64,000 nucleotides of DNA, taken from assembly GCF_950295315.1 (NCBI RefSeq), contig NC_080172.1, positions 112,320,353-112,384,352 of the forward strand, read 5' to 3'. Position numbers and translations under genes: made by a program. A model generated the notes under the pieces. It worked only from the letters and a program-made list of their open reading frames with translations, did no database searches and was not told where the DNA came from. This document shows, piece after piece, positions 1 through 64,000 of the stretch. This DNA comes from Erinaceus europaeus. Taxonomy: Eukaryota; Chordata; Mammalia; Eulipotyphla; Erinaceidae. Numbering within the stretch: position 1 is the stretch's first letter; the number at the start of each line of letters is the position of its first letter.

Positions 1-440
1 TCCACTGTGGTCTGAAAAGATACTTGGGATGATTTCAGTGCTCTTGAATTTTCTGATGCTGTCTTTGTGGCCTAATATATGGTCTGTCCTTTAGAATGAC
101 CCATGTGGATTTGAGTAAAATGTGTATTCCAGTTTCTTGGGATGAATAACTCTCAAAATATCCAATAGTTCTAGTTTATCTATCTCTTCATTTAGCTCCC
201 TTATGTCTTTATTGATCTTCTACCTGGATGATCTGTCAAGTTGAGAAAGTGGGGTGTTAAAGTCCCCTACTATGACTATGTTGCTGTTAATATATTTCTG
301 TAGCTTCTTTCAGTAGACATTTCATGTATTTAGATGGCTTCTCATTGGGTGCATAGCTACTAATAATTGTTAAGTCCTCTTGATTGACTGATCCTCTGAG
401 CATTAAGTAGTGTCCATTCTTATAATTTTTAATCTTTTTT
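1..440 (-). mobile_element. L1 LINE fragment, ORF2 endonuclease region
   Basis: Read on the minus strand this matches the early ORF2 (endonuclease) part of the other L1 copies here; the same text recurs at 57900-58345. In-frame stops are present, so it is a dead fragment. It runs off the left edge of the window and stops at a T-rich tract near 425-465, which is the A-tail of the next minus-strand L1 3' end. Confidence 0.8.
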
Positions 441-1780
441 TTACTTTTTAAATTTTTTTTTATTTAAGAAAGGAAGCATTAACAAAATCATGGGATGGCG
501 TTGTACAACTCCACACAATTCCTTCCGCCCAATCTCCATATCCCACCTCCTCCCCTAATAGCTTTCCCATTCTCTGTCCCTCTGTAAGCATGGACCCAGG
601 GTCATTGTGGGTTGCAGACAGTGGGAGGTCTGGCTTCTGTAATTGCTTCCCCACTGAACATGGGCATTGACTGGCTGATCCATAGTCCTAGTGTGCCTTT
701 CTCTTTCCCTAGTAGGGTGAGTCTCTGGGGAAGTGGAGCTCCAGGATACATTGGTTGGCTCTTCAATCCAGGGATGCCTAGCTGGCATCCTGACGGCATC
801 TGGAACCTGGTGGCTGAAAAGAGTTAACATACAAAGTCAAACAAATTGTTGAGCAACCATGGGCCCAAAGGTTGGAATAGTGGAGATGAAGTGTTGGGGG
901 GTACTCACTGCAAACTCTAGTGTACTACTGCTTTCAGGTATATATTTGCCCTAGTTTATGGATACCTATGAACATATGTTCTATCTCATGGAACCTGGTC
1001 TATATCTAGGTTATGGAATTTGTTAGGAAGTGAACCGCCTGGGATGGAATTAGAGAATGCTAAGAAAGGAAAGGTCTCACACCAGTGATGAAGCTGAAGA
1101 GTTGTCGTTCCACACCTGAAGTCTCTGGACACAGTCTGAAGTGAAGCATGCTGGGGTGGCACTCACTGCACTGATTAGGTGGCAATCAGCAGATGCAATG
1201 TTATTTGATAAGAATTGGGAGAAGCAAAAGGGAAAGTGCACCCTACCACAGGACTGGGGGAAGTTTAGGCTCTATAGTGGAAATGTGAGGTTCCTGCTGT
1301 CTTAGGGTTCAAGAGACAATGGATAGTTACTGTTATCATCACATTATTTGGTAATTGGGTTAACTTTGAAAAGTCCCTTTGTTGGACATACAATCAATTT
1401 TCCCCCTCTCATATTAATTAAATAGTGATTTATACGACTATAACTTAATAGGTGTGTACATAAACACCATTCCCATCACCAAAAGATTGTGTTCAATCCC
1501 ACCCACCCACCAGTCGAGGAAGCAGCATGTCCACCCTCTCACTCACCACAGGGTTTTTACTTTGGTGTCCTACTTTTAATTTACTCAGACCCTGCCTTTA
1601 GTTTCCCTTTCTGATCTTGTTTCTCAACTTCTGTTGATGAGTGAGATCATCCCATACTCATCTTTATCTTTCTGACTTAGCTCACTAAACATAATTCTTT
1701 CTACCTCTGACCAAGATGGGTCAAAGAAGTTGAGTTCATTGTTCTTAGTAGCTGCATAGTATTCCATTGTATATATGTAT
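441..1780 (-). mobile_element. L1 3' end with long 3' UTR
   Basis: On the minus strand the segment begins near the L1 ORF2 end (a 'tagtattccattgtat' block on the + strand at about 1758), runs through a long non-coding stretch, and ends in an A-rich tail near 440. The block at 560-1050 recurs many times in this window in both orientations and is treated as the 3' UTR of one L1 subfamily. There is no intact ORF. Confidence 0.7.
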
Positions 1781-1912
1781 ATATAGAGAGAGAGACAGAT
1801 AGATATAGATATATAGATAGATATAGATATATATATAAATAGATATATATTGATAAATAGATATAAATATATAGATATAGATATATAGATAGATATAGAT
1901 ATATAGATATAT
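1781..1912. repeat. AT-rich microsatellite (TATA/GATA-like)
   Basis: Impure repeats of 'atagatata' and 'tatata'. It sits where an L1 3' end abuts an L1 ORF2 start, so it probably grew from, or mediated, a deletion joining two L1 parts. Open frames through it are low-complexity Ile/Tyr runs with no meaning. Confidence 0.9.
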
Positions 1913-2236
1913 AATTGTTAAGTCCTCTTGGTTGACTGATCCTTTGAGTGTGAAGTAGTGTCCTATCTTTTTAATCTTACCTATTTTAAAGTCTAACCTG
2001 TCAGATATGAGAATAGCTATTCCTGCCCTTTTTTGTGGGTCATTGGCTTGTATGATAGTCTTCCTTCCTTTCACTTTAAGTCTGTCTTTGTCTTGTTGAG
2101 TTAGGTGTGTTTCCAGTAGAGAGCATATTGTTTGGTTATATTTTCTGATCCATCTTCCTACTCTGTGTCTTTTAATAGGTGAATTCAGGCCATTGACATT
2201 TATTGATATCAAAGATTGAAGATATTTTAACTCCAT
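1913..2236 (-). pseudogene. L1 ORF2 N-terminal remnant (endonuclease start)
   Basis: The minus-strand frame opens with '[17 protein letters not shown]', the typical start of L1 ORF2 endonuclease, and continues with '[15 protein letters not shown]' and '[13 protein letters not shown]'. About 100 codons are preserved before the sequence falls into the AT microsatellite. RT and C-terminal domains are missing here. It follows ORF1 at the usual L1 spacing. Confidence 0.85.
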
Positions 2237-2292
2237 TCTTGTAGAGTTTTAGAGTGTTTTGATATATGTCCTATTTATGGTAGTCTGACAGT

Positions 2293-3257
2293 TTATAGGA
2301 GACCTTTCAGAACTTCTTTCAGGGTAGGCTTGGTGATAGTTGATTCCTTCAACTGTTGCTTGTCTGAGAAGGTTTTGATGCCTCCATCTAGTCTGAATGA
2401 CAGTCTAGCAGGACACACTATTCTTGGTTGAAAGCTTTTCTCATTAAGCACGCAATACATATATCTTATGGCCTGTAGTTTTTGTGTGGAGAAGTCTGCT
2501 GTTAATCTTAGGAGTTTTCCTCTGTAGGTGACTCTTTGTTTTTCTCTTACAGCCTTCAGGATCCTTTCTTTATCCTTATTCCTTTCCATTCTAAGTATGA
2601 TGTTTCTTGGTGTCTTTAAGTCTGGGTTAATTCTGTTTGGGACCCTCCGGGCTTCAGGAATCTTTATGTCTTTGATGTTGTCTAGACTAGAGAAGTTTTC
2701 AGCTATTTTGACCTGAAGAATGCTTTCTTTCTCTCCCCCTCTTTCGTCCTCTGGTAAGCCAATAATGTGTATATTGTTTCCTTTGAAGTCATCTGATAGG
2801 TCTTTGTGGTTGTTTTCAGTATCTCTTAATCTCTATTAGAGATCTCTTACTTCTTTTTTAGTTTTCTCTAATTCATCCTTGACCTTGCTAATTCTGTCTT
2901 CAGCCTCATTGAGTCTATTCTCTCTGCCCTCTACTATTTTTGATGTTCATCTCTTTTGTTACCCTGTTCTGACACTATTTTAGCTTGTTCAACTAGTTGT
3001 GTTCTTAGCTCAGCTATTTCAGCTTTCAGCTCTCTAATAACCTTGAGATAGTTAGTGTTTTCTTCCAGAGTCTCATTTGTTGTTCTTGTATTTCTGATTA
3101 CAATTCTTTCAAACTCTTTGCTCACTCCTGTGATTATTTCCTTAGCTAATATTTGGATGTTGAACTTGTTATTTTGTGCGTCACCCTTTGGGAGGCTATT
3201 AGCTGGACTCTTGTCCTGGTTTGTTTCTCCAATATTTCTTCTTGTTTGTTTCGCCAT
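2293..3257 (-). pseudogene. L1 ORF1 (RNA-binding chaperone), broken
   Basis: The minus-strand reading starts at a Met at 3257 ('MAKQTRRNIGE') and gives a coiled-coil-like region rich in Glu, Lys and Leu ('LKAEIAELRTQLVEQAK'). After a stop at about 2934 it continues into the RRM/C-terminal part ('RNKDKERILKAVREKQRV'). L1 ORF1p binds its own RNA and is needed for retrotransposition. The stop and frame change mean this copy cannot make a full protein. Confidence 0.85.
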
Positions 3258-3768
3258 TTTATATATTATGTTATGAGTTCCCTCTCTTAGTACTTTCAAA
3301 TTACTGATCACTATTTCCTGGATTGACTTGTGTCTAAGTAAGGTAATTAAAGGGTTCACAGTTGTGGAAGTTAACAGTTGTTTCAATAGTATATTAATCC
3401 CTGAGTTGGAGCTCAGTGATTTAAAAGCCTCTTTTTTTTTTTTTCCTTTTTTTCTGTAGCCTATGGGAGTCTGAGGGCTTCTGAACTATAAGTAGGCTTC
3501 TTAGCTTAATCATTGACTTCTCAACAAGAGATAAGGCAGGGTGTGGCTGAGATAGTCAAGTGTTTATGCAAAGAGATTTTCACAGCCTCACAGCTATGCC
3601 ACTTAGATATAAGTCTTCTCCTGAGTTTCCTGGTTAGATCTACATCACGTGGTATCCCTCCCTGCTGCTGCTCCAGATTCTGAGGGTAGTAGCAATGGAG
3701 ACTCAGAGTTGAACTTGGTGAGTCTCTGGGGAGTCCTCTCCTCCCTTCAGCTGTCCCCTTGTTGGTGG
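3258..3768 (-). mobile_element. L1 5' UTR, left part
   Basis: Continues upstream of the L1 ORF1 on the minus strand and matches the corresponding region at about 44110-44990. It is interrupted after 3768 by a solo LTR; the L1 sequence resumes at 4393. Confidence 0.75.
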
Positions 3769-4392
3769 TGCCACACCCCACTCAAATCCAGAACGATGGG
3801 TTTGACAGGGTTAGCACCCAGGAAAACTCTCTTCAAGGAAGAATTCTGGGAGTGGGTCTTGGCATCTTGAGCAGATTTAAATTGGAAACTCTGATTATTG
3901 TTTTCATTATGTACATAGTAATGATGCTGTGTAATCAGGGACAAACAACCCCTATTCCTAGATTAGATACAGATGAACAGAAAATGAGATAGACAAAGTT
4001 ATGGGTCATCAAACACATAAAGTTTTAGGAAAAATAATAAATAATACTTTCTCACCTCCTCTTATGAAATATGTTAATACTCTACGTAAAATACTATCTA
4101 CTAAGCCTTTTACACAGAAATGCATCACCCCATGAAGTACGACATTACTGTGTAAAACTGCAAGGCCATCTAATCAAGAAATGAGCTTTATTTTCTGTTT
4201 CAGATATTGTTTATGTAAGGCTAAAAGATATATAAGTTCTCACTGGCTGAATAAAAATTGAGGTCAGATTCACCCTCCAACAGAGTGTGGTGTATTCTGT
4301 TCTCCCCTGCACCAATTCCTGACCCACAAGGTGGTTGCCTTCAGCGTTCCCTGATCCTTCCTGCTGCTCTTCCACTGTAGCGGTCCCTCACA
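3769..4392 (+). mobile_element. Solo LTR (624 bp) inserted in an L1 5' UTR
   Basis: Begins TGCCACACC and ends CCCTCACA (TG...CA). It is flanked by a 5-bp direct repeat 'ggtgg' at 3764-3768 and 4393-4397. The L1 on each side is contiguous in the homologous copy at about 44980-44995, which acts as the empty site. A TATA-like 'gatatataag' lies at 4228-4237 and AATAAA at 4250-4255, giving + orientation. No internal retroviral sequence remains, so it is a recombination product. The 5-bp duplication differs from the 6-bp one of the provirus at 27795. Confidence 0.8.
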
Positions 4393-4565
4393 GGTGGAAC
4401 AGACTGGAGGTGGTGTCTCAACTGATAAACTGACAGACTCTTACCAGACGCTTAATCTCTCTGTAGGCTCCTCTCTGTCACCAGCACATGTTTTTGCACT
4501 CACTGGTGATTTGGTGGGTTACTGTAGGAGTTCTAATCCTGTCTTGTTTTGGTCCTTTGGTTGCA
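4393..4565 (-). mobile_element. L1 5' UTR, right part
   Basis: Matches about 44985-45115 and is the continuation of the L1 5' UTR split by the solo LTR. After about 4560 it switches to L1 3' UTR sequence of another copy. Confidence 0.7.
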
Positions 4566-5520
4566 AAGTTGTTTGATATGAATTGAGAGAACCATGCAGG
4601 AAAGTGTGCCCCACCCTAAGGTTCCAGGACTGGGGAATTATAGGCTCTTTAGTGGAAATGTGACGTTTCTACTATATTATGGTTCAAGTATACAATGGAT
4701 ACTTATTGATATCATCACATTATTTGGTAATTGGGTTAACATTGAAAAGTCTCTTTGTTAGGGTTTGCTGTATAATACCCAACATCTTGTATATAGCTGT
4801 GCCACTTGTTGCTTCATTTCTCCCTTGTCTAGGCTTTTGAGAGAGTCAACATATCAAAGACTCAGCCTATGTATTAAAAAGATTCAGTCTGTGCTTTAAA
4901 AAGTTTGAGACATAAAATCATTTTTCCCCTCTCATATTAATTAAATAGTGATTTATATGAATAAAAATTAATAGGAGTATACATAAACACCATTCCCACC
5001 ACCAAAAGACTGTGTCCCATCCCACCCCACCCCACACACACACACATTACTACCTCCAGTACTAACCCATTATGTATATTGACCACAATTTACTCAGCCA
5101 CTTGTCTAATGCTGGTTGCATCCAGGTTTGGCAATTACAAATTGTGCTGCTATAAACACACATATATATAACTTTCTGGATGGGTGTATTTAGCTCATTA
5201 GAAAATATCTCTAGGTGGTCCAGGAGATGGCATAGTGTATAATTAATGGACTCTTCGAGCGTTCCTGAGTTCAATCCCTGGCAACATATGAAGCAGAGTG
5301 AGATCAGTTCTCTCTCTCTCTCTCTCTCGTTCTCTCTCACTCTTTCTTTCTCTCCCTCTCTATTTTGTTCTTTATAACTATCTTCCTCAGGAATAAATAT
5401 GTTAACTATATCTTAAAAGGATATACACCCAGAAGAGGAATTGCAGGGTCATAGGTTAGTTAGGTCTACTCTTAGCCTTCTGAGAGTTCTTCAGACTGCT
5501 CTCCACAGCAGTGTCTCCAA
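4566..5520 (-). mobile_element. L1 3' UTR and ORF2 C-terminal fragment, split by a SINE
   Basis: 4566-5000 matches the L1 3' UTR at 1190-1500 in the same orientation. 5080-5215 and 5395-5520 match the ORF2 C-terminal region at 53740-53935. A SINE at 5218-5393 interrupts it. A short CA tract lies at 5034-5046. Confidence 0.7.
5218..5393 (+). mobile_element. tRNA-derived SINE with CT-rich tract
   Basis: A 'ggtccaggagatggcatagtg' type head followed by a B-box-like 'gagttcaatccc', then a (CT)n body at 5308-5370. Inserted into L1 ORF2 sequence. Confidence 0.7.
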
Positions 5521-5639
5521 TCTATTTATTTTCCAATTTCACAACTCTTCAGGACATTGAACTAACCTCATACAGAGATGACTTTCCTACCTTTAAAAAA
5601 TATTTACATAATAGTGCTCTACAAAATTATAAGATAATA

Positions 5640-6360
5640 GCAGTATAATATCACACTATTTTCAACACCAGATCTCTGAATTCCACTCTCCTCCAGCAGA
5701 AACTGGAATGATTTTCACAAGGTCACAGATATCCTTTGACTACATACAAAAATCGATCTTTCTATCATCTATCATGCTATCACTCTATCAATCTATAATT
5801 TATTTTCCCATTTATATTACTCCTACAGCCCTTCCTCCACTTATTTCCACATCACAATTACAACTCTTAGTGCTTCTAATTGTCCTTCCATTTTCTCTCC
5901 CCTTTCAGATAAGTGAAATAGTGCTTTATGTCCACTGGTATTTTCTGGTATGTTAACTCTCTTTTCAGCCACCAGGTTCCAGAGGCCAGCAGGATGCTGA
6001 CCAGACTTCCCTGGACAGATGACCCCAACAATGTGTCCTGGAGCTCTGCTTCGCCAGAGACCCACCCTACTAGGGAAATGGAGGCAGGCTGGGAGTATGA
6101 ATCTTCCAGTCAATGCCCATGTTCAGCGGGAAAACAATTACAGAAGCCAGACCTTCCACCTTCTTCATCCACAATGACCCTGGGGCCACACTCCCAGAGG
6201 GATAAAGAATAGGAAAGCTATCAGTGGAAGGAATGGAATACGGAGATCTGATGGTGGGAATTGTGTGGAGTTGTACCCCTTTTACCCTAAGGTTTTGTTA
6301 AAGTCTCCTTTTAAAAATAAATAAACAAACAAATAAATAAAATAAAATAAAAAAGAAAAC
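5640..6360 (+). mobile_element. L1 3' UTR (long type), A-tailed
   Basis: The block at 5928-6300 is the plus-strand version of the repeat at 560-1050. It ends in an A-rich tail (aaataaataaacaaac...) at 6310-6360, which fixes the orientation. The less conserved 5640-5927 part resembles other members at 18640-18880. Confidence 0.65.
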
Positions 6361-6679
6361 AAAGAAATAATCAGAATCCTGCTGACACATACTGAAGTGC
6401 TGGTAGAATTGGGATTCAGAGCTCTTTGGTCATCTACTATTTCTCCCTTCCTGGAGTATGAACCTAGTAGACTCTTTTTGGGGTACAGAAAGATGTAGAT
6501 TTGGCTTCTGGAATCACTTCTCTGTTAGTCAAAGGCATTGGAAATTTGATTCCTACCCCAACTTATCTCTGTACAACTACACTGATTGGTTCAACTGCCT
6601 TGTTCCCTTTTAGTTGTATTTTGTAGTGCCAGTCATCATTATGATAAGAGTTTCAAGTTCAGCATGGATACTTCAAGTG

Positions 6680-6835
6680 TAGGGGTAAATAGCATAATGG
6701 TTATGCAAAAACACTGTCATGCTACAAGCTCAGAAGGCTTCAATCCCCTGCACCACCACAAACAAGAGTTAATCAGTATTCTGGGAAATAATGATAATAA
6801 AAAAATGGAAAAGTGAAAACGTGGCAAAAAAAAAA
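6680..6835 (+). mobile_element. SINE fragment ('gttatgcaaa' type)
   Basis: Contains 'agcataatggttatgcaaa' and a B-box-like 'cttcaatcccctgcaccacc', then an A-rich tail. The same family occurs at 10235, 13545, 14935, 15905, 23755 and 24235. Confidence 0.65.
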
Positions 6836-7083
6836 ACACTGATGCCTCCAGGTTCTATGTTCTTGGGGTTCTGTGGGAAAATATTGTAATCTCCCCACGA
6901 TCACACCAGCACTGAGTCCATATTTGGAGAAAACTCTATGAAACACTTGGTATGAATCACACCCATAGTCAACCAAAATTGGACTCTAGGCCAAATGGAT
7001 AGGAACCTGATAGGATTTTGGGATCTGAGTAACTAGCGTGTCTCCTCTAGGGATTTGGGTGTGTAGGGTATAGCCTAAATGGG

Positions 7084-7092
7084 ATATAAAAG
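7084..7092 (+). promoter_or_regulatory. TATA box of PRAME locus A
   Basis: The sequence atataaaag lies about 110 bases upstream of a splice donor at 7197. The surrounding block is conserved in inverted form at PRAME locus D (36963-36971) and in weaker form at locus C (46128-46136), so all loci share the same core promoter plan. Confidence 0.6.
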
Positions 7093-7309
7093 TGTAGGTC
7101 CCTAAGCGGTAAATCAGACTCCTCCAAGCCTTCAGCGTGACTGTGGGTTCTCCAGAGACCTGAGATCTGAGCACACAGCTGGCTTCATCTCAGCTGGTAA
7201 TTTACCCTCCTCTGCTAAGGACCCATCATGCTACTGTGGTCATTCAACCATGGTAAAGTAGCAGTGGATGAAGAAGGAATTTTAAAAGCATATATTTTTT
7301 AATTTTTTA

Positions 7310-7455
7310 AAAAATATTTCTTTATTTACTCCTTTGAAAGATAATTGGAGAGAGGGGAAGAACTGAACACTGCTCCAGACATGTGCTAATGGGGATTGAA
7401 CTCAGGACCTCATGCTTGAGAGTCTAGTGCCTTAATGACAGCACCACTACAGGAT
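7310..7455 (-). mobile_element. SINE in first intron of PRAME locus A
   Basis: On the + strand it shows the reversed head 'gggattgaactcaggacctc' and 'agcaccac', with a T/A-rich start at 7300-7325 that is the tail of a minus-strand insertion. The same family is at 21405-21560 and 63110-63260. Confidence 0.7.
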
Positions 7456-7924
7456 CACCCAAAAGCCAAAAAAATTGAATTTCATGAAATTTTTAATAGC
7501 GATTTACTAATGATCCACAAGATTTTGGGACAGGAAAGATATACTTGCAAACAATTCCTTCCACTAGAGTTCCATAAACCACCCCCTCCATTGAAATTTC
7601 TATATTCTTACTACCTCTAAAAGGAAGATGGTGTCAAAGTTGGAACAGGACTAAGGTGGCTCAGGGCAGAGAGTAGCTCCCAAATAGGAGAAAAGTCTAT
7701 AAATACCATGACCTATAAACTCTCCATCTACGTGACCCCAGGACCCATGTATTTCCTTGTCATCATTTGGATGTGGGAAGTTAATGGTTTACAGTAAAGT
7801 TGTTGCCATGTGAGTCCACTTTCAACTCTTACCTAGATAGGTGTCAGTGAAACATTCTCAGTCCCAAATCAGGTTCATCAATACTACCATTGGCCATATT
7901 TTTTCTTTTTTCCATTGCTACCTA

Positions 7925-8112
7925 TTAGTGGATAGGTCAGGGAGAAATTGGGAGAGGAGGGTAGATAGAGAGGGAGAGAGAGTGATACATACCTGCAAAC
8001 CAGCTTCACCACCTGTGAAGCTTCACCCAATCAGTGAGGGACTGGGGCCCAAACATGGGTCCTGGCATGTGAGGTTCAGTGTGTTTAACCAGCTGTGCTG
8101 CCACCCGACCCC
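7925..8112 (-). mobile_element. tRNA-derived SINE
   Basis: Reversed CT-rich body (gggagagagag) followed by 'cagcttcaccacctgtgaag' and a degraded head ending near 8110. It lies in an intron of PRAME locus A. Confidence 0.7.
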
Positions 8113-9049
8113 CAGATACTTCTCCAAGTGTAAAGAATTGCAACATGCAGGTGGGTGTCCCATTGCTGTCTACTGTGACGGCCTAGGTTTATAGCAGCAC
8201 TGTCGTTGCTTACCTGTAATGGTCTCACCAGAATGTATTAGTTTCATACAATATTATCCTGTTGTTAGTGTCTCCTTAATGATTTCAATCCACCTCTGAC
8301 GGTTACCTTTAGACACTGACTGAAGACTCTGCCACCATTTCTCACTCTGCTGCCAGAGCTGTGACTTGGCTGCTGAGGTGGTTCCTTGAAGAGCAGTATG
8401 ATGGACTCTGGCCTTCTCATGCTCCTCATGTCCTCTTTGTTGCTATTCCCACAGGTTTGCTGCCTGAGGAGATTCAAGATGAACTACAATAATGCATCCA
8501 GTCTTCAAAAAATGGCCATTGAGAACCTTTTTAGGGATGAGAACTTGGCCATCTCTTCACTGAATGACCTGCCTACAAGCCTTTCCCAAATCTATTTCTG
8601 GAAGCAGAGTCTCACAGTTGCTGGGAGACCCTGAAGGCTCTAGTGCAGACCTGGCCCTTTGAAAGACTCCCTCTGGGAGCTATCATTTCAGATGTACAGC
8701 CTGAGGATTCAAGTTTCAAAGCTGTGATGGATGGAATTGATGCCTTGATGAAGCAGGAAGTTCCTCCCAGGTAAGGAGGATCTATAGTCAGGAACAGTCT
8801 GTGCTTCCTGGAAGACAGCTGGGTCAGGGAGAGTGGAGGCCCATGGGGAGGGCCCAAGGCTTCTAATGCCAATGTGACAGCTCACTGCTCATTGGTTCAT
8901 TGCCTTTAAGAGCTGATTTCTGTCCTGTGCAGTAGCTCAAGGGTGAGCACAGGCTGCCAGTCATAGCAGACCAAGTTATAGACATAAAATACCAACATGG
9001 AGGAGGCAGCACAAGTGATAATAGTGATATCCCTTCTCTCTCTCTCTCT

Positions 9050-9185
9050 CTTCCCACTTCCTAATTTATTTTCTGTAGGAATGGCATGTCTGCACTCTGG
9101 CATATGTTGGTGTGAGTGATTGAACCAGGGCCTTAAAGCTCCAAGCATCAGAGTCCTTTCACATCATCATTACAATATCAACACT
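9050..9185 (-). mobile_element. SINE fragment
   Basis: Shows 'gagtgattgaaccagggcc' (a reversed B-box-like block) after a CT tract at 9033-9051. It lies in the intron between coding exons 1 and 2 of locus A. A (GA)n tract at 9288-9309 is nearby. Confidence 0.55.
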
Positions 9186-10234
9186 ACACTTCCCCTTTCT
9201 TAACTATCCATCTAAATAGAACCCACAAAGTGTCTACAGCAGGGAAGGTCCTGTAGTCTCAGTTTCCAGCTACATAAATGAAGAAGAAAGAGAGAGAGAG
9301 AGAGAGAGAAGTAGTCTTCTGATTTCTTGAGTGGATTATACATGGCTACAGGGATATAGTATGGCATAATAATGATTTTATTCTATAGATTTAGAATGGT
9401 GTTTGTAATGTGAGGGAATAACACACTTGGTCAGTGTGATCCTTATCAATGAGTCAAATTCTGTGTTCATGCTTTCTATCCTCAGCAGTGTCCTATTTTC
9501 CTTCCCCCCAAAGCAGGTTGTAAACTGAGGGTCCTGGATTTACAGTTCACTGGGCAGAAGTTCTGGAGCACGTGGACTGGAGTCCAAATCCCTGTGTTTT
9601 CAGAAAGGAGAGAACTAGTGGATGAGGAGCCTTCCAGCAACGAGAAGGCCAGGCCCTGCTTTGAGATGTGTGTAGACCTCTACCTTGGTGATAAGTATGT
9701 CTAAGCATGTCGAGAGGCTTTGCTGCTACCTGCTGGGCTGGATCAAGGAGAGAAAGGGAGTGCACCTCTCTTGTAAGACACTGATGGTAGATTCCCTGAC
9801 CAGAAAGGGTTTAAGGTTGCTGCATGCCATGCCATTCTGTGATATCAAGGAATTAGATGTCCATTGTGTCTTGACATTCTACACCCTGCACAAGCTTGAT
9901 AACCTGCTGGGCATGATGAGTAATCTCAAGAGACTGGCTTTCTGCATTGATATTCCTACTGCAACCACCCCAGAAGAGGACGCCGGGAGGACAGTGTGTA
10001 TCAGCGAGTTCACCTCTGCTTTCCTCCAGCTACTTCATCTTCAGGAGCTGTACCTGAAATCTCCCTTCTTCCTCCAGGGCCATCTGCACCAGCTTCTCAG
10101 CTAGGACTGTGCTCCTGGCAGAGTAACAGTGCAGGAGACATTGGCTCTCAAGTTCCTTGCTTTGTAATTCAGTTATTAGACATTATTTATTACTATCTTC
10201 GGCCAGATTGCGTCTAAGAAGTAGTTTATGAGAT

Positions 10235-10400
10235 TGCTAGAGATCAAACATGAGAGGATAAGGGTAGATAGCATCCTGGATATGCAAAGGACTCTCATGC
10301 CTGAAGTGCCAAAGTTGCAGGTTCAATCCCCCACACCACAATAAGCCAGAGCTGACTGAGCAAAGCTCTGGTAAAAGTAAATAAATAAAAATTAATTTTT
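10235..10400 (+). mobile_element. SINE ('gttatgcaaa' type)
   Basis: 'ggtagatagcatcctggat' head, 'caggttcaatcccccac' B-box block, 'gctctggtaaaa' and an A-rich tail at 10378-10398. Confidence 0.7.
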
Positions 10401-10504
10401 TGCCTCCAGTGTTATTTTCGAGTCTTGGTGCCTGTACCATGAATCTAATGAATCCACTGCTCCTGGAGGCTATTTTTTCCCTTTTGTTGCCCTTGTGGTA
10501 GTGT

Positions 10505-10740
10505 CATTGTTGTGGTTATTTTTATTATTGCAGTTTTTGTTGGATTAGACAGAGAGAAATGAAGAGAGGAGGGCAAGACAGAAGTGGTAGAGAAAAAGAC
10601 AGCTGCAGACCTGCTTCAACTCTTTTGAAGCGACCACCATGCACATGGGGAGCTGGGGACTCGAACCAGGATCCTTATTACCCCATTTCTTGGACTTTGC
10701 ACCATATGTGCTTAGACCTGTGCTTCCCAACCAACCCCAT
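10505..10740 (-). mobile_element. tRNA-derived SINE, CT-body type
   Basis: Reverse orientation of the 37751-38066 element: 'gttggattagacagagag', then 'gacctgcttcaactcttttg', then 'gggactcgaaccaggatcc' (reversed B box), ending in a degraded tRNA-like head. Confidence 0.8.
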
Positions 10741-10854
10741 GAAAATGTAATTAAAAAAAATAAAGATTAAACCTGAGACAACTGGGGACTCTGGAATGAA
10801 GGACATTGTACACAAACACTACATTATTCCAGTTTTACCCAGTTTCTCATCCTA

Positions 10855-11715
10855 AATATCCCATCAAACTTTAACCATAGGAAGCTGAGGACAAAGTTTC
10901 ACAGAGTTCTGGAAGGGACCCCTTGCTCAGATATTCCTTGGGGGAATATCCAGCCTAGTGAGGGTGTTGGATTCTCAGGTTCCAGTCTGAAGAGATCTCT
11001 TAGATGACTTGACAACTATTAGTGAAGGGGACTGTGAAGAAGAGATCCCACACAATGTCTCCAATTCCTTGACTACCAGGAACTGACAGTGACCTGGCAA
11101 GATTGTGAATACACAGGCAGTGCAAGCACACAGAGGGCACTAAACAGGCTATCGCTGGGGAATGCGGATCTCTAGCAGAGCATATGCTGAGCATGGAGAG
11201 GTGTCAGGGAGGCCCTGGAGACTGGCAGGATGAGCAGTTGCTGTGGGACTTTGGCCAGGCTTGGTCTGTGACCTACTGGTTACACCCAGCCCAGGGATGG
11301 GGCAGCTAGAGTCCACAGAAGTCTGAAGGCAGCTTGAGTGAGAGTGCTTTCATTTGTATCCAGTGATGCTGTCAAAGGTGCCAACATATTTGTATAAAAC
11401 GGCCAGTTCTCTCAGAGTATGTTTTAGCATATTCTGAAATTTATGCATTTAAGAAAGGAAGGAAGAAAGGAAGAGTGAAAGAAAGAGAGAAAGTGAAATG
11501 TGTGCATTTCTCTGCCTGAAAGAGAAGCCATGTGTTTTAGAAATTGCCAGGCTCCTAAGGACACTGAAGAGGTTGCAGCCTTATCACATGATGCTATTTC
11601 TGGTTGAGAGCAAACTTAAGCTTTGGTGTTTCCTGACCTCCACAGAATTTACACTCTCCTGCCAATGCCATTGTCCATTCTAACCTCGCTCTCTTCATTT
11701 TCTCTCTCTTCACAG
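10855..11715 (+). repeat. Duplicated PRAME intron, copy 1
   Basis: This intron block before exon 3 of locus A is repeated at about 19800-20649 before locus B. Shared text includes 'tttaaccatag...aagctgagg' and 'ttttagaaattgccaggct'. A small part recurs inverted near 36530-36610 (locus D). Confidence 0.75.
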
Positions 11716-12155
11716 GACCCTTGCCTCAACTCTGGAGGTCTTCTCAATCAATAACTGGGGGTTTACAGAAGAAGAGTTGACACACCTGTTCCAGAGCCCA
11801 CACATCACTCACCTGAAGGACCTGTGTCTGAGGGGAGTCCCCTTGACCTCTGTCAGTGAGTCCCTGCGAGCTCTACTGGAGATAAATGCAGCCACCCTCC
11901 AGCACCTGGACCTGGGTCTGTGTGGCCTCCAGGACCCCCAGCTAGAGGCCCTGCTCCCTGCCCTGAGCAGCTGCTCCCAGCTCAGCTCCCTCAGCCTGCA
12001 TGGGATCCGCCTATCCATGGCCACCCTGGAGAAGCTGCTGCGCTGCACCTCAGGGCTGCAGCTTGAAAGCTGTCAGGAGCTGCTTGTTGCTGGCTTTGAA
12101 AGTGACTGGGATCCATGTGGATTCAGTCGGCTAGGAAGGATCGTCAGTTTCCCCA

Positions 12156-12773
12156 ATGAATGGGTACTCACGAGATGCACCACGGGAATGTAGATCCAAT
12201 GCTGTCTTTGTTGATCTCACAGCAGCCTATGACACGGTCTGGCACCGTGGTCTCCTAGTCAAGATCTCAAGATGCCTGCCTCCATGGGTGGCCAACACTA
12301 TATCATTTCTTCTCCAAAACAGAAGATTCCAGGTGCATCTGGGTGACAAGTCTAGCAGATGGAGACTTGTCTCAAGTGGCCTCCCCCAGGGCTCTGTTCT
12401 GGCTCCTACGCTATTTAATATTTACATCAATCACCTCCCAGAAACTTCTTCAAGGAAGTTCATCTACGCCGATGACATCTGCTGTGCTACTCAGGCATCC
12501 AAGTTCGACATCCTCGAGGAAACACTCACGAAAGACATGTCTCTGATATCTGATTACTGTAAAAAATGGCGACTAATCCCTAGCACTGCAAAAACGGTAT
12601 CATCTGTTTTCCATCTACACCATGCCTCGGCCTTGCGTGAGCTTAATGTGCAGCTTGGCGATACGAGACTCTGGCATGAAGCCCAGCCAGTGTATCTTGG
12701 CGTTACTCTAGATCGCACTCTCATTTCACAAACATCTCATAAAAACTGCAGCAAAGGTGGGCACGAGGAATAA
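12156..12773 (+). pseudogene. Jockey-like reverse transcriptase, catalytic part
   Basis: The frame shows RT motif A 'VFVDLTAAYDTVWHRGL' with the catalytic Asp, motif B 'SSGLPQGSVLAPTLFNIYI', motif C 'FIYADDICCA' with both Asp residues, and the following 'WRLIPSTAKT' and 'PVYLGVTLDRTL' blocks. This order is typical of the Jockey/CR1/I group rather than of L1. The enzyme copies its own RNA at the nick (target-primed reverse transcription). The upstream RT fingers and the endonuclease are absent, and the frame is lost by a one-base change near 12720-12760, after which reading continues in the next frame. No in-frame stop occurs within the 205 codons. The start shown is only the first available codon; the true protein began upstream. 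Confidence 0.85.
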
Positions 12774-13488
12774 CATCATTGCAAGACTGGCCAGCTCCTC
12801 ATGGGGCGCGAGCACTTCCACACTACGATCATCATCTCTGGCATTATGCTATTCCACTGCAGAATACTGTGCCCCAGTATGGTTCCGTAGCCCCCATGTC
12901 CACTTGGTCGATTCCAAATTATATTCCTCCATGAGGATCATTTCTGGAACCATCCGTTCCACCCCGGTTCCATGGCTGCCAGTTCTTAGCAACATCGCCC
13001 CACCAGATATTCGTCGGGATGCAGCATCATCTAAGTTCATTTCCCACGTCTATGCTCGACCGGACCTGCCAATATACGAGGATATCTTCGCCCACCCTGT
13101 CCAACGCTTGACGTCTCATCACCCAATCTGGTCCCCTATGCCTACACTGAACTTCTATGTTCCAGACTCTTGGAAACAGAGTTGGCAGTCAGCTGAGGTA
13201 AAGAACAAACACCTCATCACAGACCCCTGCAAGCGTCAACCCGGCTTTGACCTAGCACGTTATGATTGGGCTCTCCTCAATCGCTATCAAACAGGCCGTG
13301 GCCGGTGCACTGCTATGTTCCATCGCTGGGGAGCCAGAGACGACCCAAACTGCTCCTGCGGCTCCAGACAGACTACGACCCACATAGTCAACGACTGCCA
13401 CCTCTCCAGATTCAAAGGAGGTCTTGAAACTTTACATAAGGCTCAACCTGAGGCTGTTTACTGGCTACAGAAGAAGGGCAAATGCTAG
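12757..13488 (+). pseudogene. Jockey-like reverse transcriptase, C-terminal part
   Basis: The frame continues the RT thumb and C-terminal domain: 'LCYSTAEYCAPVW', 'WLPVLSNIAPPDIRRDAA', then 'YDWALLNRYQTGRGRC' and a Cys/His cluster 'CSCGSRQTTTHIVNDC' (C-x-C...H-x4-C) seen near the C-terminus of Jockey-type ORF2 proteins. All 243 codons are open and end in TAG at 13486-13488. Together with the preceding frame only one lesion interrupts about 1.3 kb of coding sequence. Confidence 0.85.
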
Positions 13489-13489
13489 A

Positions 13490-14300
13490 AGAATGCTTTA
13501 GTATTGATTCACCAAATTACATGTCAACAGGGGTATAATTCTGGACAGGGGTAGATAGTATCATTGTTATTCAAAGAGATTCTCATGCCTGAGGCTACAA
13601 AGTGCCAGGTTCAATCCTCTGCACTATAAACCAGAGCTCAGCAGTGCTTCCATTAAAAAATAAAAAAGGTGGGGGAGTGGGGTTATAATTCTATAACATT
13701 CCATTGCCAGCATTCTGAATTCCCAATCCCTCCATTGCAAGCCCCAGCAGTTCTCCTAAGGCTGAAGACATGAGTTAACTGTCATCTCTACAGCTATCTA
13801 TATGTATTTGAACACAATGCCCCCTTCTCCAAGTCCCCACCCACTCTTCAATTTCCAAGTCACACATAACCCTGTTCCTACAATCAAAGTTAGGGTTGTT
13901 AAAACATTAATGTTCTTGCTATTGTCAGTAGTATTTAGTAACCATTATGATCTGAGCCTAGAGTCCAACTTTGATACTCCTGGGTGTTGTGATCTTGAGT
14001 TCTGTGAGAGTGTATTGAATACTCCCCAGTGTCACACCCAGTACTGAACGCTTATGTGGCTTCAACTCTACCAATATTTTGATAGGATCACTTCCAGAGT
14101 CAACCACAAGTAGTCTCCAATAGTCAGCCTCTCTACCAGAGGACACAAGGCTACAGCAGAAGAACCTGCACTGACACATCTTGCCTTCAATGGCCATCAC
14201 TCAAACAGTTTTCAGTCTGATGGGCTACATGAGAGTTTTGCCCCACGCCATCTGTTTCAATCTTTGCAAATTATTAATCAATTTTTAGCATTTAAAAAAA
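13490..14300 (+). repeat. Segmental duplication, downstream flank of locus A
   Basis: 13493-14110 recurs inverted at about 37130-37735, upstream of PRAME locus D; shared text includes 'caccaaattacatgtca' and 'acattccattgccagcat'. 14105-14300 recurs directly at 22690-22880. A SINE at 13545-13670 lies inside. Confidence 0.75.
13545..13670 (+). mobile_element. SINE ('gttattcaaa' type)
   Basis: 'ggtagatagtatcattgtt' head, 'caggttcaatcctctgcac' block, A-rich end at 13653-13667. The inverted copy at 37600-37680 has it too, so it predates the duplication. Confidence 0.65.
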
Positions 14301-14302
14301 TT

Positions 14303-14565
14303 TTTTTTTTTTTTTTTAGTTGCTGTTGGATAGGACAGAGTGAGGCAAACGCTAGAAGAAGGACAGACTGAAATGGAGAGAGGAGTGGGAAGACAGAGAG
14401 GGGGAGAGACAGATAGACAGACAGATAGCTGCTTCACTGCCTGAGAAGAGCATGCCCCCCCTTCACGTGGGCATATGGGGACTCAAAGCAGTATCCTTAT
14501 CGCCAGTCCTTGTGCTTTGCTTCATATGCACTTAACCCAAAGCTCCACTGCACAGCTGCTCATCA
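14303..14565 (-). mobile_element. tRNA-derived SINE, CT-body type
   Basis: Starts with a T-run (its A-tail reversed), 'gttgctgttggataggacag', the reversed CT body, 'gctgcttcactgcctgagaag' and a degraded head to 14560. The counterpart in the duplicate is 22880-23105. Confidence 0.8.
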
Positions 14566-14734
14566 ATTTATTTACTAATTAATTTATTTATTTATTTTCA
14601 CTTATTTGTTTTCTTTTTGTTGCTCTTGTTTTGTTATAGTTGTTGTAGGTATTGTTGTTGGTAGGCAGCAGGAAAATAAATAAATAAGCAAAGATGTTTC
14701 ATTAATATCATTGTGGGATAGAGAGACAGAGCCC

Positions 14735-14832
14735 GAGCTTCACAGTGGCACGTGTCACACCAGGGTGGAACTCAGGGCCTCATGGTGGAGACTCAGGCAC
14801 TTTACCTACTGCACCACCTCCTGATCACCCAG
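14735..14832 (-). mobile_element. Short tRNA-like SINE
   Basis: 'cagtggcacgtgtcacacc' and 'gcaccacctcctgatcaccc' show a reversed head. The counterpart is at 23548-23640; related plus-strand copies are at 22108-22215 and 53105-53225. Confidence 0.65.
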
Positions 14833-14929
14833 TTTCCTTCTTTGTGAAATTGTTTTAGGAAAATAATTCTCCATTTTCAGAAACGGCTTAGAATAAGTCT
14901 GTCCTCATAGATAGTAAAAGGTACAAGGA

Positions 14930-15060
14930 TTTCATCAAAGACTGGGATACATGGCATGATGGTTATGCACAGAGACTCTCATGCCTGAGGCTCTAAAGTT
15001 CCAGTTCATTCCCACCATAAGCCAAAGAACAGCAGTGCTCTGATTAAAAAAAAAAAAATC
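14930..15060 (+). mobile_element. SINE ('gttatgcac' type)
   Basis: 'tggcatgatggttatgcac' head and an A-run at 15048-15057. The counterpart is at 23755-23885, so it predates the segmental duplication. Confidence 0.65.
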
Positions 15061-15125
15061 ACTGAGATAGTACTGAGTTAGTAGATTTATATTTGAATTG
15101 ACTAATACAGGTAACATTTTTATTC

Positions 15126-15627
15126 TGTTAGCGAGCAAAATCAAACCACCACCCATTGAAAGGAAGCAAAAGATGTTTATTCATGAATTCGAATCCAGGC
15201 CGAGAGGTGACTGACAGCAGTCCACCAGCTCGACCCCTAACAGGCCTCAAACCACACAATTTATAGGATTTCTGAATACACTCAGGGAGGGGGAATGCAT
15301 CACCTTATCAATCTATATCCAATAGTATGCTATAGAAAACGCAGAATCCAATCATTTCAAACCTAGCAAAAAGCAGGATCCACTCAAAGCAAAGCACGGG
15401 CTAATTTCAAACATTGCAAAACCATACAACCAATAGAACCTAGCCAGAGTATGGTCACCACATCTTCCCGCCATCAGCTGCAACCTTTTGGTAAACAGTC
15501 TTCTTGTGCAAATGTCCTGATAAGCCTTGCCTGTATGCAGGGTCTTGGTAAACAACTAGTGGCTTAATGGCTTACTGATTAGGTCCTGTTTTCCAAGGGG
15601 AAAGGGGAAGGAATTTTCCACTCCACA
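15126..15627 (-). mobile_element. Solo LTR (502 bp)
   Basis: Begins TGTTAGCGAG and ends CTCCACA on the + strand, flanked by a 5-bp direct repeat 'tattc' at 15121-15125 and 15628-15632. The duplicate region near 23964-23985 reads straight through without it, giving an empty site. On the minus strand AATAAA falls at 15181-15176 and a TATA-like 'ctataaattg' near 15267, so the element points left. No internal genes remain. Confidence 0.85.
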
Positions 15628-15632
15628 TATTC

Positions 15633-16030
15633 CAGTATTTGGAGTGTTTATCCAAGTACATAAACTGCAGCTTCTATCCTGTGAGTCCACTGTTCTACCA
15701 GACCGCTATTTCTCAGCTGCCAGGAATTGCTGATTAAGCTTGTCAGCATTCACCCTGCTGTTTAAGCCCTGAACTCACCTTCCTCTACTTTCCACATAGG
15801 AACAACCAATGATGTTGTTTACCCCTTTTTAGGAAACAGTTTACTTGTTTCCTAAGTCTGTGTATGCTAAAATTATAATACTTAATGACAAATTATCCTG
15901 CTTTGCTCAAGGTTCAATAGCATCATGGTTATGCAAAGAGACATTCAGGCTGAGGCTCCAAAGTCCCAGGTTCAATCCCAGCCACCACTATAAACCAGAG
16001 TAGAGCAGTGCTTGGATTGCACAATGACCC
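15633..16030 (+). repeat. Segmental duplication, continued
   Basis: Matches 23975-24370: 'ttggagtgtttatccaagta', 'aggaacaaccaatgat', and the same SINE at 15905-16015 (counterpart 24235-24370). Confidence 0.75.
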
Positions 16031-16230
16031 AAGATTCTCCAGTCTGCACAGCCTCAGAGACAGGAGGTTGGAAGGATGGGCCATCTTCAGTCACTGAGAG
16101 GAAAACTCCCACGCTGTAGTATTTTACTCCCTCCTGCTGTCAGTTCAGAGAGACCAAACATGGGAATGTCAGAAAGACTTTTTTTTTCAATATTTCTGGA
16201 AAAAAAACCTGGTATGTATACATGAAGAAA
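16031..16230 (+). repeat. Duplicated segment shared with 26760-26950
   Basis: Both copies carry 'gatgg.ccatcttcag', 'gaggaaaactccca', 'gtattttact' and the T-run before 'atttctg'. There is no coding potential. Confidence 0.65.
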
Positions 16231-16389
16231 ACAAATATTTGTGTGGAAAAGTATATAAATATTGGAATTCAGAAATCTTAACAATAAGAAAGTTTACTCA
16301 CAGAATGCATACACATATTTATAAATGTTGACACTGGTTTTGCATATCATATGAAGAGAAGCATGAGCATTAATTTTTCTTAGATACAA

Positions 16390-16720
16390 GGGGACAGTTG
16401 TACCCCTATATTCACAGCTGCCATCCTCACCCTCCAGCTGTGGAGAGAGTCAAAATGCCCATGCACAGAAGATTGGATGAAAAAAATTAGGGGAGTCAAG
16501 GGAGGAATACGCTACAGTTTAAAAGGATGATACTGGGTCCTTTAGGACCAATGGAGCTAGGAATGATTGTGCTCAGTGAAGAGAGTAAGGAGGTGACAGA
16601 CTGGGGAGTTTCTGTCATACATGGAATAGAGTATTAAAGCACGTGGACTCCCCTTCACGCACGTCACAGGAATGGAGCTGGTTTTGTAAGAATTATGACA
16701 TCTTTTACTAGGGATGGGGT
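16390..16720 (+). mobile_element. Old L1 3' end fragment
   Basis: 'gttgtacccctatattcaca', 'aaaatgcccatgcacagaag' and 'ttggatgaaaaaaat' resemble the end of L1 ORF2 on the plus strand. It is strongly decayed. I see no identifiable gene from 16720 to 18000; an uncharacterised open frame at 17310-17603 (minus) has no recognised domain. Confidence 0.45.
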
Positions 16721-18289
16721 CACTGAATTTTGACAGGGGGGTGTCATGGAATATGCTCCCCAAATATTATCTCACCTATTCTATTCTTATAGTATTTTAT
16801 ATTATCAGGACATTATTCAACTCTGGGTTTTGGTGCTGTTGGTATTGAACTTGGAACATGTGGTATCTCAGGCATCAAAATGGTTTTGCATAACTATGGC
16901 CCTATCTCTGCAGTCCTCCATCTATACTTGTAATCTTGTAAACTATTACTAAATCTCTAATGAAAACATTAAAATTGCTATTTGAAATAGAGAAAATTCT
17001 TTCCAAAAGAACTATAAGTTGCAGTTGTCTACATTAAGTTAGCTTATGATCAGTGAAATGCTGAGTTGGCAGGGAGCTGATGTCTCTTAAATACCACACA
17101 TTGGAGAACTGAATCATTACATAAAACCCTTTTAGTTTTCAGGCCACATTTAGGTGACACAATGATTGACCTGAGGGTACAGATGTCTGATGTTGTTCCT
17201 GGGATGTGAACACAAACAAAGCTGCTTCCATGACACAGCATCCCCACCTGAGTAGACATTTCTACATCTCAAGAACCTGCCCTGACACACCATTACCCCC
17301 CAAGCCCTCTCAGACTGAGGGTTCACTAAATGCTGTAAATTTGGGGAGTTGTAGCCCCATGTCTCCTGCCTCAATGATTGTTAGCTCATTTATCAGTTCA
17401 CAAGCAGGATCCACACTACCATCCTCTAAAAGACAGCCAATAATATACTTAAGCTTGTCATTTATTGAAGGGACAAGAGGAAGAAAGAATGGCATAGAGG
17501 GGTTGGAGGAGGTTCCTTTGGGTGCTGCTACATGGTGCTGGAAAAGGCCAGAGATGGGGGTGAGACTGCTTTGTAGACACCAGTCATCATGGAATGAAAA
17601 CATTTACACATGTGCCCACAACTGTAGTGTAAATCATCACGGCCTGTCAAATGAAGATGATAGCAGTGAGCATAACTGAATGATGTTTAAAGGTGAGAGG
17701 TATACAACACATCACCCAACACCACATGTCTGTGCCTACCTGTGCCCAAGTTAACCACCACAGTGTTCAGAATGTCACATAAGTTTGATGCCTTTTTTTG
17801 CATGGATGATGAATCTTTCATGTAATTCAACACTCCATTCCATATACGAAAAAATCAAAAGCTGTGTGTTAGTTGTCTATCACCTCCATACTTACCTCAC
17901 TGAGCATATCACCTTCAATTTCGTCCACTTTGTCCCAAAGTTATAATATCATACTCTTAATTTCCAAAGTAGTACTCCACTGAGTCTCTGAACTTCTTTT
18001 TAAATATTTATTTTATTGAATATGATTTTATTTGAAAGGGCCTAAGAAATTGAGAGTGGAAGGAGAAACAATAAGACAGAGAGAAAAAGGGGTGAGAGAT
18101 AAGAGAGATAGAGAGTGGAGAAAGATAGAGAGAGAGCATGAGAAAGAGAGAGAGGAAGAGAAAGAGCAAAGCATACTTCACTAATTATGGAATTTCTCCC
18201 CTGCATGTGGAGCCAGGTCCCTTGTTTATAGTAAATATATTCTCAGCTTCCTATACACGTGCTCAGCAAAATCCCATGATATATATATA

Positions 18290-18510
18290 TATTGGGGGCC
18301 AGGAGGTGAAGAACCTAGTTGTGTGCACATGTGACAATGTGAAAAGACCTAGGTTCAAACCCCTGGTCCCTAGCTGTAGAAAAAAAGCTTCACAAATGGT
18401 TAGGCAGTGTTGCAGGTGATTCTCTGTCTCTCTCCCTCTCTACCACATCTTCCTCTCAACTTCTGGTTGTCTCTATCCAATAAATAATTTATTGTATAAT
18501 AAAAATAACA
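18290..18510 (+). mobile_element. SINE, 'gggggcc' head with CT body
   Basis: 'tgggggccaggaggtgaaga', 'ctaggttcaaacccctggtc' (B-box-like), 'agcttcacaaatggttaggc' and a CT-rich body ending in 'tatccaataaataa'. The same family is at 38925 and 40077. Confidence 0.75.
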
Positions 18511-18539
18511 AAAAAATATTTCTTTTATTTTATCCAGAG

Positions 18540-19750
18540 CACTGCTCATGTCTGTCTTATAGTGGTTGAAGGAATGAATCTGGGACTTCTAAACCTCAGG
18601 GATGAGAGTCTGTTTGCAGAACGACATGCTGTGTATAACAGGTATATAATTCCATACCATTCCAACCACCAGAGTTCCCTGTATGCATTCCCTCCTTTGA
18701 AATATGCAGTATATCTCCTAAGGTCTCAGATTAAGGTTGACAATTATTTCTACAACTGGATATATTTATATAAATTAGACCATTTTCCCTATGGCCCTGC
18801 TTTCTCTTTCATTCTAAGTCACAGATAAACCTATTATTCTTTGAGATTTTCCTTCCTTTTTTTATCTTCTTCTATCTCTAGGTGCTGATGGAATCAGATT
18901 TCAGAGCTCTCTGGTCATCTACCACTAACATGTCTCCCTCTCTGGGACTATTTATCAAAATGCTTTATGGAGTCCACATAGTGGAAGGTCTGGCTTCTGT
19001 CACTTCTGCTCTCCTGCACGTGGGCATTGGCAGGCAGATCCCTAGCCCCAGCCTATTCCTCTTTGCCTAGGAGGAAGGAGGGCTCTGAAAAGGCGGATAT
19101 TGCAGACACATTGGTGAAGTCATCTGCCAAGGGAGTTCAGGATGGAGTCATACTAGCATCTACAGCTTGGTGGTGAAAAGACACCAAAGCAAAACAACAT
19201 GTTGAATAAACAGGAAACAAATAGTATTACAGAGCAGATGAGAGTAGGGATTTGGGGGTAGAAAGAAGCTAGAAGTCCTACTTTAGGTCTGCCCCTATGG
19301 GTACACGACATTAACAGTTTTTCCCTGAGCTTGATGGATAACAGGGAGGCAAAGTAAAAATACTGATTAAGATGATGGCATCAGAGTTGAGAATAGGACT
19401 AGAAAGCTGGACCAGGGCAGACAGTAGCTCCCAAATGTAAAGAATATATAAACACAATTAACTCTCTACCATGTCCACCTGACCAGGGCCCATATATATT
19501 CATATTTATAGCACAGGAGCCTGTATAACCTCTGAGTCCCTGTCAGACTGAACTCAGAATCCATGGTCGCAACTAGGAACATTCTAGGCTGCACTTATTT
19601 CAGTTCGAGATTTCCTTGAGTGTCAGATAGGATGACCAAGCTTCCATTCAGAAAGTGTGGCAGTTCCTATCATTGCTAATTCATAGTGAGGCAAAGGTCC
19701 TGAAGATGCCCACGGAAGGCTAAAAATTCCTTCCTGTATAAAATGACCAA
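18540..19750 (-). mobile_element. Degraded L1 3' UTR (long type)
   Basis: 'ggaaggtctggcttctgt' and 'gtgggcattggcaggcagat' at 18980-19040 and 'gtccctgtcagactgaactc' at 19540 match the long L1 3' UTR in reverse orientation (compare 600-700 and 59880). Confidence 0.55.
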
Positions 19751-19799
19751 TGATGGTGGACCAAGGTGTCTCTTAGAGATCTAAGTCCATTGTACAAGA

Positions 19800-20649
19800 T
19801 AGACTTTAACCATAGAAAGCTGAGGACAAAGTTTCACAGAGTTATGGAAGGGACCCCTTGCTCAAATGCTTGGGGGAATATTCAGTCTATTGAGGGTGGT
19901 TGGTTCTCAGGTTCCAGTCTGAAGAGATCTCTTAGATGACTAGACAACTATGGCAGATGGGTGAAGAAGAGATCCCTCAGAATGCCTCCAATTCCTGAAC
20001 TGCGAGCTGTGACCAGGCAGGATTGTGAATACACAGATAGTGCAAGTGTGCAGAGGCCACTGAACAGCCTAAGCAGAGAGGCCCCCTAAGAACATAATGC
20101 AGACCCTATCTACATAATTGAATTGTTAATGACCTGGGAAATGTCCTTTTATGCTTCATATTGATTTATTTTTATTTATTTATTTTTTGCCAGAACTCTG
20201 CTCAGCGCCTGTTTCTGGTAAGACTGGGCTTTGAAAATGGATGATTTGGTGTCACAGGTTTTGCAATTCCATTATGCTAACCCACCAATGACAATTCAAA
20301 AATAGTTGTATAAAATGACCAGTCTCTCAGAGCATATTTTAGCATATTCCAAAATTTATGCACTTAAGAAAGCATAAATTTAAATAAAGAAAGAAAATGA
20401 AGAAAGGGAAAGAAAAGTGAAATGTGTGCATTTCTCTGCCTGAAAGTGAAGAAATGTGTTTTAGAAATTGCCAGGCTCCTAAGTACACTGAAGAGGTTGC
20501 AGCCTTCAGTCACACTATGTGAATTATGGTTGAGAACAACCTTGAGCCTTGGTGTATCCTGACCTCCACACAACTTAACACTCTTCTGCCAGTGCCATTG
20601 TCCATTCCATTCTAACCTCCCTCCCCTCTTTCTCTCTGTCTCTTCCCAG
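19800..20649 (+). repeat. Duplicated PRAME intron, copy 2
   Basis: Repeats the locus A intron at 10870-11715, with an added repeat-derived stretch at 20150-20290 that also resembles 25840-26010. It leads directly into the exon 3 copy. Confidence 0.7.
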
Positions 20650-21018
20650 GAGCCTTGCCAACCCCTTGAAGGTCTTCTCACTCACTAACTGCAGGGTAAC
20701 AGAAGGAGACTGACTCACCTGTTGCAGAGCCCACACATCACTCACCTGAAGGACCTGTGTCCGAGGGGAGTCACCCTGACCTCTGTCAGTGAGCCCCTGC
20801 GAGCTCTGCTGGAGGTAAATGCAGCCAACCTCCAGCACCTGGACCTGAATCCGTGTGGCCTCCAGGACCCTCAGCTTGAGGCCCTGAACCCTGCCCTGAG
20901 CAGCTGCTCCCAACTCAGCTCTCTCAGCCTGCATGGGAACCGCCTGTCCATGGCCACCCTGGAGAAGCTGCTGGAGGGCTCTGGCCTGGGGGTGGCCTAC
21001 ACTAAGGGCACAGTGTAG
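20650..21018 (+). pseudogene. PRAME-family pseudogene B (last exon only)
   Basis: An acceptor 'cttcccag' at 20642-20649 precedes an exon 3 homologue. Near 20712 the frame breaks (a stop in the original frame at 'gga gac tga'). The leucine-rich core then reads 'MQSPHITHLKDLCPRGVTL' through 'NRLSMATLEKLLEG' before diverging and ending at a TAG at 21016-21018. The upstream coding exons are not found. It is nearly identical in the core to loci A, C and D, unlike its ends. Non-functional duplicate. Confidence 0.8.
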
Positions 21019-21399
21019 GCTAGGCTTTCCCTGCAGGCAGAATCCTCCAGTGAATGGCACCCTGGAATTGTTCCCTGTCTTCTAGCTAATGGGTGGGGAG
21101 TCAGGGGCTGAATCCCACTGTGCATGGGAAGCAGCTTGAACATGTGCTGGAGGGTCTCATGATTGTCTTCTCTGAAGAGCCTTGGAGGAGAGAGGGGAGG
21201 CCTGAAACAGGGATCCTCTTCAGTGATTTCAGGTGAAAATGCTCAGTCTTCAGTCTCTTTGTGCCACCTGCTGGCAGCTCACACCTGAGAGAACCCAGGA
21301 ATGACAACAAGACCATCTTTCATTTATTTATTCATTTTTATTTTTGAAGATTTATTTTACTGATTACTTATTTTTTCTACAATTTTGAGGGGGTGGGGT

Positions 21400-21560
21400 T
21401 TTTTTTTTTAAAGATTTTATGTATTTATTAATCAGAAAGATAGGAGAGAGAAAGAACCAGACACCACTCTGGTACATGTGCTGCAGGGAATTTAACTCAG
21501 GACCCCATGTATGAGAGTCTAGTCCTTAGCCACTGTGCCACCTCCCAGACCACAGTTTTT
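21400..21560 (-). mobile_element. SINE
   Basis: 'aaagattttatgtatttatt' reversed tail, 'ctggtacatgtgctgcaggg' and 'gtgccacctcccagaccac' reversed head. The same family is at 7310 and 63110. Confidence 0.7.
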
Positions 21561-21599
21561 AATTTTATAAGCATAAGTTATTTACCAAATAAAAAATAG

Positions 21600-22030
21600 A
21601 AAATATTGACAGAACCATAAGATAAGAGGGAAATTATTCCACACATTTCCCACCAGAGTTCCCTATCCTATCCCATCCACTGGAAGCTTTCCTATCCTTT
21701 ATCTCTGTGGGAGCAGGGGCCCAGGATCATTATGGGGTGCAGAAGGTGGGAGGTCTGGCTGCTGTAATCGTTTCTTGCTGGACATGGGCATTGGCAGATA
21801 GATCCATATTCCCAGCCTGTCTCTATCTTTCCCTAGTGGGACAGGGCTCTGGAGAGATGGGGTTCCATTTCCAGGACATGTTGGTGAGGTCATCTGCCCA
21901 GGGTTGTCCAGCTTGCTGTTATGGTAGCATCTGCAACTTGGCATCTGAAAAAGTATAAAGATATGAAGAAGAACAAATTGTTTAATATTCTGGAACCTAA
22001 AGGCAAGAATATAGCAGAAGATATTTTAAT
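21600..22030 (-). mobile_element. L1 3' UTR fragment (long type)
   Basis: 'tggggtgcagaaggtgggag', 'ggacatgggcattggcaga' and 'gacatgttggtgaggtc' match the reverse-oriented L1 3' UTR block. Confidence 0.65.
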
Positions 22031-22104
22031 ATCTACGATGACAGATTAACTCTAATATGTTTCTGAAAAATCAAGAACGTTTTTGCTAAAGCAACTTCAC
22101 CAAG

Positions 22105-22215
22105 AAGGAAATTCAGTGACCAGGAGGTGGTGTAAGATAAAGTGTCCGATTCTCTACCATGAGGCCCTGGGTTCCACCATGGTGTGAATTGTGCCACTGT
22201 GATTTTTTTTTTTTC
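22105..22215 (+). mobile_element. Short tRNA-like SINE
   Basis: 'gtgaccaggaggtggtgtaa' head, 'ctgggttccaccatggtgtg', ending at a T-run. Plus-strand version of the 14735 element. Confidence 0.6.
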
Positions 22216-22425
22216 AATTTGATGGAGTCTCAATGATTTGGTTTTTATTTGCCTGCCCTTGCAATTGGGTTTGTGTCATCAAAGATGCCCGTGAGGTTTA
22301 GATGGGAAAGTGTTCCACCAATATTTTCCTCTAAATAGCTGATAGTTTCTGGTCTAACATCCAGGTCCTTGATCCATATGGATCACAAATGAATGCATGT
22401 GAAATTTGCTTTTTGATATTAATGA
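22216..22425 (-). mobile_element. L1 ORF2 fragment
   Basis: 'ccaatattttcctctaaat' and 'ccttgatccatatggat' match 54440-54505 of the longer minus-strand L1. Confidence 0.7.
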
Positions 22426-22879
22426 TGCTGCCTCAAGCAGATGACAAATGTACAATTTGAGAGTTGCAGATGGAAGTGAGAATGTTTAGGTTTCAGTAGT
22501 TTAGGGTGAGTGAGATGTGGAGCAGGCAGGGAGCAGGCCTTGCTGGCTGAGGCCCTCCAGTGACCACCTTGGACAGAGAGATCAAGAAAACCAGCCTCTT
22601 TCTTTTCCAGAACATGTCTAGGTACATACAGTACTGGACAGAAACTACTGAGTCTTCTCATCAGCCCCTGTGCTTCAAGACAACCCCCCTCCAATAGTCA
22701 GCGTCTCTACCAGAAGATACATGGCTACAGCTGAAGAACCTGCACCCACATATCTTGCCTTCAGTGGCCATCACTCACACAGGGTTCAGTGCTGATGGGC
22801 TACATCATGAGAGTTTGGTCCCACTGCATCTGCGTCAATCCTTGCAAGGTCATTCATCAATTTTTTAGCACTTTTTAAA

Positions 22880-23105
22880 AAAATTCTTATTGTTGTTTTA
22901 GTTGTTGTTGGATAGGACAGAGAGAAATGGAAAGAGGAGGGGAAGACAGAGAGGGAGAGAGACAGACAATGCTGACCTGCTTCACCACCTGTGAAGAGCC
23001 TCCCCCCCCATGCAATTGGGCATCTGGGGACTCAAACCAGGATCCTAATCTCCAGTCTTTGCGCATTGCTCCATGTGTGCTTACCCCACTGCTCACCCGG
23101 TTGCT
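22880..23105 (-). mobile_element. tRNA-derived SINE, CT-body type
   Basis: Reverse orientation: 'gttgttggataggacagaga', 'gcttcaccacctgtgaagag', 'gggactcaaaccaggatcc' and head remnants to 23100. Confidence 0.8.
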
Positions 23106-23124
23106 CATCATTTTTTTTCACTTA

Positions 23125-23425
23125 TTTATTTACTTACATATTTATTTATTTATTTATTTATATTTAGTCATTTTCACTTTTGTTGCCCTTCATTTTCTTG
23201 TTGTTGTTGTTGTTGTTGTACTTATTGTTGTTGTTATATGGGCAGAGAGATATCGAGAGATGAGGGGAAGACAGTGGGGAGAGAAAGACACCTGCGGACC
23301 TGCTTCACCATCTGTTAAGCGACTTTGCTGCAGGTGGGGAGCCGGGGGCTGGAACCTGAATCCTTACGCTGGTCCTTGTGCTTTGCACCACTTGGGCTTA
23401 TCACACTTGCTACCCCATGACTCCC
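23125..23425 (-). mobile_element. tRNA-derived SINE, CT-body type
   Basis: Reverse orientation with a long tail ('atttatttatttattta', 'gttgttgttgttgtt'), 'gacctgcttcaccatctgtt' and 'gccgggggctggaacctg'. Immediately downstream of another copy in the same orientation. Confidence 0.8.
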
Positions 23426-23514
23426 TCATTCATCAATTTTTAGACAGGTTTACCATCCTCTTCAAAGGCAGGAGGAAATTAAATTAATAAATAAATAAGC
23501 AAAAATGATTTATT

Positions 23515-23640
23515 GGTATCATTGTGGGATGGAGAGACACATACCGAGCTTCACAGTGGCACGTGTCACACCAGGGTGGAACTCAGGGCCTCATGGTGGA
23601 GACTCAGGCACTTTATCTACTGCACCACCTCCTGCTTACC
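23515..23640 (-). mobile_element. Short tRNA-like SINE
   Basis: Counterpart of 14735-14832 in the duplicated segment. Confidence 0.65.
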
Positions 23641-23749
23641 CAGTTTCCTTCTTTGTGAAATTGCTTTAGCAAAAACATTCTCCATTTTCAGAAACGTCTT
23701 AGTACACGTCTATCATCATAGATAGTAAATGATATAAGGATTTCATTAA

Positions 23750-23900
23750 AGGCTGGGGTACATGGCATAATGGTTATGCAAGGAGACTCTCATGCCTGAC
23801 GCTCCAAGTCTCAGTTTATTCCCATGTACCACCATAAGCCAAAGGACAGCAGTGCTCTGGTTAAAAAAAAAAAAAAAGAAAAAGAAAGGAAAAAGAATTT
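23750..23900 (+). mobile_element. SINE ('gttatgcaa' type)
   Basis: 'tggcataatggttatgcaag' head and an A-run from 23863. Counterpart of 14930-15060. Confidence 0.65.
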
Positions 23901-24231
23901 CATTGAGATAGTACTAAGTCAGTAGATTTAGATTTGAATGAAATGGCTAATACAGAGAACAATTTTATTCCTCTATTTGGAGTGTTTATCCAAGTACATA
24001 AACTGCAGCTTCTATCCTGTGAGTCCAGGGTTCTACCAGGGCAGCTATTTCCCAGCTGGCAACAATTGCTCATTAAGCCTGTCAGCACTCACCCTGCTAT
24101 TTAAGCTGCTATCTCATCTTCCTCTACTTTCCACATAGGAACAACCAATGATTTTTTTTTACCCCTTTCTAGGAAACAGTTTAGTTGTTTCCTAAGTCTG
24201 TGTAATACGTAATGACAAATGGTCATGCTTT

Positions 24232-24375
24232 GCTTGAGGTTTGATAGCATCATGGTTATGCAAAGAGACTCTCAGGAGGAGGCTCCAAAGTTGCCAGTTC
24301 AATCCCCTGCACCACCAAAAACCAGAGCTGAGCAGGGTTCTGGTAAAATAAATCAGTAAAATAAAATAGGAGAAA
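24232..24375 (+). mobile_element. SINE ('gttatgcaaa' type)
   Basis: 'agcatcatggttatgcaaag', 'cagttcaatcccctgcacc', 'agcagggttctggtaaaata'. Counterpart of 15905-16015. Confidence 0.65.
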
Positions 24376-24599
24376 AGCATTTGTTTATAGCCGTGAGCTC
24401 TGTAAACTGTGATATTATTATCAGGCTTTGGCTTCTTGATGCATGTGAATTTGTTTTACCTGGAACACTAAAGCTGTGGCTTAGAGTCCACAGTGCATAT
24501 AATGGTGCCAACCTACTGCCCATATCCTCAGTCTAGAGACTACGTCTACATTTCTACTGTGAAACAGGGAATTTCTATCTTGTCCATTGCTTTTCAAAT

Positions 24600-25000
24600 A
24601 GAATATTGGTGCATGCTCCCAGAGAGGGATAAATGTTAGGAGAAGATGACTAGTGGGCTCTGAAACCCTATTCTACAAGGACCCACAGAGAAAAGAGAGA
24701 AAAAGAGAGAGAAGGAGAGAGAGAGAGAGAAGGAAAGTAAATTCAGAGGTAGTAATAGGTGCATGTGTGATTTAAAACAGAAGAGAAGGCAGAACCATAG
24801 GAAAAAATAGGGAAGAATAGAGATAGACAGATATTTATGGAAATAGTAGTCAATCCAAATCTGTGACCTTGGGAGAATTACTGCAATTTCCAGTGAAGGG
24901 CACGGGGATATAGAACTCTGGTGGTGGAGATGGTTTGAAGTTGTATCCCTCTTGTTGTGCAACTCTACATCACTAATACAATACTAAAAGATCATGTTTA
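24600..25000 (+). mobile_element. Degraded L1 3' end with GA-rich tract
   Basis: 'gctcccagagagggataaa' and 'gaactctggtggtggagat' are the closing part of the long L1 3' UTR on the plus strand. A (GA)n-rich insert spans 24683-24735. Confidence 0.5.
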
Positions 25001-25101
25001 ATTATAGTAGTTAACTTGGTCTCCTGTAACTGTTCAAGGAATCTTTACAGACATAACTGATAAACCATGGATCTAGACTAATATCGGGGTCTCTAGCGGG
25101 G

Positions 25102-25694
25102 TGATCTCCAAGAGAAAGGTAACGGACTGGTTCTTTTTCACTCATGCAAGGGATGACACGAAGTAAAGACACCGGGGAGACCAGCAGTGTGTTCAGATCT
25201 CAGATCTCAGGTCTCGTTTATTAGCAGGTGGGCAAAGTTTAAGTAGAAAACCAAACAAAGAACAGTATTCAAATATGTCAGAAATTACAGGTTTCTTAAA
25301 GGTCAGCTTGCCCCTATGGTAGGGAGCTGGTAAGACAAGAATTGATGCAGATACATAAAGTTCAAGATAATTAGTCTCCTGATGCAGGTATTTAATTACC
25401 CAAAGGTGTTTGAGGGGAGAATAGGGGTTGAACCAGTTAAGGCATGATATAGAGAAGATAAGCAAGGATTGATGCAAATTGAGGACATCAAAGGGCACTG
25501 CTAGGTGTGTGTGATAAGGTGTGTTCTCCTCTGTGAACTTTGAGTAAGTGAATCTTAAAGTAGGCGGCCATATGGCCTGCAGTTAATGGAGAGAAGTATT
25601 GAGGTCTCTGTGGGCCTGAGAGACTAACAAGGCAAGCTTAGTCTGGGACACTTTTTCCCTCTTGGCTCACCTCTATGATGAGAGAGACTTACCA
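25102..25694 (-). mobile_element. Solo LTR (593 bp)
   Basis: TG...CA ends (TGATCTCC ... CTTACCA on the + strand) are flanked by a perfect 6-bp direct repeat 'gcgggg' at 25096-25101 and 25695-25700. AATAAA lies on the minus strand at 25222-25217, so the element points left. No sequence similarity to the 27795 or 44415 LTRs was noticed. No internal region. Confidence 0.75.
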
Positions 25695-26034
25695 GCGGGG
25701 TGTCTATCCAGACCTCCATCCAAGGATGGGAGAGCTTCCCTATGCTCTACCAATCTATCACATAGTCCCACAGACTAAAGCAGATTGGAATATCTTCAAA
25801 ATTGCAAATCATCAGAGAGGACCCCATCTTGTCTCTTTAATGATTTGGAAAATGTCTTTTTATTCTTCATACAGATTTTTTTTTTTTTGCCAGAGCTCTG
25901 TTCAGCTCTTGTTTTTGGTAGGACTGGGCTTTGAAAACGGATAATTTGGTGTCACAGGTTCTGCATTTCCATTATGCTAACCCACCCATGACAATTTCAA
26001 ATATAATTCTAATATTTTTCTTTTTATTGTGCTC

Positions 26035-26260
26035 AATATATTTATTATTTATTTACTTTCTACCAGATCAGTTGAGAGGGGAAGTGGAAATAGGGAGAGA
26101 GACAAACACACACACACACACCCCTGTGTCTTCACTTCATTGTTGTAACCTTCCCCCTACAGGGGGTACTGAGGCCTTGAGCCTGGCCTTGCTCACTGTG
26201 CACTGTGCTCACAGGAGTGTAGGAGCCATCACCCTGTCCCTCCACACAGCTTTGCTTTGA
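26035..26260 (-). mobile_element. SINE-like fragment with (CA)n
   Basis: A T/A-rich start, 'accagatcagttgagaggg', a short (ca) tract at 26105-26122 and a 'ggtactgaggccttgagcc' reversed head block. The remaining 26260-26745 is GC-richer, with no recognised gene. Confidence 0.5.
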
Positions 26261-26749
26261 GGAGGTGCTGCATGAAATCATGATGCTCTGCATGTCCTCA
26301 GTGAGGAGGGTTCCCTTTATTCCCTCCACTGCAGCACAGTTTCTCTCCCACCAACAGCCCACAGACATGTCCAGAATCCAGCTTGTTCCTGCTCTAGGCA
26401 AAGCATCTTGTGGCAGTTAACTCAGCTCACACCACACTGGGCCTGGACAAAGGGCAACAAGCAAGGACTCCCTGCTGGGCCTCATGGCTGGGGCTGCTGG
26501 GCTGGGGACCTAGGGCAGGACTTCTCTTTCCTGGAAAGGGAGGAGCCTGGTGCTCACTCTGTTGTTGGGATCTTGTGGGATCCAGAGAGATGAAGCCCTG
26601 GAGGCCTTGCCCCTGGGGACTGGCCTACACTGAGAGCTCAGGCCATTTCCTGCTTTCTCTCCCTGCTGGCAGAAGTCTACATGTTGACCCTGCAATTGCA
26701 CCCTCTACTGAGTAATTGGGCAAAGGAGCCTGAGATATCAGCTTGCACA

Positions 26750-26950
26750 CATGTCACCAATGACTCATGATTCTTCTAACTTAACAGCCTTGGGTTAAAG
26801 AGAGGAGGCAGGAAGGATGGACCATCTTCAGACCTTGAGGAAAACTCCCAGTCTGCAGTATTTTACTGCCATCTACTGGCAGTTCAGAGAAATAAACTGT
26901 GGAAATTTAAAAAAGACTTTTTTTTTTCAGTATTTCTGAGGATAATTGTC
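26750..26950 (+). repeat. Duplicated segment shared with 16031-16230
   Basis: See the text shared with 16031-16230. 26950-27794 has no feature I can name beyond short simple repeats ('atttatttattt' at 26970-26990). Confidence 0.6.
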
Positions 26951-27794
26951 CTTTAGCTGATATACATATAGTTATTTATTTATTTATTTGACTGTGTATC
27001 TCTTGGATAATTGTAGACAGTGATTATGCAGGAGTGACAATGTTGATGCTGTCTAAGGTATTAAGACATATATGTTACTTTCTTTGTGTAGCTAGTTGAG
27101 GACTTACAGTGAGTGAGGGGAGTGAAGTAGGCTGTATGGGTGTGTCTAGGCCTAAGCAGTGAATTCTTGAGAAGACAGTCTGTGGAGCACTCATAGGCCT
27201 TTCTGCTACAATGCCAAGCTATTTAGGTCTCAGTCTATCACAGAGGACTACTAAGCGCTTTTCCTCTGAGGTATGTATGTGCCCCTACCTTATGAACACG
27301 TGTATACATGTGCTCCCTAGGTGCTAGCCTATATCTAGGGTCTGCAATGTGGTTAGTGCACCATCTGAAATGGAACTAGGTAGTTCCTTGTGTTAGGGAA
27401 AGTCTTACCAAACTGTTGCAGTTGAAAGGTTGAAATCTCAGGCTTGGCGTCTCTGATTATAATCCAAAGGCAAAAGTCAGTGGTGATTTATAAGACTGTA
27501 AGTTAAGGGGAGTATAGTTTCACACCATTCCCACCATCAAAGTTCTGTTTCCTCACCTTCACACCCCTATGGCTGATGACTGCCTTTATTTTTTTTGATG
27601 GTTATAAGAGAGATCAGGGTAGAAAAATGAACAAGAGAAAAACTACATTGAGATCCATTTTATTTCTCAACTCTTCATAAGACATACAAAAGGCAGAATC
27701 CCCCAGATGATTTTCAACCAAATTAGACCCCTCATTGCTTGCAACTATTTAAAATACTTGTAAATCTGATTCTATTAGAAAAATGCCCATTTAG

Positions 27795-28135
27795 TGTTGC
27801 TGAGGAGTTATTCTGATGCAGTCTCCGCCCCCAGGTTTTACTACGCCGCCGCGCAAAACCCTAGCATTGCCCCCTTCAACCAATCCTGGCCCTACACATC
27901 ACCCCTGGTTGTCGCCCTATAAGAAGCCCCCTCACCCCCCCCTCTGGGCTCTCAGCTCTCCCTCTCTGAGGTCTCACTCCCTGCTCTCCCCCCATGTTTG
28001 GCCATTGCCGGCTGGCTCCACGTGATCCGAACCAAACCCCCTCCCATCCTATAATAAAGATTTGTGTACCCCTTTGCTCTGGACATCCGCTCTCTTCTCC
28101 GCGGTGCAGCCCGACACCAGACCACCTCAACAACA
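27795..28135 (+). repeat. 5' LTR of the provirus
   Basis: 341 bp from TGTTGCTGAGG to CCTCAACAACA. TATA-like 'cctataagaag' near 27916, AATAAA at 28053-28058. It contains a roughly 28-bp segment (about 27957-27985) absent from the 3' LTR, plus about a dozen substitutions relative to it, several at CpG sites. Confidence 0.9.
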
Positions 28136-28137
28136 TC

Positions 28138-28155
28138 TGGCACCCATCGTGTTCC
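28138..28155 (+). promoter_or_regulatory. Primer binding site
   Basis: TGGCACCCATCGTGTTCC starts two bases after the LTR. It resembles the lysine-tRNA PBS of betaretroviruses with several mismatches. This is where the tRNA primer for minus-strand DNA synthesis would pair. Confidence 0.65.
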
Positions 28156-28250
28156 GTACCCACACCACGCCCGGCCTGAGGTCTCCGAAACCGCCCAGAC
28201 ACAGGTAAGTGGCATCCGCCCACTTCTGTGGCCCTGCGTTTCCCTCCACC

Positions 28251-29860
28251 ATGGGAAATTTCTCGTTTTATGAGGAGGTGTCCCAGTCATTATCTCTTGA
28301 CCTGGGACAGATTCACGCTGTCATAAACGGTTTAATTTTCACTACCCCTTGGATTTTTTTAACTGTGGTCGCCACTTTCAAGATATGTAAAACGTGGTAT
28401 GCCATAAGGATAAGTGACCTTGAGGCTGAAGTACGAGAGTTAAATCACATGTGCTTAAGACTTAGACGTCCTAAGCGATCAGCGGCTAAACCCAAGAATT
28501 CCGTTCCCACAGACACTCACGTGTTCGGACGCTCCTCCTCTGACCCCGCCCCCTTCCGCCCCGGTTTCAGCTCTGCCTGCAGCTTCTGCATTCCTGAACC
28601 CCACCCCTGCCCCTGCCGCCCTGGTTTCAGCTCCGCCTGCAGCTTTCGTGTCCCTGAACCTCCCCCCCCCGCCCCTGCCGCCCTAGTTTCAGCTCCGCCT
28701 GCAGCTTCCGTGTTCTTGACCCCACCCCGGCCCCTGCCGCCATGGTTTCAGCTCCACCTGAGGTTTCTGCGACCCTGAACCCCCTCCCCTGCCCCTGCCG
28801 CCCCGGTTTCAGCTCCGCCTGCAGCTTCTGCATTCCTGACCCCGCCCAGGCCCCTGCCGCCCTGATTTCAGCTCCGCCCCCGGCCCCTGCCATCGCGGTT
28901 TCAGCTCTGCCTGAGGCTTCCTCGTACCTGACCCTGCCCCCTGCTGATATGTCACCATTAAGGGACCTAGTGGCTGAGATACGAGAGCTAAAGGATATTT
29001 TTTCAGCATTTAAGGATTTTAAACCATGTGCAGTCCACCCCAGGAGCTCCGTCCCCGTAGATATGCGTTTAGTCTCCCCTGCAGCCACTACAGCAGTTTC
29101 TACGGCACTTTCCACTTCTGTAGCTCCCTCTCCCGTGCCATCAGACCAAATCCACACATTCCCGGTAAACTTGGCCCCTTCAAAACAAAACCCTCAGTGG
29201 CAGCCATATTCCTCTAATGAAATTGGAACACTCAAACAAGAAGTCAGGGAGGACGGAATGCATTCTCCATGGACCAAGTCCGTCTTGAGGAGTTTTTACC
29301 AGCATTTAAATTTTAAATACACCACAAGACTGGAAAGATCTGGCTCGTGCTGCACTCCCAGACCCACTCTATCTTCAGTGGCAGGCATGCTTCCGCGATG
29401 AGTGCTCTAGACAATCGCAGAAAAATAGTAACAAACAGGTAGAATGGAATTCTGATGCTTTGTTTGGAGCAGGAGCTTATGAATCTGGAGCTCAGCAGGC
29501 AGAAGCCAGGTTTCCAACCGGTTATTTTGAACAGGTACGCATCTGTGCAACACAAGCATGGGAAAGGGTGACCACACCCGATGTAGATCCGTCAGCTCCC
29601 ATTAACTCTTTTCACCAAGGCTCTGATGAATCATTGGCGAGCTTCATCTCAAGGGTGAAGAGAAGCTTAGAGAGAAAGGTTTATAATCCTGATGTCCGCA
29701 AACTACTCCTGCGCTCTATTGTCTGGGAAGGCATGACACCACAATTCTGTCAGGTATGCCTTAATCTTAAACACCTACACCCAGATAATTGGATTCTAGC
29801 GACACAGGAACTTACATCAGGCAATTATGGGGCACCCGCTATGACACAGGTCTATGCAGT
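28251..29860 (+). pseudogene. gag: ERV gag (matrix to capsid), frame-broken
   Basis: The ATG at 28251 is in good context (ccaccATGg) and followed by Gly ('MGNFSFYEEV'), the usual N-myristoylation signal. A short matrix-like domain with a hydrophobic stretch ('TPWIFLTVVATF') comes first, then a heptad-like segment ('ISDLEAEVRELN'), then a proline-rich minisatellite. After this the frame changes near 28740-28780. A second heptad-like segment and a Ser/Pro-rich linker follow, then capsid. The frame changes again near 29285-29400 inside capsid. The capsid C-terminal part with the major-homology-like 'QGSDESLASFISRVKRSLER' is open from before 29460. It cannot make a complete Gag. Confidence 0.85.
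28560..28945 (+). repeat. GC-rich minisatellite inside gag (unit about 60 bp, about 7 units)
   Basis: Imperfect tandem copies each start near 'ggtttcagctccgcctg' and run through a C-rich tail 'cccctgccgcc'. Copies begin near 28563, 28622, 28685, 28743, 28804, 28863 and 28897; one is shortened. Units are translated as Pro/Ala/Ser-rich peptide in one frame and Cys/Phe-rich peptide in another, because unit lengths are not all multiples of three. Confidence 0.9.
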
Positions 29861-30512
29861 TGCCCCACGTAAGCAAAACAGGGCCTGCTTTCAGTGCGGT
29901 CGCCAAGGACATTGGCGTAACCAATGTCCTGATAAGTTGCGACCACGCCTCCAGTCAGGGAAACCATGCCTCCAGCCAGAGCAACCCTGCTTTCAGTCAG
30001 GGAGCCAGAGACCACGTACTGTTTGTCCAAAATGTCGTAAGGGGTTTCATTGGAAGAGAGATTGTTGGTCCATATTTCATAAAGATGGTTCACCCCTGAA
30101 TGGTACAAATTTGGGGCATGAGATATTGTGGACCACTCCTGTTTTAGAATGGGGCCACCCTTCTATGACAGTAAAGATTGGCAATATTCCTTTTAAATTT
30201 TTTATTGACACGGGGGCAGAAAAGACGATTTTAAGGCAAGAAGAGGTTCCCCAAGATTGGGAACTTATCCCTGGATCCAGTTTACATGGAATAGGAGGGA
30301 TGACCAGAGCATTTTGCACACGAGACTCGCTCATGTGGGAAGACCCAGAAGGTTCTACCGGACACTTCCGCCCTTTGGTAGCTAATATTAGCAACAACTT
30401 ACTGGGCAGGGATCTTCTGGAATGTCTTGATGTTAGGATATCCACAGACACCTCTGCAGAGCGTAAAACTCATTCCCGTGATACCAGGTCTATTCAGCAC
30501 CCCCAATACTAA
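29460..30512 (+). pseudogene. ERV capsid C-terminus, nucleocapsid and protease in one frame
   Basis: A 350-codon open stretch. Capsid C-terminal domain is at residues about 1-120. The nucleocapsid has two zinc knuckles, 'CFQCGRQGHWRNQC' and 'CPKCRKGFHWKRDC' (the second has Phe-His in place of the usual Gly-His), separated by Gln/Pro/Cys-rich short repeats. An aspartic protease follows with active-site 'FIDTGAEKTIL' and a C-terminal 'NNLLGRDLLECL' block. In related betaretroviruses gag and pro are in different frames joined by ribosomal frameshifting; here they run on without a shift. No dUTPase domain is seen between nucleocapsid and protease. The beginning given is only the first Met; capsid reading extends upstream. 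Confidence 0.88.
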
Positions 30513-30571
30513 ATGCCACTGTTCGTAGCCAAACACCCCACTTAAGCTGGCTTTCTAATGAGCCTGTCTGG

Positions 30572-31726
30572 GTGGAACAGTGGCCTTTAACTAGGGATAA
30601 GCTAAAAATTTTAAAAGAGCTCATCCGAGAGCAGTTGTCCTTGGGACACATTCATCATTCTCGAAGCCCATGGAATACTCCTGTCTTTGTGATTAAAAAG
30701 CGCTCAGGAAAATGGCGCCTCCTTCAAGATCTCCGTGCAGTAAATAAAACCATGCAGGTCTGGGGCTCCCCCCAAAGGGGTTTGCCTCTTGCTTCTGCAA
30801 TTCCCATGGGAATTCCAATCATAGCTATTGATATACAAGATTGTTTTTTCTCTATCCCCTTGCATCCACAAGATTGTAAACATTTTGCCTTCTCTGTTCC
30901 GTCTATTAATAACACCAGCCCTGCTGATAGATTTGAATGGGTGGTGCTGCCCCAGGGTATGGCCAATAGTCCTATAATTTGTCAGGAGGCTGTTAAATCT
31001 GCCCTTGTCCCATATATTCATAAGGGCCTTACTATTTTTCATTATACAGATGATACTTTAATATGGGGAAAATCAGATACAGATCTCTATGCCTTACGTG
31101 ATTTTCTCATTCCTGCATTAAAGAAAAGTAGCCTTAATGTAGCCCCTGAGAAGATACAGCTAATCCCTCCAATATCCTTCCTAGGTTCATAGATTTCTCT
31201 AATGCAAATTCGTCCCTTAAAACCTAATGTTACCTTCCCTTCTAACCTTACTTTTGCTTCTTTACAAAGTTTTCTAGGAAATTTAAATTGGCTTAGGCAG
31301 TATCTCTATCTGCCCACAAGCTGCCTCCAACCACTGTTTGACCTGTTGAAAGGAAACAAACAGCCCTCTTCAAAACGTAAGTTAACTCCTGAGGCCTCCT
31401 TGGCACTGGAAAGGGTTAACCAGGCCCTCCAGGACACGCACCTTGTTCGATTTTCCCCCTCCTCTCCGGTAAACCTTCTAATCTTCAACTCCACCCCCAC
31501 AGTAGTAGGGGCACTGTGGCAAGACCATGGGGTTCTCGAATGGCTTCACACACCAGTAGGAGGAGCTCCAAGACTCCTCACTGAGATAGACGCATTAGCA
31601 TTCATGGTTCGCCAAAGGAGAAATAGGTCTTTGCAGGTCTTAGGGAAGGAACCGGATTTAATCATTCTGCCCTTTTCTCTCACAGATACAAAGTGGCTTA
31701 TACGCCATCATTCCCACTTTCCATAA
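30572..31726 (+). pseudogene. pol: ERV reverse transcriptase, one in-frame stop
   Basis: The pol frame is -1 relative to the gag-pro frame and is open upstream of 30572 into the protease end, as expected for frameshift-linked pro-pol. RT motifs seen: 'SPWNTPVFVIKKRSGKWRLL', 'AIDIQDCFFSIPLHPQDC' (motif A Asp), 'LPQGMANSPIICQ', and the catalytic box as 'YTDDTLIW'. Thr stands where related viruses usually have Met or Val. A stop TAG at 31190-31192 follows the palm. The frame then continues through the connection domain to 31726. The enzyme would copy viral RNA into DNA in the virion core. Confidence 0.88.
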
Positions 31727-32652
31727 GCTTCGTGGGGTTTCCAGGACAAATAGATAACCATTTTCCTTCTAATAAATTGATAGCTTCTTTACCTCTTCTG
31801 CCTCTACTAGCCCCTAAACTTTTCTCTCGGGATCCCATTCCCTCTGCTCCTACAGTCTTCACTAATGGTGGAAAAAAAGGAGCTGCTGCCCTTATATATT
31901 ACCCAGACAAACAATCTCCTAAACCTCTCTTTACTGAGCTTCCTGATAATTCCCCTCAGTACAAAGAACTTTATGCTGTTTTTCTTGCACTAAAAGCTGT
32001 ACCAGAATCCTTCAACCTTTTTTCTGACAGTGTGTATACTGTTAACTTACTTCCATGGCTTGCTCGTTCTTATGTGAAAATTGATGACAACCCACTTTCC
32101 CCTCTCTTGATTCAAATCGCCTCTATGCTCTGTTCTCGAACCCAACCACTGTATATTCCACACCTTCATTCCCACAGCCCTTTTCCTGGTTCCCTGTCTG
32201 AAGGGAATGCTGCAGTTGACTGCCTTGCCTCCACAGGAACTTTCCCAGTCTCTGTCTCTGATCCTGCTAATTTTCATTCTCTAACCCATGTTAATCTTAA
32301 AGGCCTTCGAGCTCGATTCCCTGATGTTCCTGTACCACAGTTAAAACATATCCTTGCTACATGCTCTTCTTGTGCAAGTCTTATAAAGACACCTGCTATC
32401 CATACCCTTGGGGTTAACCCCCGAGGTTTAAAAGCTAATGCTATTTGGCAAATTGATGTCACCCACATACCAAACTTTGGCAAACAAAAATATGTGTTTG
32501 TCTCAATTGATACCTTTTCTAAATTTATGTGGGCTATAGCTCAGACAGGAGAAAGTGTTAAAAAGCTTTTAAGCCATATGCTCTCTTTGTTTTGCCGTTA
32601 TGGGGGTCCCATTATTTTTGAAAACAGACAATACACCTATGTTTACAAGTAA
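31693..32652 (+). pseudogene. pol: ERV RNase H and integrase N-terminal part
   Basis: A frameshift near 31690-31726 moves pol into another frame. RNase H shows 'VFTNGGKKGAAAL', where the first catalytic Asp is replaced by Asn, then 'QYKELYAVFLAL' (Glu), 'LFSDSVYTVNLL' (Asp) and 'SEGNAAVDCLAS' (Asp). The integrase zinc domain HHCC follows (His pair in 'NFHSLTHVNLK', Cys pair in 'CSSC'), then the core with 'WQIDVTHIPNFGKQKYVFV' (first Asp of DDE). The frame fails again near 32620-32650. Confidence 0.87.
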
Positions 32653-33133
32653 ACAATTTAAAGATTTTTGTTCCCTCTGGAATATTACTCATACCACGGG
32701 CATTCCCTACAATCCACAGGGACAAGGCATTGTCGAGAGGGCCCATCAAACTCTGAAGGCTCAACTAAATAAAGATAAAGGAGGAACATATCCCCCCAAT
32801 ATCCAGCTAGCAAAAGCCTTAACTACGTTAAATCTGTTTAATATTTACAATAACTCAGACTTACCCCCTATTATTCTTCACTGGCAAACACCATCTACCC
32901 TCCCATCTATTAAGGTCAAATGGAGAGACCCACTCTATAAAATTTGGAAAGGGCCTGACCCATTATTGACCATGGGGAGGGGGTTCGCATGCATTTTCCC
33001 TCAAAATTTCTCTAAACCTGTCTGGGTTCCTGCCCGCCATGTCCAACAATACCCACAGGATGGTGCTGTTATTCCTCAAGAACAAGAAATACTACAAGAG
33101 GACCAGATGCAGGATACATCCCAGGACCCGTAA
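32600..33133 (+). pseudogene. pol: ERV integrase core end and C-terminal domain
   Basis: Picks up integrase after the frameshift: 'FLKTDNTPMFTSKQF' (second Asp) and 'QGIVERAHQTLKAQL' (Glu) complete the DDE triad. The C-terminal domain includes 'VKWRDPLYKIWKGPDPLL' and 'FSKPVWVPARHVQQ', typical of class II elements. It ends with an acidic Gln-rich tail and TAA at 33131-33133. Confidence 0.87.
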
Positions 33134-35026
33134 TACGACATGGCAGAACCTGCAAAATCTGGCTCACAGAGACCTCTCTCCTACCCTTTCCCTGTATGTC
33201 TTATGTTATAACTGGCCAGTTGTTTTTGTGAGTGAGTGTGTTGAATGACAAAAAAAATTTTTTTTGCATGACCCATCTGCTTGGAGTACTCTAAAAGGTA
33301 ATTGGCTTTATATAAAAATGCTGGACGCAGCCAAAGTTTCTGGAGACGTCCAAACATTCCAAAAATTTTTTTTCTCTTTCTCCCTCTTTTGAATTTTATA
33401 TATAGTTTTGGTATATATGTAAGTGTTTAGTCTTAAACTGTGTGACTAATGACAGATTTAAATTTGTTTTTAAATAATGTGTTTTTATAACAAAAGTTCT
33501 TTTTCCTCCCGTTTGTTATAACTAAATGTTTATGGGTATGTCTCAAGTTTGGTAACATTAACTTAATGGTCAAAAGTGTAACCCTACAGCTACACTTTTA
33601 CCAGACAAGGTAAAAATTAATTTGTTAAGGTAACTTACTATTTAGGTAAAAGTCTAAATGTTCATCGTGACTATTCATTCCCAAAACTAAACTATATAAA
33701 TTTTATATACAGGACACCTTTGAAGGGCCCCCAAAGGTGCCCTGTAAACTATCTTGTGGAAATTAATCCACAACAGATCTGGCATCAATCTGGCACTGTA
33801 AACGTTAAAATCATTGTCACGAATATGCGTTAACTCTCTAAGCAATTTGAGTCTATTTAAAATACATATTTTAGCTAAAATTGGTCTCATGATCCTGCGG
33901 TAGAGGCTGCTACAGGAGGTCACATTAGATGACGTTTAAATAAAATCATAAAGAGATTCTAAACCAATTATAATCATCGAGGTATCAACTATAACAAACC
34001 TATAACTTGTTACAAGTTCAAATTAACCACGAGAAGCAGATTGTTTGTGTTTCTTTCACAGGAATCCCGGAAAAACCATCTGAACCCCGGCACACCCTGA
34101 CGTCACCCACTAGATGGCACAACTACCGTGGCACACCCCCCGAAACCCTAGATGTCACTCAACGCGATCTGAGGAACCTGATGCACAGACTCCAAGGACA
34201 GAACTTTCTTCATGCCTGGTTACCGTTCCTGCTTCTGACCTGCTTGTCACGTGTTGGCAGTTCCAGCTGGCTATCTACAGAAAAGCAACATTCCAGCGGC
34301 TGACCTCCCTCATGCAGCGTTGCATCCCCCGCCAATTCTTCCCCTAGCCATCTACTTCGGACTGAGACTTGTATCGGACTTTCTGACATACCCTATATAC
34401 ATTTTACACAATTTTGAAGCAGCTTATTTTCCTTCACGCTTCTGGTTTTTCATAGACTGATCCTGAGTAATTCATAGACTTTACAGACTGTTGCCTTGAG
34501 GACTATACAATGCTAAATAGCCCCTCTGTTTGGTGGGTCATGCCTCCCGCCTCCCCCTCATTATGTACCCTCACCCCTTTCCCCACCCAAGCAGGGAATG
34601 TTCCTTTACATACCAATCCTTCCCTTCACACCACACTGGCTTTTACTACTCCCCTACTTGTCCCTTCCTATTTTGTTATATCATTTAGGCTTATGCCCAA
34701 AAGGTTTCTGCCCCATGATAGTCTTTTACAGACTTTGTACATCTTATGCAATGACTAGTTAGAAAGATAGAAAAGATGTAGAGATATTGTGAAGAGATGG
34801 TTGAGCAGGCTGCGCTTAAACCTATGAGATGAGTCTCTCCAGGTAAGTCTCTCTCTCTAAAGAGGGGTTGAGCACAGGAGGACGCATAAATCTCACAAGG
34901 TTCACAGCCATTTAAGCCTTCCCTCCTCCACAGAAAGTCCTACATCTTCCCACCTGAGCATGGCATTCCTCTAAAACATTTAAGCCTGCTCCATTCCATT
35001 TTTCTTCACTGGGTCCATTTAGATAT
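33134..35026 (+). other. 3' region of the provirus without recognisable env
   Basis: About 1.9 kb lies between integrase and the purine tract. 33240-34000 is AT-rich and full of stops. Short open frames exist at 34007-34303 and 34510-34758, without a signal peptide-SU-TM layout, a furin-like site or a fusion/immunosuppressive domain that I can recognise. It may be decayed env, captured sequence or non-coding RNA-export sequence; I cannot tell which. Confidence 0.6.
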
Positions 35027-35043
35027 AAAGGGATAGGAGGAGA
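35027..35043 (+). promoter_or_regulatory. Polypurine tract
   Basis: The purine-rich run 'aaagggataggaggaga' abuts the 3' LTR (one T interruption), the expected site of plus-strand priming. Confidence 0.75.
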
Positions 35044-35351
35044 TGTTGCTGAGGAGTTATTCTGATGCAGTCTCCGCCCCCAGGTTTTACTACGCTGCGC
35101 AAAACCCTAGCATTGCCCCCTTCAACCAATCCTGGCCCTACACGTCACCCCTGGTTGTCGCCCTATAAAAAGCCCCCTCACCCCCCCCCCTGGGCTCCCT
35201 GCTCTCCCCCCGTGGTCGGCCATTGCCGGCTGGCTCCACGTGGTCTGAACCAAACCCCCCCATCCTATAATAAAGATTTGTGTACCCCTTTGCTCTGGAC
35301 GTCTGCTCTCTTCTCCACGGTGCAGCCCGACACCAGACCACCTCAACAACA
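35044..35351 (+). repeat. 3' LTR of the provirus
   Basis: 308 bp, TGTTGCTGAGG to CCTCAACAACA. TATA 'cctataaaaag' near 35163, AATAAA at 35269-35274. Lacks a roughly 28-bp stretch found in the 5' LTR. Confidence 0.9.
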
Positions 35352-35482
35352 ATTTAATGCCTTCATATTTCAGAATCAAATGCATTCTTTGCAGGTGAGC
35401 ACTGAGCTGGGTTTCCATTGCTTACGGATCACATGGATATGATGATCAAAGCAGGGTGTGTGTGCACTGAGGAGCCAAATTC

Positions 35483-36094
35483 CTAGATGTCACTTCCAGT
35501 GAGTGTAAAAGACAGTTTTTTATAATGATCTAAACAAGCAAAGCAGGGTAAAAACATGGGGTCCCAGCTATTGTACACCTTCTTAGCACAGGATGAGCAG
35601 TGACAATTGCTTACCATGATGGACCTGGAGTATCCAAGATCCTGGAGAATCTTTGAGATCTGAGTACAAAGCAAGTCAAATGTCCCAGACTGTGGACCTC
35701 CGTGGCTACTGAAACTCTCCAGAGGGGCAGGAAACAGCTGGAGAGATAAATACTGCAGCCATGGTGCAGCACAGCAGCTTCTCCAGGGTGGCCATGGACA
35801 GGCGGTTCCCATGCAGGCTGAGGGAGCTGAGCTGGGAGCAGCTGCTCAGGGCAGGGAACAGGGCCTCAAGCTGGGGGTCCTGGAGGCCACACAGGTCCAG
35901 GTGCTGGAGAGTGGCTGCATTTACCTCCAGCAGAGCTTGCAGGGGATCACTGACAAAGGTCAAGGGGACTCCCCTCAGACACAGGTCCTTCAGCTGATGG
36001 ATGTGTGGGCTCTGCAACAGGTGAGTCAGGTCTCCTTCTGTTAAAGTGCAGTTGGTGACTGACTGAGAAGACTTCCAGCTGGTTTTGAAGATTC
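35483..36094 (-). pseudogene. PRAME-family pseudogene D, last exon
   Basis: On the minus strand an acceptor 'cctctctctcctcag' precedes the exon at 36094. Reading gives 'NQLEVFSV', then a frameshift from a duplicated 'agtc' near 36050. The leucine-rich core is open at 36017-35770 ('MQSPHIHQLKDLCLRGVPL'). A second shift near 35765 leads to the C-terminal tail ('APLESFSSHGGPQSGTFDLL') ending at 35483. The deduced family role would be an LRR substrate receptor. Coding exons 1 and 2 are not found between this exon and the promoter-like region at 36970. Confidence 0.85.
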
Positions 36095-36499
36095 CTGAGG
36101 AGAGAGAGGCAGGATAGGATGGAGATTGGCATCAGCAAGAGTATGAAAATTCTGATTGAGGTGATGATATACAAGAAGGCTTATGGTCATTCTCAATCAA
36201 TGATTCCAATGCTACTTAAGGATGAATTCTTTTTTTCAGTGTTCACATGCACCTGGTACTGAATCTTGCAATTTATAAAATTAATTTCTTCAAATTCAGG
36301 CAAATATATGCATATTTCCATTGTTCTTTCTTTCTCTGTGTCTTTCTCTCTAAATGCATTTAAAGTGTAGTACATATTAGGATATACTCTAAAATGTTTC
36401 CCAGTCTAACAAAAAGTGTTGACACCATCTGAAGCACCACTGGATCCAAATATAGCTACTCTCACATAAACTTCATCAGACCTTCATTTAACACTAGCT

Positions 36500-36985
36500 G
36501 CACCATTTCTGGGATGGGTGAGACTGCTGGGAATCATGTCACAGAACAGAGCTAGGCAGGGTCCCACAGCAACTGCTGGTCCTGCCAGTCTTTAGGGCCT
36601 TCCTGACACGTCCCTATTGTCTTGTTTTTGTTTCCACTTGTTAATAAAATTAATAATAATAATAAAGAAAGAAATATGGATCTAAAGAGATCAAGGATCC
36701 ATCTACCACTGTACTGCTTCCTTCATCTTGGTGCTTAGGGGTTAGAATGTGTGCTCAGCACTTATGCTACACAAGTGACCAACAGTCGATTATTAAAGAG
36801 AGTTCCACAATGGGCAATAAGCTGTCACATTGGCAATAGAAGCCTTGAGGCCTCCCCATTGGCCTCCACTCTCCCTGACCCAGCTGTCTTCTCAGGACTC
36901 TGGAGAACCCACAGGCAGACTGAAGAGCTGGAAGGCTGTGCTTCCCTATTTAGGGACCTACACTTTTATATCCTATTTAGGCTAC
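36500..36985 (-). pseudogene. PRAME locus D 5' region, rearranged
   Basis: On the minus strand a TATA (atataaaag, 36971-36963) and a non-coding exon resembling locus A run directly into sequence matching the intron after coding exon 1 of locus A ('agacagctgggtcagggaga', 36805-36890). Further on it joins a piece matching the intron before exon 3 (about 36530-36610). The coding exons between them are missing, so internal deletions removed them. Confidence 0.65.
36963..36971 (-). promoter_or_regulatory. TATA box of PRAME locus D
   Basis: Minus-strand atataaaag in a block nearly identical to 7075-7100 of locus A. There is no intact coding sequence behind it. Confidence 0.55.
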
Positions 36986-37129
36986 ACCCTACTCCACCAA
37001 ATACCTGGAAGGAAGAGTTCCCCTGAGGAAATAGGATATCTCCTTAGATCCCATAATCCTCTCAGGCTAATCCTGACTAAGACTCTCCCCTGTTGAAAAG
37101 GTTAGATATCACACGCCCATTTGGGCTAG

Positions 37130-37735
37130 AGACTACTTGTGACATGATCCTATCAAGACACTGGTATAATTGAAGCCATATAAGCATTCAGTGCTGCGTG
37201 TGACACTGGGGAGAATTCAATATGCTCCCATAGAACCCCAGGAACACAGCACCCAGGAGTATCAATCAATGTTGGACTCTAGGCTCATATCATAATGATT
37301 ACAAAATACTATTGACAATAACAGAAGAACATTAATGTTTTAACAACCCTAACTTTGATTATAGGAATAGGTGTATGTGTGACTTAGAAATGAAGAGTGT
37401 GTGGGGACTGGAAGAATGCAGATAGATAGCTGTAGAGATGACAGTTAACTCATGCCTTCAACCTTAGGAGAACTGCTGGGGCTTGCAATGGAGGGATTGG
37501 GAATTCAGAATGCTGGCAATGGAATGTTATAGAATTATAACCCCACTCCCCAAACTCTTTTGTTTGTTTGGTTTTTTTGTTACTGGAAGTGCTCAGCTCT
37601 GGCTGAGGATTGAACCCGGGACTTAGTAGCCTCAGGCATGAGAATCTCTGAATAACAATTATATTATCTACCCCTGTCCAGAATCATACCCCTGCTGACA
37701 TGTAATTTGGTGAACCAATATTACAGCATTAATAA
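37130..37735 (-). repeat. Inverted copy of 13493-14110
   Basis: The reverse complement shares 'caccaaattacatgtca', 'acattccattgccagcat', 'gggttgttaaaacattaatg' and the same SINE (37590-37680). It places locus D in an inverted duplicate of locus A surroundings. Confidence 0.8.
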
Positions 37736-37750
37736 AAAAATAAACCAAAA

Positions 37751-38066
37751 GGGGAGTCGGGCTGTAGCGCAGCGGGTTAAGCGCAGGTGGCGCAAAGCAC
37801 AAGGACCGGCATAAGGATCCCGGTTCGAACCCCGGCTCCCCACCTGCAGGGGAGTCGCTTCACAGGCGGTGAAGCAGGTCTGCAGGTGTCTGTCTTTCTC
37901 TCCTCCTCTCTGTCTTCCCCTCCTCTCTCCATTTCTCTCTGTCCTATCCAACAACGATGACAACAACAATAATAACTACAACAATAAAAAAAAAACAACA
38001 AGGGCAACAAAAGGGAATAAATAAATAAAATAAAAATTAAAAAAATAAATAAATAAATAAATAAAA
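37751..38066 (+). mobile_element. Young tRNA-derived SINE with target-site duplication
   Basis: A tRNA-like head with A box 'tgtagcgcagcgggtt' and B box 'ggttcgaaccccgg' is followed by a conserved 'aggggagtcgcttcacaggc' region, a CT-rich body and an A-rich tail. It is flanked by 'taaaccaaaa' at 37741-37750 and 38067-38076. This is the least decayed copy in the window and the reference for the others. Confidence 0.92.
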
Positions 38067-38304
38067 TAAACCAAAAAAGAATTTAATGCTTCAGAGATTG
38101 GTAAAAATGGAGATTCATTCACTCTACAGAGCAGCAGGGGGCAGGGTGGGGCTCTGTTCTCATCCTTGCCAGGAGACACAATATGGTTCTTCACAGGATG
38201 AGATCAGCTCAGAAATGATGGCCTCAGACAAGAGACTCATTTGCATAATCACTCTACCCTCCCTGCCTAAAATTTCATATGAAGATTCATCTGTATCTGC
38301 TTAA

Positions 38305-38600
38305 CTCTTTTTTCTTTTAATTTTTATTTATAAAAAAAGAAACACTGACAAAAGCCATAGGATAAGAGGGATAGGATTCCACCCAATTCCCACCACCAGA
38401 ACCCTGTATCCCATCCATTCCAATGATAGCTTTCCTATTCTTTATCCCCTTGGGAGTATGAACCCAGGGTCATTATGGGGTGCAGAAGGTGGAAGTTCTG
38501 TCTTCTGCAATTTCTTCCTCTCTAATGCATCCTCTAAATTCTGAAGCAGAGTTTGTAATAGAGTCTAGTTGATGGAATTGGCATATTGCACTAAAGTAAA
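38305..38600 (-). mobile_element. L1 3' UTR fragment (long type)
   Basis: A T-rich start, 'gacaaaagccataggataag', 'ttcccaccaccagaaccctg' and 'cattatggggtgcagaagg' match the 50090-50260 block. Reverse orientation. Confidence 0.65.
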
Positions 38601-38639
38601 ATACTCTGGGGTCGGTGGGGGTTATAATACAGGTCCAAG

Positions 38640-38915
38640 AAGGAAGACAGAGGACCTAGTGGGGGTTGTATGAAAACTGAAGAATGCTATGCATGTACAC
38701 ACTATTGTATTTTGCTGTCAAATGTAAAACATTAATTCCCCAATAAAGAAATTTAAAAAAAGAACTATGGGAAACAGAAAAAAAATTGACATAGACAGAG
38801 GACCTAGTGGGGGTTGTATTGTTATATGGAAAACTGGGAAATGTTATGCATGTACAAGCTGTTGTATTTACTGTCAAATGTGAAACATTAATTTCCCAAT
38901 AAAGAAATTAAAAAA
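38640..38915 (+). mobile_element. Two tandem L1 3' ends (short type)
   Basis: 'gaggacctagtgggggttgt' ... 'ccccaataaagaaattt' occurs twice (38648-38762 and 38797-38915), both ending in A-rich tails with AATAAA. This is the other L1 3' UTR type, matching 63765-64000 and 53255-53400 in reverse. Confidence 0.75.
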
Positions 38916-38924
38916 TATGCTGGG

Positions 38925-39125
38925 GGGCTGGGGGGTGATGTACCTAGTTAATCACACAAGTTACAGTGTGCAGGGATTTATGAGTGGTGAAGCAGGGTTA
39001 GATATGTCTGTATCTCATTCCCTCTCTCTACCTCCCCCTCCTCTCAGTTTCTCCCCATCTCTATCCAATAAGACAAATAAAAATAAGTAAAATCTTAAAA
39101 ATAAATCAATAAATAAATGTACAAA
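38925..39125 (+). mobile_element. SINE, 'ggggctgggggg' head
   Basis: 'tggggggctggggggtgatg', 'tatgagtggtgaagcagggt', CT-rich body and A-rich tail ending near 39120. Confidence 0.7.
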
Positions 39126-39261
39126 AATACTATTGATTTCCAAAATACATTTTGTCATTACCAATAAGGAATAATGTACTTTATTGTGTTGTTTTAGTAA
39201 CTATCTTTGAGAAAAGAATTATGTTATTATTAAATAAGTAAACTTTATTAGACCTTAATTT

Positions 39262-39530
39262 TTTATTATTTATTTATTCCCTTTTGTTGTCCTTGTTGCA
39301 TTGTAGTTAGTATTATTGTTGTTATTGGTGTTATTGTTGTTGGATGGGATGCAGAGAAAAATGGAGAGAGAAGGGGAGAAAGATAAGACACCTGCAGACT
39401 TGCTTTACCACTTGTAAAGCAATTCCCCTGTAGTTGGGGAGCCGGGGGCTCAAACTGGGATCCTTACACCAGTCCTTGAACTTTGTGCCATGTGCACTTA
39501 ACCCCCTGCACTACTGCTTAACTCCCAAAA
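39262..39530 (-). mobile_element. tRNA-derived SINE, CT-body type
   Basis: Reversed tail 'tatttattcccttttgttgt', 'gacttgctttaccacttgta', 'gagccgggggctcaaactgg' and head remnants to 39528. Confidence 0.8.
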
Positions 39531-39599
39531 CTTTTAAAAATATTGACATAGGAGGGAAATTTTTATTTCTCATAAAAAAAAAAGATTCCATTTGAATTA

Positions 39600-39991
39600 G
39601 TGTGTTTCTGATCAGGAAGACTCTGTCCCAGGACACAGGAGTCATCATCCAGGGAAGCTCCAGGCTTCCTGGACTGAAGACCCCACCAATGTGTCCTAGA
39701 GCTCAGCTTCCCCAGAGACCCACCCTTCTAGGGAAAGAGAGAGGCAGACTTGGACTATGGATCGATCAGTCAATGCCCATGTTCAGTGGGGAAGCAATTA
39801 CAGAAGCCAGACCTCCCACCTTCTGCAACCCACAAGGACCCTGGGTCCATGCTCCCAGAGGGATAGAGAATGGGATAGCTATTGGGGAGGGGATGGGATA
39901 TGGAGATTGGGTGGCAGGAACTGTGTGGAGTTGTACCCCCCCATCCTATGATTCTGTTAATGTCTCCTTTCTTAAATAAATAAATTTTAAA
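39600..39991 (+). mobile_element. L1 3' UTR (long type), A-tailed
   Basis: 'ccaccaatgtgtcctagagc', 'cagtcaatgcccatgttcag' and 'ggaactgtgtggagttgtac', then a tail that grades into a (gaaa)n repeat. Confidence 0.75.
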
Positions 39992-40012
39992 AAGAAAGAA
40001 AGAAGGAAAGAG

Positions 40013-40074
<62 letters not shown>

Positions 40075-40076
40075 CA
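39992..40076 (+). repeat. (GAAA)n microsatellite
   Basis: About 20 units of gaaa with a few g substitutions, grown from the A-tail of the L1 at 39600. Confidence 0.95.
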
Positions 40077-40300
40077 GAGGGGGCCGCGTGGTGGTGCACT
40101 TGGTTTAGCACAGATGTTACAATGCTCAAGGTCCCAGGTCCATGCCCCAGTTTGGTCCCCAGCTGCAGAGGGAAAGCTTGTGAGTGGTGAAGCAGGGATA
40201 CGGGTGTCTTTCTGTCTCTGTCCTTCTCTATTGTCCCCTTTCCTCTGGATTTCTAGCTGTCTATCCAATAACTAATTAAAGATAATTAAAAAAATTAAAA
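40077..40300 (+). mobile_element. SINE, 'gggggccgcgtggtggtgc' head
   Basis: Head 'gggggccgcgtggtggtgc', 'tgtgagtggtgaagcaggga', CT-rich body, 'ctatccaataactaatt' tail. Inserted at or after the (GAAA)n tract. Confidence 0.75.
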
Positions 40301-40560
40301 AGATACAAAGCCAAACAAATATTTTAGTAATCAGGAACCTAAAAGTGAGAATATAACAGATGAGATCTGGGGTCTTCCTATGGGAGGAAGCTAGGAAGTC
40401 TATTTTAGGTCTATTCCAAAGGGCCCATGACTTTGCTTATTTTTCCTGAGCACCACAGCTAACACAAAGGTGGGTACTGTCTTGGGAGATGGTGTCAGAT
40501 CTGGAAAAAAAGACTAGAAAGCAGGGTCAGGGCAGAGAGTAGCTCCCACTTCTGTTTTCC
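40301..40560 (-). mobile_element. L1 3' UTR fragment (long type)
   Basis: 'gggcccatgactttgcttat' and 'cagggcagagagtagctccc' match the reverse of 60130-60040-type text. Confidence 0.6.
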
Positions 40561-40629
40561 AAACATGAAACAACAGATGTTTATTTGGTAGCAATTGCTG
40601 CAATTTTAGCATGGACAACTGGCCTCTGT

Positions 40630-40770
40630 GGAAACAAGAGGAAGATGAGGTGGTGGGTTAAACACCAGGGAAAGCAAAGGACTCACAGGCAAGAGGCTGC
40701 AGTTTAATACCCAGGGCTGCGTGTACCTGTGGTGCTCAGGCTGCTATCTCTCTCTAGATCTCAAAAAACA
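40630..40770 (+). mobile_element. SINE fragment
   Basis: 'gatgaggtggtgggttaaac', 'gctgcagtttaatacccagg' and 'ctgtggtgctcaggctgc' look like a tRNA-like SINE head. 40770-41040 shows only decayed repeat-like text. Confidence 0.5.
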
Positions 40771-41420
40771 ACTCTCCCATAGCTAAAATCTTCCAAAAAT
40801 TCTTGCTTATTATCTTTATATTTTTTATTGGAGATTGTTATGACAGAGGACTTATCAGAAATTTTTGCTCTGGTTTTGAGCATTATCCACAGCAATTAAT
40901 ACCAGGCACCATCATCAGTTCAAACTGTGTAGTTTTCTGGTCCCTCTCACTTGAAAATCAATAAATAAAATTTTCAAAGAAGAAAGCTGAATTGATAGCA
41001 TAAATATCTCAAATATAGGCAGAAAAAGATTCCCTAGAGTAGTTTTTTTTATTTGTTTATTGGGGAACTAATGTTTCACATTTGATAGTAAATACAATAG
41101 TTTGTGCATGCATAACATTTCTCAGTTTCCCATCTAACAACACAACCCCCACTAGGTCCTCTGCCATCCTTCTTGGATCTGTATTCTCCCCACCCACCCA
41201 CCCCAGAGTCTTTTACTTTGGTGCAATATGCCGATTCCATTTCAGGATCTACTTGTGTTTTCTTTTCTGATCTTGTTTTTCAACTTCTGCCTGAGAGTGA
41301 GATCATCCCATATTCATCCTTCTATTTCTGATTTATTTCATTTAACATAAATTTTTCAAGGTCCATCTAAGATATGCTGAAAATGGTTAAGTCACCATTT
41401 TTTATAGCTGAGTAGTATTC

Positions 41421-41426
<6 letters not shown>

Positions 41427-41489
<63 letters not shown>
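41427..41489. repeat. (TA)n microsatellite
   Basis: About 31 pure TA units in an L1 3' region. The matching tract at 53624-53700 lies at the same place in another L1, so it arose from a TA-rich site in the element. Confidence 0.97.
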
Positions 41490-41491
<2 letters not shown>

Positions 41492-42049
41492 ACAACTTGC
41501 TCATCCACTCATCTGTTGTTGGACATCTGGGTTGCTGTTGATATCCAAAAGCTTCTTTCTGGATTCCTTAGGTTTTTCTATTTATACTATCATGTCCTCT
41601 GCAAATAGAGAGAGTTTGACTTCTCTTCCAATCTGTATCCCTTTAATTCCTTGCTCCTACCTGATCGCTATGGCAAGAAATTCCAACACTATGTTGAATG
41701 GTAATAGTGATAGTGGGCATCCCTCTTTAGTACCTGATCTGAGGGGAAATGCATCCAGTTTTTAACCATTGAGTATGATGCTGGCTGTAGGTTTGCTATA
41801 TATAGACTCCACTATCTTGAGGAATTTTCCATCTATTACCATTTTTGTAGTGTTTTGATCTTAAAGGGATGTTGTATTTTGTCAAAGGCTATCTCTGCAT
41901 CTATTGATATGACCATGTAGTTTTTGGTCTTGCTTTTGTGGATGTGGTGGATCACGTTGATGGACTTACATATATTAAATCAACCTTGCATGCATGGGAT
42001 AACCCTCACTTGGTCATGAAGAACAATCTTTTAATATACTGCTGTATGT

Positions 42050-42892
42050 TTAATATATGTCCTGTATCCTATTGGCTAGAATTTTGTTCAATATTTTAGC
42101 ATCTATGTTCATAAGAGATATTGGTCTGTAGTTTTCTTTTTTGGTTGTGTCTCTGTCTGCTTTTGGTATCAAAGTGATGTTGGCTTCACAGAAGCTGGAA
42201 GGGAGTATTCCAGTGTCTTCAATCTTCTGGAAGACTTTTAAAAGTAGACGGATTAGTTCCTCTTTGAAGGTTTTGTAGAATCCATTTGTAAAACCATCTG
42301 GTTCAGGTCTTTTATTTTTGAGAAGATTGTTGATAACTCTTTCAATTTCATTTGCTGTGATGAGCCTGTTCACGTTACCTAGTTCCTCTTTACTTCATTT
42401 CAGAAGTTGGTAGGTATCTAGGAAATCATCCATTTCTTCCAGGTTCTCTAGCTTGGAGGCATATAGTTGTTCATAGAAGCCTCGCATGATATACTGAATT
42501 TCTGCTGTGTCTGTTGTGATATCTCCTCTTTCACTTATGATCCGATTTATTTGGGTCTTCTCCCTTTTTTGTTTTGTGAGTCTGGCTAAAGGTTTGTCGA
42601 TTTTGTTTACTCTTTCGAAGAACAAACATTTACTTTTGATGATCTTTTGTATGGTTTTCTTATTTTCAATGTTACTGATTTCTTCCCTAACTTTAATTAT
42701 TTCTGTCCTTCTGGTTGCTTTAGGGTTCCTTTGTTCTTCTTCTTCTTCTAGGTCTTTAAGATGTGCAATCAGGCTGTTTATTTGTGCTTTTTCTTGTTTC
42801 CTAATGTGTGCTTGTATGGCTATGAACTTCCCTCTTAATACTGCCTTAGCTGTGTCCCAAATATTTTTTATAGCTTGTGTCTTCATTTTCAT
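42050..42892 (-). pseudogene. L1 ORF2 fragment (RT N-terminal half)
   Basis: Two minus-strand frames, 42892-42395 and 42373-42050. The second carries '[18 protein letters not shown]' and '[20 protein letters not shown]', the start of the L1 RT domain. The frame is broken by a stop at about 42394. The catalytic part further on (42049-41500) is decayed. Confidence 0.85.
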
Positions 42893-43130
42893 TGAATTCT
42901 AAAAACATTTTGATTTTTTCCTTTATTTCTTCTTTAACACAGTAGCTGTTAAGGAGTGTACTGTTGAGCTTCCACATTTTGGGACTATTACTAATCTTTT
43001 GTTGATCGTTAAGTGTTAGTTTAGTTCCACTGTGGTCTGAGAAGGTGCTTGGGATGACTGCAATGCTCTTGAATTTGCTGATGCTGTCTTTGTGGCATAA
43101 CATATTGTAATTCTTGTAAATTTTTAGAGG

Positions 43131-44414
43131 TTTCTGCTAGATGGCATATTTATGGTGTTCTGAATTTTTATAGGAGAACTTTCAGAACTTCTTTCAGGGC
43201 AGGCTTGGTGATAGTTGATTCTTTCAACTGTTGCTTGTCTGAGAAGGTTTTTATGCTTCCATCTAGTCTGAATGACTGTTTAGCATGATACAGTAGTCTT
43301 GGTTGAAAGTCTTTCTCATTGAGCACTTAATAGATATCTTGCAGTTCTCTTCTGGCCTGTAGTGTTTGTGTGGATAAGTCTCCTGCTAATCTTATGGGTC
43401 TCCCTCTGTAGGTGACTCTTTGTTTTTCTCTTGCAGCCTTCAGTATCCTTTCCCTATTCCTATTCTAAATATGATGTGTCTAGGTGTCTTTAAGTATGGA
43501 TTAATTCTGTTTGGGACCCTCTGGGCTTCTTGAACTTTTATCTTTTACGTTGCCTGGACTAAAGAAATTCTCAGCTATTGTGACCTGCAGAATGCTTTCT
43601 TCCCCTCCCTCTCTTTCTTCCTCTGGTAAGCCAATAATGTGTATATTACTTCTTTTGAAGTTATCCCATTTGTCTCTGTTGTTGTTTTCAGTATCTCTTA
43701 ATCTCTTTTGAGATTTCTTCTTTCTTAGTTGTCTCTAATTCATCTTCGATCTTGCTAATTCTGTCTACAGCTTCATTTATTTTTTTTCTCTCTCCCCTCT
43801 ACTTTTCTGGAGTTTTCTGGAGTTCATCTATTTTGTTACCCTGTTCTGATACTGTTTTAGCTTGTTCACCAGTTGTGTTCTTAGCTCAGCTATTTCAGAT
43901 TTAGCTCTATAATAACCTTGAGATAGTTAGTGTTTTCTTCAAGAGTCTCATTTGTTGTTTCTATTTTCTGATGACAATTCTTTCAAACTCTGTACTCACT
44001 CCTGCGATTATTTCCTTAACTAGTTTTGGATGTTACCTCATTGTTTTGTGGTTCATCCTTTGGGGGACTTTTAGCTGGACTCTTGTCCTGGTTCATTTCT
44101 CCAATATTTCTTCTTGTTGGCTTAACCATTTTATAGATTATGTTATGAGGTATCTCTCTCTGTACTTTTCAAATTACTGATCACTCTTGCTTGGATTACT
44201 TGTGTCTAAGTAAGGTAATTAAAGCATCCACAGTTGTGGAAATTCACAGTTTTTTTCAATATTATTTTAATCCCTGAGTCAGAGCACAGTGTCTCAGTAG
44301 CCTCTTTTGTTCTTTTTCTTCCCTGTAGGCTATGGGAACCTGAGTGCTTTTAAACTATAAGTAGGCTTCTTAGCTTAATCACTGACTCCTGACCAAGAGA
44401 TAAAGCAGGGTGGG
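43131..44414 (-). mobile_element. L1 ORF1 and 5' UTR, decayed
   Basis: Matches 2240-3480 (ORF1 region and 5' UTR) in the same orientation, with many stops. Continues after the solo LTR at 44752. Confidence 0.8.
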
Positions 44415-44751
44415 TGTTGTATGCTTTACATTGGGTAGTTCTCCCCTGCCAAGAGAATTGGATCAGTCCAGTTAGTTTCGTGGGCCCGCTTGGCCCCGCC
44501 CCTAGGAACCCCGCCTAAGTTAGAGAGTTCAAGAGTTGGAGAGTTACAGAGTTGCAGAGTGAGAGAGAGTGCTTGTGCCGCCGCAAAGAGACAGCAGAGT
44601 TCTGTTTGGTGATTAGTTTGGTTTAGTTTATGAATCGTTGTTCCTAAATAAAGAAATACAGCTTCCCTGCCCAGCCGTATGTCTCTGGTCGTCTCTGTTA
44701 CCCACCCGTGAAGCTAGCCCGGCCAGCTGGAGCCGCCGAATTTTAACAACA
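44415..44751 (+). mobile_element. Solo LTR (337 bp) with perfect 6-bp duplication
   Basis: TGTTGTATGC ... TTTTAACAACA, flanked by 'ggtggg' at 44409-44414 and 44752-44757. The L1 5' UTR copy at 56725-56745 (inverted orientation) reads through without it and is the empty site. AATAAA at about 44647-44652 sets + orientation. Higher GC and CpG than the surrounding L1. The 6-bp duplication and CAACA end resemble the provirus at 27795, but the body sequence differs. Confidence 0.9.
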
Positions 44752-45110
44752 GGTGGGGCAGAGATAATCCAGTGGTTATGCAAAGAGACTCTCACAGCCC
44801 CACTGCTAGGCCACCCAGGTATAGGTAGATCTTCTCCTGAGTCTCCTGGTCAGTTCTCTGTCCCCTGGTGTCAACAGAGGGCCTCCCCCTGCTGCTCCAG
44901 ATTCTGAAGGCAGTAGCAATGGAGACTCATAGTTTCATTTGTTGAGTCTCAGGGGAGTTCTCTCCTCCCTTCACCTGTCCCCTTGTTGGTGAAACAGACT
45001 GGAGGTAGTATCTCAACTGGCAAACTTTCAGACTGTTACCATCCACTTAATCTCTCCCTAGGATCCTCTCTGTCCATGAGCCACACATGCTTGCACTCAC
45101 CGGTGATTTG
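44752..45110 (-). mobile_element. L1 5' UTR, continued
   Basis: Resumes the L1 interrupted by the LTR and matches 3570-3768 plus 4393-4550. Confidence 0.75.
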
Positions 45111-45490
45111 GTTTTGTTTTCTGATCCATCTTCCTACTCTGTATCTTTTAATAGGTGAATTCAAGCCACTAAAATTTTTGATATCAAAGATTGAAGATAT
45201 TTCAATGCCATTCTTGTAGATTTTTAGAGTGTTCTGTTAGATAGCATATTTATGATGGTCTGATTGTTTATAGGAGAACTTTCAGAACTTCTTTCAGAGC
45301 AGGCTTGGTTATAGTTGATTTATTCAACTGTTGCTTGTCTGAGAAGGTTTTTATGCCTCCATCTAGTCTGAATGACAGTCTAGCATGATAAAGTAGTTTT
45401 GGTTGGAAGCCTTTCTCATTGAGCACTTGATAAATATCTTGCCATTCTCTTCTGGCCTGTAGTGTTGTGTGAAGAAGTCTTGTCTTGTTG
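45111..45490 (-). mobile_element. L1 ORF2 start/ORF1 end fragment
   Basis: 'ttaataggtgaattcaagcc' and 'caactgttgcttgtctgaga' match 2160-2400. 45490-46120 has no further recognised repeat; it is the upstream flank of PRAME locus C. Confidence 0.75.
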
Positions 45491-46127
45491 CAGTCCTAGG
45501 TTGTCTCCTTTGGTATTCCTAGTTTATTTGTGAGAGGAGAAGATAGAAACACAGCTGTTTCTGCTCCATAGCCCTGCCTCCAGAAGTCTTGTGCACGTGC
45601 TACAACTTTGCCTGAATAAAAGCTTTAATATTCCTGGAAGTCATACTTTTCTCCCCAGTTACTTGTGGAGTTCTGTTATAAGAACTAGAATCAATGGGGG
45701 AAGCCTCTCAACCTCTGCTCTCCTCAACAGTGTTATCTTGTTCCTTCATCCTGTGAGGGATACCCAGCTCCACCTCTTTACTGATGTATAGAGGTGTCCT
45801 ACAGAGAAATAAAATATCAAGCATCATTTTCTTAGTCAGTGGTTGACAGATTGACCTTACCCCCTTCCACATCCTGGGCTGAGAAGCCCTGTGTTCCCAA
45901 ACTCAATATCTACCTGTGAAGCAAATTCAGGGTCACTGACATGTCCCTCCCCTAAGCATTTCCCTTCTGTGAGTGGATGTCTGCTGCCTGATAAATGTAT
46001 CTAGAGAAATAGTTAAGATGGATTCACGTGATGGATTTAGCCATCTACCCAATATTCTTTTTATCCTCAAGGGGAAGGGATTAGGGTGGAGAAGGGATTA
46101 GGGTGGGGAAGGTGTGCCTAGAGAGGC

Positions 46128-46136
46128 CTATAAAAG
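46128..46136 (+). promoter_or_regulatory. TATA box of PRAME locus C
   Basis: ctataaaag lies about 85-95 bases before the non-coding exon donor at 46223. Just upstream (46074-46112) is a short direct repeat of 'gaagggattagggtgg'. Confidence 0.7.
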
Positions 46137-46159
46137 CCCCAGGTCCCAAGACTGAGAAC

Positions 46160-46222
46160 AGAATCTTCCTTGCTTCTCCAGAGATCTGAGGTCTGAGCAA
46201 GCCTCCCACTACCTCACAGCTG
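46160..46222 (+). other. Non-coding first exon of PRAME locus C (approximate start)
   Basis: 'ccagagatctgaggtctgag' matches locus A (7151-7171). The donor 'cagctg|gtaagt' at 46222/46223 is consensus. The start is estimated from the TATA position. Confidence 0.6.
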
Positions 46223-46671
46223 GTAAGTTTCCCCCTCTGCTAGGCTCATCCCATGTTATCTTCAGTCACTCAGCCATGTGAATCTGCATACCAGATACAA
46301 ATGGATGACTAACCCCCCCTTCCCTTATTGTTGTTTTCCCTGGGGTTTCATTGCTCCAAGCCAATCTTTTCAGACAGAAAAGGGGGCAGAGGCAACAGCC
46401 TGTGTAGCTCCACAGCCTGACACAGTCTGACCTGCAGAGGTCAGACTCAAACTAGGGTCATTGACATCACCAAGCAGGGCCCCTCTAGGTGAGGAATTTT
46501 GCCAGGCTAAACTGCCAGGAGTCATCTCTCTGTATCATTCTTTATTTATAGTTTAACTATTACTTGGGACCTGATGTAGAATCTGTGAAGTCCAGTAAGT
46601 CTATGGGATACTCTATGAACATCTAAGAATGATGACTTGTCCCTTGATATTGTCTTGGTTTCCTTTCTAAG

Positions 46672-46974
46672 CATATTCAAAATGAATAAGTTGGAGCCAC
46701 CCAGCCTGCAGAATCTGGCAATAGAGAGCCTGGTGAGGAACAAGGAGTTGGCCATCGATGCTCTCAAGGCTCTTCCTGCAGCTTTCTTCCCACCCCTCTT
46801 CCTGGAAGCCTATAGGCACGAATGCCTGGAGATCCTGAAGGCCATGGTGCCAGCCTGGCCCTTCCCCTATCTGCCTCTGGGTGGTCTAGAGCCTAACATG
46901 GTACCCTGGAACCCGAGTGTGAGTGCCGTGTTGGATGGCATTGATGTCCTCCTGGCCCAGAGTGTTGGCCCCAG
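46672..46974 (+). other. PRAME locus C coding exon 1
   Basis: Acceptor 'tttcctttctaag' at 46659-46671, ATG at 46682, donor at 46975 (phase 2). Encodes residues 1-97. Confidence 0.8.
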
Positions 46975-49378
46975 GTGAGTGTGTCCCAGAGAGCCTGGTT
47001 GGGTGATGGGTGTCTATCAGTCAGTGGGATGAGGGAGTGTGGAGGCCCCTGGGGTGGATCAATAGCCAATGAGATAGCCCTGCTGTGCTCTGTTTGGAGA
47101 TGCCCTATGAGTGTGGGGTGGCTTAAGTGCAGGGGAAACTGAGATGTCATCATGTCTTGCCTCATTAAGTGTTTCTGAGAAGCTCTGGATGAGTACGCAG
47201 GATGAAGGGGACAAACGGGAGAACTAGCAGGTTATAGGAAGAGACAACATTGGTCCGGGATGTGAAGACAGACACAGAATGTGCAGAGGCAGACACTCAC
47301 AACATTGCAAAATCCTGACACTCTGAGTTTCTCATCTACGTTCTGTTTCCTGCAAAGGAGATGTAAGCTGCAGGTCCTGGATTTACGGAATACTGGTCAG
47401 GAGTTCTGGACTGGGAGGACCGGAATCAAGCTCAGTGGACACTCACCCAGAGTAGAGCCACAGACCTCTCAGTGCTCAAGGATGAAGAAGCAAAGTCCGT
47501 TGCTGGAGATTTTTACAAGACTTCATGTCCATGATTGGTGCCCTGATTCTTTCTCCTCCTACCTCCTGGAGTGGGTGAAGAAGAGGAAAGCTGTACATGT
47601 GTGTTTTGTGAAAGTGACAATTGTGTCAGTACTCTCGTCGAGCTGTAGGTTTCAGTATGCAGAGCTGTTGTGTATCAAGGAGTTGGAAGTCTACAACACT
47701 TGGACACTCCCTACCCTGAAAATGTTTGCTCATCTGATGGGAAAGATGAAAAATTTGAAGAAACTCACTCTCCGCATCCACACTCCTGCTGCAACCACCC
47801 ACGAAGAGCTTGAGCTTGGAAGACGGTGTGTTTCCCAGTTCACCTCTCAGTTTCTGCACCTAAGACACCTCACAGAGTTGTATCTTCAGTCTCCCTCATT
47901 CCTGCAGGGCCATCTGGAACAGCTCCTCAGGTAAGATTGGGGCCGTTGTCTGTAACACTGAAGTAGACGCTATCTCTCACTTTCCTCTTTCCTGAAGGGG
48001 GGCATCGAATAATCCCCCAAAGCAAGATGAGGTACAAACAGCCATATCATGTGGAATCATGGTCATATAATAGGAAGTTTCTGGTGGGGCATGTAGTCTA
48101 GTGAGCACAAGAGTGTGAATTCTCAGAATGGACATCAGAGCTGAGCTAGAATAATGACTAAGTGAAGAAGGCAGGTGAGTGGGCTCAGCACTATGCCTGA
48201 GATCTCCACACACAGGCCCTGTGCTCACCAGATTGTGAGCAGGAAGAAGCCTGTCTCAGATTCCCCTGTCCATCTCTGTCCATGCAGCCTGGAGAATGGC
48301 AGGCCGGGCATGTTGAGGAGGAGTCTATGGGATCAACAGGAGTGACAAGTGTGGAGAGGATTATTGAGGATGTGGGGTACTCACTAAAAGTGAGCGATAC
48401 TGGAATTCTAGTCAATGGGGTGTCACCTGCCTAGGTTAGGATATCCCATGAGATTTGGATATTCACAGAGTCTAATTGGAGGCACTAAAGAAGTTTTTCT
48501 CTCCATTGTTGTAATCTAGAAGAACACAATTGATAGAGATAATTAATCATATACTTTCTAAATTACTGAAGTATGTTTTCCTGTTTGACAGAGGAGATAA
48601 AGGAGTTTTAGACATTATGTTGTCTTGAACCATCAGCATTATGGTGGTGGTTGGGGGTGCTGCCTATTGAATTCCATCAAGTAGTCAGAGCAAACTCATC
48701 AGATCCAAAAATAGGAGGGCTACCACCTGTCCTATCTCTATTCAGCAGAGCTAACACTTCTCTTCTCTTCCCAGGAGGCTTGTCACCCCCCTGGAGATCT
48801 TGTCACTCACTAACTGCACATTAACAGAAGGAGACTTGGTACATCTGTTCCAGAGCCCACACATAAGTCACCTGAAGGAACTGTGTCTGAGAGGAGTCCC
48901 CCTGACCTCTGTCAGTAATCCCCTGAGAGCTCTGCTGGAGGTAAATGCAGCCACCCTCCAGCACCTGGACCTGGGTCTGTGTGGCCTCCAGGACCCCCAG
49001 CTTGAGGCCCTGCTCCCTGCCCTGAGCAGCTGCTCCCAGCTCAACTCCCTCAGCCTGCATGGGAACCGCCTGTCCATGGCCACCCTGGAGAAGCTGCTGC
49101 GCTGCACCTCGGGCCTCAGAAGGTTGAGAAAAGAGATCTATCCGGCCCCTCTGGAAAGTTTCAGCTCCCAAGGGACTCTCCTCCCTGAAATATTTGATGT
49201 GCTTTGTTCTCAATTTTTAAGGGTCTTGAGAGATATAGGCTGCCCCAGGACCATCTTGGTGAGCCCTAAACCCTGTCTTTCCGGAATGCTGATGTTAGGG
49301 AACTGGGTTGTGACAGTATCCTGCAGTAACTGCCTACATCACTCTAAGAAGCTGTCCTTTGGGCTCTCAGAAAACTGA
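46682..49378 (+). CDS. PRAME-family protein, intact (489 aa, three coding exons)
   Basis: Join of 46682-46974, 47358-47930 and 48775-49378 gives 489 codons plus stop with all junctions in phase. Donors are gtgagt and gtaaga; acceptors are AAAG/GAG and CCCAG. The N-terminal segment 'LQNLAIESLVRNKELAIDAL' and 'FFPPLFLEAY...AMVPAWPFPYLPLG' is the PRAME signature. Exon 2 holds the middle LRR region ('FTSQFLHLRHLTELYLQSPS'). Exon 3 holds the leucine-rich core ('LEILSLTNCTLTEGDLVHL', 'LCGLQDPQLEALLPALSSC') and tail ('PAPLESFSS'). Length is in the usual PRAME range (about 470-510). Known members are germline-biased and act as cullin-2 ubiquitin ligase receptors or transcription regulators. Which PRAMEF member this is cannot be told here. 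The exon 2 acceptor could be three bases later. Confidence 0.9.
47358..47930 (+). other. PRAME locus C coding exon 2
   Basis: Preceded by a pyrimidine tract 'ttctgtttcctgcaaag' and followed by donor gtaaga. Open throughout; about 192 residues. Confidence 0.85.
48775..49378 (+). other. PRAME locus C coding exon 3
   Basis: Acceptor 'ttctcttcccag' at 48763-48774; TGA at 49376-49378. Contains the leucine-rich core that is almost the same in loci A, B and D. Confidence 0.9.
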
Positions 49379-49664
49379 AATCGAGCACATGTTTATCTGC
49401 ATGTGTACGTAGCTCCTGGAATGAAGCATCATGTCTCAGTCGTGCGGTAGCAAAGCTGATGTAGTTGAGGTGCAAGGTTGCAGGCTGGGCTGGAGAAACA
49501 GCACAGCTGTTTCCACAGCAGTAGTTCAGACCTGGGGCACCAGAGGTGCTCCTGGCATCCTTCCCCTCTCCCTCCTCTCATAATACTCTATCCACCAGCA
49601 TCCATGATGTGGCAGGTCTTCACTACTACAGGCTGATCATGATCTTTGAAGTTTGCTGCTCTTA

Positions 49665-49670
49665 AATAAA
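49665..49670 (+). promoter_or_regulatory. Poly(A) signal of PRAME locus C
   Basis: AATAAA 287 bases after the stop, followed by a GT-rich stretch (tgttgtatgttg) at 49672-49684. This sets a short 3' UTR. Confidence 0.65.
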
Positions 49671-50059
49671 ATGTTGTATGTTGAACACTGTGTTTCAGGG
49701 TCTTTTTTTTCCCCCTCACTATTCTTCTGTGATTTGGCCCTGGCTGCCACCTACATTTGCCCCTGCACTGCCTGTCCACTGGGTACCCCCTAACCCTGTT
49801 GGTGCTCGTCTTCTGACCTCAGTGAGTCACGCGTGAGAAGCTAGTGCTTCCCTTCATTGAGTGTCTCCAAGCATCAGAGTAAACTGGCCTCTCTCACTGT
49901 CAAGATACAGCCACTGTTAGTTCCTAGACTGTAACCTTTTTTATACATAATCCTAGACTAAGAATTCAATCCCATGACCCATGGCAACACATCAGGTGCA
50001 TAAATACAAAGAGATTGATGTAAAAGGTTTGGGAATAAGATTGCCACCTATTGGCCAAG

Positions 50060-50520
50060 ATTGACAAAACAGAAAAATTCTCTTTTTAAATTTATTTATA
50101 AAAAGGAAACATTGACAAAACCATCGGATAAGAGGGGTACAACTCCACACAATTCCTACCACCAGAACTCCATATCCCATTCCCTCCCCTAATAGATTTC
50201 CTATTCTTTATCCCTCAGACCCATGGTCATTATAGGGAGCAGAAGGTGGAAGGTCTGGCTTCTGTAATAGCTTCCCCACTGAACATGGGCATTGACTGGT
50301 CCATCCATACTCCCAACCTGCCTCTTTCTTTCCCTAGTGGAGAAGGGCTCTGGGGAAGTGGAGCTCCAGGACACATTGGTGGGGTTGTCTGTCCAGGGAA
50401 GTCTGGTTGGCATCATGGTAGTATCTGGAACCTGGTGGCTGAAAAAAGAGTTAACATATAAAGCCAAACAAATTGTTGACTAATCATGAATCTAATCAAT
50501 GCAGCAAGTACTAGCTCAGC
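50060..50520 (-). mobile_element. L1 3' UTR (long type)
   Basis: Reversed A-tail 'tttttaaatttatttataaa', then the block with 'ggggagcagaaggtggaagg'-like text and 'ggacacattggtggggttg'. Minus orientation. Confidence 0.8.
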
Positions 50521-50564
50521 ATACTTCACTTCAAATTGTCTCTAGAGACGTCAGGTGTGGAATT

Positions 50565-51610
50565 TCTTTTTTTAATTAATTAATTAATTTTAAAAAGGAG
50601 ACACTAACAAAACTGTAGCATAGGAGGGGTACAACTCCACACAAATCCCACCACCAGATCTCTATATCCCATCCCTCCCCTGATAGCTTTCCCATTTTTT
50701 ACCCCTCTGGGTGTATGGACCCCAGGTCATTGTGGGATGCAGAAAGTGGAAGGTCTGGCTTCTGTAATTGCTTTCCCACTGAACATGGGTTTTGACCCGT
50801 CCATCCATACTCCCAGTCTGCCTCTCTCTTTCCCTAGTAAGGAAGGTCTCTGGGGAAGTGGAGCTGCAGGACACATTGGTAGGGTCATCTGTCCAAGAAA
50901 GTCTGGTTGGCATCATGCTGGGATCTGGAACCTGGTGACTGAAAACAGAGTTAACTTACATACAAAGCCAAACAAATTGTTGAACAGTTATGGACCTAAT
51001 GGCTATAATAGTGCAGATGAAATGTTGGGGGGGTACTCACTGCAGACTATTGTGTACTTTTGCTTTCAGGTATATATTTTGCCCTAGATTATGGATACAT
51101 GTGAGCATATGTTCTATCTCAGGGGACCTTGTCTATATCTAGGTTTTGGGATTTCAACCCTTCAGCCTCATTACTCGAGTGAGACCTTTCCTTTCATAGG
51201 ATTCTCTAATTCCATTTTAGGTGGCTCACTTCCTAACAAAGTCCCAAAATGTAGATATAGGCCAGGTTCCATGAGATAGGGCATATGTTCACAGGTATCC
51301 ATAAATTAGGGCAATATATATATTAGGACAAAATATATACCTGAAAGCAAAATAGTCTGCAGTGAGTCAGTAGAAAGTTCATAATGAAATGCTGTCTACT
51401 TAGACTTAGATACCCTCCTCACCTATTTCCTATTATACTTCCCTCATTCACTCCCAAGCTATAGAGGAAGCAGGAGGTTCCTGCTGTCTTAGGGCTTAAG
51501 AAGGCAATAGATAGTTACTGCTATAATCAATTTTTTGGAAATTGGGTTAACTTTGAAGATCCCGTTGTTAAGATTTGCTGTGTCATACACTACCTCACCA
51601 TTATTTCTGT
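50565..51610 (-). mobile_element. L1 3' UTR (long type), longer copy
   Basis: Begins with a reversed tail of 'ttaattaattaattaatttt' and repeats the same block, extending through text shared with 880-1400 ('tatatctaggtt', 'ggttcctgctgtcttagggc'). The part at 51140-51350 looks folded back (both 'tatgttctatctcaggggac' and its near reverse complement occur), so it may hold an internal inversion. Confidence 0.75.
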
Positions 51611-52059
51611 CCTTTGACATTATATATACTTATCTATTTATATATATTATTTATTATTTATATGTATCTGCTGTGTATTATAAAGTAATGCCTGAAAAAG
51701 TGTACAATAATCTTCAGTGAGTCAATAAATGAAGGAAGCAAGTAGAAAGAACTAAAAAGACACCATAAAGTTCCCAGTGAAATTGTTCTACTTAGACCTT
51801 CTTCCTCACCTACTTCCTTTTACACTTCCATCACTCACTCCAAAACTAACCTTATCAAAGTAAGGACCACAAAAGTTGAATAAAGGCAACAGACTGGCAA
51901 ACTGTAAGGATGACTCTTTAGTCACTCACTATCAGGCCACCCCATCATCTGGGGCCTTAGTCAGGGAATACTAAGAATCCCACACAGACATAATGGGCCT
52001 AAACCTCAAATATATCCCTCTCTCCATTATCAGTGGTCATCTCCATCAGGAACTACACA

Positions 52060-52995
52060 ATAGACCCCTTTGTGTGACCCCATAGGACCTTGCCCTCAAT
52101 GTGGATCAACAATGGTAGAGAATGTTTCATCCTGTGAACAGAGGCTGGATAAAATACTCTATCTACCACCTGAGGAAGATGGGTCCTGAAATTGGGGCAG
52201 CTTGAAATGTTCCGACTCATGACCATAGAATGTAAGCTCAGACTAACAGGGATGTAGAGGTTATATAGTCTCATAAACTGAATATGGGCCCCAGATAAAA
52301 TTGATGAGGTTTACAATCAACAACATTTATACACCTTTCCCATATTTGGGAACTACACTCTTCCCTGATCTAGATTTATAACCCTTTTTACAGCCCTGAA
52401 ATCATCTCCCCAGACAATAACTTGGGTCCACATGCATATCACAGGTCAGGCTCAGGTAAAAACTAGTATAGTCATGGGCCCTTTGGCATATAACTAAAAT
52501 AGGCCTACTAGCTATTTCCAAAACAAAGACCACAAATCTTCATCTCCACTATACCAGCCTTTAGGTTCATGATTAGTCAACAATTTATTTGGCTTTATAT
52601 GTTAACTCTTTTTTTCAGACACCAGGTTCCAGATGCTACCATGAGGCCAACCAGACATTCCTGGAAAGAAAAACCCCACCAAAGTGTCCTGGACTATTGC
52701 TTCCCCAGAGCCCCACCCCAGTCGAGAAAAATAGTGAAAGAGAGGGACAGGCTGGGAGTATGGATTGAACTGTCAACACCCATGTTCAGCAGGAAAGCAA
52801 TTACTGAAGCCAGACCTTCCACCTTCTACTCCCCATAATGACCCTGGATCCATACTCCCAGAGGGATAAAGAATAGGAAAGCTATCAGGGGAGGTGATGG
52901 GATAGGGAGTTCTGGTGGTGGGAATTGTGTGGAGCTGTACCCCTCTTATCCTGTTTTTTTGTCAGTGTTTCCTTTTTATAAATAAAATATTTTTA
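52060..52995 (+). mobile_element. L1 3' UTR (long type), near full
   Basis: Starts with text shared with 59840 and 62070 ('attggggcagcttgaaatgt') and ends 'ttataaataaaatattttt'. Plus orientation, about 930 bp. 51610-52060 is probably an older piece of the same repeat and has no gene. Confidence 0.8.
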
Positions 52996-53104
52996 AATGT
53001 TAATTTTATTCAAATCTAGTGACATAATACTATCCTAATAAAAATTTTCACAGCTTTTATTATGAAGATGACACACTTATTCTAAAATGTTTCTGAATAT
53101 GCAA

Positions 53105-53225
53105 AACATGGGTGACCAGGAGGTGATGCAGTAGATAAAGTGCCTGACTATCCAACTGGAGGCCCTGAGATCCGCCTTGGTGTGACAAGTGCCACTGTGA
53201 TGCTCAGGAACTCTCTCTCTCTCCA
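53105..53225 (+). mobile_element. Short tRNA-like SINE
   Basis: 'ggtgaccaggaggtgatgca' head, 'gtgccactgtgatgctcagg' and a short CT tract. Confidence 0.65.
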
Positions 53226-53620
53226 TCCCATAATTAAACAAATACATCATATTTAGTCATTTTTTTAATTTATTTATTGGGGAATTAATGTTTTACATTT
53301 GACAGTAAATACAGTAGTTTGTACATGAATAACATTTCCCAGTTTTCATATAACAATGTCCCACTAGGTCCTCTGTCATCCTTCTTAGATCTATATTCTC
53401 CCCACTGACCCCAGAGTCTTTTACTTTGGTGCAATACACCAATTCTAGTTCAGGTTCTACTTGTGTTTTCTTTTCTGATCTTGTTTTTTAACTTTTGCCT
53501 GAGAGTAAGATCATCCCATATTCATCCTTCTGTTTCTGACTTATTTCACTCAACATGATTTTTTCAAGGTCCATACAAGATCGTCTGAAAATAGTTAAGT
53601 CACCATTTTTTATAGCTGAG

Positions 53621-53668
<48 letters not shown>

Positions 53669-53706
53669 CTATATATATTACTATATATATTACTATATAT
53701 ATACCA

Positions 53707-54150
53707 CTACTTGCTCAGCCACTCATCTATTGTTGGACGCCTGGGTTGCTTCCAGGTTTTGGCTATTACAAATTGTGCTGCAAAGAACATATGTATACAC
53801 AGATCTTTTTGGATGGGTATGTTGGGTTCCATAGGATATATCCCCAGGAGAAGAATTGCAGGATCATAAGGCAGGTCCATTTCTAGCCATCTGAGAGTTC
53901 TCCAGACTGTTCTCCACAGAGGTTGGACCAATTGACATTCCCACCAGCAGTGCAGAAGGGTTCCTTTGACCCCACAACCTCTCCAGCATTGGCTGCTCCT
54001 AACTTTTCTGATGTATGACATTCTCACAGGAGTGAAATAGTAACTCATTGTTGTCTTTATTTGCATTTCTTTGACAATCACAGACTTGGAGCATTTTTTC
54101 ATGTGTTTCTTGGCCATTTGTATCTCTTCTGTGGTGAATATTCTGTCCAT
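53707..54150 (-). pseudogene. L1 ORF2 C-terminal domain
   Basis: An open minus-strand frame of 147 codons containing the Cys-rich 'CWRGCGVKGTLLHCWWEC' (CCHC-like) and 'YDPAILLLGIYP', diagnostic of the L1 ORF2 C-terminus. The upstream ORF2 is broken by stops and frameshifts. Confidence 0.9.
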
Positions 54151-55751
54151 GTCCTCCCCTCATTTTTGGATGAGGTTATTTATTTTCTTGTTGTTGAGTT
54201 TGGCAACTTCTTTATATATTCTGGCTATTAGCCTCTTGTCTGATGTATGGCATGTAAAGACCTTCTCCCATTCTGTGAGGAGTCTTGGTTTGGGTAGTAG
54301 TTTTTTTTTTTTTTTTTTTACCTATGCATAAGTTTTTTTATTTGATGTAGTCACATAGATTTATACTTGTCTTTGTCTTCTTTGTTATTGAATTCATTTC
54401 ATTGAAGATGTCTTTAAAATTTATGTGGAAAAGAGTTCTGCCAATATTTTCCTCTAAATATATGATAGTTTGTGGTCTAATATTCAAGTCCTTGATCCAC
54501 GTGGACTTTACTTTTATATTTGGTAAAATATAGTTTTTTATTCTGTTGGTAAAATATAGTTTCTTTCTTCTGTATGTTTCAACCAATTTTTTCCGACATC
54601 ATTTGTTGAAGATATTCTGCTTTCCACATTTAATAGTTTGGGCACCTTTGTCAAAGATTAGATGTCCATAGGTGTAGGGGCTTACTTCTGGGCTCTCAAT
54701 TCAATTCCACTGGTTAGTGTGTCTAGTCATGTTCCAGTACCAAGCAGTTTTGATGACAATGGCCATAATTATGCAATTTGAGATCTGGGAGTATGATCCA
54801 AATCTGTTCTTTCTTCTCAAGACTGTTTTGGCAATTCTAGGTCTTTTCTGGTTCCAGATAAACATTTGCAGCATTTGTTCTATTCTACTAAAAAATGTGG
54901 TTGGGGTCTTAATGGGGACAGCATTAAATTTGTGGATGGCTCTGGGTACAATATTCATTTTGATTATGTTAATTCTTCTTACCGATGAACATGGAATATC
55001 TTTCCACTTCTCTGTGTATTTTTCAATTTCCTTGAGTAGTGACTCATAATTTTCAGTATACAAGTCTTTTACTTCTTTGGTTAGGTTTATTCCTAGATAT
55101 TTTATTGTTTTGTCACTATAGTAAAAGAAATTGATTTCTGGACTTAAATTTCTTCTAACTAACTATTTGCATAGAGGAATGCCACTGACTTTTGAATGTT
55201 AATTTTGTAGCCTGACACCTTAATGTACTGCCTGATGATTTCCAAAAGCTTCTTGCTGGATTCCTTATGTTTTTCTATGTATACTAACATGTCATCTGCA
55301 AATAGGGAGAGTTTGACTTCTTCTTTTCCAATCTGTATCCCTTTAATTCCTTGCTCCTGGAGACCTGATTGTTATGGCAAGAATTTCCAACACTATGTTG
55401 AATAGTACTGGTGTCAGTGGGCAGCCCTGTCTAGTACCTGATCTGAGGGGAAATGCATCCAGTTTTTAACCATTGAGTATGATGTTGGCTGTAGGTTTGT
55501 TATATATAGACACCATTATCTTAAGGAATTTTCCACTTATTCCCATTTTTTGTAGTGCTTTGATCTTAAAGGGATGTTGTATTTTGTCCACGGCTTTCTC
55601 TGCATCTATTGATATGGCCATGTTTTGGTCTTGCTTTTGTTGATGTGGTGGATCACATTGATTGATTTACATATATTAACCCAACCTTACATGACTGGGA
55701 TAAACCTCACTTGGTCATGAAGAACAATCTTTTTAATATACTGCTGTATAT

Positions 55752-56540
55752 TTAATATATGTCCTGTATCCTGTTGGCTAAAATTTTGGTCATTATTTTA
55801 GCATCTATGTTCATAAGAGATATTGGTCTGTAGTTTTCTTTTTTGGTTGTGTCTCTGTCTGCTTTTGGTATCAAAGTGATGTTGGCTTCATAGAAGCTGG
55901 CAGGGAGTATTCCAGTGTCTTCAATCTTCTGGAAGACTTTTAAAAGTAGAGGGATTAGTTCTTCTTTGAAGGTTTTGTAGAATCCATTTGTAAAACCATC
56001 TGGTCCAGGACTTTTATTTTTGGGAAGATTGTTGATAATTCTTTCAATTTCATTTGCTGTGATGAGCCTGTTCATGTTACCTAGTTCCTCTTTACTTCAT
56101 TTCAGAAGTTGGTAGGTATCTAGGAAATCGTCCATTTCTTCCAGGTTATCTAGCTTGGAGGCATATAGTTGTTCATAGAAGCCTCGCATGATATACTGAA
56201 TTTCTGCTGTGTCTGTTGCGATATCTCCTCTTTCACTTAGGATCCGACTTATTTGGGTCTTCTCCCTTTTTTGTTTTGTGGGTCTGGCTAAAGGTTTGTC
56301 AATTTTGTTCACTCTTTTGAAGAACCAACATTTACTTTTGTTGATCTTTTGTATGATTTTCTTATTTTCAATGTGATTGATTTCTGCCCTAACTTTAATT
56401 ATTTCTGTCCTTCTGGTTGCTTTAGGGTTCCTTTGTTCCTCTTCTTCTTCTAGGTCTTTAAGATGTACAATCAGGCTGTTTATTTGTGCTTTTTCTTGTT
56501 TCCTAATGTGTGCTTGTATGGCTATGAACTTCCCTTTCAA
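55752..56540 (-). pseudogene. L1 ORF2 pre-RT and RT start
   Basis: Frames 56540-56097 and 56075-55752 carry '[18 protein letters not shown]' and '[20 protein letters not shown]'. A stop between them and decay downstream make it non-functional. Confidence 0.88.
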
Positions 56541-56555
56541 TACTGCCTTAGCAAG

Positions 56556-57537
56556 TGCAACTCTGAGTCACCATTGCTACTGCCCTCAGAATATGGAGCA
56601 GCAGGAGGGAGGCCCTGGGCTGATACCAGGGGAGGGAGAAATAACCAAGAAACTCAGGAGAAGATCTGTGGCATAGAGGTGGGACTGTGAAAATCTTTTT
56701 GTATAACCACTAGATTATCTCTGCCCACCCTGCTTTATCTCTTGGTCAGGAGTCAGTGATTAAGCTAAGAAGCCTGCTTATAGTTTAAAAGCCCTCAGGC
56801 TCCCATAGCCTAGAGGGTAGAAAAAGAACAAAAGAAGCTATTAAGTAACTAAGCTCCAAATCACGGATTTAAATACTATTGAAACAACTGTTAACTTCCA
56901 CAACTGTGAACCCTTTAATTACCTTACTTAGACACAAGTCAATCCAGGCAATAGTAATCAGTAATTTGAAAAGTACTGAGAGAGGGACCTCATAACATAA
57001 TATATAAAATTGTTAAGTCAACAAGAAGAAATATTGGAGAAATGAACCAGGACAAGAGTCCAGCTAAAAGTCCCCCAAAGGATGAACCACAAAATAATGA
57101 GGTCAACATCCAAACACTAGTTAAGGAAATAATCACAGGAGTGAGTAAATAGTTTGAAAGAATTGTCATCAGAAATGCAGAAATGACAAATGAGACTCTG
57201 GAAAAAATTCTAATTATCTCAAGGCTATTACAGAGCTAAAAGCTGAAATAGCTGAGCTAAGAACACAACTAGCTGAACAAGCTAAAACAGTATCAGAACA
57301 GGGTAACAAAATAGATGAACTCCAGAAAACAGCAGAGTGGAGAATAGAATCAATGAGGCTGAAGACACAATTAGCAAGATCAAGGACAAATTAGAGACAA
57401 CTGAAAAAGAAGTAAGAAATCTCAAAAACAGATTAAGAGATACTGAAAACAACAACAGAGTCCTATGGGATGACTTCAACAGAAACGATATACGCATTAT
57501 TGGCTTACCAGGGGTAGAAAGAGAGGGAGAGAGAGAA
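56556..57537 (+). mobile_element. Inverted L1 5' UTR and ORF1 segment
   Basis: Plus-orientated 5' UTR (56556-57000, reverse of 44330-44930) and ORF1 (57030-57530: 'ENRINEAEDTISKIKDKLE'), placed head-on against the minus-strand L1 at 53255-56555. The ORF1 ATG is lost. Confidence 0.85.
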
Positions 57538-58345
57538 AGCATCTTTTGTATGGTTTTCTTATTTTCAACGTTATTGATTTCTGCCATAACTTTATTTCTG
57601 TCCTTCTGGTTGCTTTAGGGTTCCTTTGTTCTTCTTCTTCTTCTTCTTCTAGGTCTTTAAGATGTGCAATCAGGCTGTTTATTTGTGCTTTTTCTTGTTT
57701 CCTAATGTGTGCTTGTATGGCTATGAACTTCCCTCTCAATACTGCCTTAGCTGTGTCCCAAATATTTTGATAACTTGTGTCTTCATTTTCATTGAACCCT
57801 CAAAACATTTTGATTCCTTCCTTTATTTCCACTTAGACCCAGAAATTGTTAAGGAGTGTACTGTTGAGCTTCCACATTTTGGGATTATTACTAATCTTTT
57901 GTTGATTGTTAAGTGTTACTTTAATTCCATTGAGGTCTGAGAACATGCTTGAGATGATTTCAATACTCTTGAATTTGATGATGCTTTCTTTGTTGCCTAA
58001 TACATGGTCTATTCTTGAGAATGACCCATGTGGACTTGAGTAAAATGTGTATTCCAGTTTCTTGGGATGAATGACTCTGAAAATATCCAATAGTTCTAGT
58101 TTATCTATCTCTTTATTTAGCTCCCTCTTGTCTTTATTGACTTTCTTCCTGGATTATCTGTCAAGTTGAGATAGTGGGTGTTGAAGTCCTCTAGTATGAC
58201 TGTGTTGCTGTTAATATATTGTTGTAGTTCTTTCAGTAGATGTTTGATTTATTTAGAAGGCTTCTCATTGGGTGCATAGATGTTAATAATTGTTAAGTCC
58301 TCCTGACTGACTGATCCTCTGAGCACTGAGTAGTGTCCATTCCTA
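57538..58345 (-). mobile_element. L1 ORF2 fragment (endonuclease to pre-RT)
   Basis: 57541-57750 repeats 56346-56555 of the previous L1, then continues upstream through the endonuclease region to 58345 (same text as 1-420). Confidence 0.8.
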
Positions 58346-58735
58346 TTAGTTCTTCTTTGAAGGTTTTGTAGAATCCATTTGTAAAACCATCTGGTCCAGG
58401 ACTTTTATTTTTGGGAAGATTGTTGATAACTCTTTCAATTACATTAGCTGTGATAAGCCTGTTCATGTTACCTCGTTCCTCTTTACTTCATTTCAGAAGT
58501 TGGTAGGTATCTAGGAAATCGTCTATTTCTTCCAGGTTATCTAGCTTGGAGGCATATAGTTGTTCATAGAAGCCTCGCATGATATGTTGACTTTCTGCGG
58601 TGTCTGTTGTGTTATCTCCTTTTTTACTTAGGATCTGATTTATTTGGGTCTTCTCCCTTTTTTGTTTTGTGGGTCTGGCTAAAGGTTTGTCAATTTTGTT
58701 CACACTTTTGAAGAACCAACATTTACTTTTGTTGA
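58346..58735 (-). mobile_element. L1 ORF2 fragment (pre-RT)
   Basis: Repeats 55950-56345 of the longer L1. Joined without spacer to the neighbouring fragments. Confidence 0.8.
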
Positions 58736-59165
58736 TCTCAGAACTTCTTTCAGGGAAGGCTTGGTGACAGTTGATTCTTTCAACTGTTGCTTGTCTGAGA
58801 AGGTTTTTATGCCTCCATCTAGACTGAATGACAGTCTAGCAGGATACAGTATTCTTGGTTTAAAACCTTTCTCATTGAGCACTTTATAGATATCTTGCCA
58901 TTCTCTTCTGGCCTGTAGTGTTTGTGTGAAGAAGTCTGCTGCTAATCTTATGGATTTTCCTCTCTAGGTGACTCATTGTTTTTGTCTTGGAGCCTTCGGG
59001 ATCCTTTCTTTATCTTTATTCCTTTCCGTTCTAAATAGGATGTGTCTTGGTGTCTTTAAGTCTGGGATAATTCTGTTTGGGACCCTCTGGGCTTCTTGTA
59101 TATTTATGTCTTTGATGTTGTCTCGACTAGAGAAATTTTCAGCTATTATAGCCTGAAGAATGCTT
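58736..59165 (-). mobile_element. L1 ORF1 C-terminal fragment
   Basis: Minus strand 'RNKDKERIPKAPRQKQ' and 'FSLDGGIKTFSDKQQLKEST' match ORF1 at 2293-2700. 59166-59300 is a short scrap of L1 3' UTR. Confidence 0.8.
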
Positions 59166-59309
59166 CTCTGCTGAACTAGACATTGGCAGGTCAATTCCTA
59201 TCCCAGCCTGTTTCTATCTTTCTCTGATGGGGCTCCTAAAACTTTCACTCCTATTCTACAAATTGACCTAACAGAATCCTTAAGGCATCTTATACACCTG
59301 TACGTTGTT

Positions 59310-59490
59310 ATCTAGTGAGGGGCTGTGTGGTGGTTACAAGGCATGAGGATCTTGGTTCAAACTCCCTGCTCCCAGTTAAATGGGTGAGGCTTCACAAGTG
59401 ATGCAGTGCTGTAGGTGTTTCTCGTTCTTTACCTCTATTTCCCCCACCCCTCTCAAATTTCTCTCTGTCCTATTAAAAAAAGTGTTAAAA
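59310..59490 (+). mobile_element. SINE, CT-body type
   Basis: 'gaggggctgtgtggtggtta' head, 'cttggttcaaactccctgct', 'aggcttcacaagtgatgcag', CT-rich body and 'ctctctgtcctattaaaaaa'. Confidence 0.7.
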
Positions 59491-59789
59491 GAAAACCAGG
59501 AATGCTGTTCCTACCATTAAAAATATATAGCATCTATGTAATCTAGAGACCCAGGATCACTTGCCTAGTTTGTTGCTTTGCCATTTGAATGAGATAGTTT
59601 CATACTTGGCCTCCATAGCTTTGAAGACAGCTTTGGTACTTTGGTCTCTTTAATATTCTCTTTCTGCCTCTAATGAATAATTAAGTAACATAAACACAGT
59701 TCTTTAAACATGATGTTTTCTAGATAATGAAGTACCAAAAGTTTCATATTTATGTATGTATGATATTATATACATTTCACTCTCTCACA

Positions 59790-60660
59790 AAAATAAATAA
59801 GTACTACGCAGCTATGAAGAACCATGAAATTTTTTTTCTGAAATTGGGCAAGCTTGGAATGTTCCTACTCATAACCACAGAATGTGAGCTCAGATCTACA
59901 GGGATGCAGAGGTCACATAGGCTCTTAAGCTGAATATGGGCCCCAGACCACATCAAATCAATGGGGTTTACAGTCAACAACATTTATGTACCTTTCCTGT
60001 ATTTGGGAGCTGCTCTCTTGCCTGATCCTTTCTGGTCCTTTTTGCAGCCATGACATTATCTCCCCAGACAATAACTTGGGTCCACCTGCATGTCAGATGA
60101 CTAGCTCAGAAAAAAAAAAACTAGCATAGTCATGGGCTCTTTGGAATATAACTGAAATAGGCCTACTAACTATATACAAAATGGAGACCCCCAAATCTTC
60201 ATCTGCAATATTCCAGCCTCTAGGTTCATGATTAGTCAACAATTTGTTTGGCTTTATATGTTTGGCTTTATATGTTAACTCTTTTTCACCCACCAGGTTC
60301 CATATGCTACTATGATGCCAACCAGACTTCCCTGGACAGACAACCCCACCAATGTGTCCTGGAGCTCCGATTCCCAGAGACCTGCCCCACTAGGGAAAGA
60401 AAGAGACAGGCTGGGAGTATGGATCAACCTGTCAATGTCCATGTTCAGCAGGGAGGCAATTACAGAAACCAGACCTTCCACCTTTTGCACCCCATAATGT
60501 CCCTTGGTCCATGGTCCCAGAGGGATAAAGAATAAGAAATCTATCAGGGGAAGGGAAGGGGTATGGAGTTCTGGTGGTGGGAATTATGTGTTGTACCCCT
60601 CTTATCCTATGGTTTTTGTCAGTGTTTCCTTTTTATAAATAAAAATTATATATATACCCA
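59790..60660 (+). mobile_element. L1 3' end: ORF2 tail plus long-type 3' UTR
   Basis: 'gtactacgcagctatgaaga' (L1 ORF2 end) is joined directly to the long 3' UTR block, which ends 'tttataaataaaaatta'. This copy supports the reading that the block is an L1 3' UTR. 60660-61190 holds no recognised feature. Confidence 0.75.
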
Positions 60661-61194
60661 AAGAGAGAGGGAAGGAGGACAGTCAAGTAGGACACTTGAA
60701 TAGTGTTCTGATTTACTGTGTATAAGACTCAGACTTAAGTCGGCAATCAACACATTGAAGGAAGATGGGTACTGTGGCATCTCTCTTCTCTTCAACTATG
60801 TGTTTTACTTCTAATATGCTATCTGAAAAAGTGATAGAAAAGATAAAAAGAGGGAGAGATCTTAATTCCTTTCACATGGGAAGAAGATCATCCTGATCAG
60901 ATTTGGAACAGCTATGCTGAGTTAAGCCAGAGCTCAGGCAGTCAGGTATGTGGTCTGTGGAGCAGGGGAGAGAGAACCAACAAAAGAGAAGGTATTGGAA
61001 CATGACCAAATCAATCTGAAGTTGACTGGGTCTGGACCTCACACTGTTGTCATAGCATCAAGTCATAGAACACCTGTACTGTTTTTTTTCCTTGCATGAT
61101 ATTTTCCAGGCAGATTCATGGAAAGATAGTGAACTTTACTGCTGTCCTATGACTATCAGACATACAGGATACAAAGGACAAACACACTAAGCCC

Positions 61195-61350
61195 AGGGAC
61201 ATAGATGCAGAGAGTGGTGTTACCACCCCATTGTAAACCAGAACTAAGGAGTGCTCTGGTCTCTCTCTCTCTCTCCCTTTCTTCTTTCCTCCACCTCTCA
61301 TTATCTCTGTTTCTCTCTCATTATAATACACAAATAAAATAATTTTTAAA
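61195..61350 (+). mobile_element. SINE remnant with CT tract
   Basis: 'ccattgtaaaccagaactaa', 'gagtgctctggtctctctct', CT-rich body and A-rich end. 61350-61980 is AT-rich, with no gene or clear repeat recognised. Confidence 0.5.
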
Positions 61351-61984
61351 AAGGTTTTGTAGCTACTTTATGTTCCTAACTAAGCTATGTGTCGGGTATG
61401 AGAGCTACCACTTTGAAATACTATTATTATTTTTAAATAGTTTATTTATTTCTTTTTCCCATAACAAAGCACCTTTACTTTTAAATGATTTTAAATGATA
61501 TAAGAAGTTCTTGAATTCTATCATCTCATAATTTTAACTAAAAGAAACTAAAAGCAGCCCAAAGAATTATGCTAGTATTCATTATTCTATCCCTTAGCTG
61601 AAAAGGACTATTTTAAGGCTGGCTGCTATTTACCATGGGTTAAAAATAACTATTTACTACTTTTTCCATAAATAAAGCCCCTGAACTTCAAGAAACTTTT
61701 AAGGAAAATTATTTAATCCCTTTGTTTCTTTAAAAAGAATGGATTTTTCCTACATCTAAAAAAAAGTCAATATTGATATAGATATTGCTTGAGTTAAAAG
61801 GCTTAAGAAAGCAGTATACCCCTTAAGTTTCTAAGAAATACAAGATAAAAAGATGAAAATTCTAAATTTATACAGAGAAGCTAGATTTGCTATTCAAAAA
61901 GTAAACTGATCTACTATATTATATACAGAAATATTTTAATGCCTTCTCATAAGACTAAATTCAAGCTTAACTAAAACTTCTCAT

Positions 61985-62800
61985 CCCACAAAGGAATCTA
62001 ACATGACAATCCTACATCCTCCAAAGGGAGTCTGGACAACATACTCTATGCTACACCTGGGGAAGATGGGTCGATACTGGGGCAGCTTGGAATATTCCTA
62101 CTCATGACCACAGAATATGAGCTTAGATCTACTGGGATGCAGAGGTCACACAGGCTCCTAAGCTAATTATGGGCCCCAGATCACATCAAATTGATGGGGT
62201 TTACAGTCAACAATATTTATACCCCTTTCCCAAATTAGGGAGCTACTCTCTTCCCTGATCCAGCTTTCTGGTCCTTTTCCCAGTCCATGACATCATCTCC
62301 CCAGACAATGACCTGGATCCACCTTCATATAAGATTTCAGGCTCAGGCAAAAAAAAAAAAAAACACAAAAAACAGTATAGTATAACTACAGGCCCTTTGA
62401 AATGTAACTAAAATATTCCTACTAGCTATCTACAAAATGGAGAAACACCCCCCCCCCCCCCAGCAATTCATCTGCACTATTCCAGCCTTTAGGTCCATGA
62501 TTGTTCAACAATTTGTTTGGCTTTGTATGTTAACTCTCTTTTCAGCCACCAGGTTCCAGATGCTAGCAGGATGCAACCAGACTTCCCTGGACAGACAACC
62601 CCACCAATGTGTCATGGAGCTCCATTTCCACCAGCCCCACCCCACTAGGGAAAGAGAGTGACAGGCTGGGAGTTTGGATAGACCTGTCAATGCCCATGTT
62701 CAGCTGGGAAGCAATTACAGACGCCAGACCTTCAACCTTCTGCATCCCACAATGACCTTGAGTCCATACTCCCAGAGGGTTAAAGAATAGGAAAGCTGGG
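61985..62800 (+). mobile_element. L1 3' UTR (long type)
   Basis: Same order of blocks as 52060-52990 and 59840-60640, with an internal A-run (62348-62364) and a C-run (62447-62461). It ends where a SINE starts, without its own tail. Confidence 0.8.
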
Positions 62801-62903
62801 AGTCAGGCAGTAGCGCAGCGGGTTAAGCTCACATGGCACAAAGCACAAGGACCCCCTTAAGGATCCCAGTCTGAGCCTTGGCTCCCCACCTGCAGGGGAG
62901 CCC
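62801..62903 (+). mobile_element. SINE, tRNA-like head only
   Basis: 'ggcagtagcgcagcgggtta' (A box) and 'gatcccagtctgagccttgg' (decayed B box), 'ctgcaggggag', then it stops at the ATP6V1G1 pseudogene. The CT body is absent. Confidence 0.75.
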
Positions 62904-63090
62904 CCGTTCTTCCTCTTGTGAGCTTCAGAAACCTTCTCCGCAGCCGGCTTCTCGGCCTGCAACAGCTGCTGAATACCCTGCGACTGTCTGGTCATGGGGG
63001 CTACTGTGAGGCTGACACCTGAGGCCTAAAATTGCTGAATCGCCCCCCCCCCCAGATCAGCTGACCTTTCTGCCAAGGATCTGTGTCTTG
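62904..63090 (-). pseudogene. ATP6V1G1: ATP6V1G1 processed pseudogene, 5' part
   Basis: The minus-strand Met at 62995 opens 'QSQGIQQLLQAEKPAAEKVS', matching the conserved N-terminus of the V-type ATPase G1 subunit, part of the peripheral stalk of the proton pump. It continues to 'EAHKRKNG' and then runs into a SINE at 62903, so about 30 of about 118 residues remain. Upstream (62996 to about 63090) is GC-richer sequence that looks like the 5' UTR. The exon-only look and isolation suggest a retrocopy, though with one exon of coding sequence visible a genomic fragment is not excluded. Confidence 0.75.
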
Positions 63091-63109
63091 TGCCCTGCCC
63101 TGCGCCCAA

Positions 63110-63262
63110 CTGAGAGTTTATTTATTTCTTAATGAGAAAGATAGGAGGAGAGAGAAACAAACCAGACATCAATCTGGTACATGTACTGCTGGGGATTGAA
63201 CTTGGGACCACATGCTTGAGAATCCAATGCCTAGTCCACTGTGCCATCTCTCGGCCCATAAA
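63110..63262 (-). mobile_element. SINE
   Basis: 'gagtttatttatttcttaat' reversed tail, 'ctggtacatgtactgctggg', 'ggattgaacttgggaccaca', 'actgtgccatctctcgg' reversed head. Same family as 7310 and 21400. 63262-63765 contains repeat-like text but nothing I can assign. Confidence 0.75.
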
Positions 63263-63764
63263 ATAATTTTTATTATAGATTGGGTAATGGTTTACAAATT
63301 TATAAAATTTCGGAGGACTATACTACATTATACCAACCACCAAAGTCTCACAAATTCTGAGAGACAGTTTTTCCTTTTCTTGCAAATTCATGTACTTGAA
63401 TTAACTATATTCCATATATAAGCAAAATCTCAAATTCTCACCTTCCACTTTTCCAGATACTTTGGGGAAAGGGGAGTGAATATGAATGAAAGTTAAACTT
63501 TCTTTGTCATGGGACATTCCTTGGTCACCAGCTCACACTAAATCTTTCCCTCCATTGTCTAGTCTATCTCCAGGTTCTTCTGTGACCAGAGGAATTCAGG
63601 CTTCAGCAACAAAGGGGCACTGAGAGCATTGATAGCTACACTGGAGAGTCTCAGGGGAGGACCTAGTAAGGCTGATTGCAACTTTCTCAACAGGGCGAGT
63701 TCCAGGAGATGAAGCAGGACAGTGGGGCTTGACTACCTGAGAGGATACTAGGGAGATTTTTTTT

Positions 63765-64000
63765 TAATTCTTTATTGGGGAGCTAATGGTTTACAGTCAA
63801 CAGTAAATACCATAGTTTGTATGTGTGTAACATTTCTCAGTTTTCCACACAACAACTCAACCCCCACTAGGTCCTCTTCTGCCACCATGTTCCATGATCT
63901 GAACCTCCAACCCTCACCCCAGAGTCTTTTACTTTGGTGCAATACACCAACTCTAGTCCAAGTTCTGCTTTGTGTTTTTCCTTCTGATCTTGTTTTTCAG
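63765..64000 (-). mobile_element. L1 3' UTR (short type), runs off window
   Basis: 'ttctttattggggagctaat' (reversed A-tail end), 'acccccactaggtcctct' and 'gagtcttttactttggtgca' match 53265-53440 and 41050-41230. Confidence 0.85.

Follow-up and report, generated by a model that had tools for sequence, protein, structure and literature searches.

The window, by which we mean the whole stretch of DNA that was analysed (64,000 nucleotides of the European hedgehog, Erinaceus europaeus), holds PRAME sequence, remains of other retroelements and, between two pieces of PRAME array, the LINE copy that is the subject of this work. A PRAME gene copy lies at 47266-49378, with two exon pieces that are jointly 100% identical over 313 aa to PRAME family member 12-like of Erinaceus europaeus. 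The stretch 28209-33133 is a broken retrovirus-like sequence, in which separate open pieces match the Gag_p24, retroviral protease, RVT_1, RNase H and integrase domains, and among the several L1 copies of the window are minus-strand remains of an ORF1 (2293-2832, matching Transposase_22) and of a reverse transcriptase (RT; 55752-56096).

Structure of the window copy

The LINE copy is a dead, 5'-inverted partial copy of an element of about 3.1 kb with one ORF. It consists of two arms in opposite orientations, flanked by PRAME sequence on both sides (coordinates are those of the window, whereas positions within the element are introduced by "nt"; L017 and L020 are longer copies elsewhere in the genome):

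11720..12058, plus strand: left flank, a PRAME exon copy cut by the insertion (from genomic paralogues)
12059..12202, minus strand: 5' end of the LINE, inverted arm (blastn against the L020 copy, nt 7-149, 95.8%)
12159..12722, plus strand: RT frame with motifs A, B and C (tblastn to residues 527-710 of the L017 ORF; RVT_1, E=2.4e-18)
12200..13493, plus strand: 3' part of the LINE, sense arm (blastn against L020, nt 1783-3078, 95.8% over 1,296 columns)
12718..13482, plus strand: C-terminal frame with the Cys/His stretch (tblastn to residues 710-964 of the L017 ORF, 93.7%)
13486..13493, plus strand: stop codon, followed directly by the start of the AAG tail, with no 3' untranslated region (from the 3' ends of the compared copies)
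13494..14100, plus strand: right flank, from elsewhere in the PRAME array and not the continuation of the exon (from genomic paralogues)

The two arms share 3 nt at their junction. The bases of 12059-12202 recur at other genomic 5' ends, continuing antisense into the start of the ORF. An earlier note on this DNA, made from the letters alone, had placed a retrotransposon at 12062..13489; an element is indeed there, with its edges at about 12059 and about 13493, but 12059-12202 is the element's own 5' end in antisense and does not belong to the RT frame. For the same reason, the possibility that the window copy belongs to a non-autonomous deletion family was ruled out, the shared 142 bp being that antisense 5' end.

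Two open frames, 12135-12773 and 12712-13488, overlap within the copy; the first gave the RVT_1 match in a Pfam search, and the same search with the second gave no match. The motifs were read directly from the sequence: motif A is VFVDLTAAYDTVW, GLPQGS (12378-12395) and YADD (12465-12476) are both intact, and the Cys/His stretch near the C-terminus lies at 13351-13398, so that the RT motifs and the C-terminal Cys/His motif of the earlier note are all present. The C-terminal frame is out of phase with the RT frame, and the sense piece measures 1,294 nt against 1,296 nt in the L017 copy, which accounts for the single frameshift that the earlier note reported. Also borne out was the high CpG content, the observed/expected ratio being 0.58 within the element and 0.16 in the window outside it. 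Since nt 150-1782, including the endonuclease, are absent, the window copy cannot supply a full protein of its own. Comparing the element with the window by blastn (E up to 1e-5) gave no match outside the two arms, and a protein-level search found, beyond the copy, two weak matches only, both in L1 fragments.

A young and abundant family in the hedgehog genome

The full element, as measured on L020, is about 3.08 kb long, with a single ORF of about 1,000 aa that begins about 100 nt in; in the compared copies its TAG stop is followed immediately by AAG repeats. The ORF of L017 (965 aa) matches Exo_endo_phos, Exo_endo_phos_2 and RVT_1, all above their cut-offs; the remaining domain match, to DDT (E=0.09), falls under its cut-off, and RNase H gave no match in this ORF at E up to 1.

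Searching the hedgehog genome with the C-terminal frame of the window copy returned 147 scored matches from 37,928 loose candidates and, the copy itself excluded, these are 91-95% identical to the query, many with long open frames. From the loci of this search and 20 longer stretches, we assembled a compared set of 24 distinct copies, the one in the window included. Counted by its 3' end, the family is far from rare in its host: a 3'-end pattern of 33 bases was found at 23,482, 39,181 and 39,952 places of the European hedgehog genome with 0, at most 2 and at most 3 mismatches, respectively, and a 34-base 5'-end pattern (at most 2 mismatches) at 7,911 places, both counts taking in short derivatives. 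The reversed control of the 3'-end pattern was found at 0 places at each mismatch level, and that of the 5'-end pattern also at 0.

When a truncated Poisson is fitted to the proportion of 3' ends that match exactly, each pattern carries 0.53 changes, or 1.6-1.7% per site; the fit predicts 15,882 ends with one or two mismatches, where 15,699 were observed. Because the counts lie near one Poisson, the family appears to be mainly one young wave; the excess at three mismatches (771 observed, 596 predicted) indicates that a small older fraction may exist, and the probe is blind to a much diverged older form of the family. The mean pairwise distance among the 24 copies, which as best matches are biased toward young ones, is 3.3% overall and 1.6% without CpG columns. 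With a mammalian substitution rate near 2.2e-9 per site per year, the wave would be roughly 4-8 million years old, with a wide error. The earlier note's view of a young non-L1 LINE in a placental mammal thus holds, as seen in the one ORF, the AAG tail and 3'-end counts that fit mainly one young wave; such an abundant element is unusual there, yet has been in print since 2011.

The 5' ends include those of short derivatives. Among 40 exact 5' ends sampled on one contig (the first 20 listed per strand on C1), 14 belong to short elements of about 100-200 bp in which the 5' end is fused to the 3' end, nine run into a different internal deletion, and in the remaining 17 no other piece of the element was seen (13 reach the end of the examined stretch and four stop before it). 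Breakpoints recur among the short elements, with 149-152/3028 common to five (L067, L072, L078, L084 and L086) and 117/3042 common to four (L079, L080, L094 and L096). By raw count, direct repeats of at least 8 nt lie at the edges of 11 of the 14 short elements.

Identity, relatives and origin of the family

LINE clades differ in the make-up of their proteins and in their tails. L1 carries an ORF1 with Transposase_22 and ends in a poly(A) tail, Jockey and CR1 place a gag-like or similar ORF ahead of a second one, and the Vingi clade encodes a protein with an APE-type endonuclease and an RT, differing from Ingi, to which RT phylogeny places it as sister, by the absence of an RNase H domain. Kojima, Kapitonov and Jurka are said to have described Vingi in 2011 as a clade sister to Ingi and without RNase H, to have reported 11 non-autonomous families, and to have found Vingi absent from 33 other mammals, implying horizontal transfer.

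The hedgehog element differs from L1 in its single ORF and AAG tail, the hedgehog L1 itself being recognisable in the window by the Transposase_22 match of its ORF1 piece. A Jockey or CR1 retrotransposon, as the earlier note had it, would share both the endonuclease-RT protein and its C-terminal Cys/His stretch, traits common to these two clades. Their two-ORF plan is, however, hard to reconcile with a single ORF that has about 100 nt ahead of it, leaving no room for a first ORF of the Jockey or CR1 kind, and no nucleotides between it and the tail; we therefore consider this assignment very improbable. One ORF with endonuclease and RT and with no RNase H match is what is recorded for Vingi, and the element agrees with the record of the hedgehog Vingi in particular. 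Its host, its youth and abundance, its endonuclease-RT architecture without RNase H and its short derivatives formed through internal deletion make Vingi-1_EE the most likely identity of the family, as judged from published descriptions. By these descriptions no difference from Vingi-1_EE was found, apart from the window copy itself being 5'-inverted and dead, and the short elements with joined 5' and 3' ends agree with the Vingi-1N families, which are non-autonomous.

It is almost certain that the family has been published before, with Vingi in hedgehogs and its likely horizontal transfer in print since 2011: in the passages available, Kojima, Kapitonov and Jurka 2011 is cited for Vingi or Vingi-1_EE (PMC3183009, PMC5753468, PMC3391268), and Vingi-1N3_EE is given 311 copies under 1% divergence in Erinaceus europaeus (PMC3183009). 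A 2025 paper on the African hedgehog tabulates, in the part of its text covered here, 4,476 I-Jockey copies (PMC12026660), which may or may not be of the same family as the window element; the word Vingi was not found in that part of the paper (PMC12026660).

Relatives were sought by protein searches with the C-terminal piece (128 matches, 120 of them listed) and with the full ORF (3,001 matches from 7,975 candidates scored, 120 listed). Among the matches listed, the highest identity of rows covering at least 97% of the query is 57% for the full ORF and 56% for the C-terminal piece; also among those listed for the C-terminal piece, rows covering at least 85% of it are 50-53% identical (eel, turtle and coelacanth), partial rows reach 58% (eel) and 65% (carp), and the best partial row (P0064) shows 67% over 37%. 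These proteins of eel, carp, coelacanth and turtle, for which the name Vingi is our inference, are the same protein, but are too distant for a recent donor. One row stands apart, P0245, a contig of 2,072 bases that is 96% identical over 58% of the full ORF and is probably hedgehog DNA.

A tree was built from 37 rows: the hedgehog element, P0245, 14 named relatives and 21 further ones selected from the match lists. It was rooted at the midpoint, 12 of its rows fill under half of the columns, and it comprises the element's relatives only. A 100/100 branch sets apart 20 rows, including the hedgehog and all five named vertebrates (fish, coelacanth and turtle), from a side that holds the tunicate and every one of the eight rows from named arthropods. 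Closest to the hedgehog pair stand the proteins P0001 and P0002 (98/96). An arthropod donor is thus not favoured, though an arthropod could have been the carrier, and the branching is compatible with vertical descent as well as with transfer.

That the founder arrived by horizontal transfer is likely on published grounds, Vingi in hedgehogs being counted, in the passages available, among the older likely horizontal transfers common to several species (PMC3183009). Vingi could instead have been inherited vertically in mammals and recently reawakened in hedgehogs. The clustering of the hedgehog row with vertebrate rows, the turtle among them, would suit such a history, as would the human X12_LINE, classed as Vingi (PMC5753468, in part), and the one pre-amniote Vingi fossil listed for human (PMC9004415, in part). 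Against it stand 3'-end counts that show mainly one young wave (obtained with a probe that misses a much diverged older form), the likely horizontal transfer stated for the hedgehog Vingi (PMC3183009, in part) and the reported absence from 33 other mammals; altogether, we regard purely vertical descent as the less probable course, although one that keeps appreciable weight. Since the wave spans so narrow an age, the genomes of other insectivores offer a direct test of the transfer that has been proposed.

Integration and 5' inversion

Among the 25 copies for which both flanks could be compared, 15 have direct repeats of at least 8 nt when 6 element bases are allowed per side, although in at least two of the 15 (L014 and L027) the repeats lie away from the edge; in the flanks alone, repeats of at least 7 nt occur at 11 of the 25 copies, against 25 of 600 mismatched pairs. 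These integration marks, together with the copy number, rule out that the element entered the assembly as contaminating DNA of a parasite or another foreign source, the chance of which we take to be practically nil: the 39,952 3' ends are spread across the assembly, target-site duplications accompany many copies, and a hedgehog gene at 100% match shares the window with the element. The earlier note had likewise argued against simple contamination, and the 120.4-Mb contig C89, on which the window occupies 112320353-112384352, the target-site duplications at other copies and the roughly 40,000 3' ends agree with this.

The window copy itself shows no target-site duplication, either with element bases allowed or in the flanks alone. 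Of the paralogues of its left flank among the matches listed, the closest (L054, 95.4% over 1,844 nt) continues without the element, and the paralogues L050-L052, which align with the right flank starting at 13492 (92-93% over about 2.15 kb), are likewise free of the element. Because the flanks derive from different parts of the PRAME unit, target DNA would have been lost or rearranged, at or after the insertion. Four of the 27 exon paralogues listed on the window's own contig (C89) are followed, 13.8-14.7 kb downstream and with unchanged orientation, by the right-flank sequence, whereas at others it lies at different distances or in different orientations, so that a target deletion of about 14 kb is only a suggestion.

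Inverted copies are not confined to the window. Three of the 24 compared copies are inverted, namely the window's, L011 (inverted nt 5-972, sense arm from nt 976) and L021 (inverted nt 3-182, sense arm from nt 1323), and probes containing the 5' end yielded six further ones (L030-L034 and L041; the 3' end of L034 lies beyond the examined stretch). In all nine the inverted arm terminates at nt 1-7, which is partly due to selection in the six found by probe and is unselected in the window copy (nt 7), L011 (nt 5) and L021 (nt 3). Direct repeats surround both arms of L011 (13 nt), L033 (11 nt) and L021 (9 nt, purine-rich), with lengths of 7, 6 and 9 nt, respectively, when only bases outside the element are taken. 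Inversions are a minority, since one of 14 further places (L035-L048) and none of the 40 exact 5' ends sampled on C1 are inverted.

We are highly confident that the window copy is a 5'-inverted partial copy of this LINE of about 3.1 kb with one ORF and about 40,000 3' ends, most likely Vingi-1_EE, and that it was likely formed by target-primed reverse transcription with twin priming. Starting at the AAG tail, on one nicked strand of the target, copying of the RNA would have reached about nt 1783; a second priming on that RNA, by the other strand of the target at around nt 149, would have been extended to the RNA's 5' end; and the two cDNAs may then have been joined via the 3-nt overlap. Twin priming is the process that makes 5' inversions in L1 (Ostertag and Kazazian 2001, cited after PMC4245944, in the portion available). 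The hedgehog copies resemble L1 5' inversions in their antisense 5' arm, their sense 3' arm and the target-site duplications at several copies, and differ from them in being made by a non-L1 LINE.

The inverted form could also stem from a later event involving two adjacent copies, either a recombination or an inversion between them. At the window copy, the missing target-site duplication and the flanks from different parts of the PRAME array do indicate that rearrangement occurred there. Such an origin is nevertheless difficult to fit to L011, where inverted nt 5-972 and the sense arm from nt 976 onward lie inside one 13-nt direct repeat, or to L021 and L033, where repeats likewise surround both arms, and the inverted arm ends at nt 3-7 in three copies that were not selected by their 5' end. 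We therefore hold twin priming to be the better explanation, recombination being improbable. More tentatively, with the balance only slightly in favour, we propose that the hedgehog Vingi, a recent invader of vertebrate stock, makes twin-primed 5' inversions in the L1 style, for which no L1-specific protein feature would be needed, the mammalian host being what decides.

The presence of L1 and Vingi, two unrelated LINE machineries active in one germ line, amounts to a natural experiment, in which it can be asked whether the element or the host sets 5' inversion, truncation and target choice. The literature searched, of partial coverage and without Kojima et al. 2011, contained no description of Vingi inversions, and an inverted class in a non-L1 mammalian LINE may be new, as may the counts made across the whole of a chromosome-scale assembly and the position on the vertebrate side of the tree.

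Used as a search pattern, the inversion junction of the window copy was found at four places in the genome, one of them at 3 mismatches; besides the window, these are G000:C4:151400133-151400167, C93:42311807-42311841 and C85:7549587-7549621 (0, 1 and 3 mismatches, respectively). The outer ends of copies sharing the junction differ (nt 149 in the window copy, 122 in L033 and 1644 in L030), so that the same join may have formed repeatedly at a 3-nt overlap. With the junction at only four places and different outer ends in the three copies examined, a multiplied inverted subfamily was not upheld.

Further observations concern the PRAME arrays. The right-flank segment 13680-14100 is 97-98% identical to seven places on another contig (C87) and at most 93% identical to the other places listed on its own (C89), which suggests exchange between PRAME arrays. 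Shortly upstream of the window lie two more Vingi copies, L025 (G000:C89:112287742-112295506) and L026 (112312193-112319957), both truncated at nt 905, 0.5% apart and in opposite orientations with near-identical 3' flanks, which gives them the appearance of paired arms in an inverted segmental duplication within the PRAME array.
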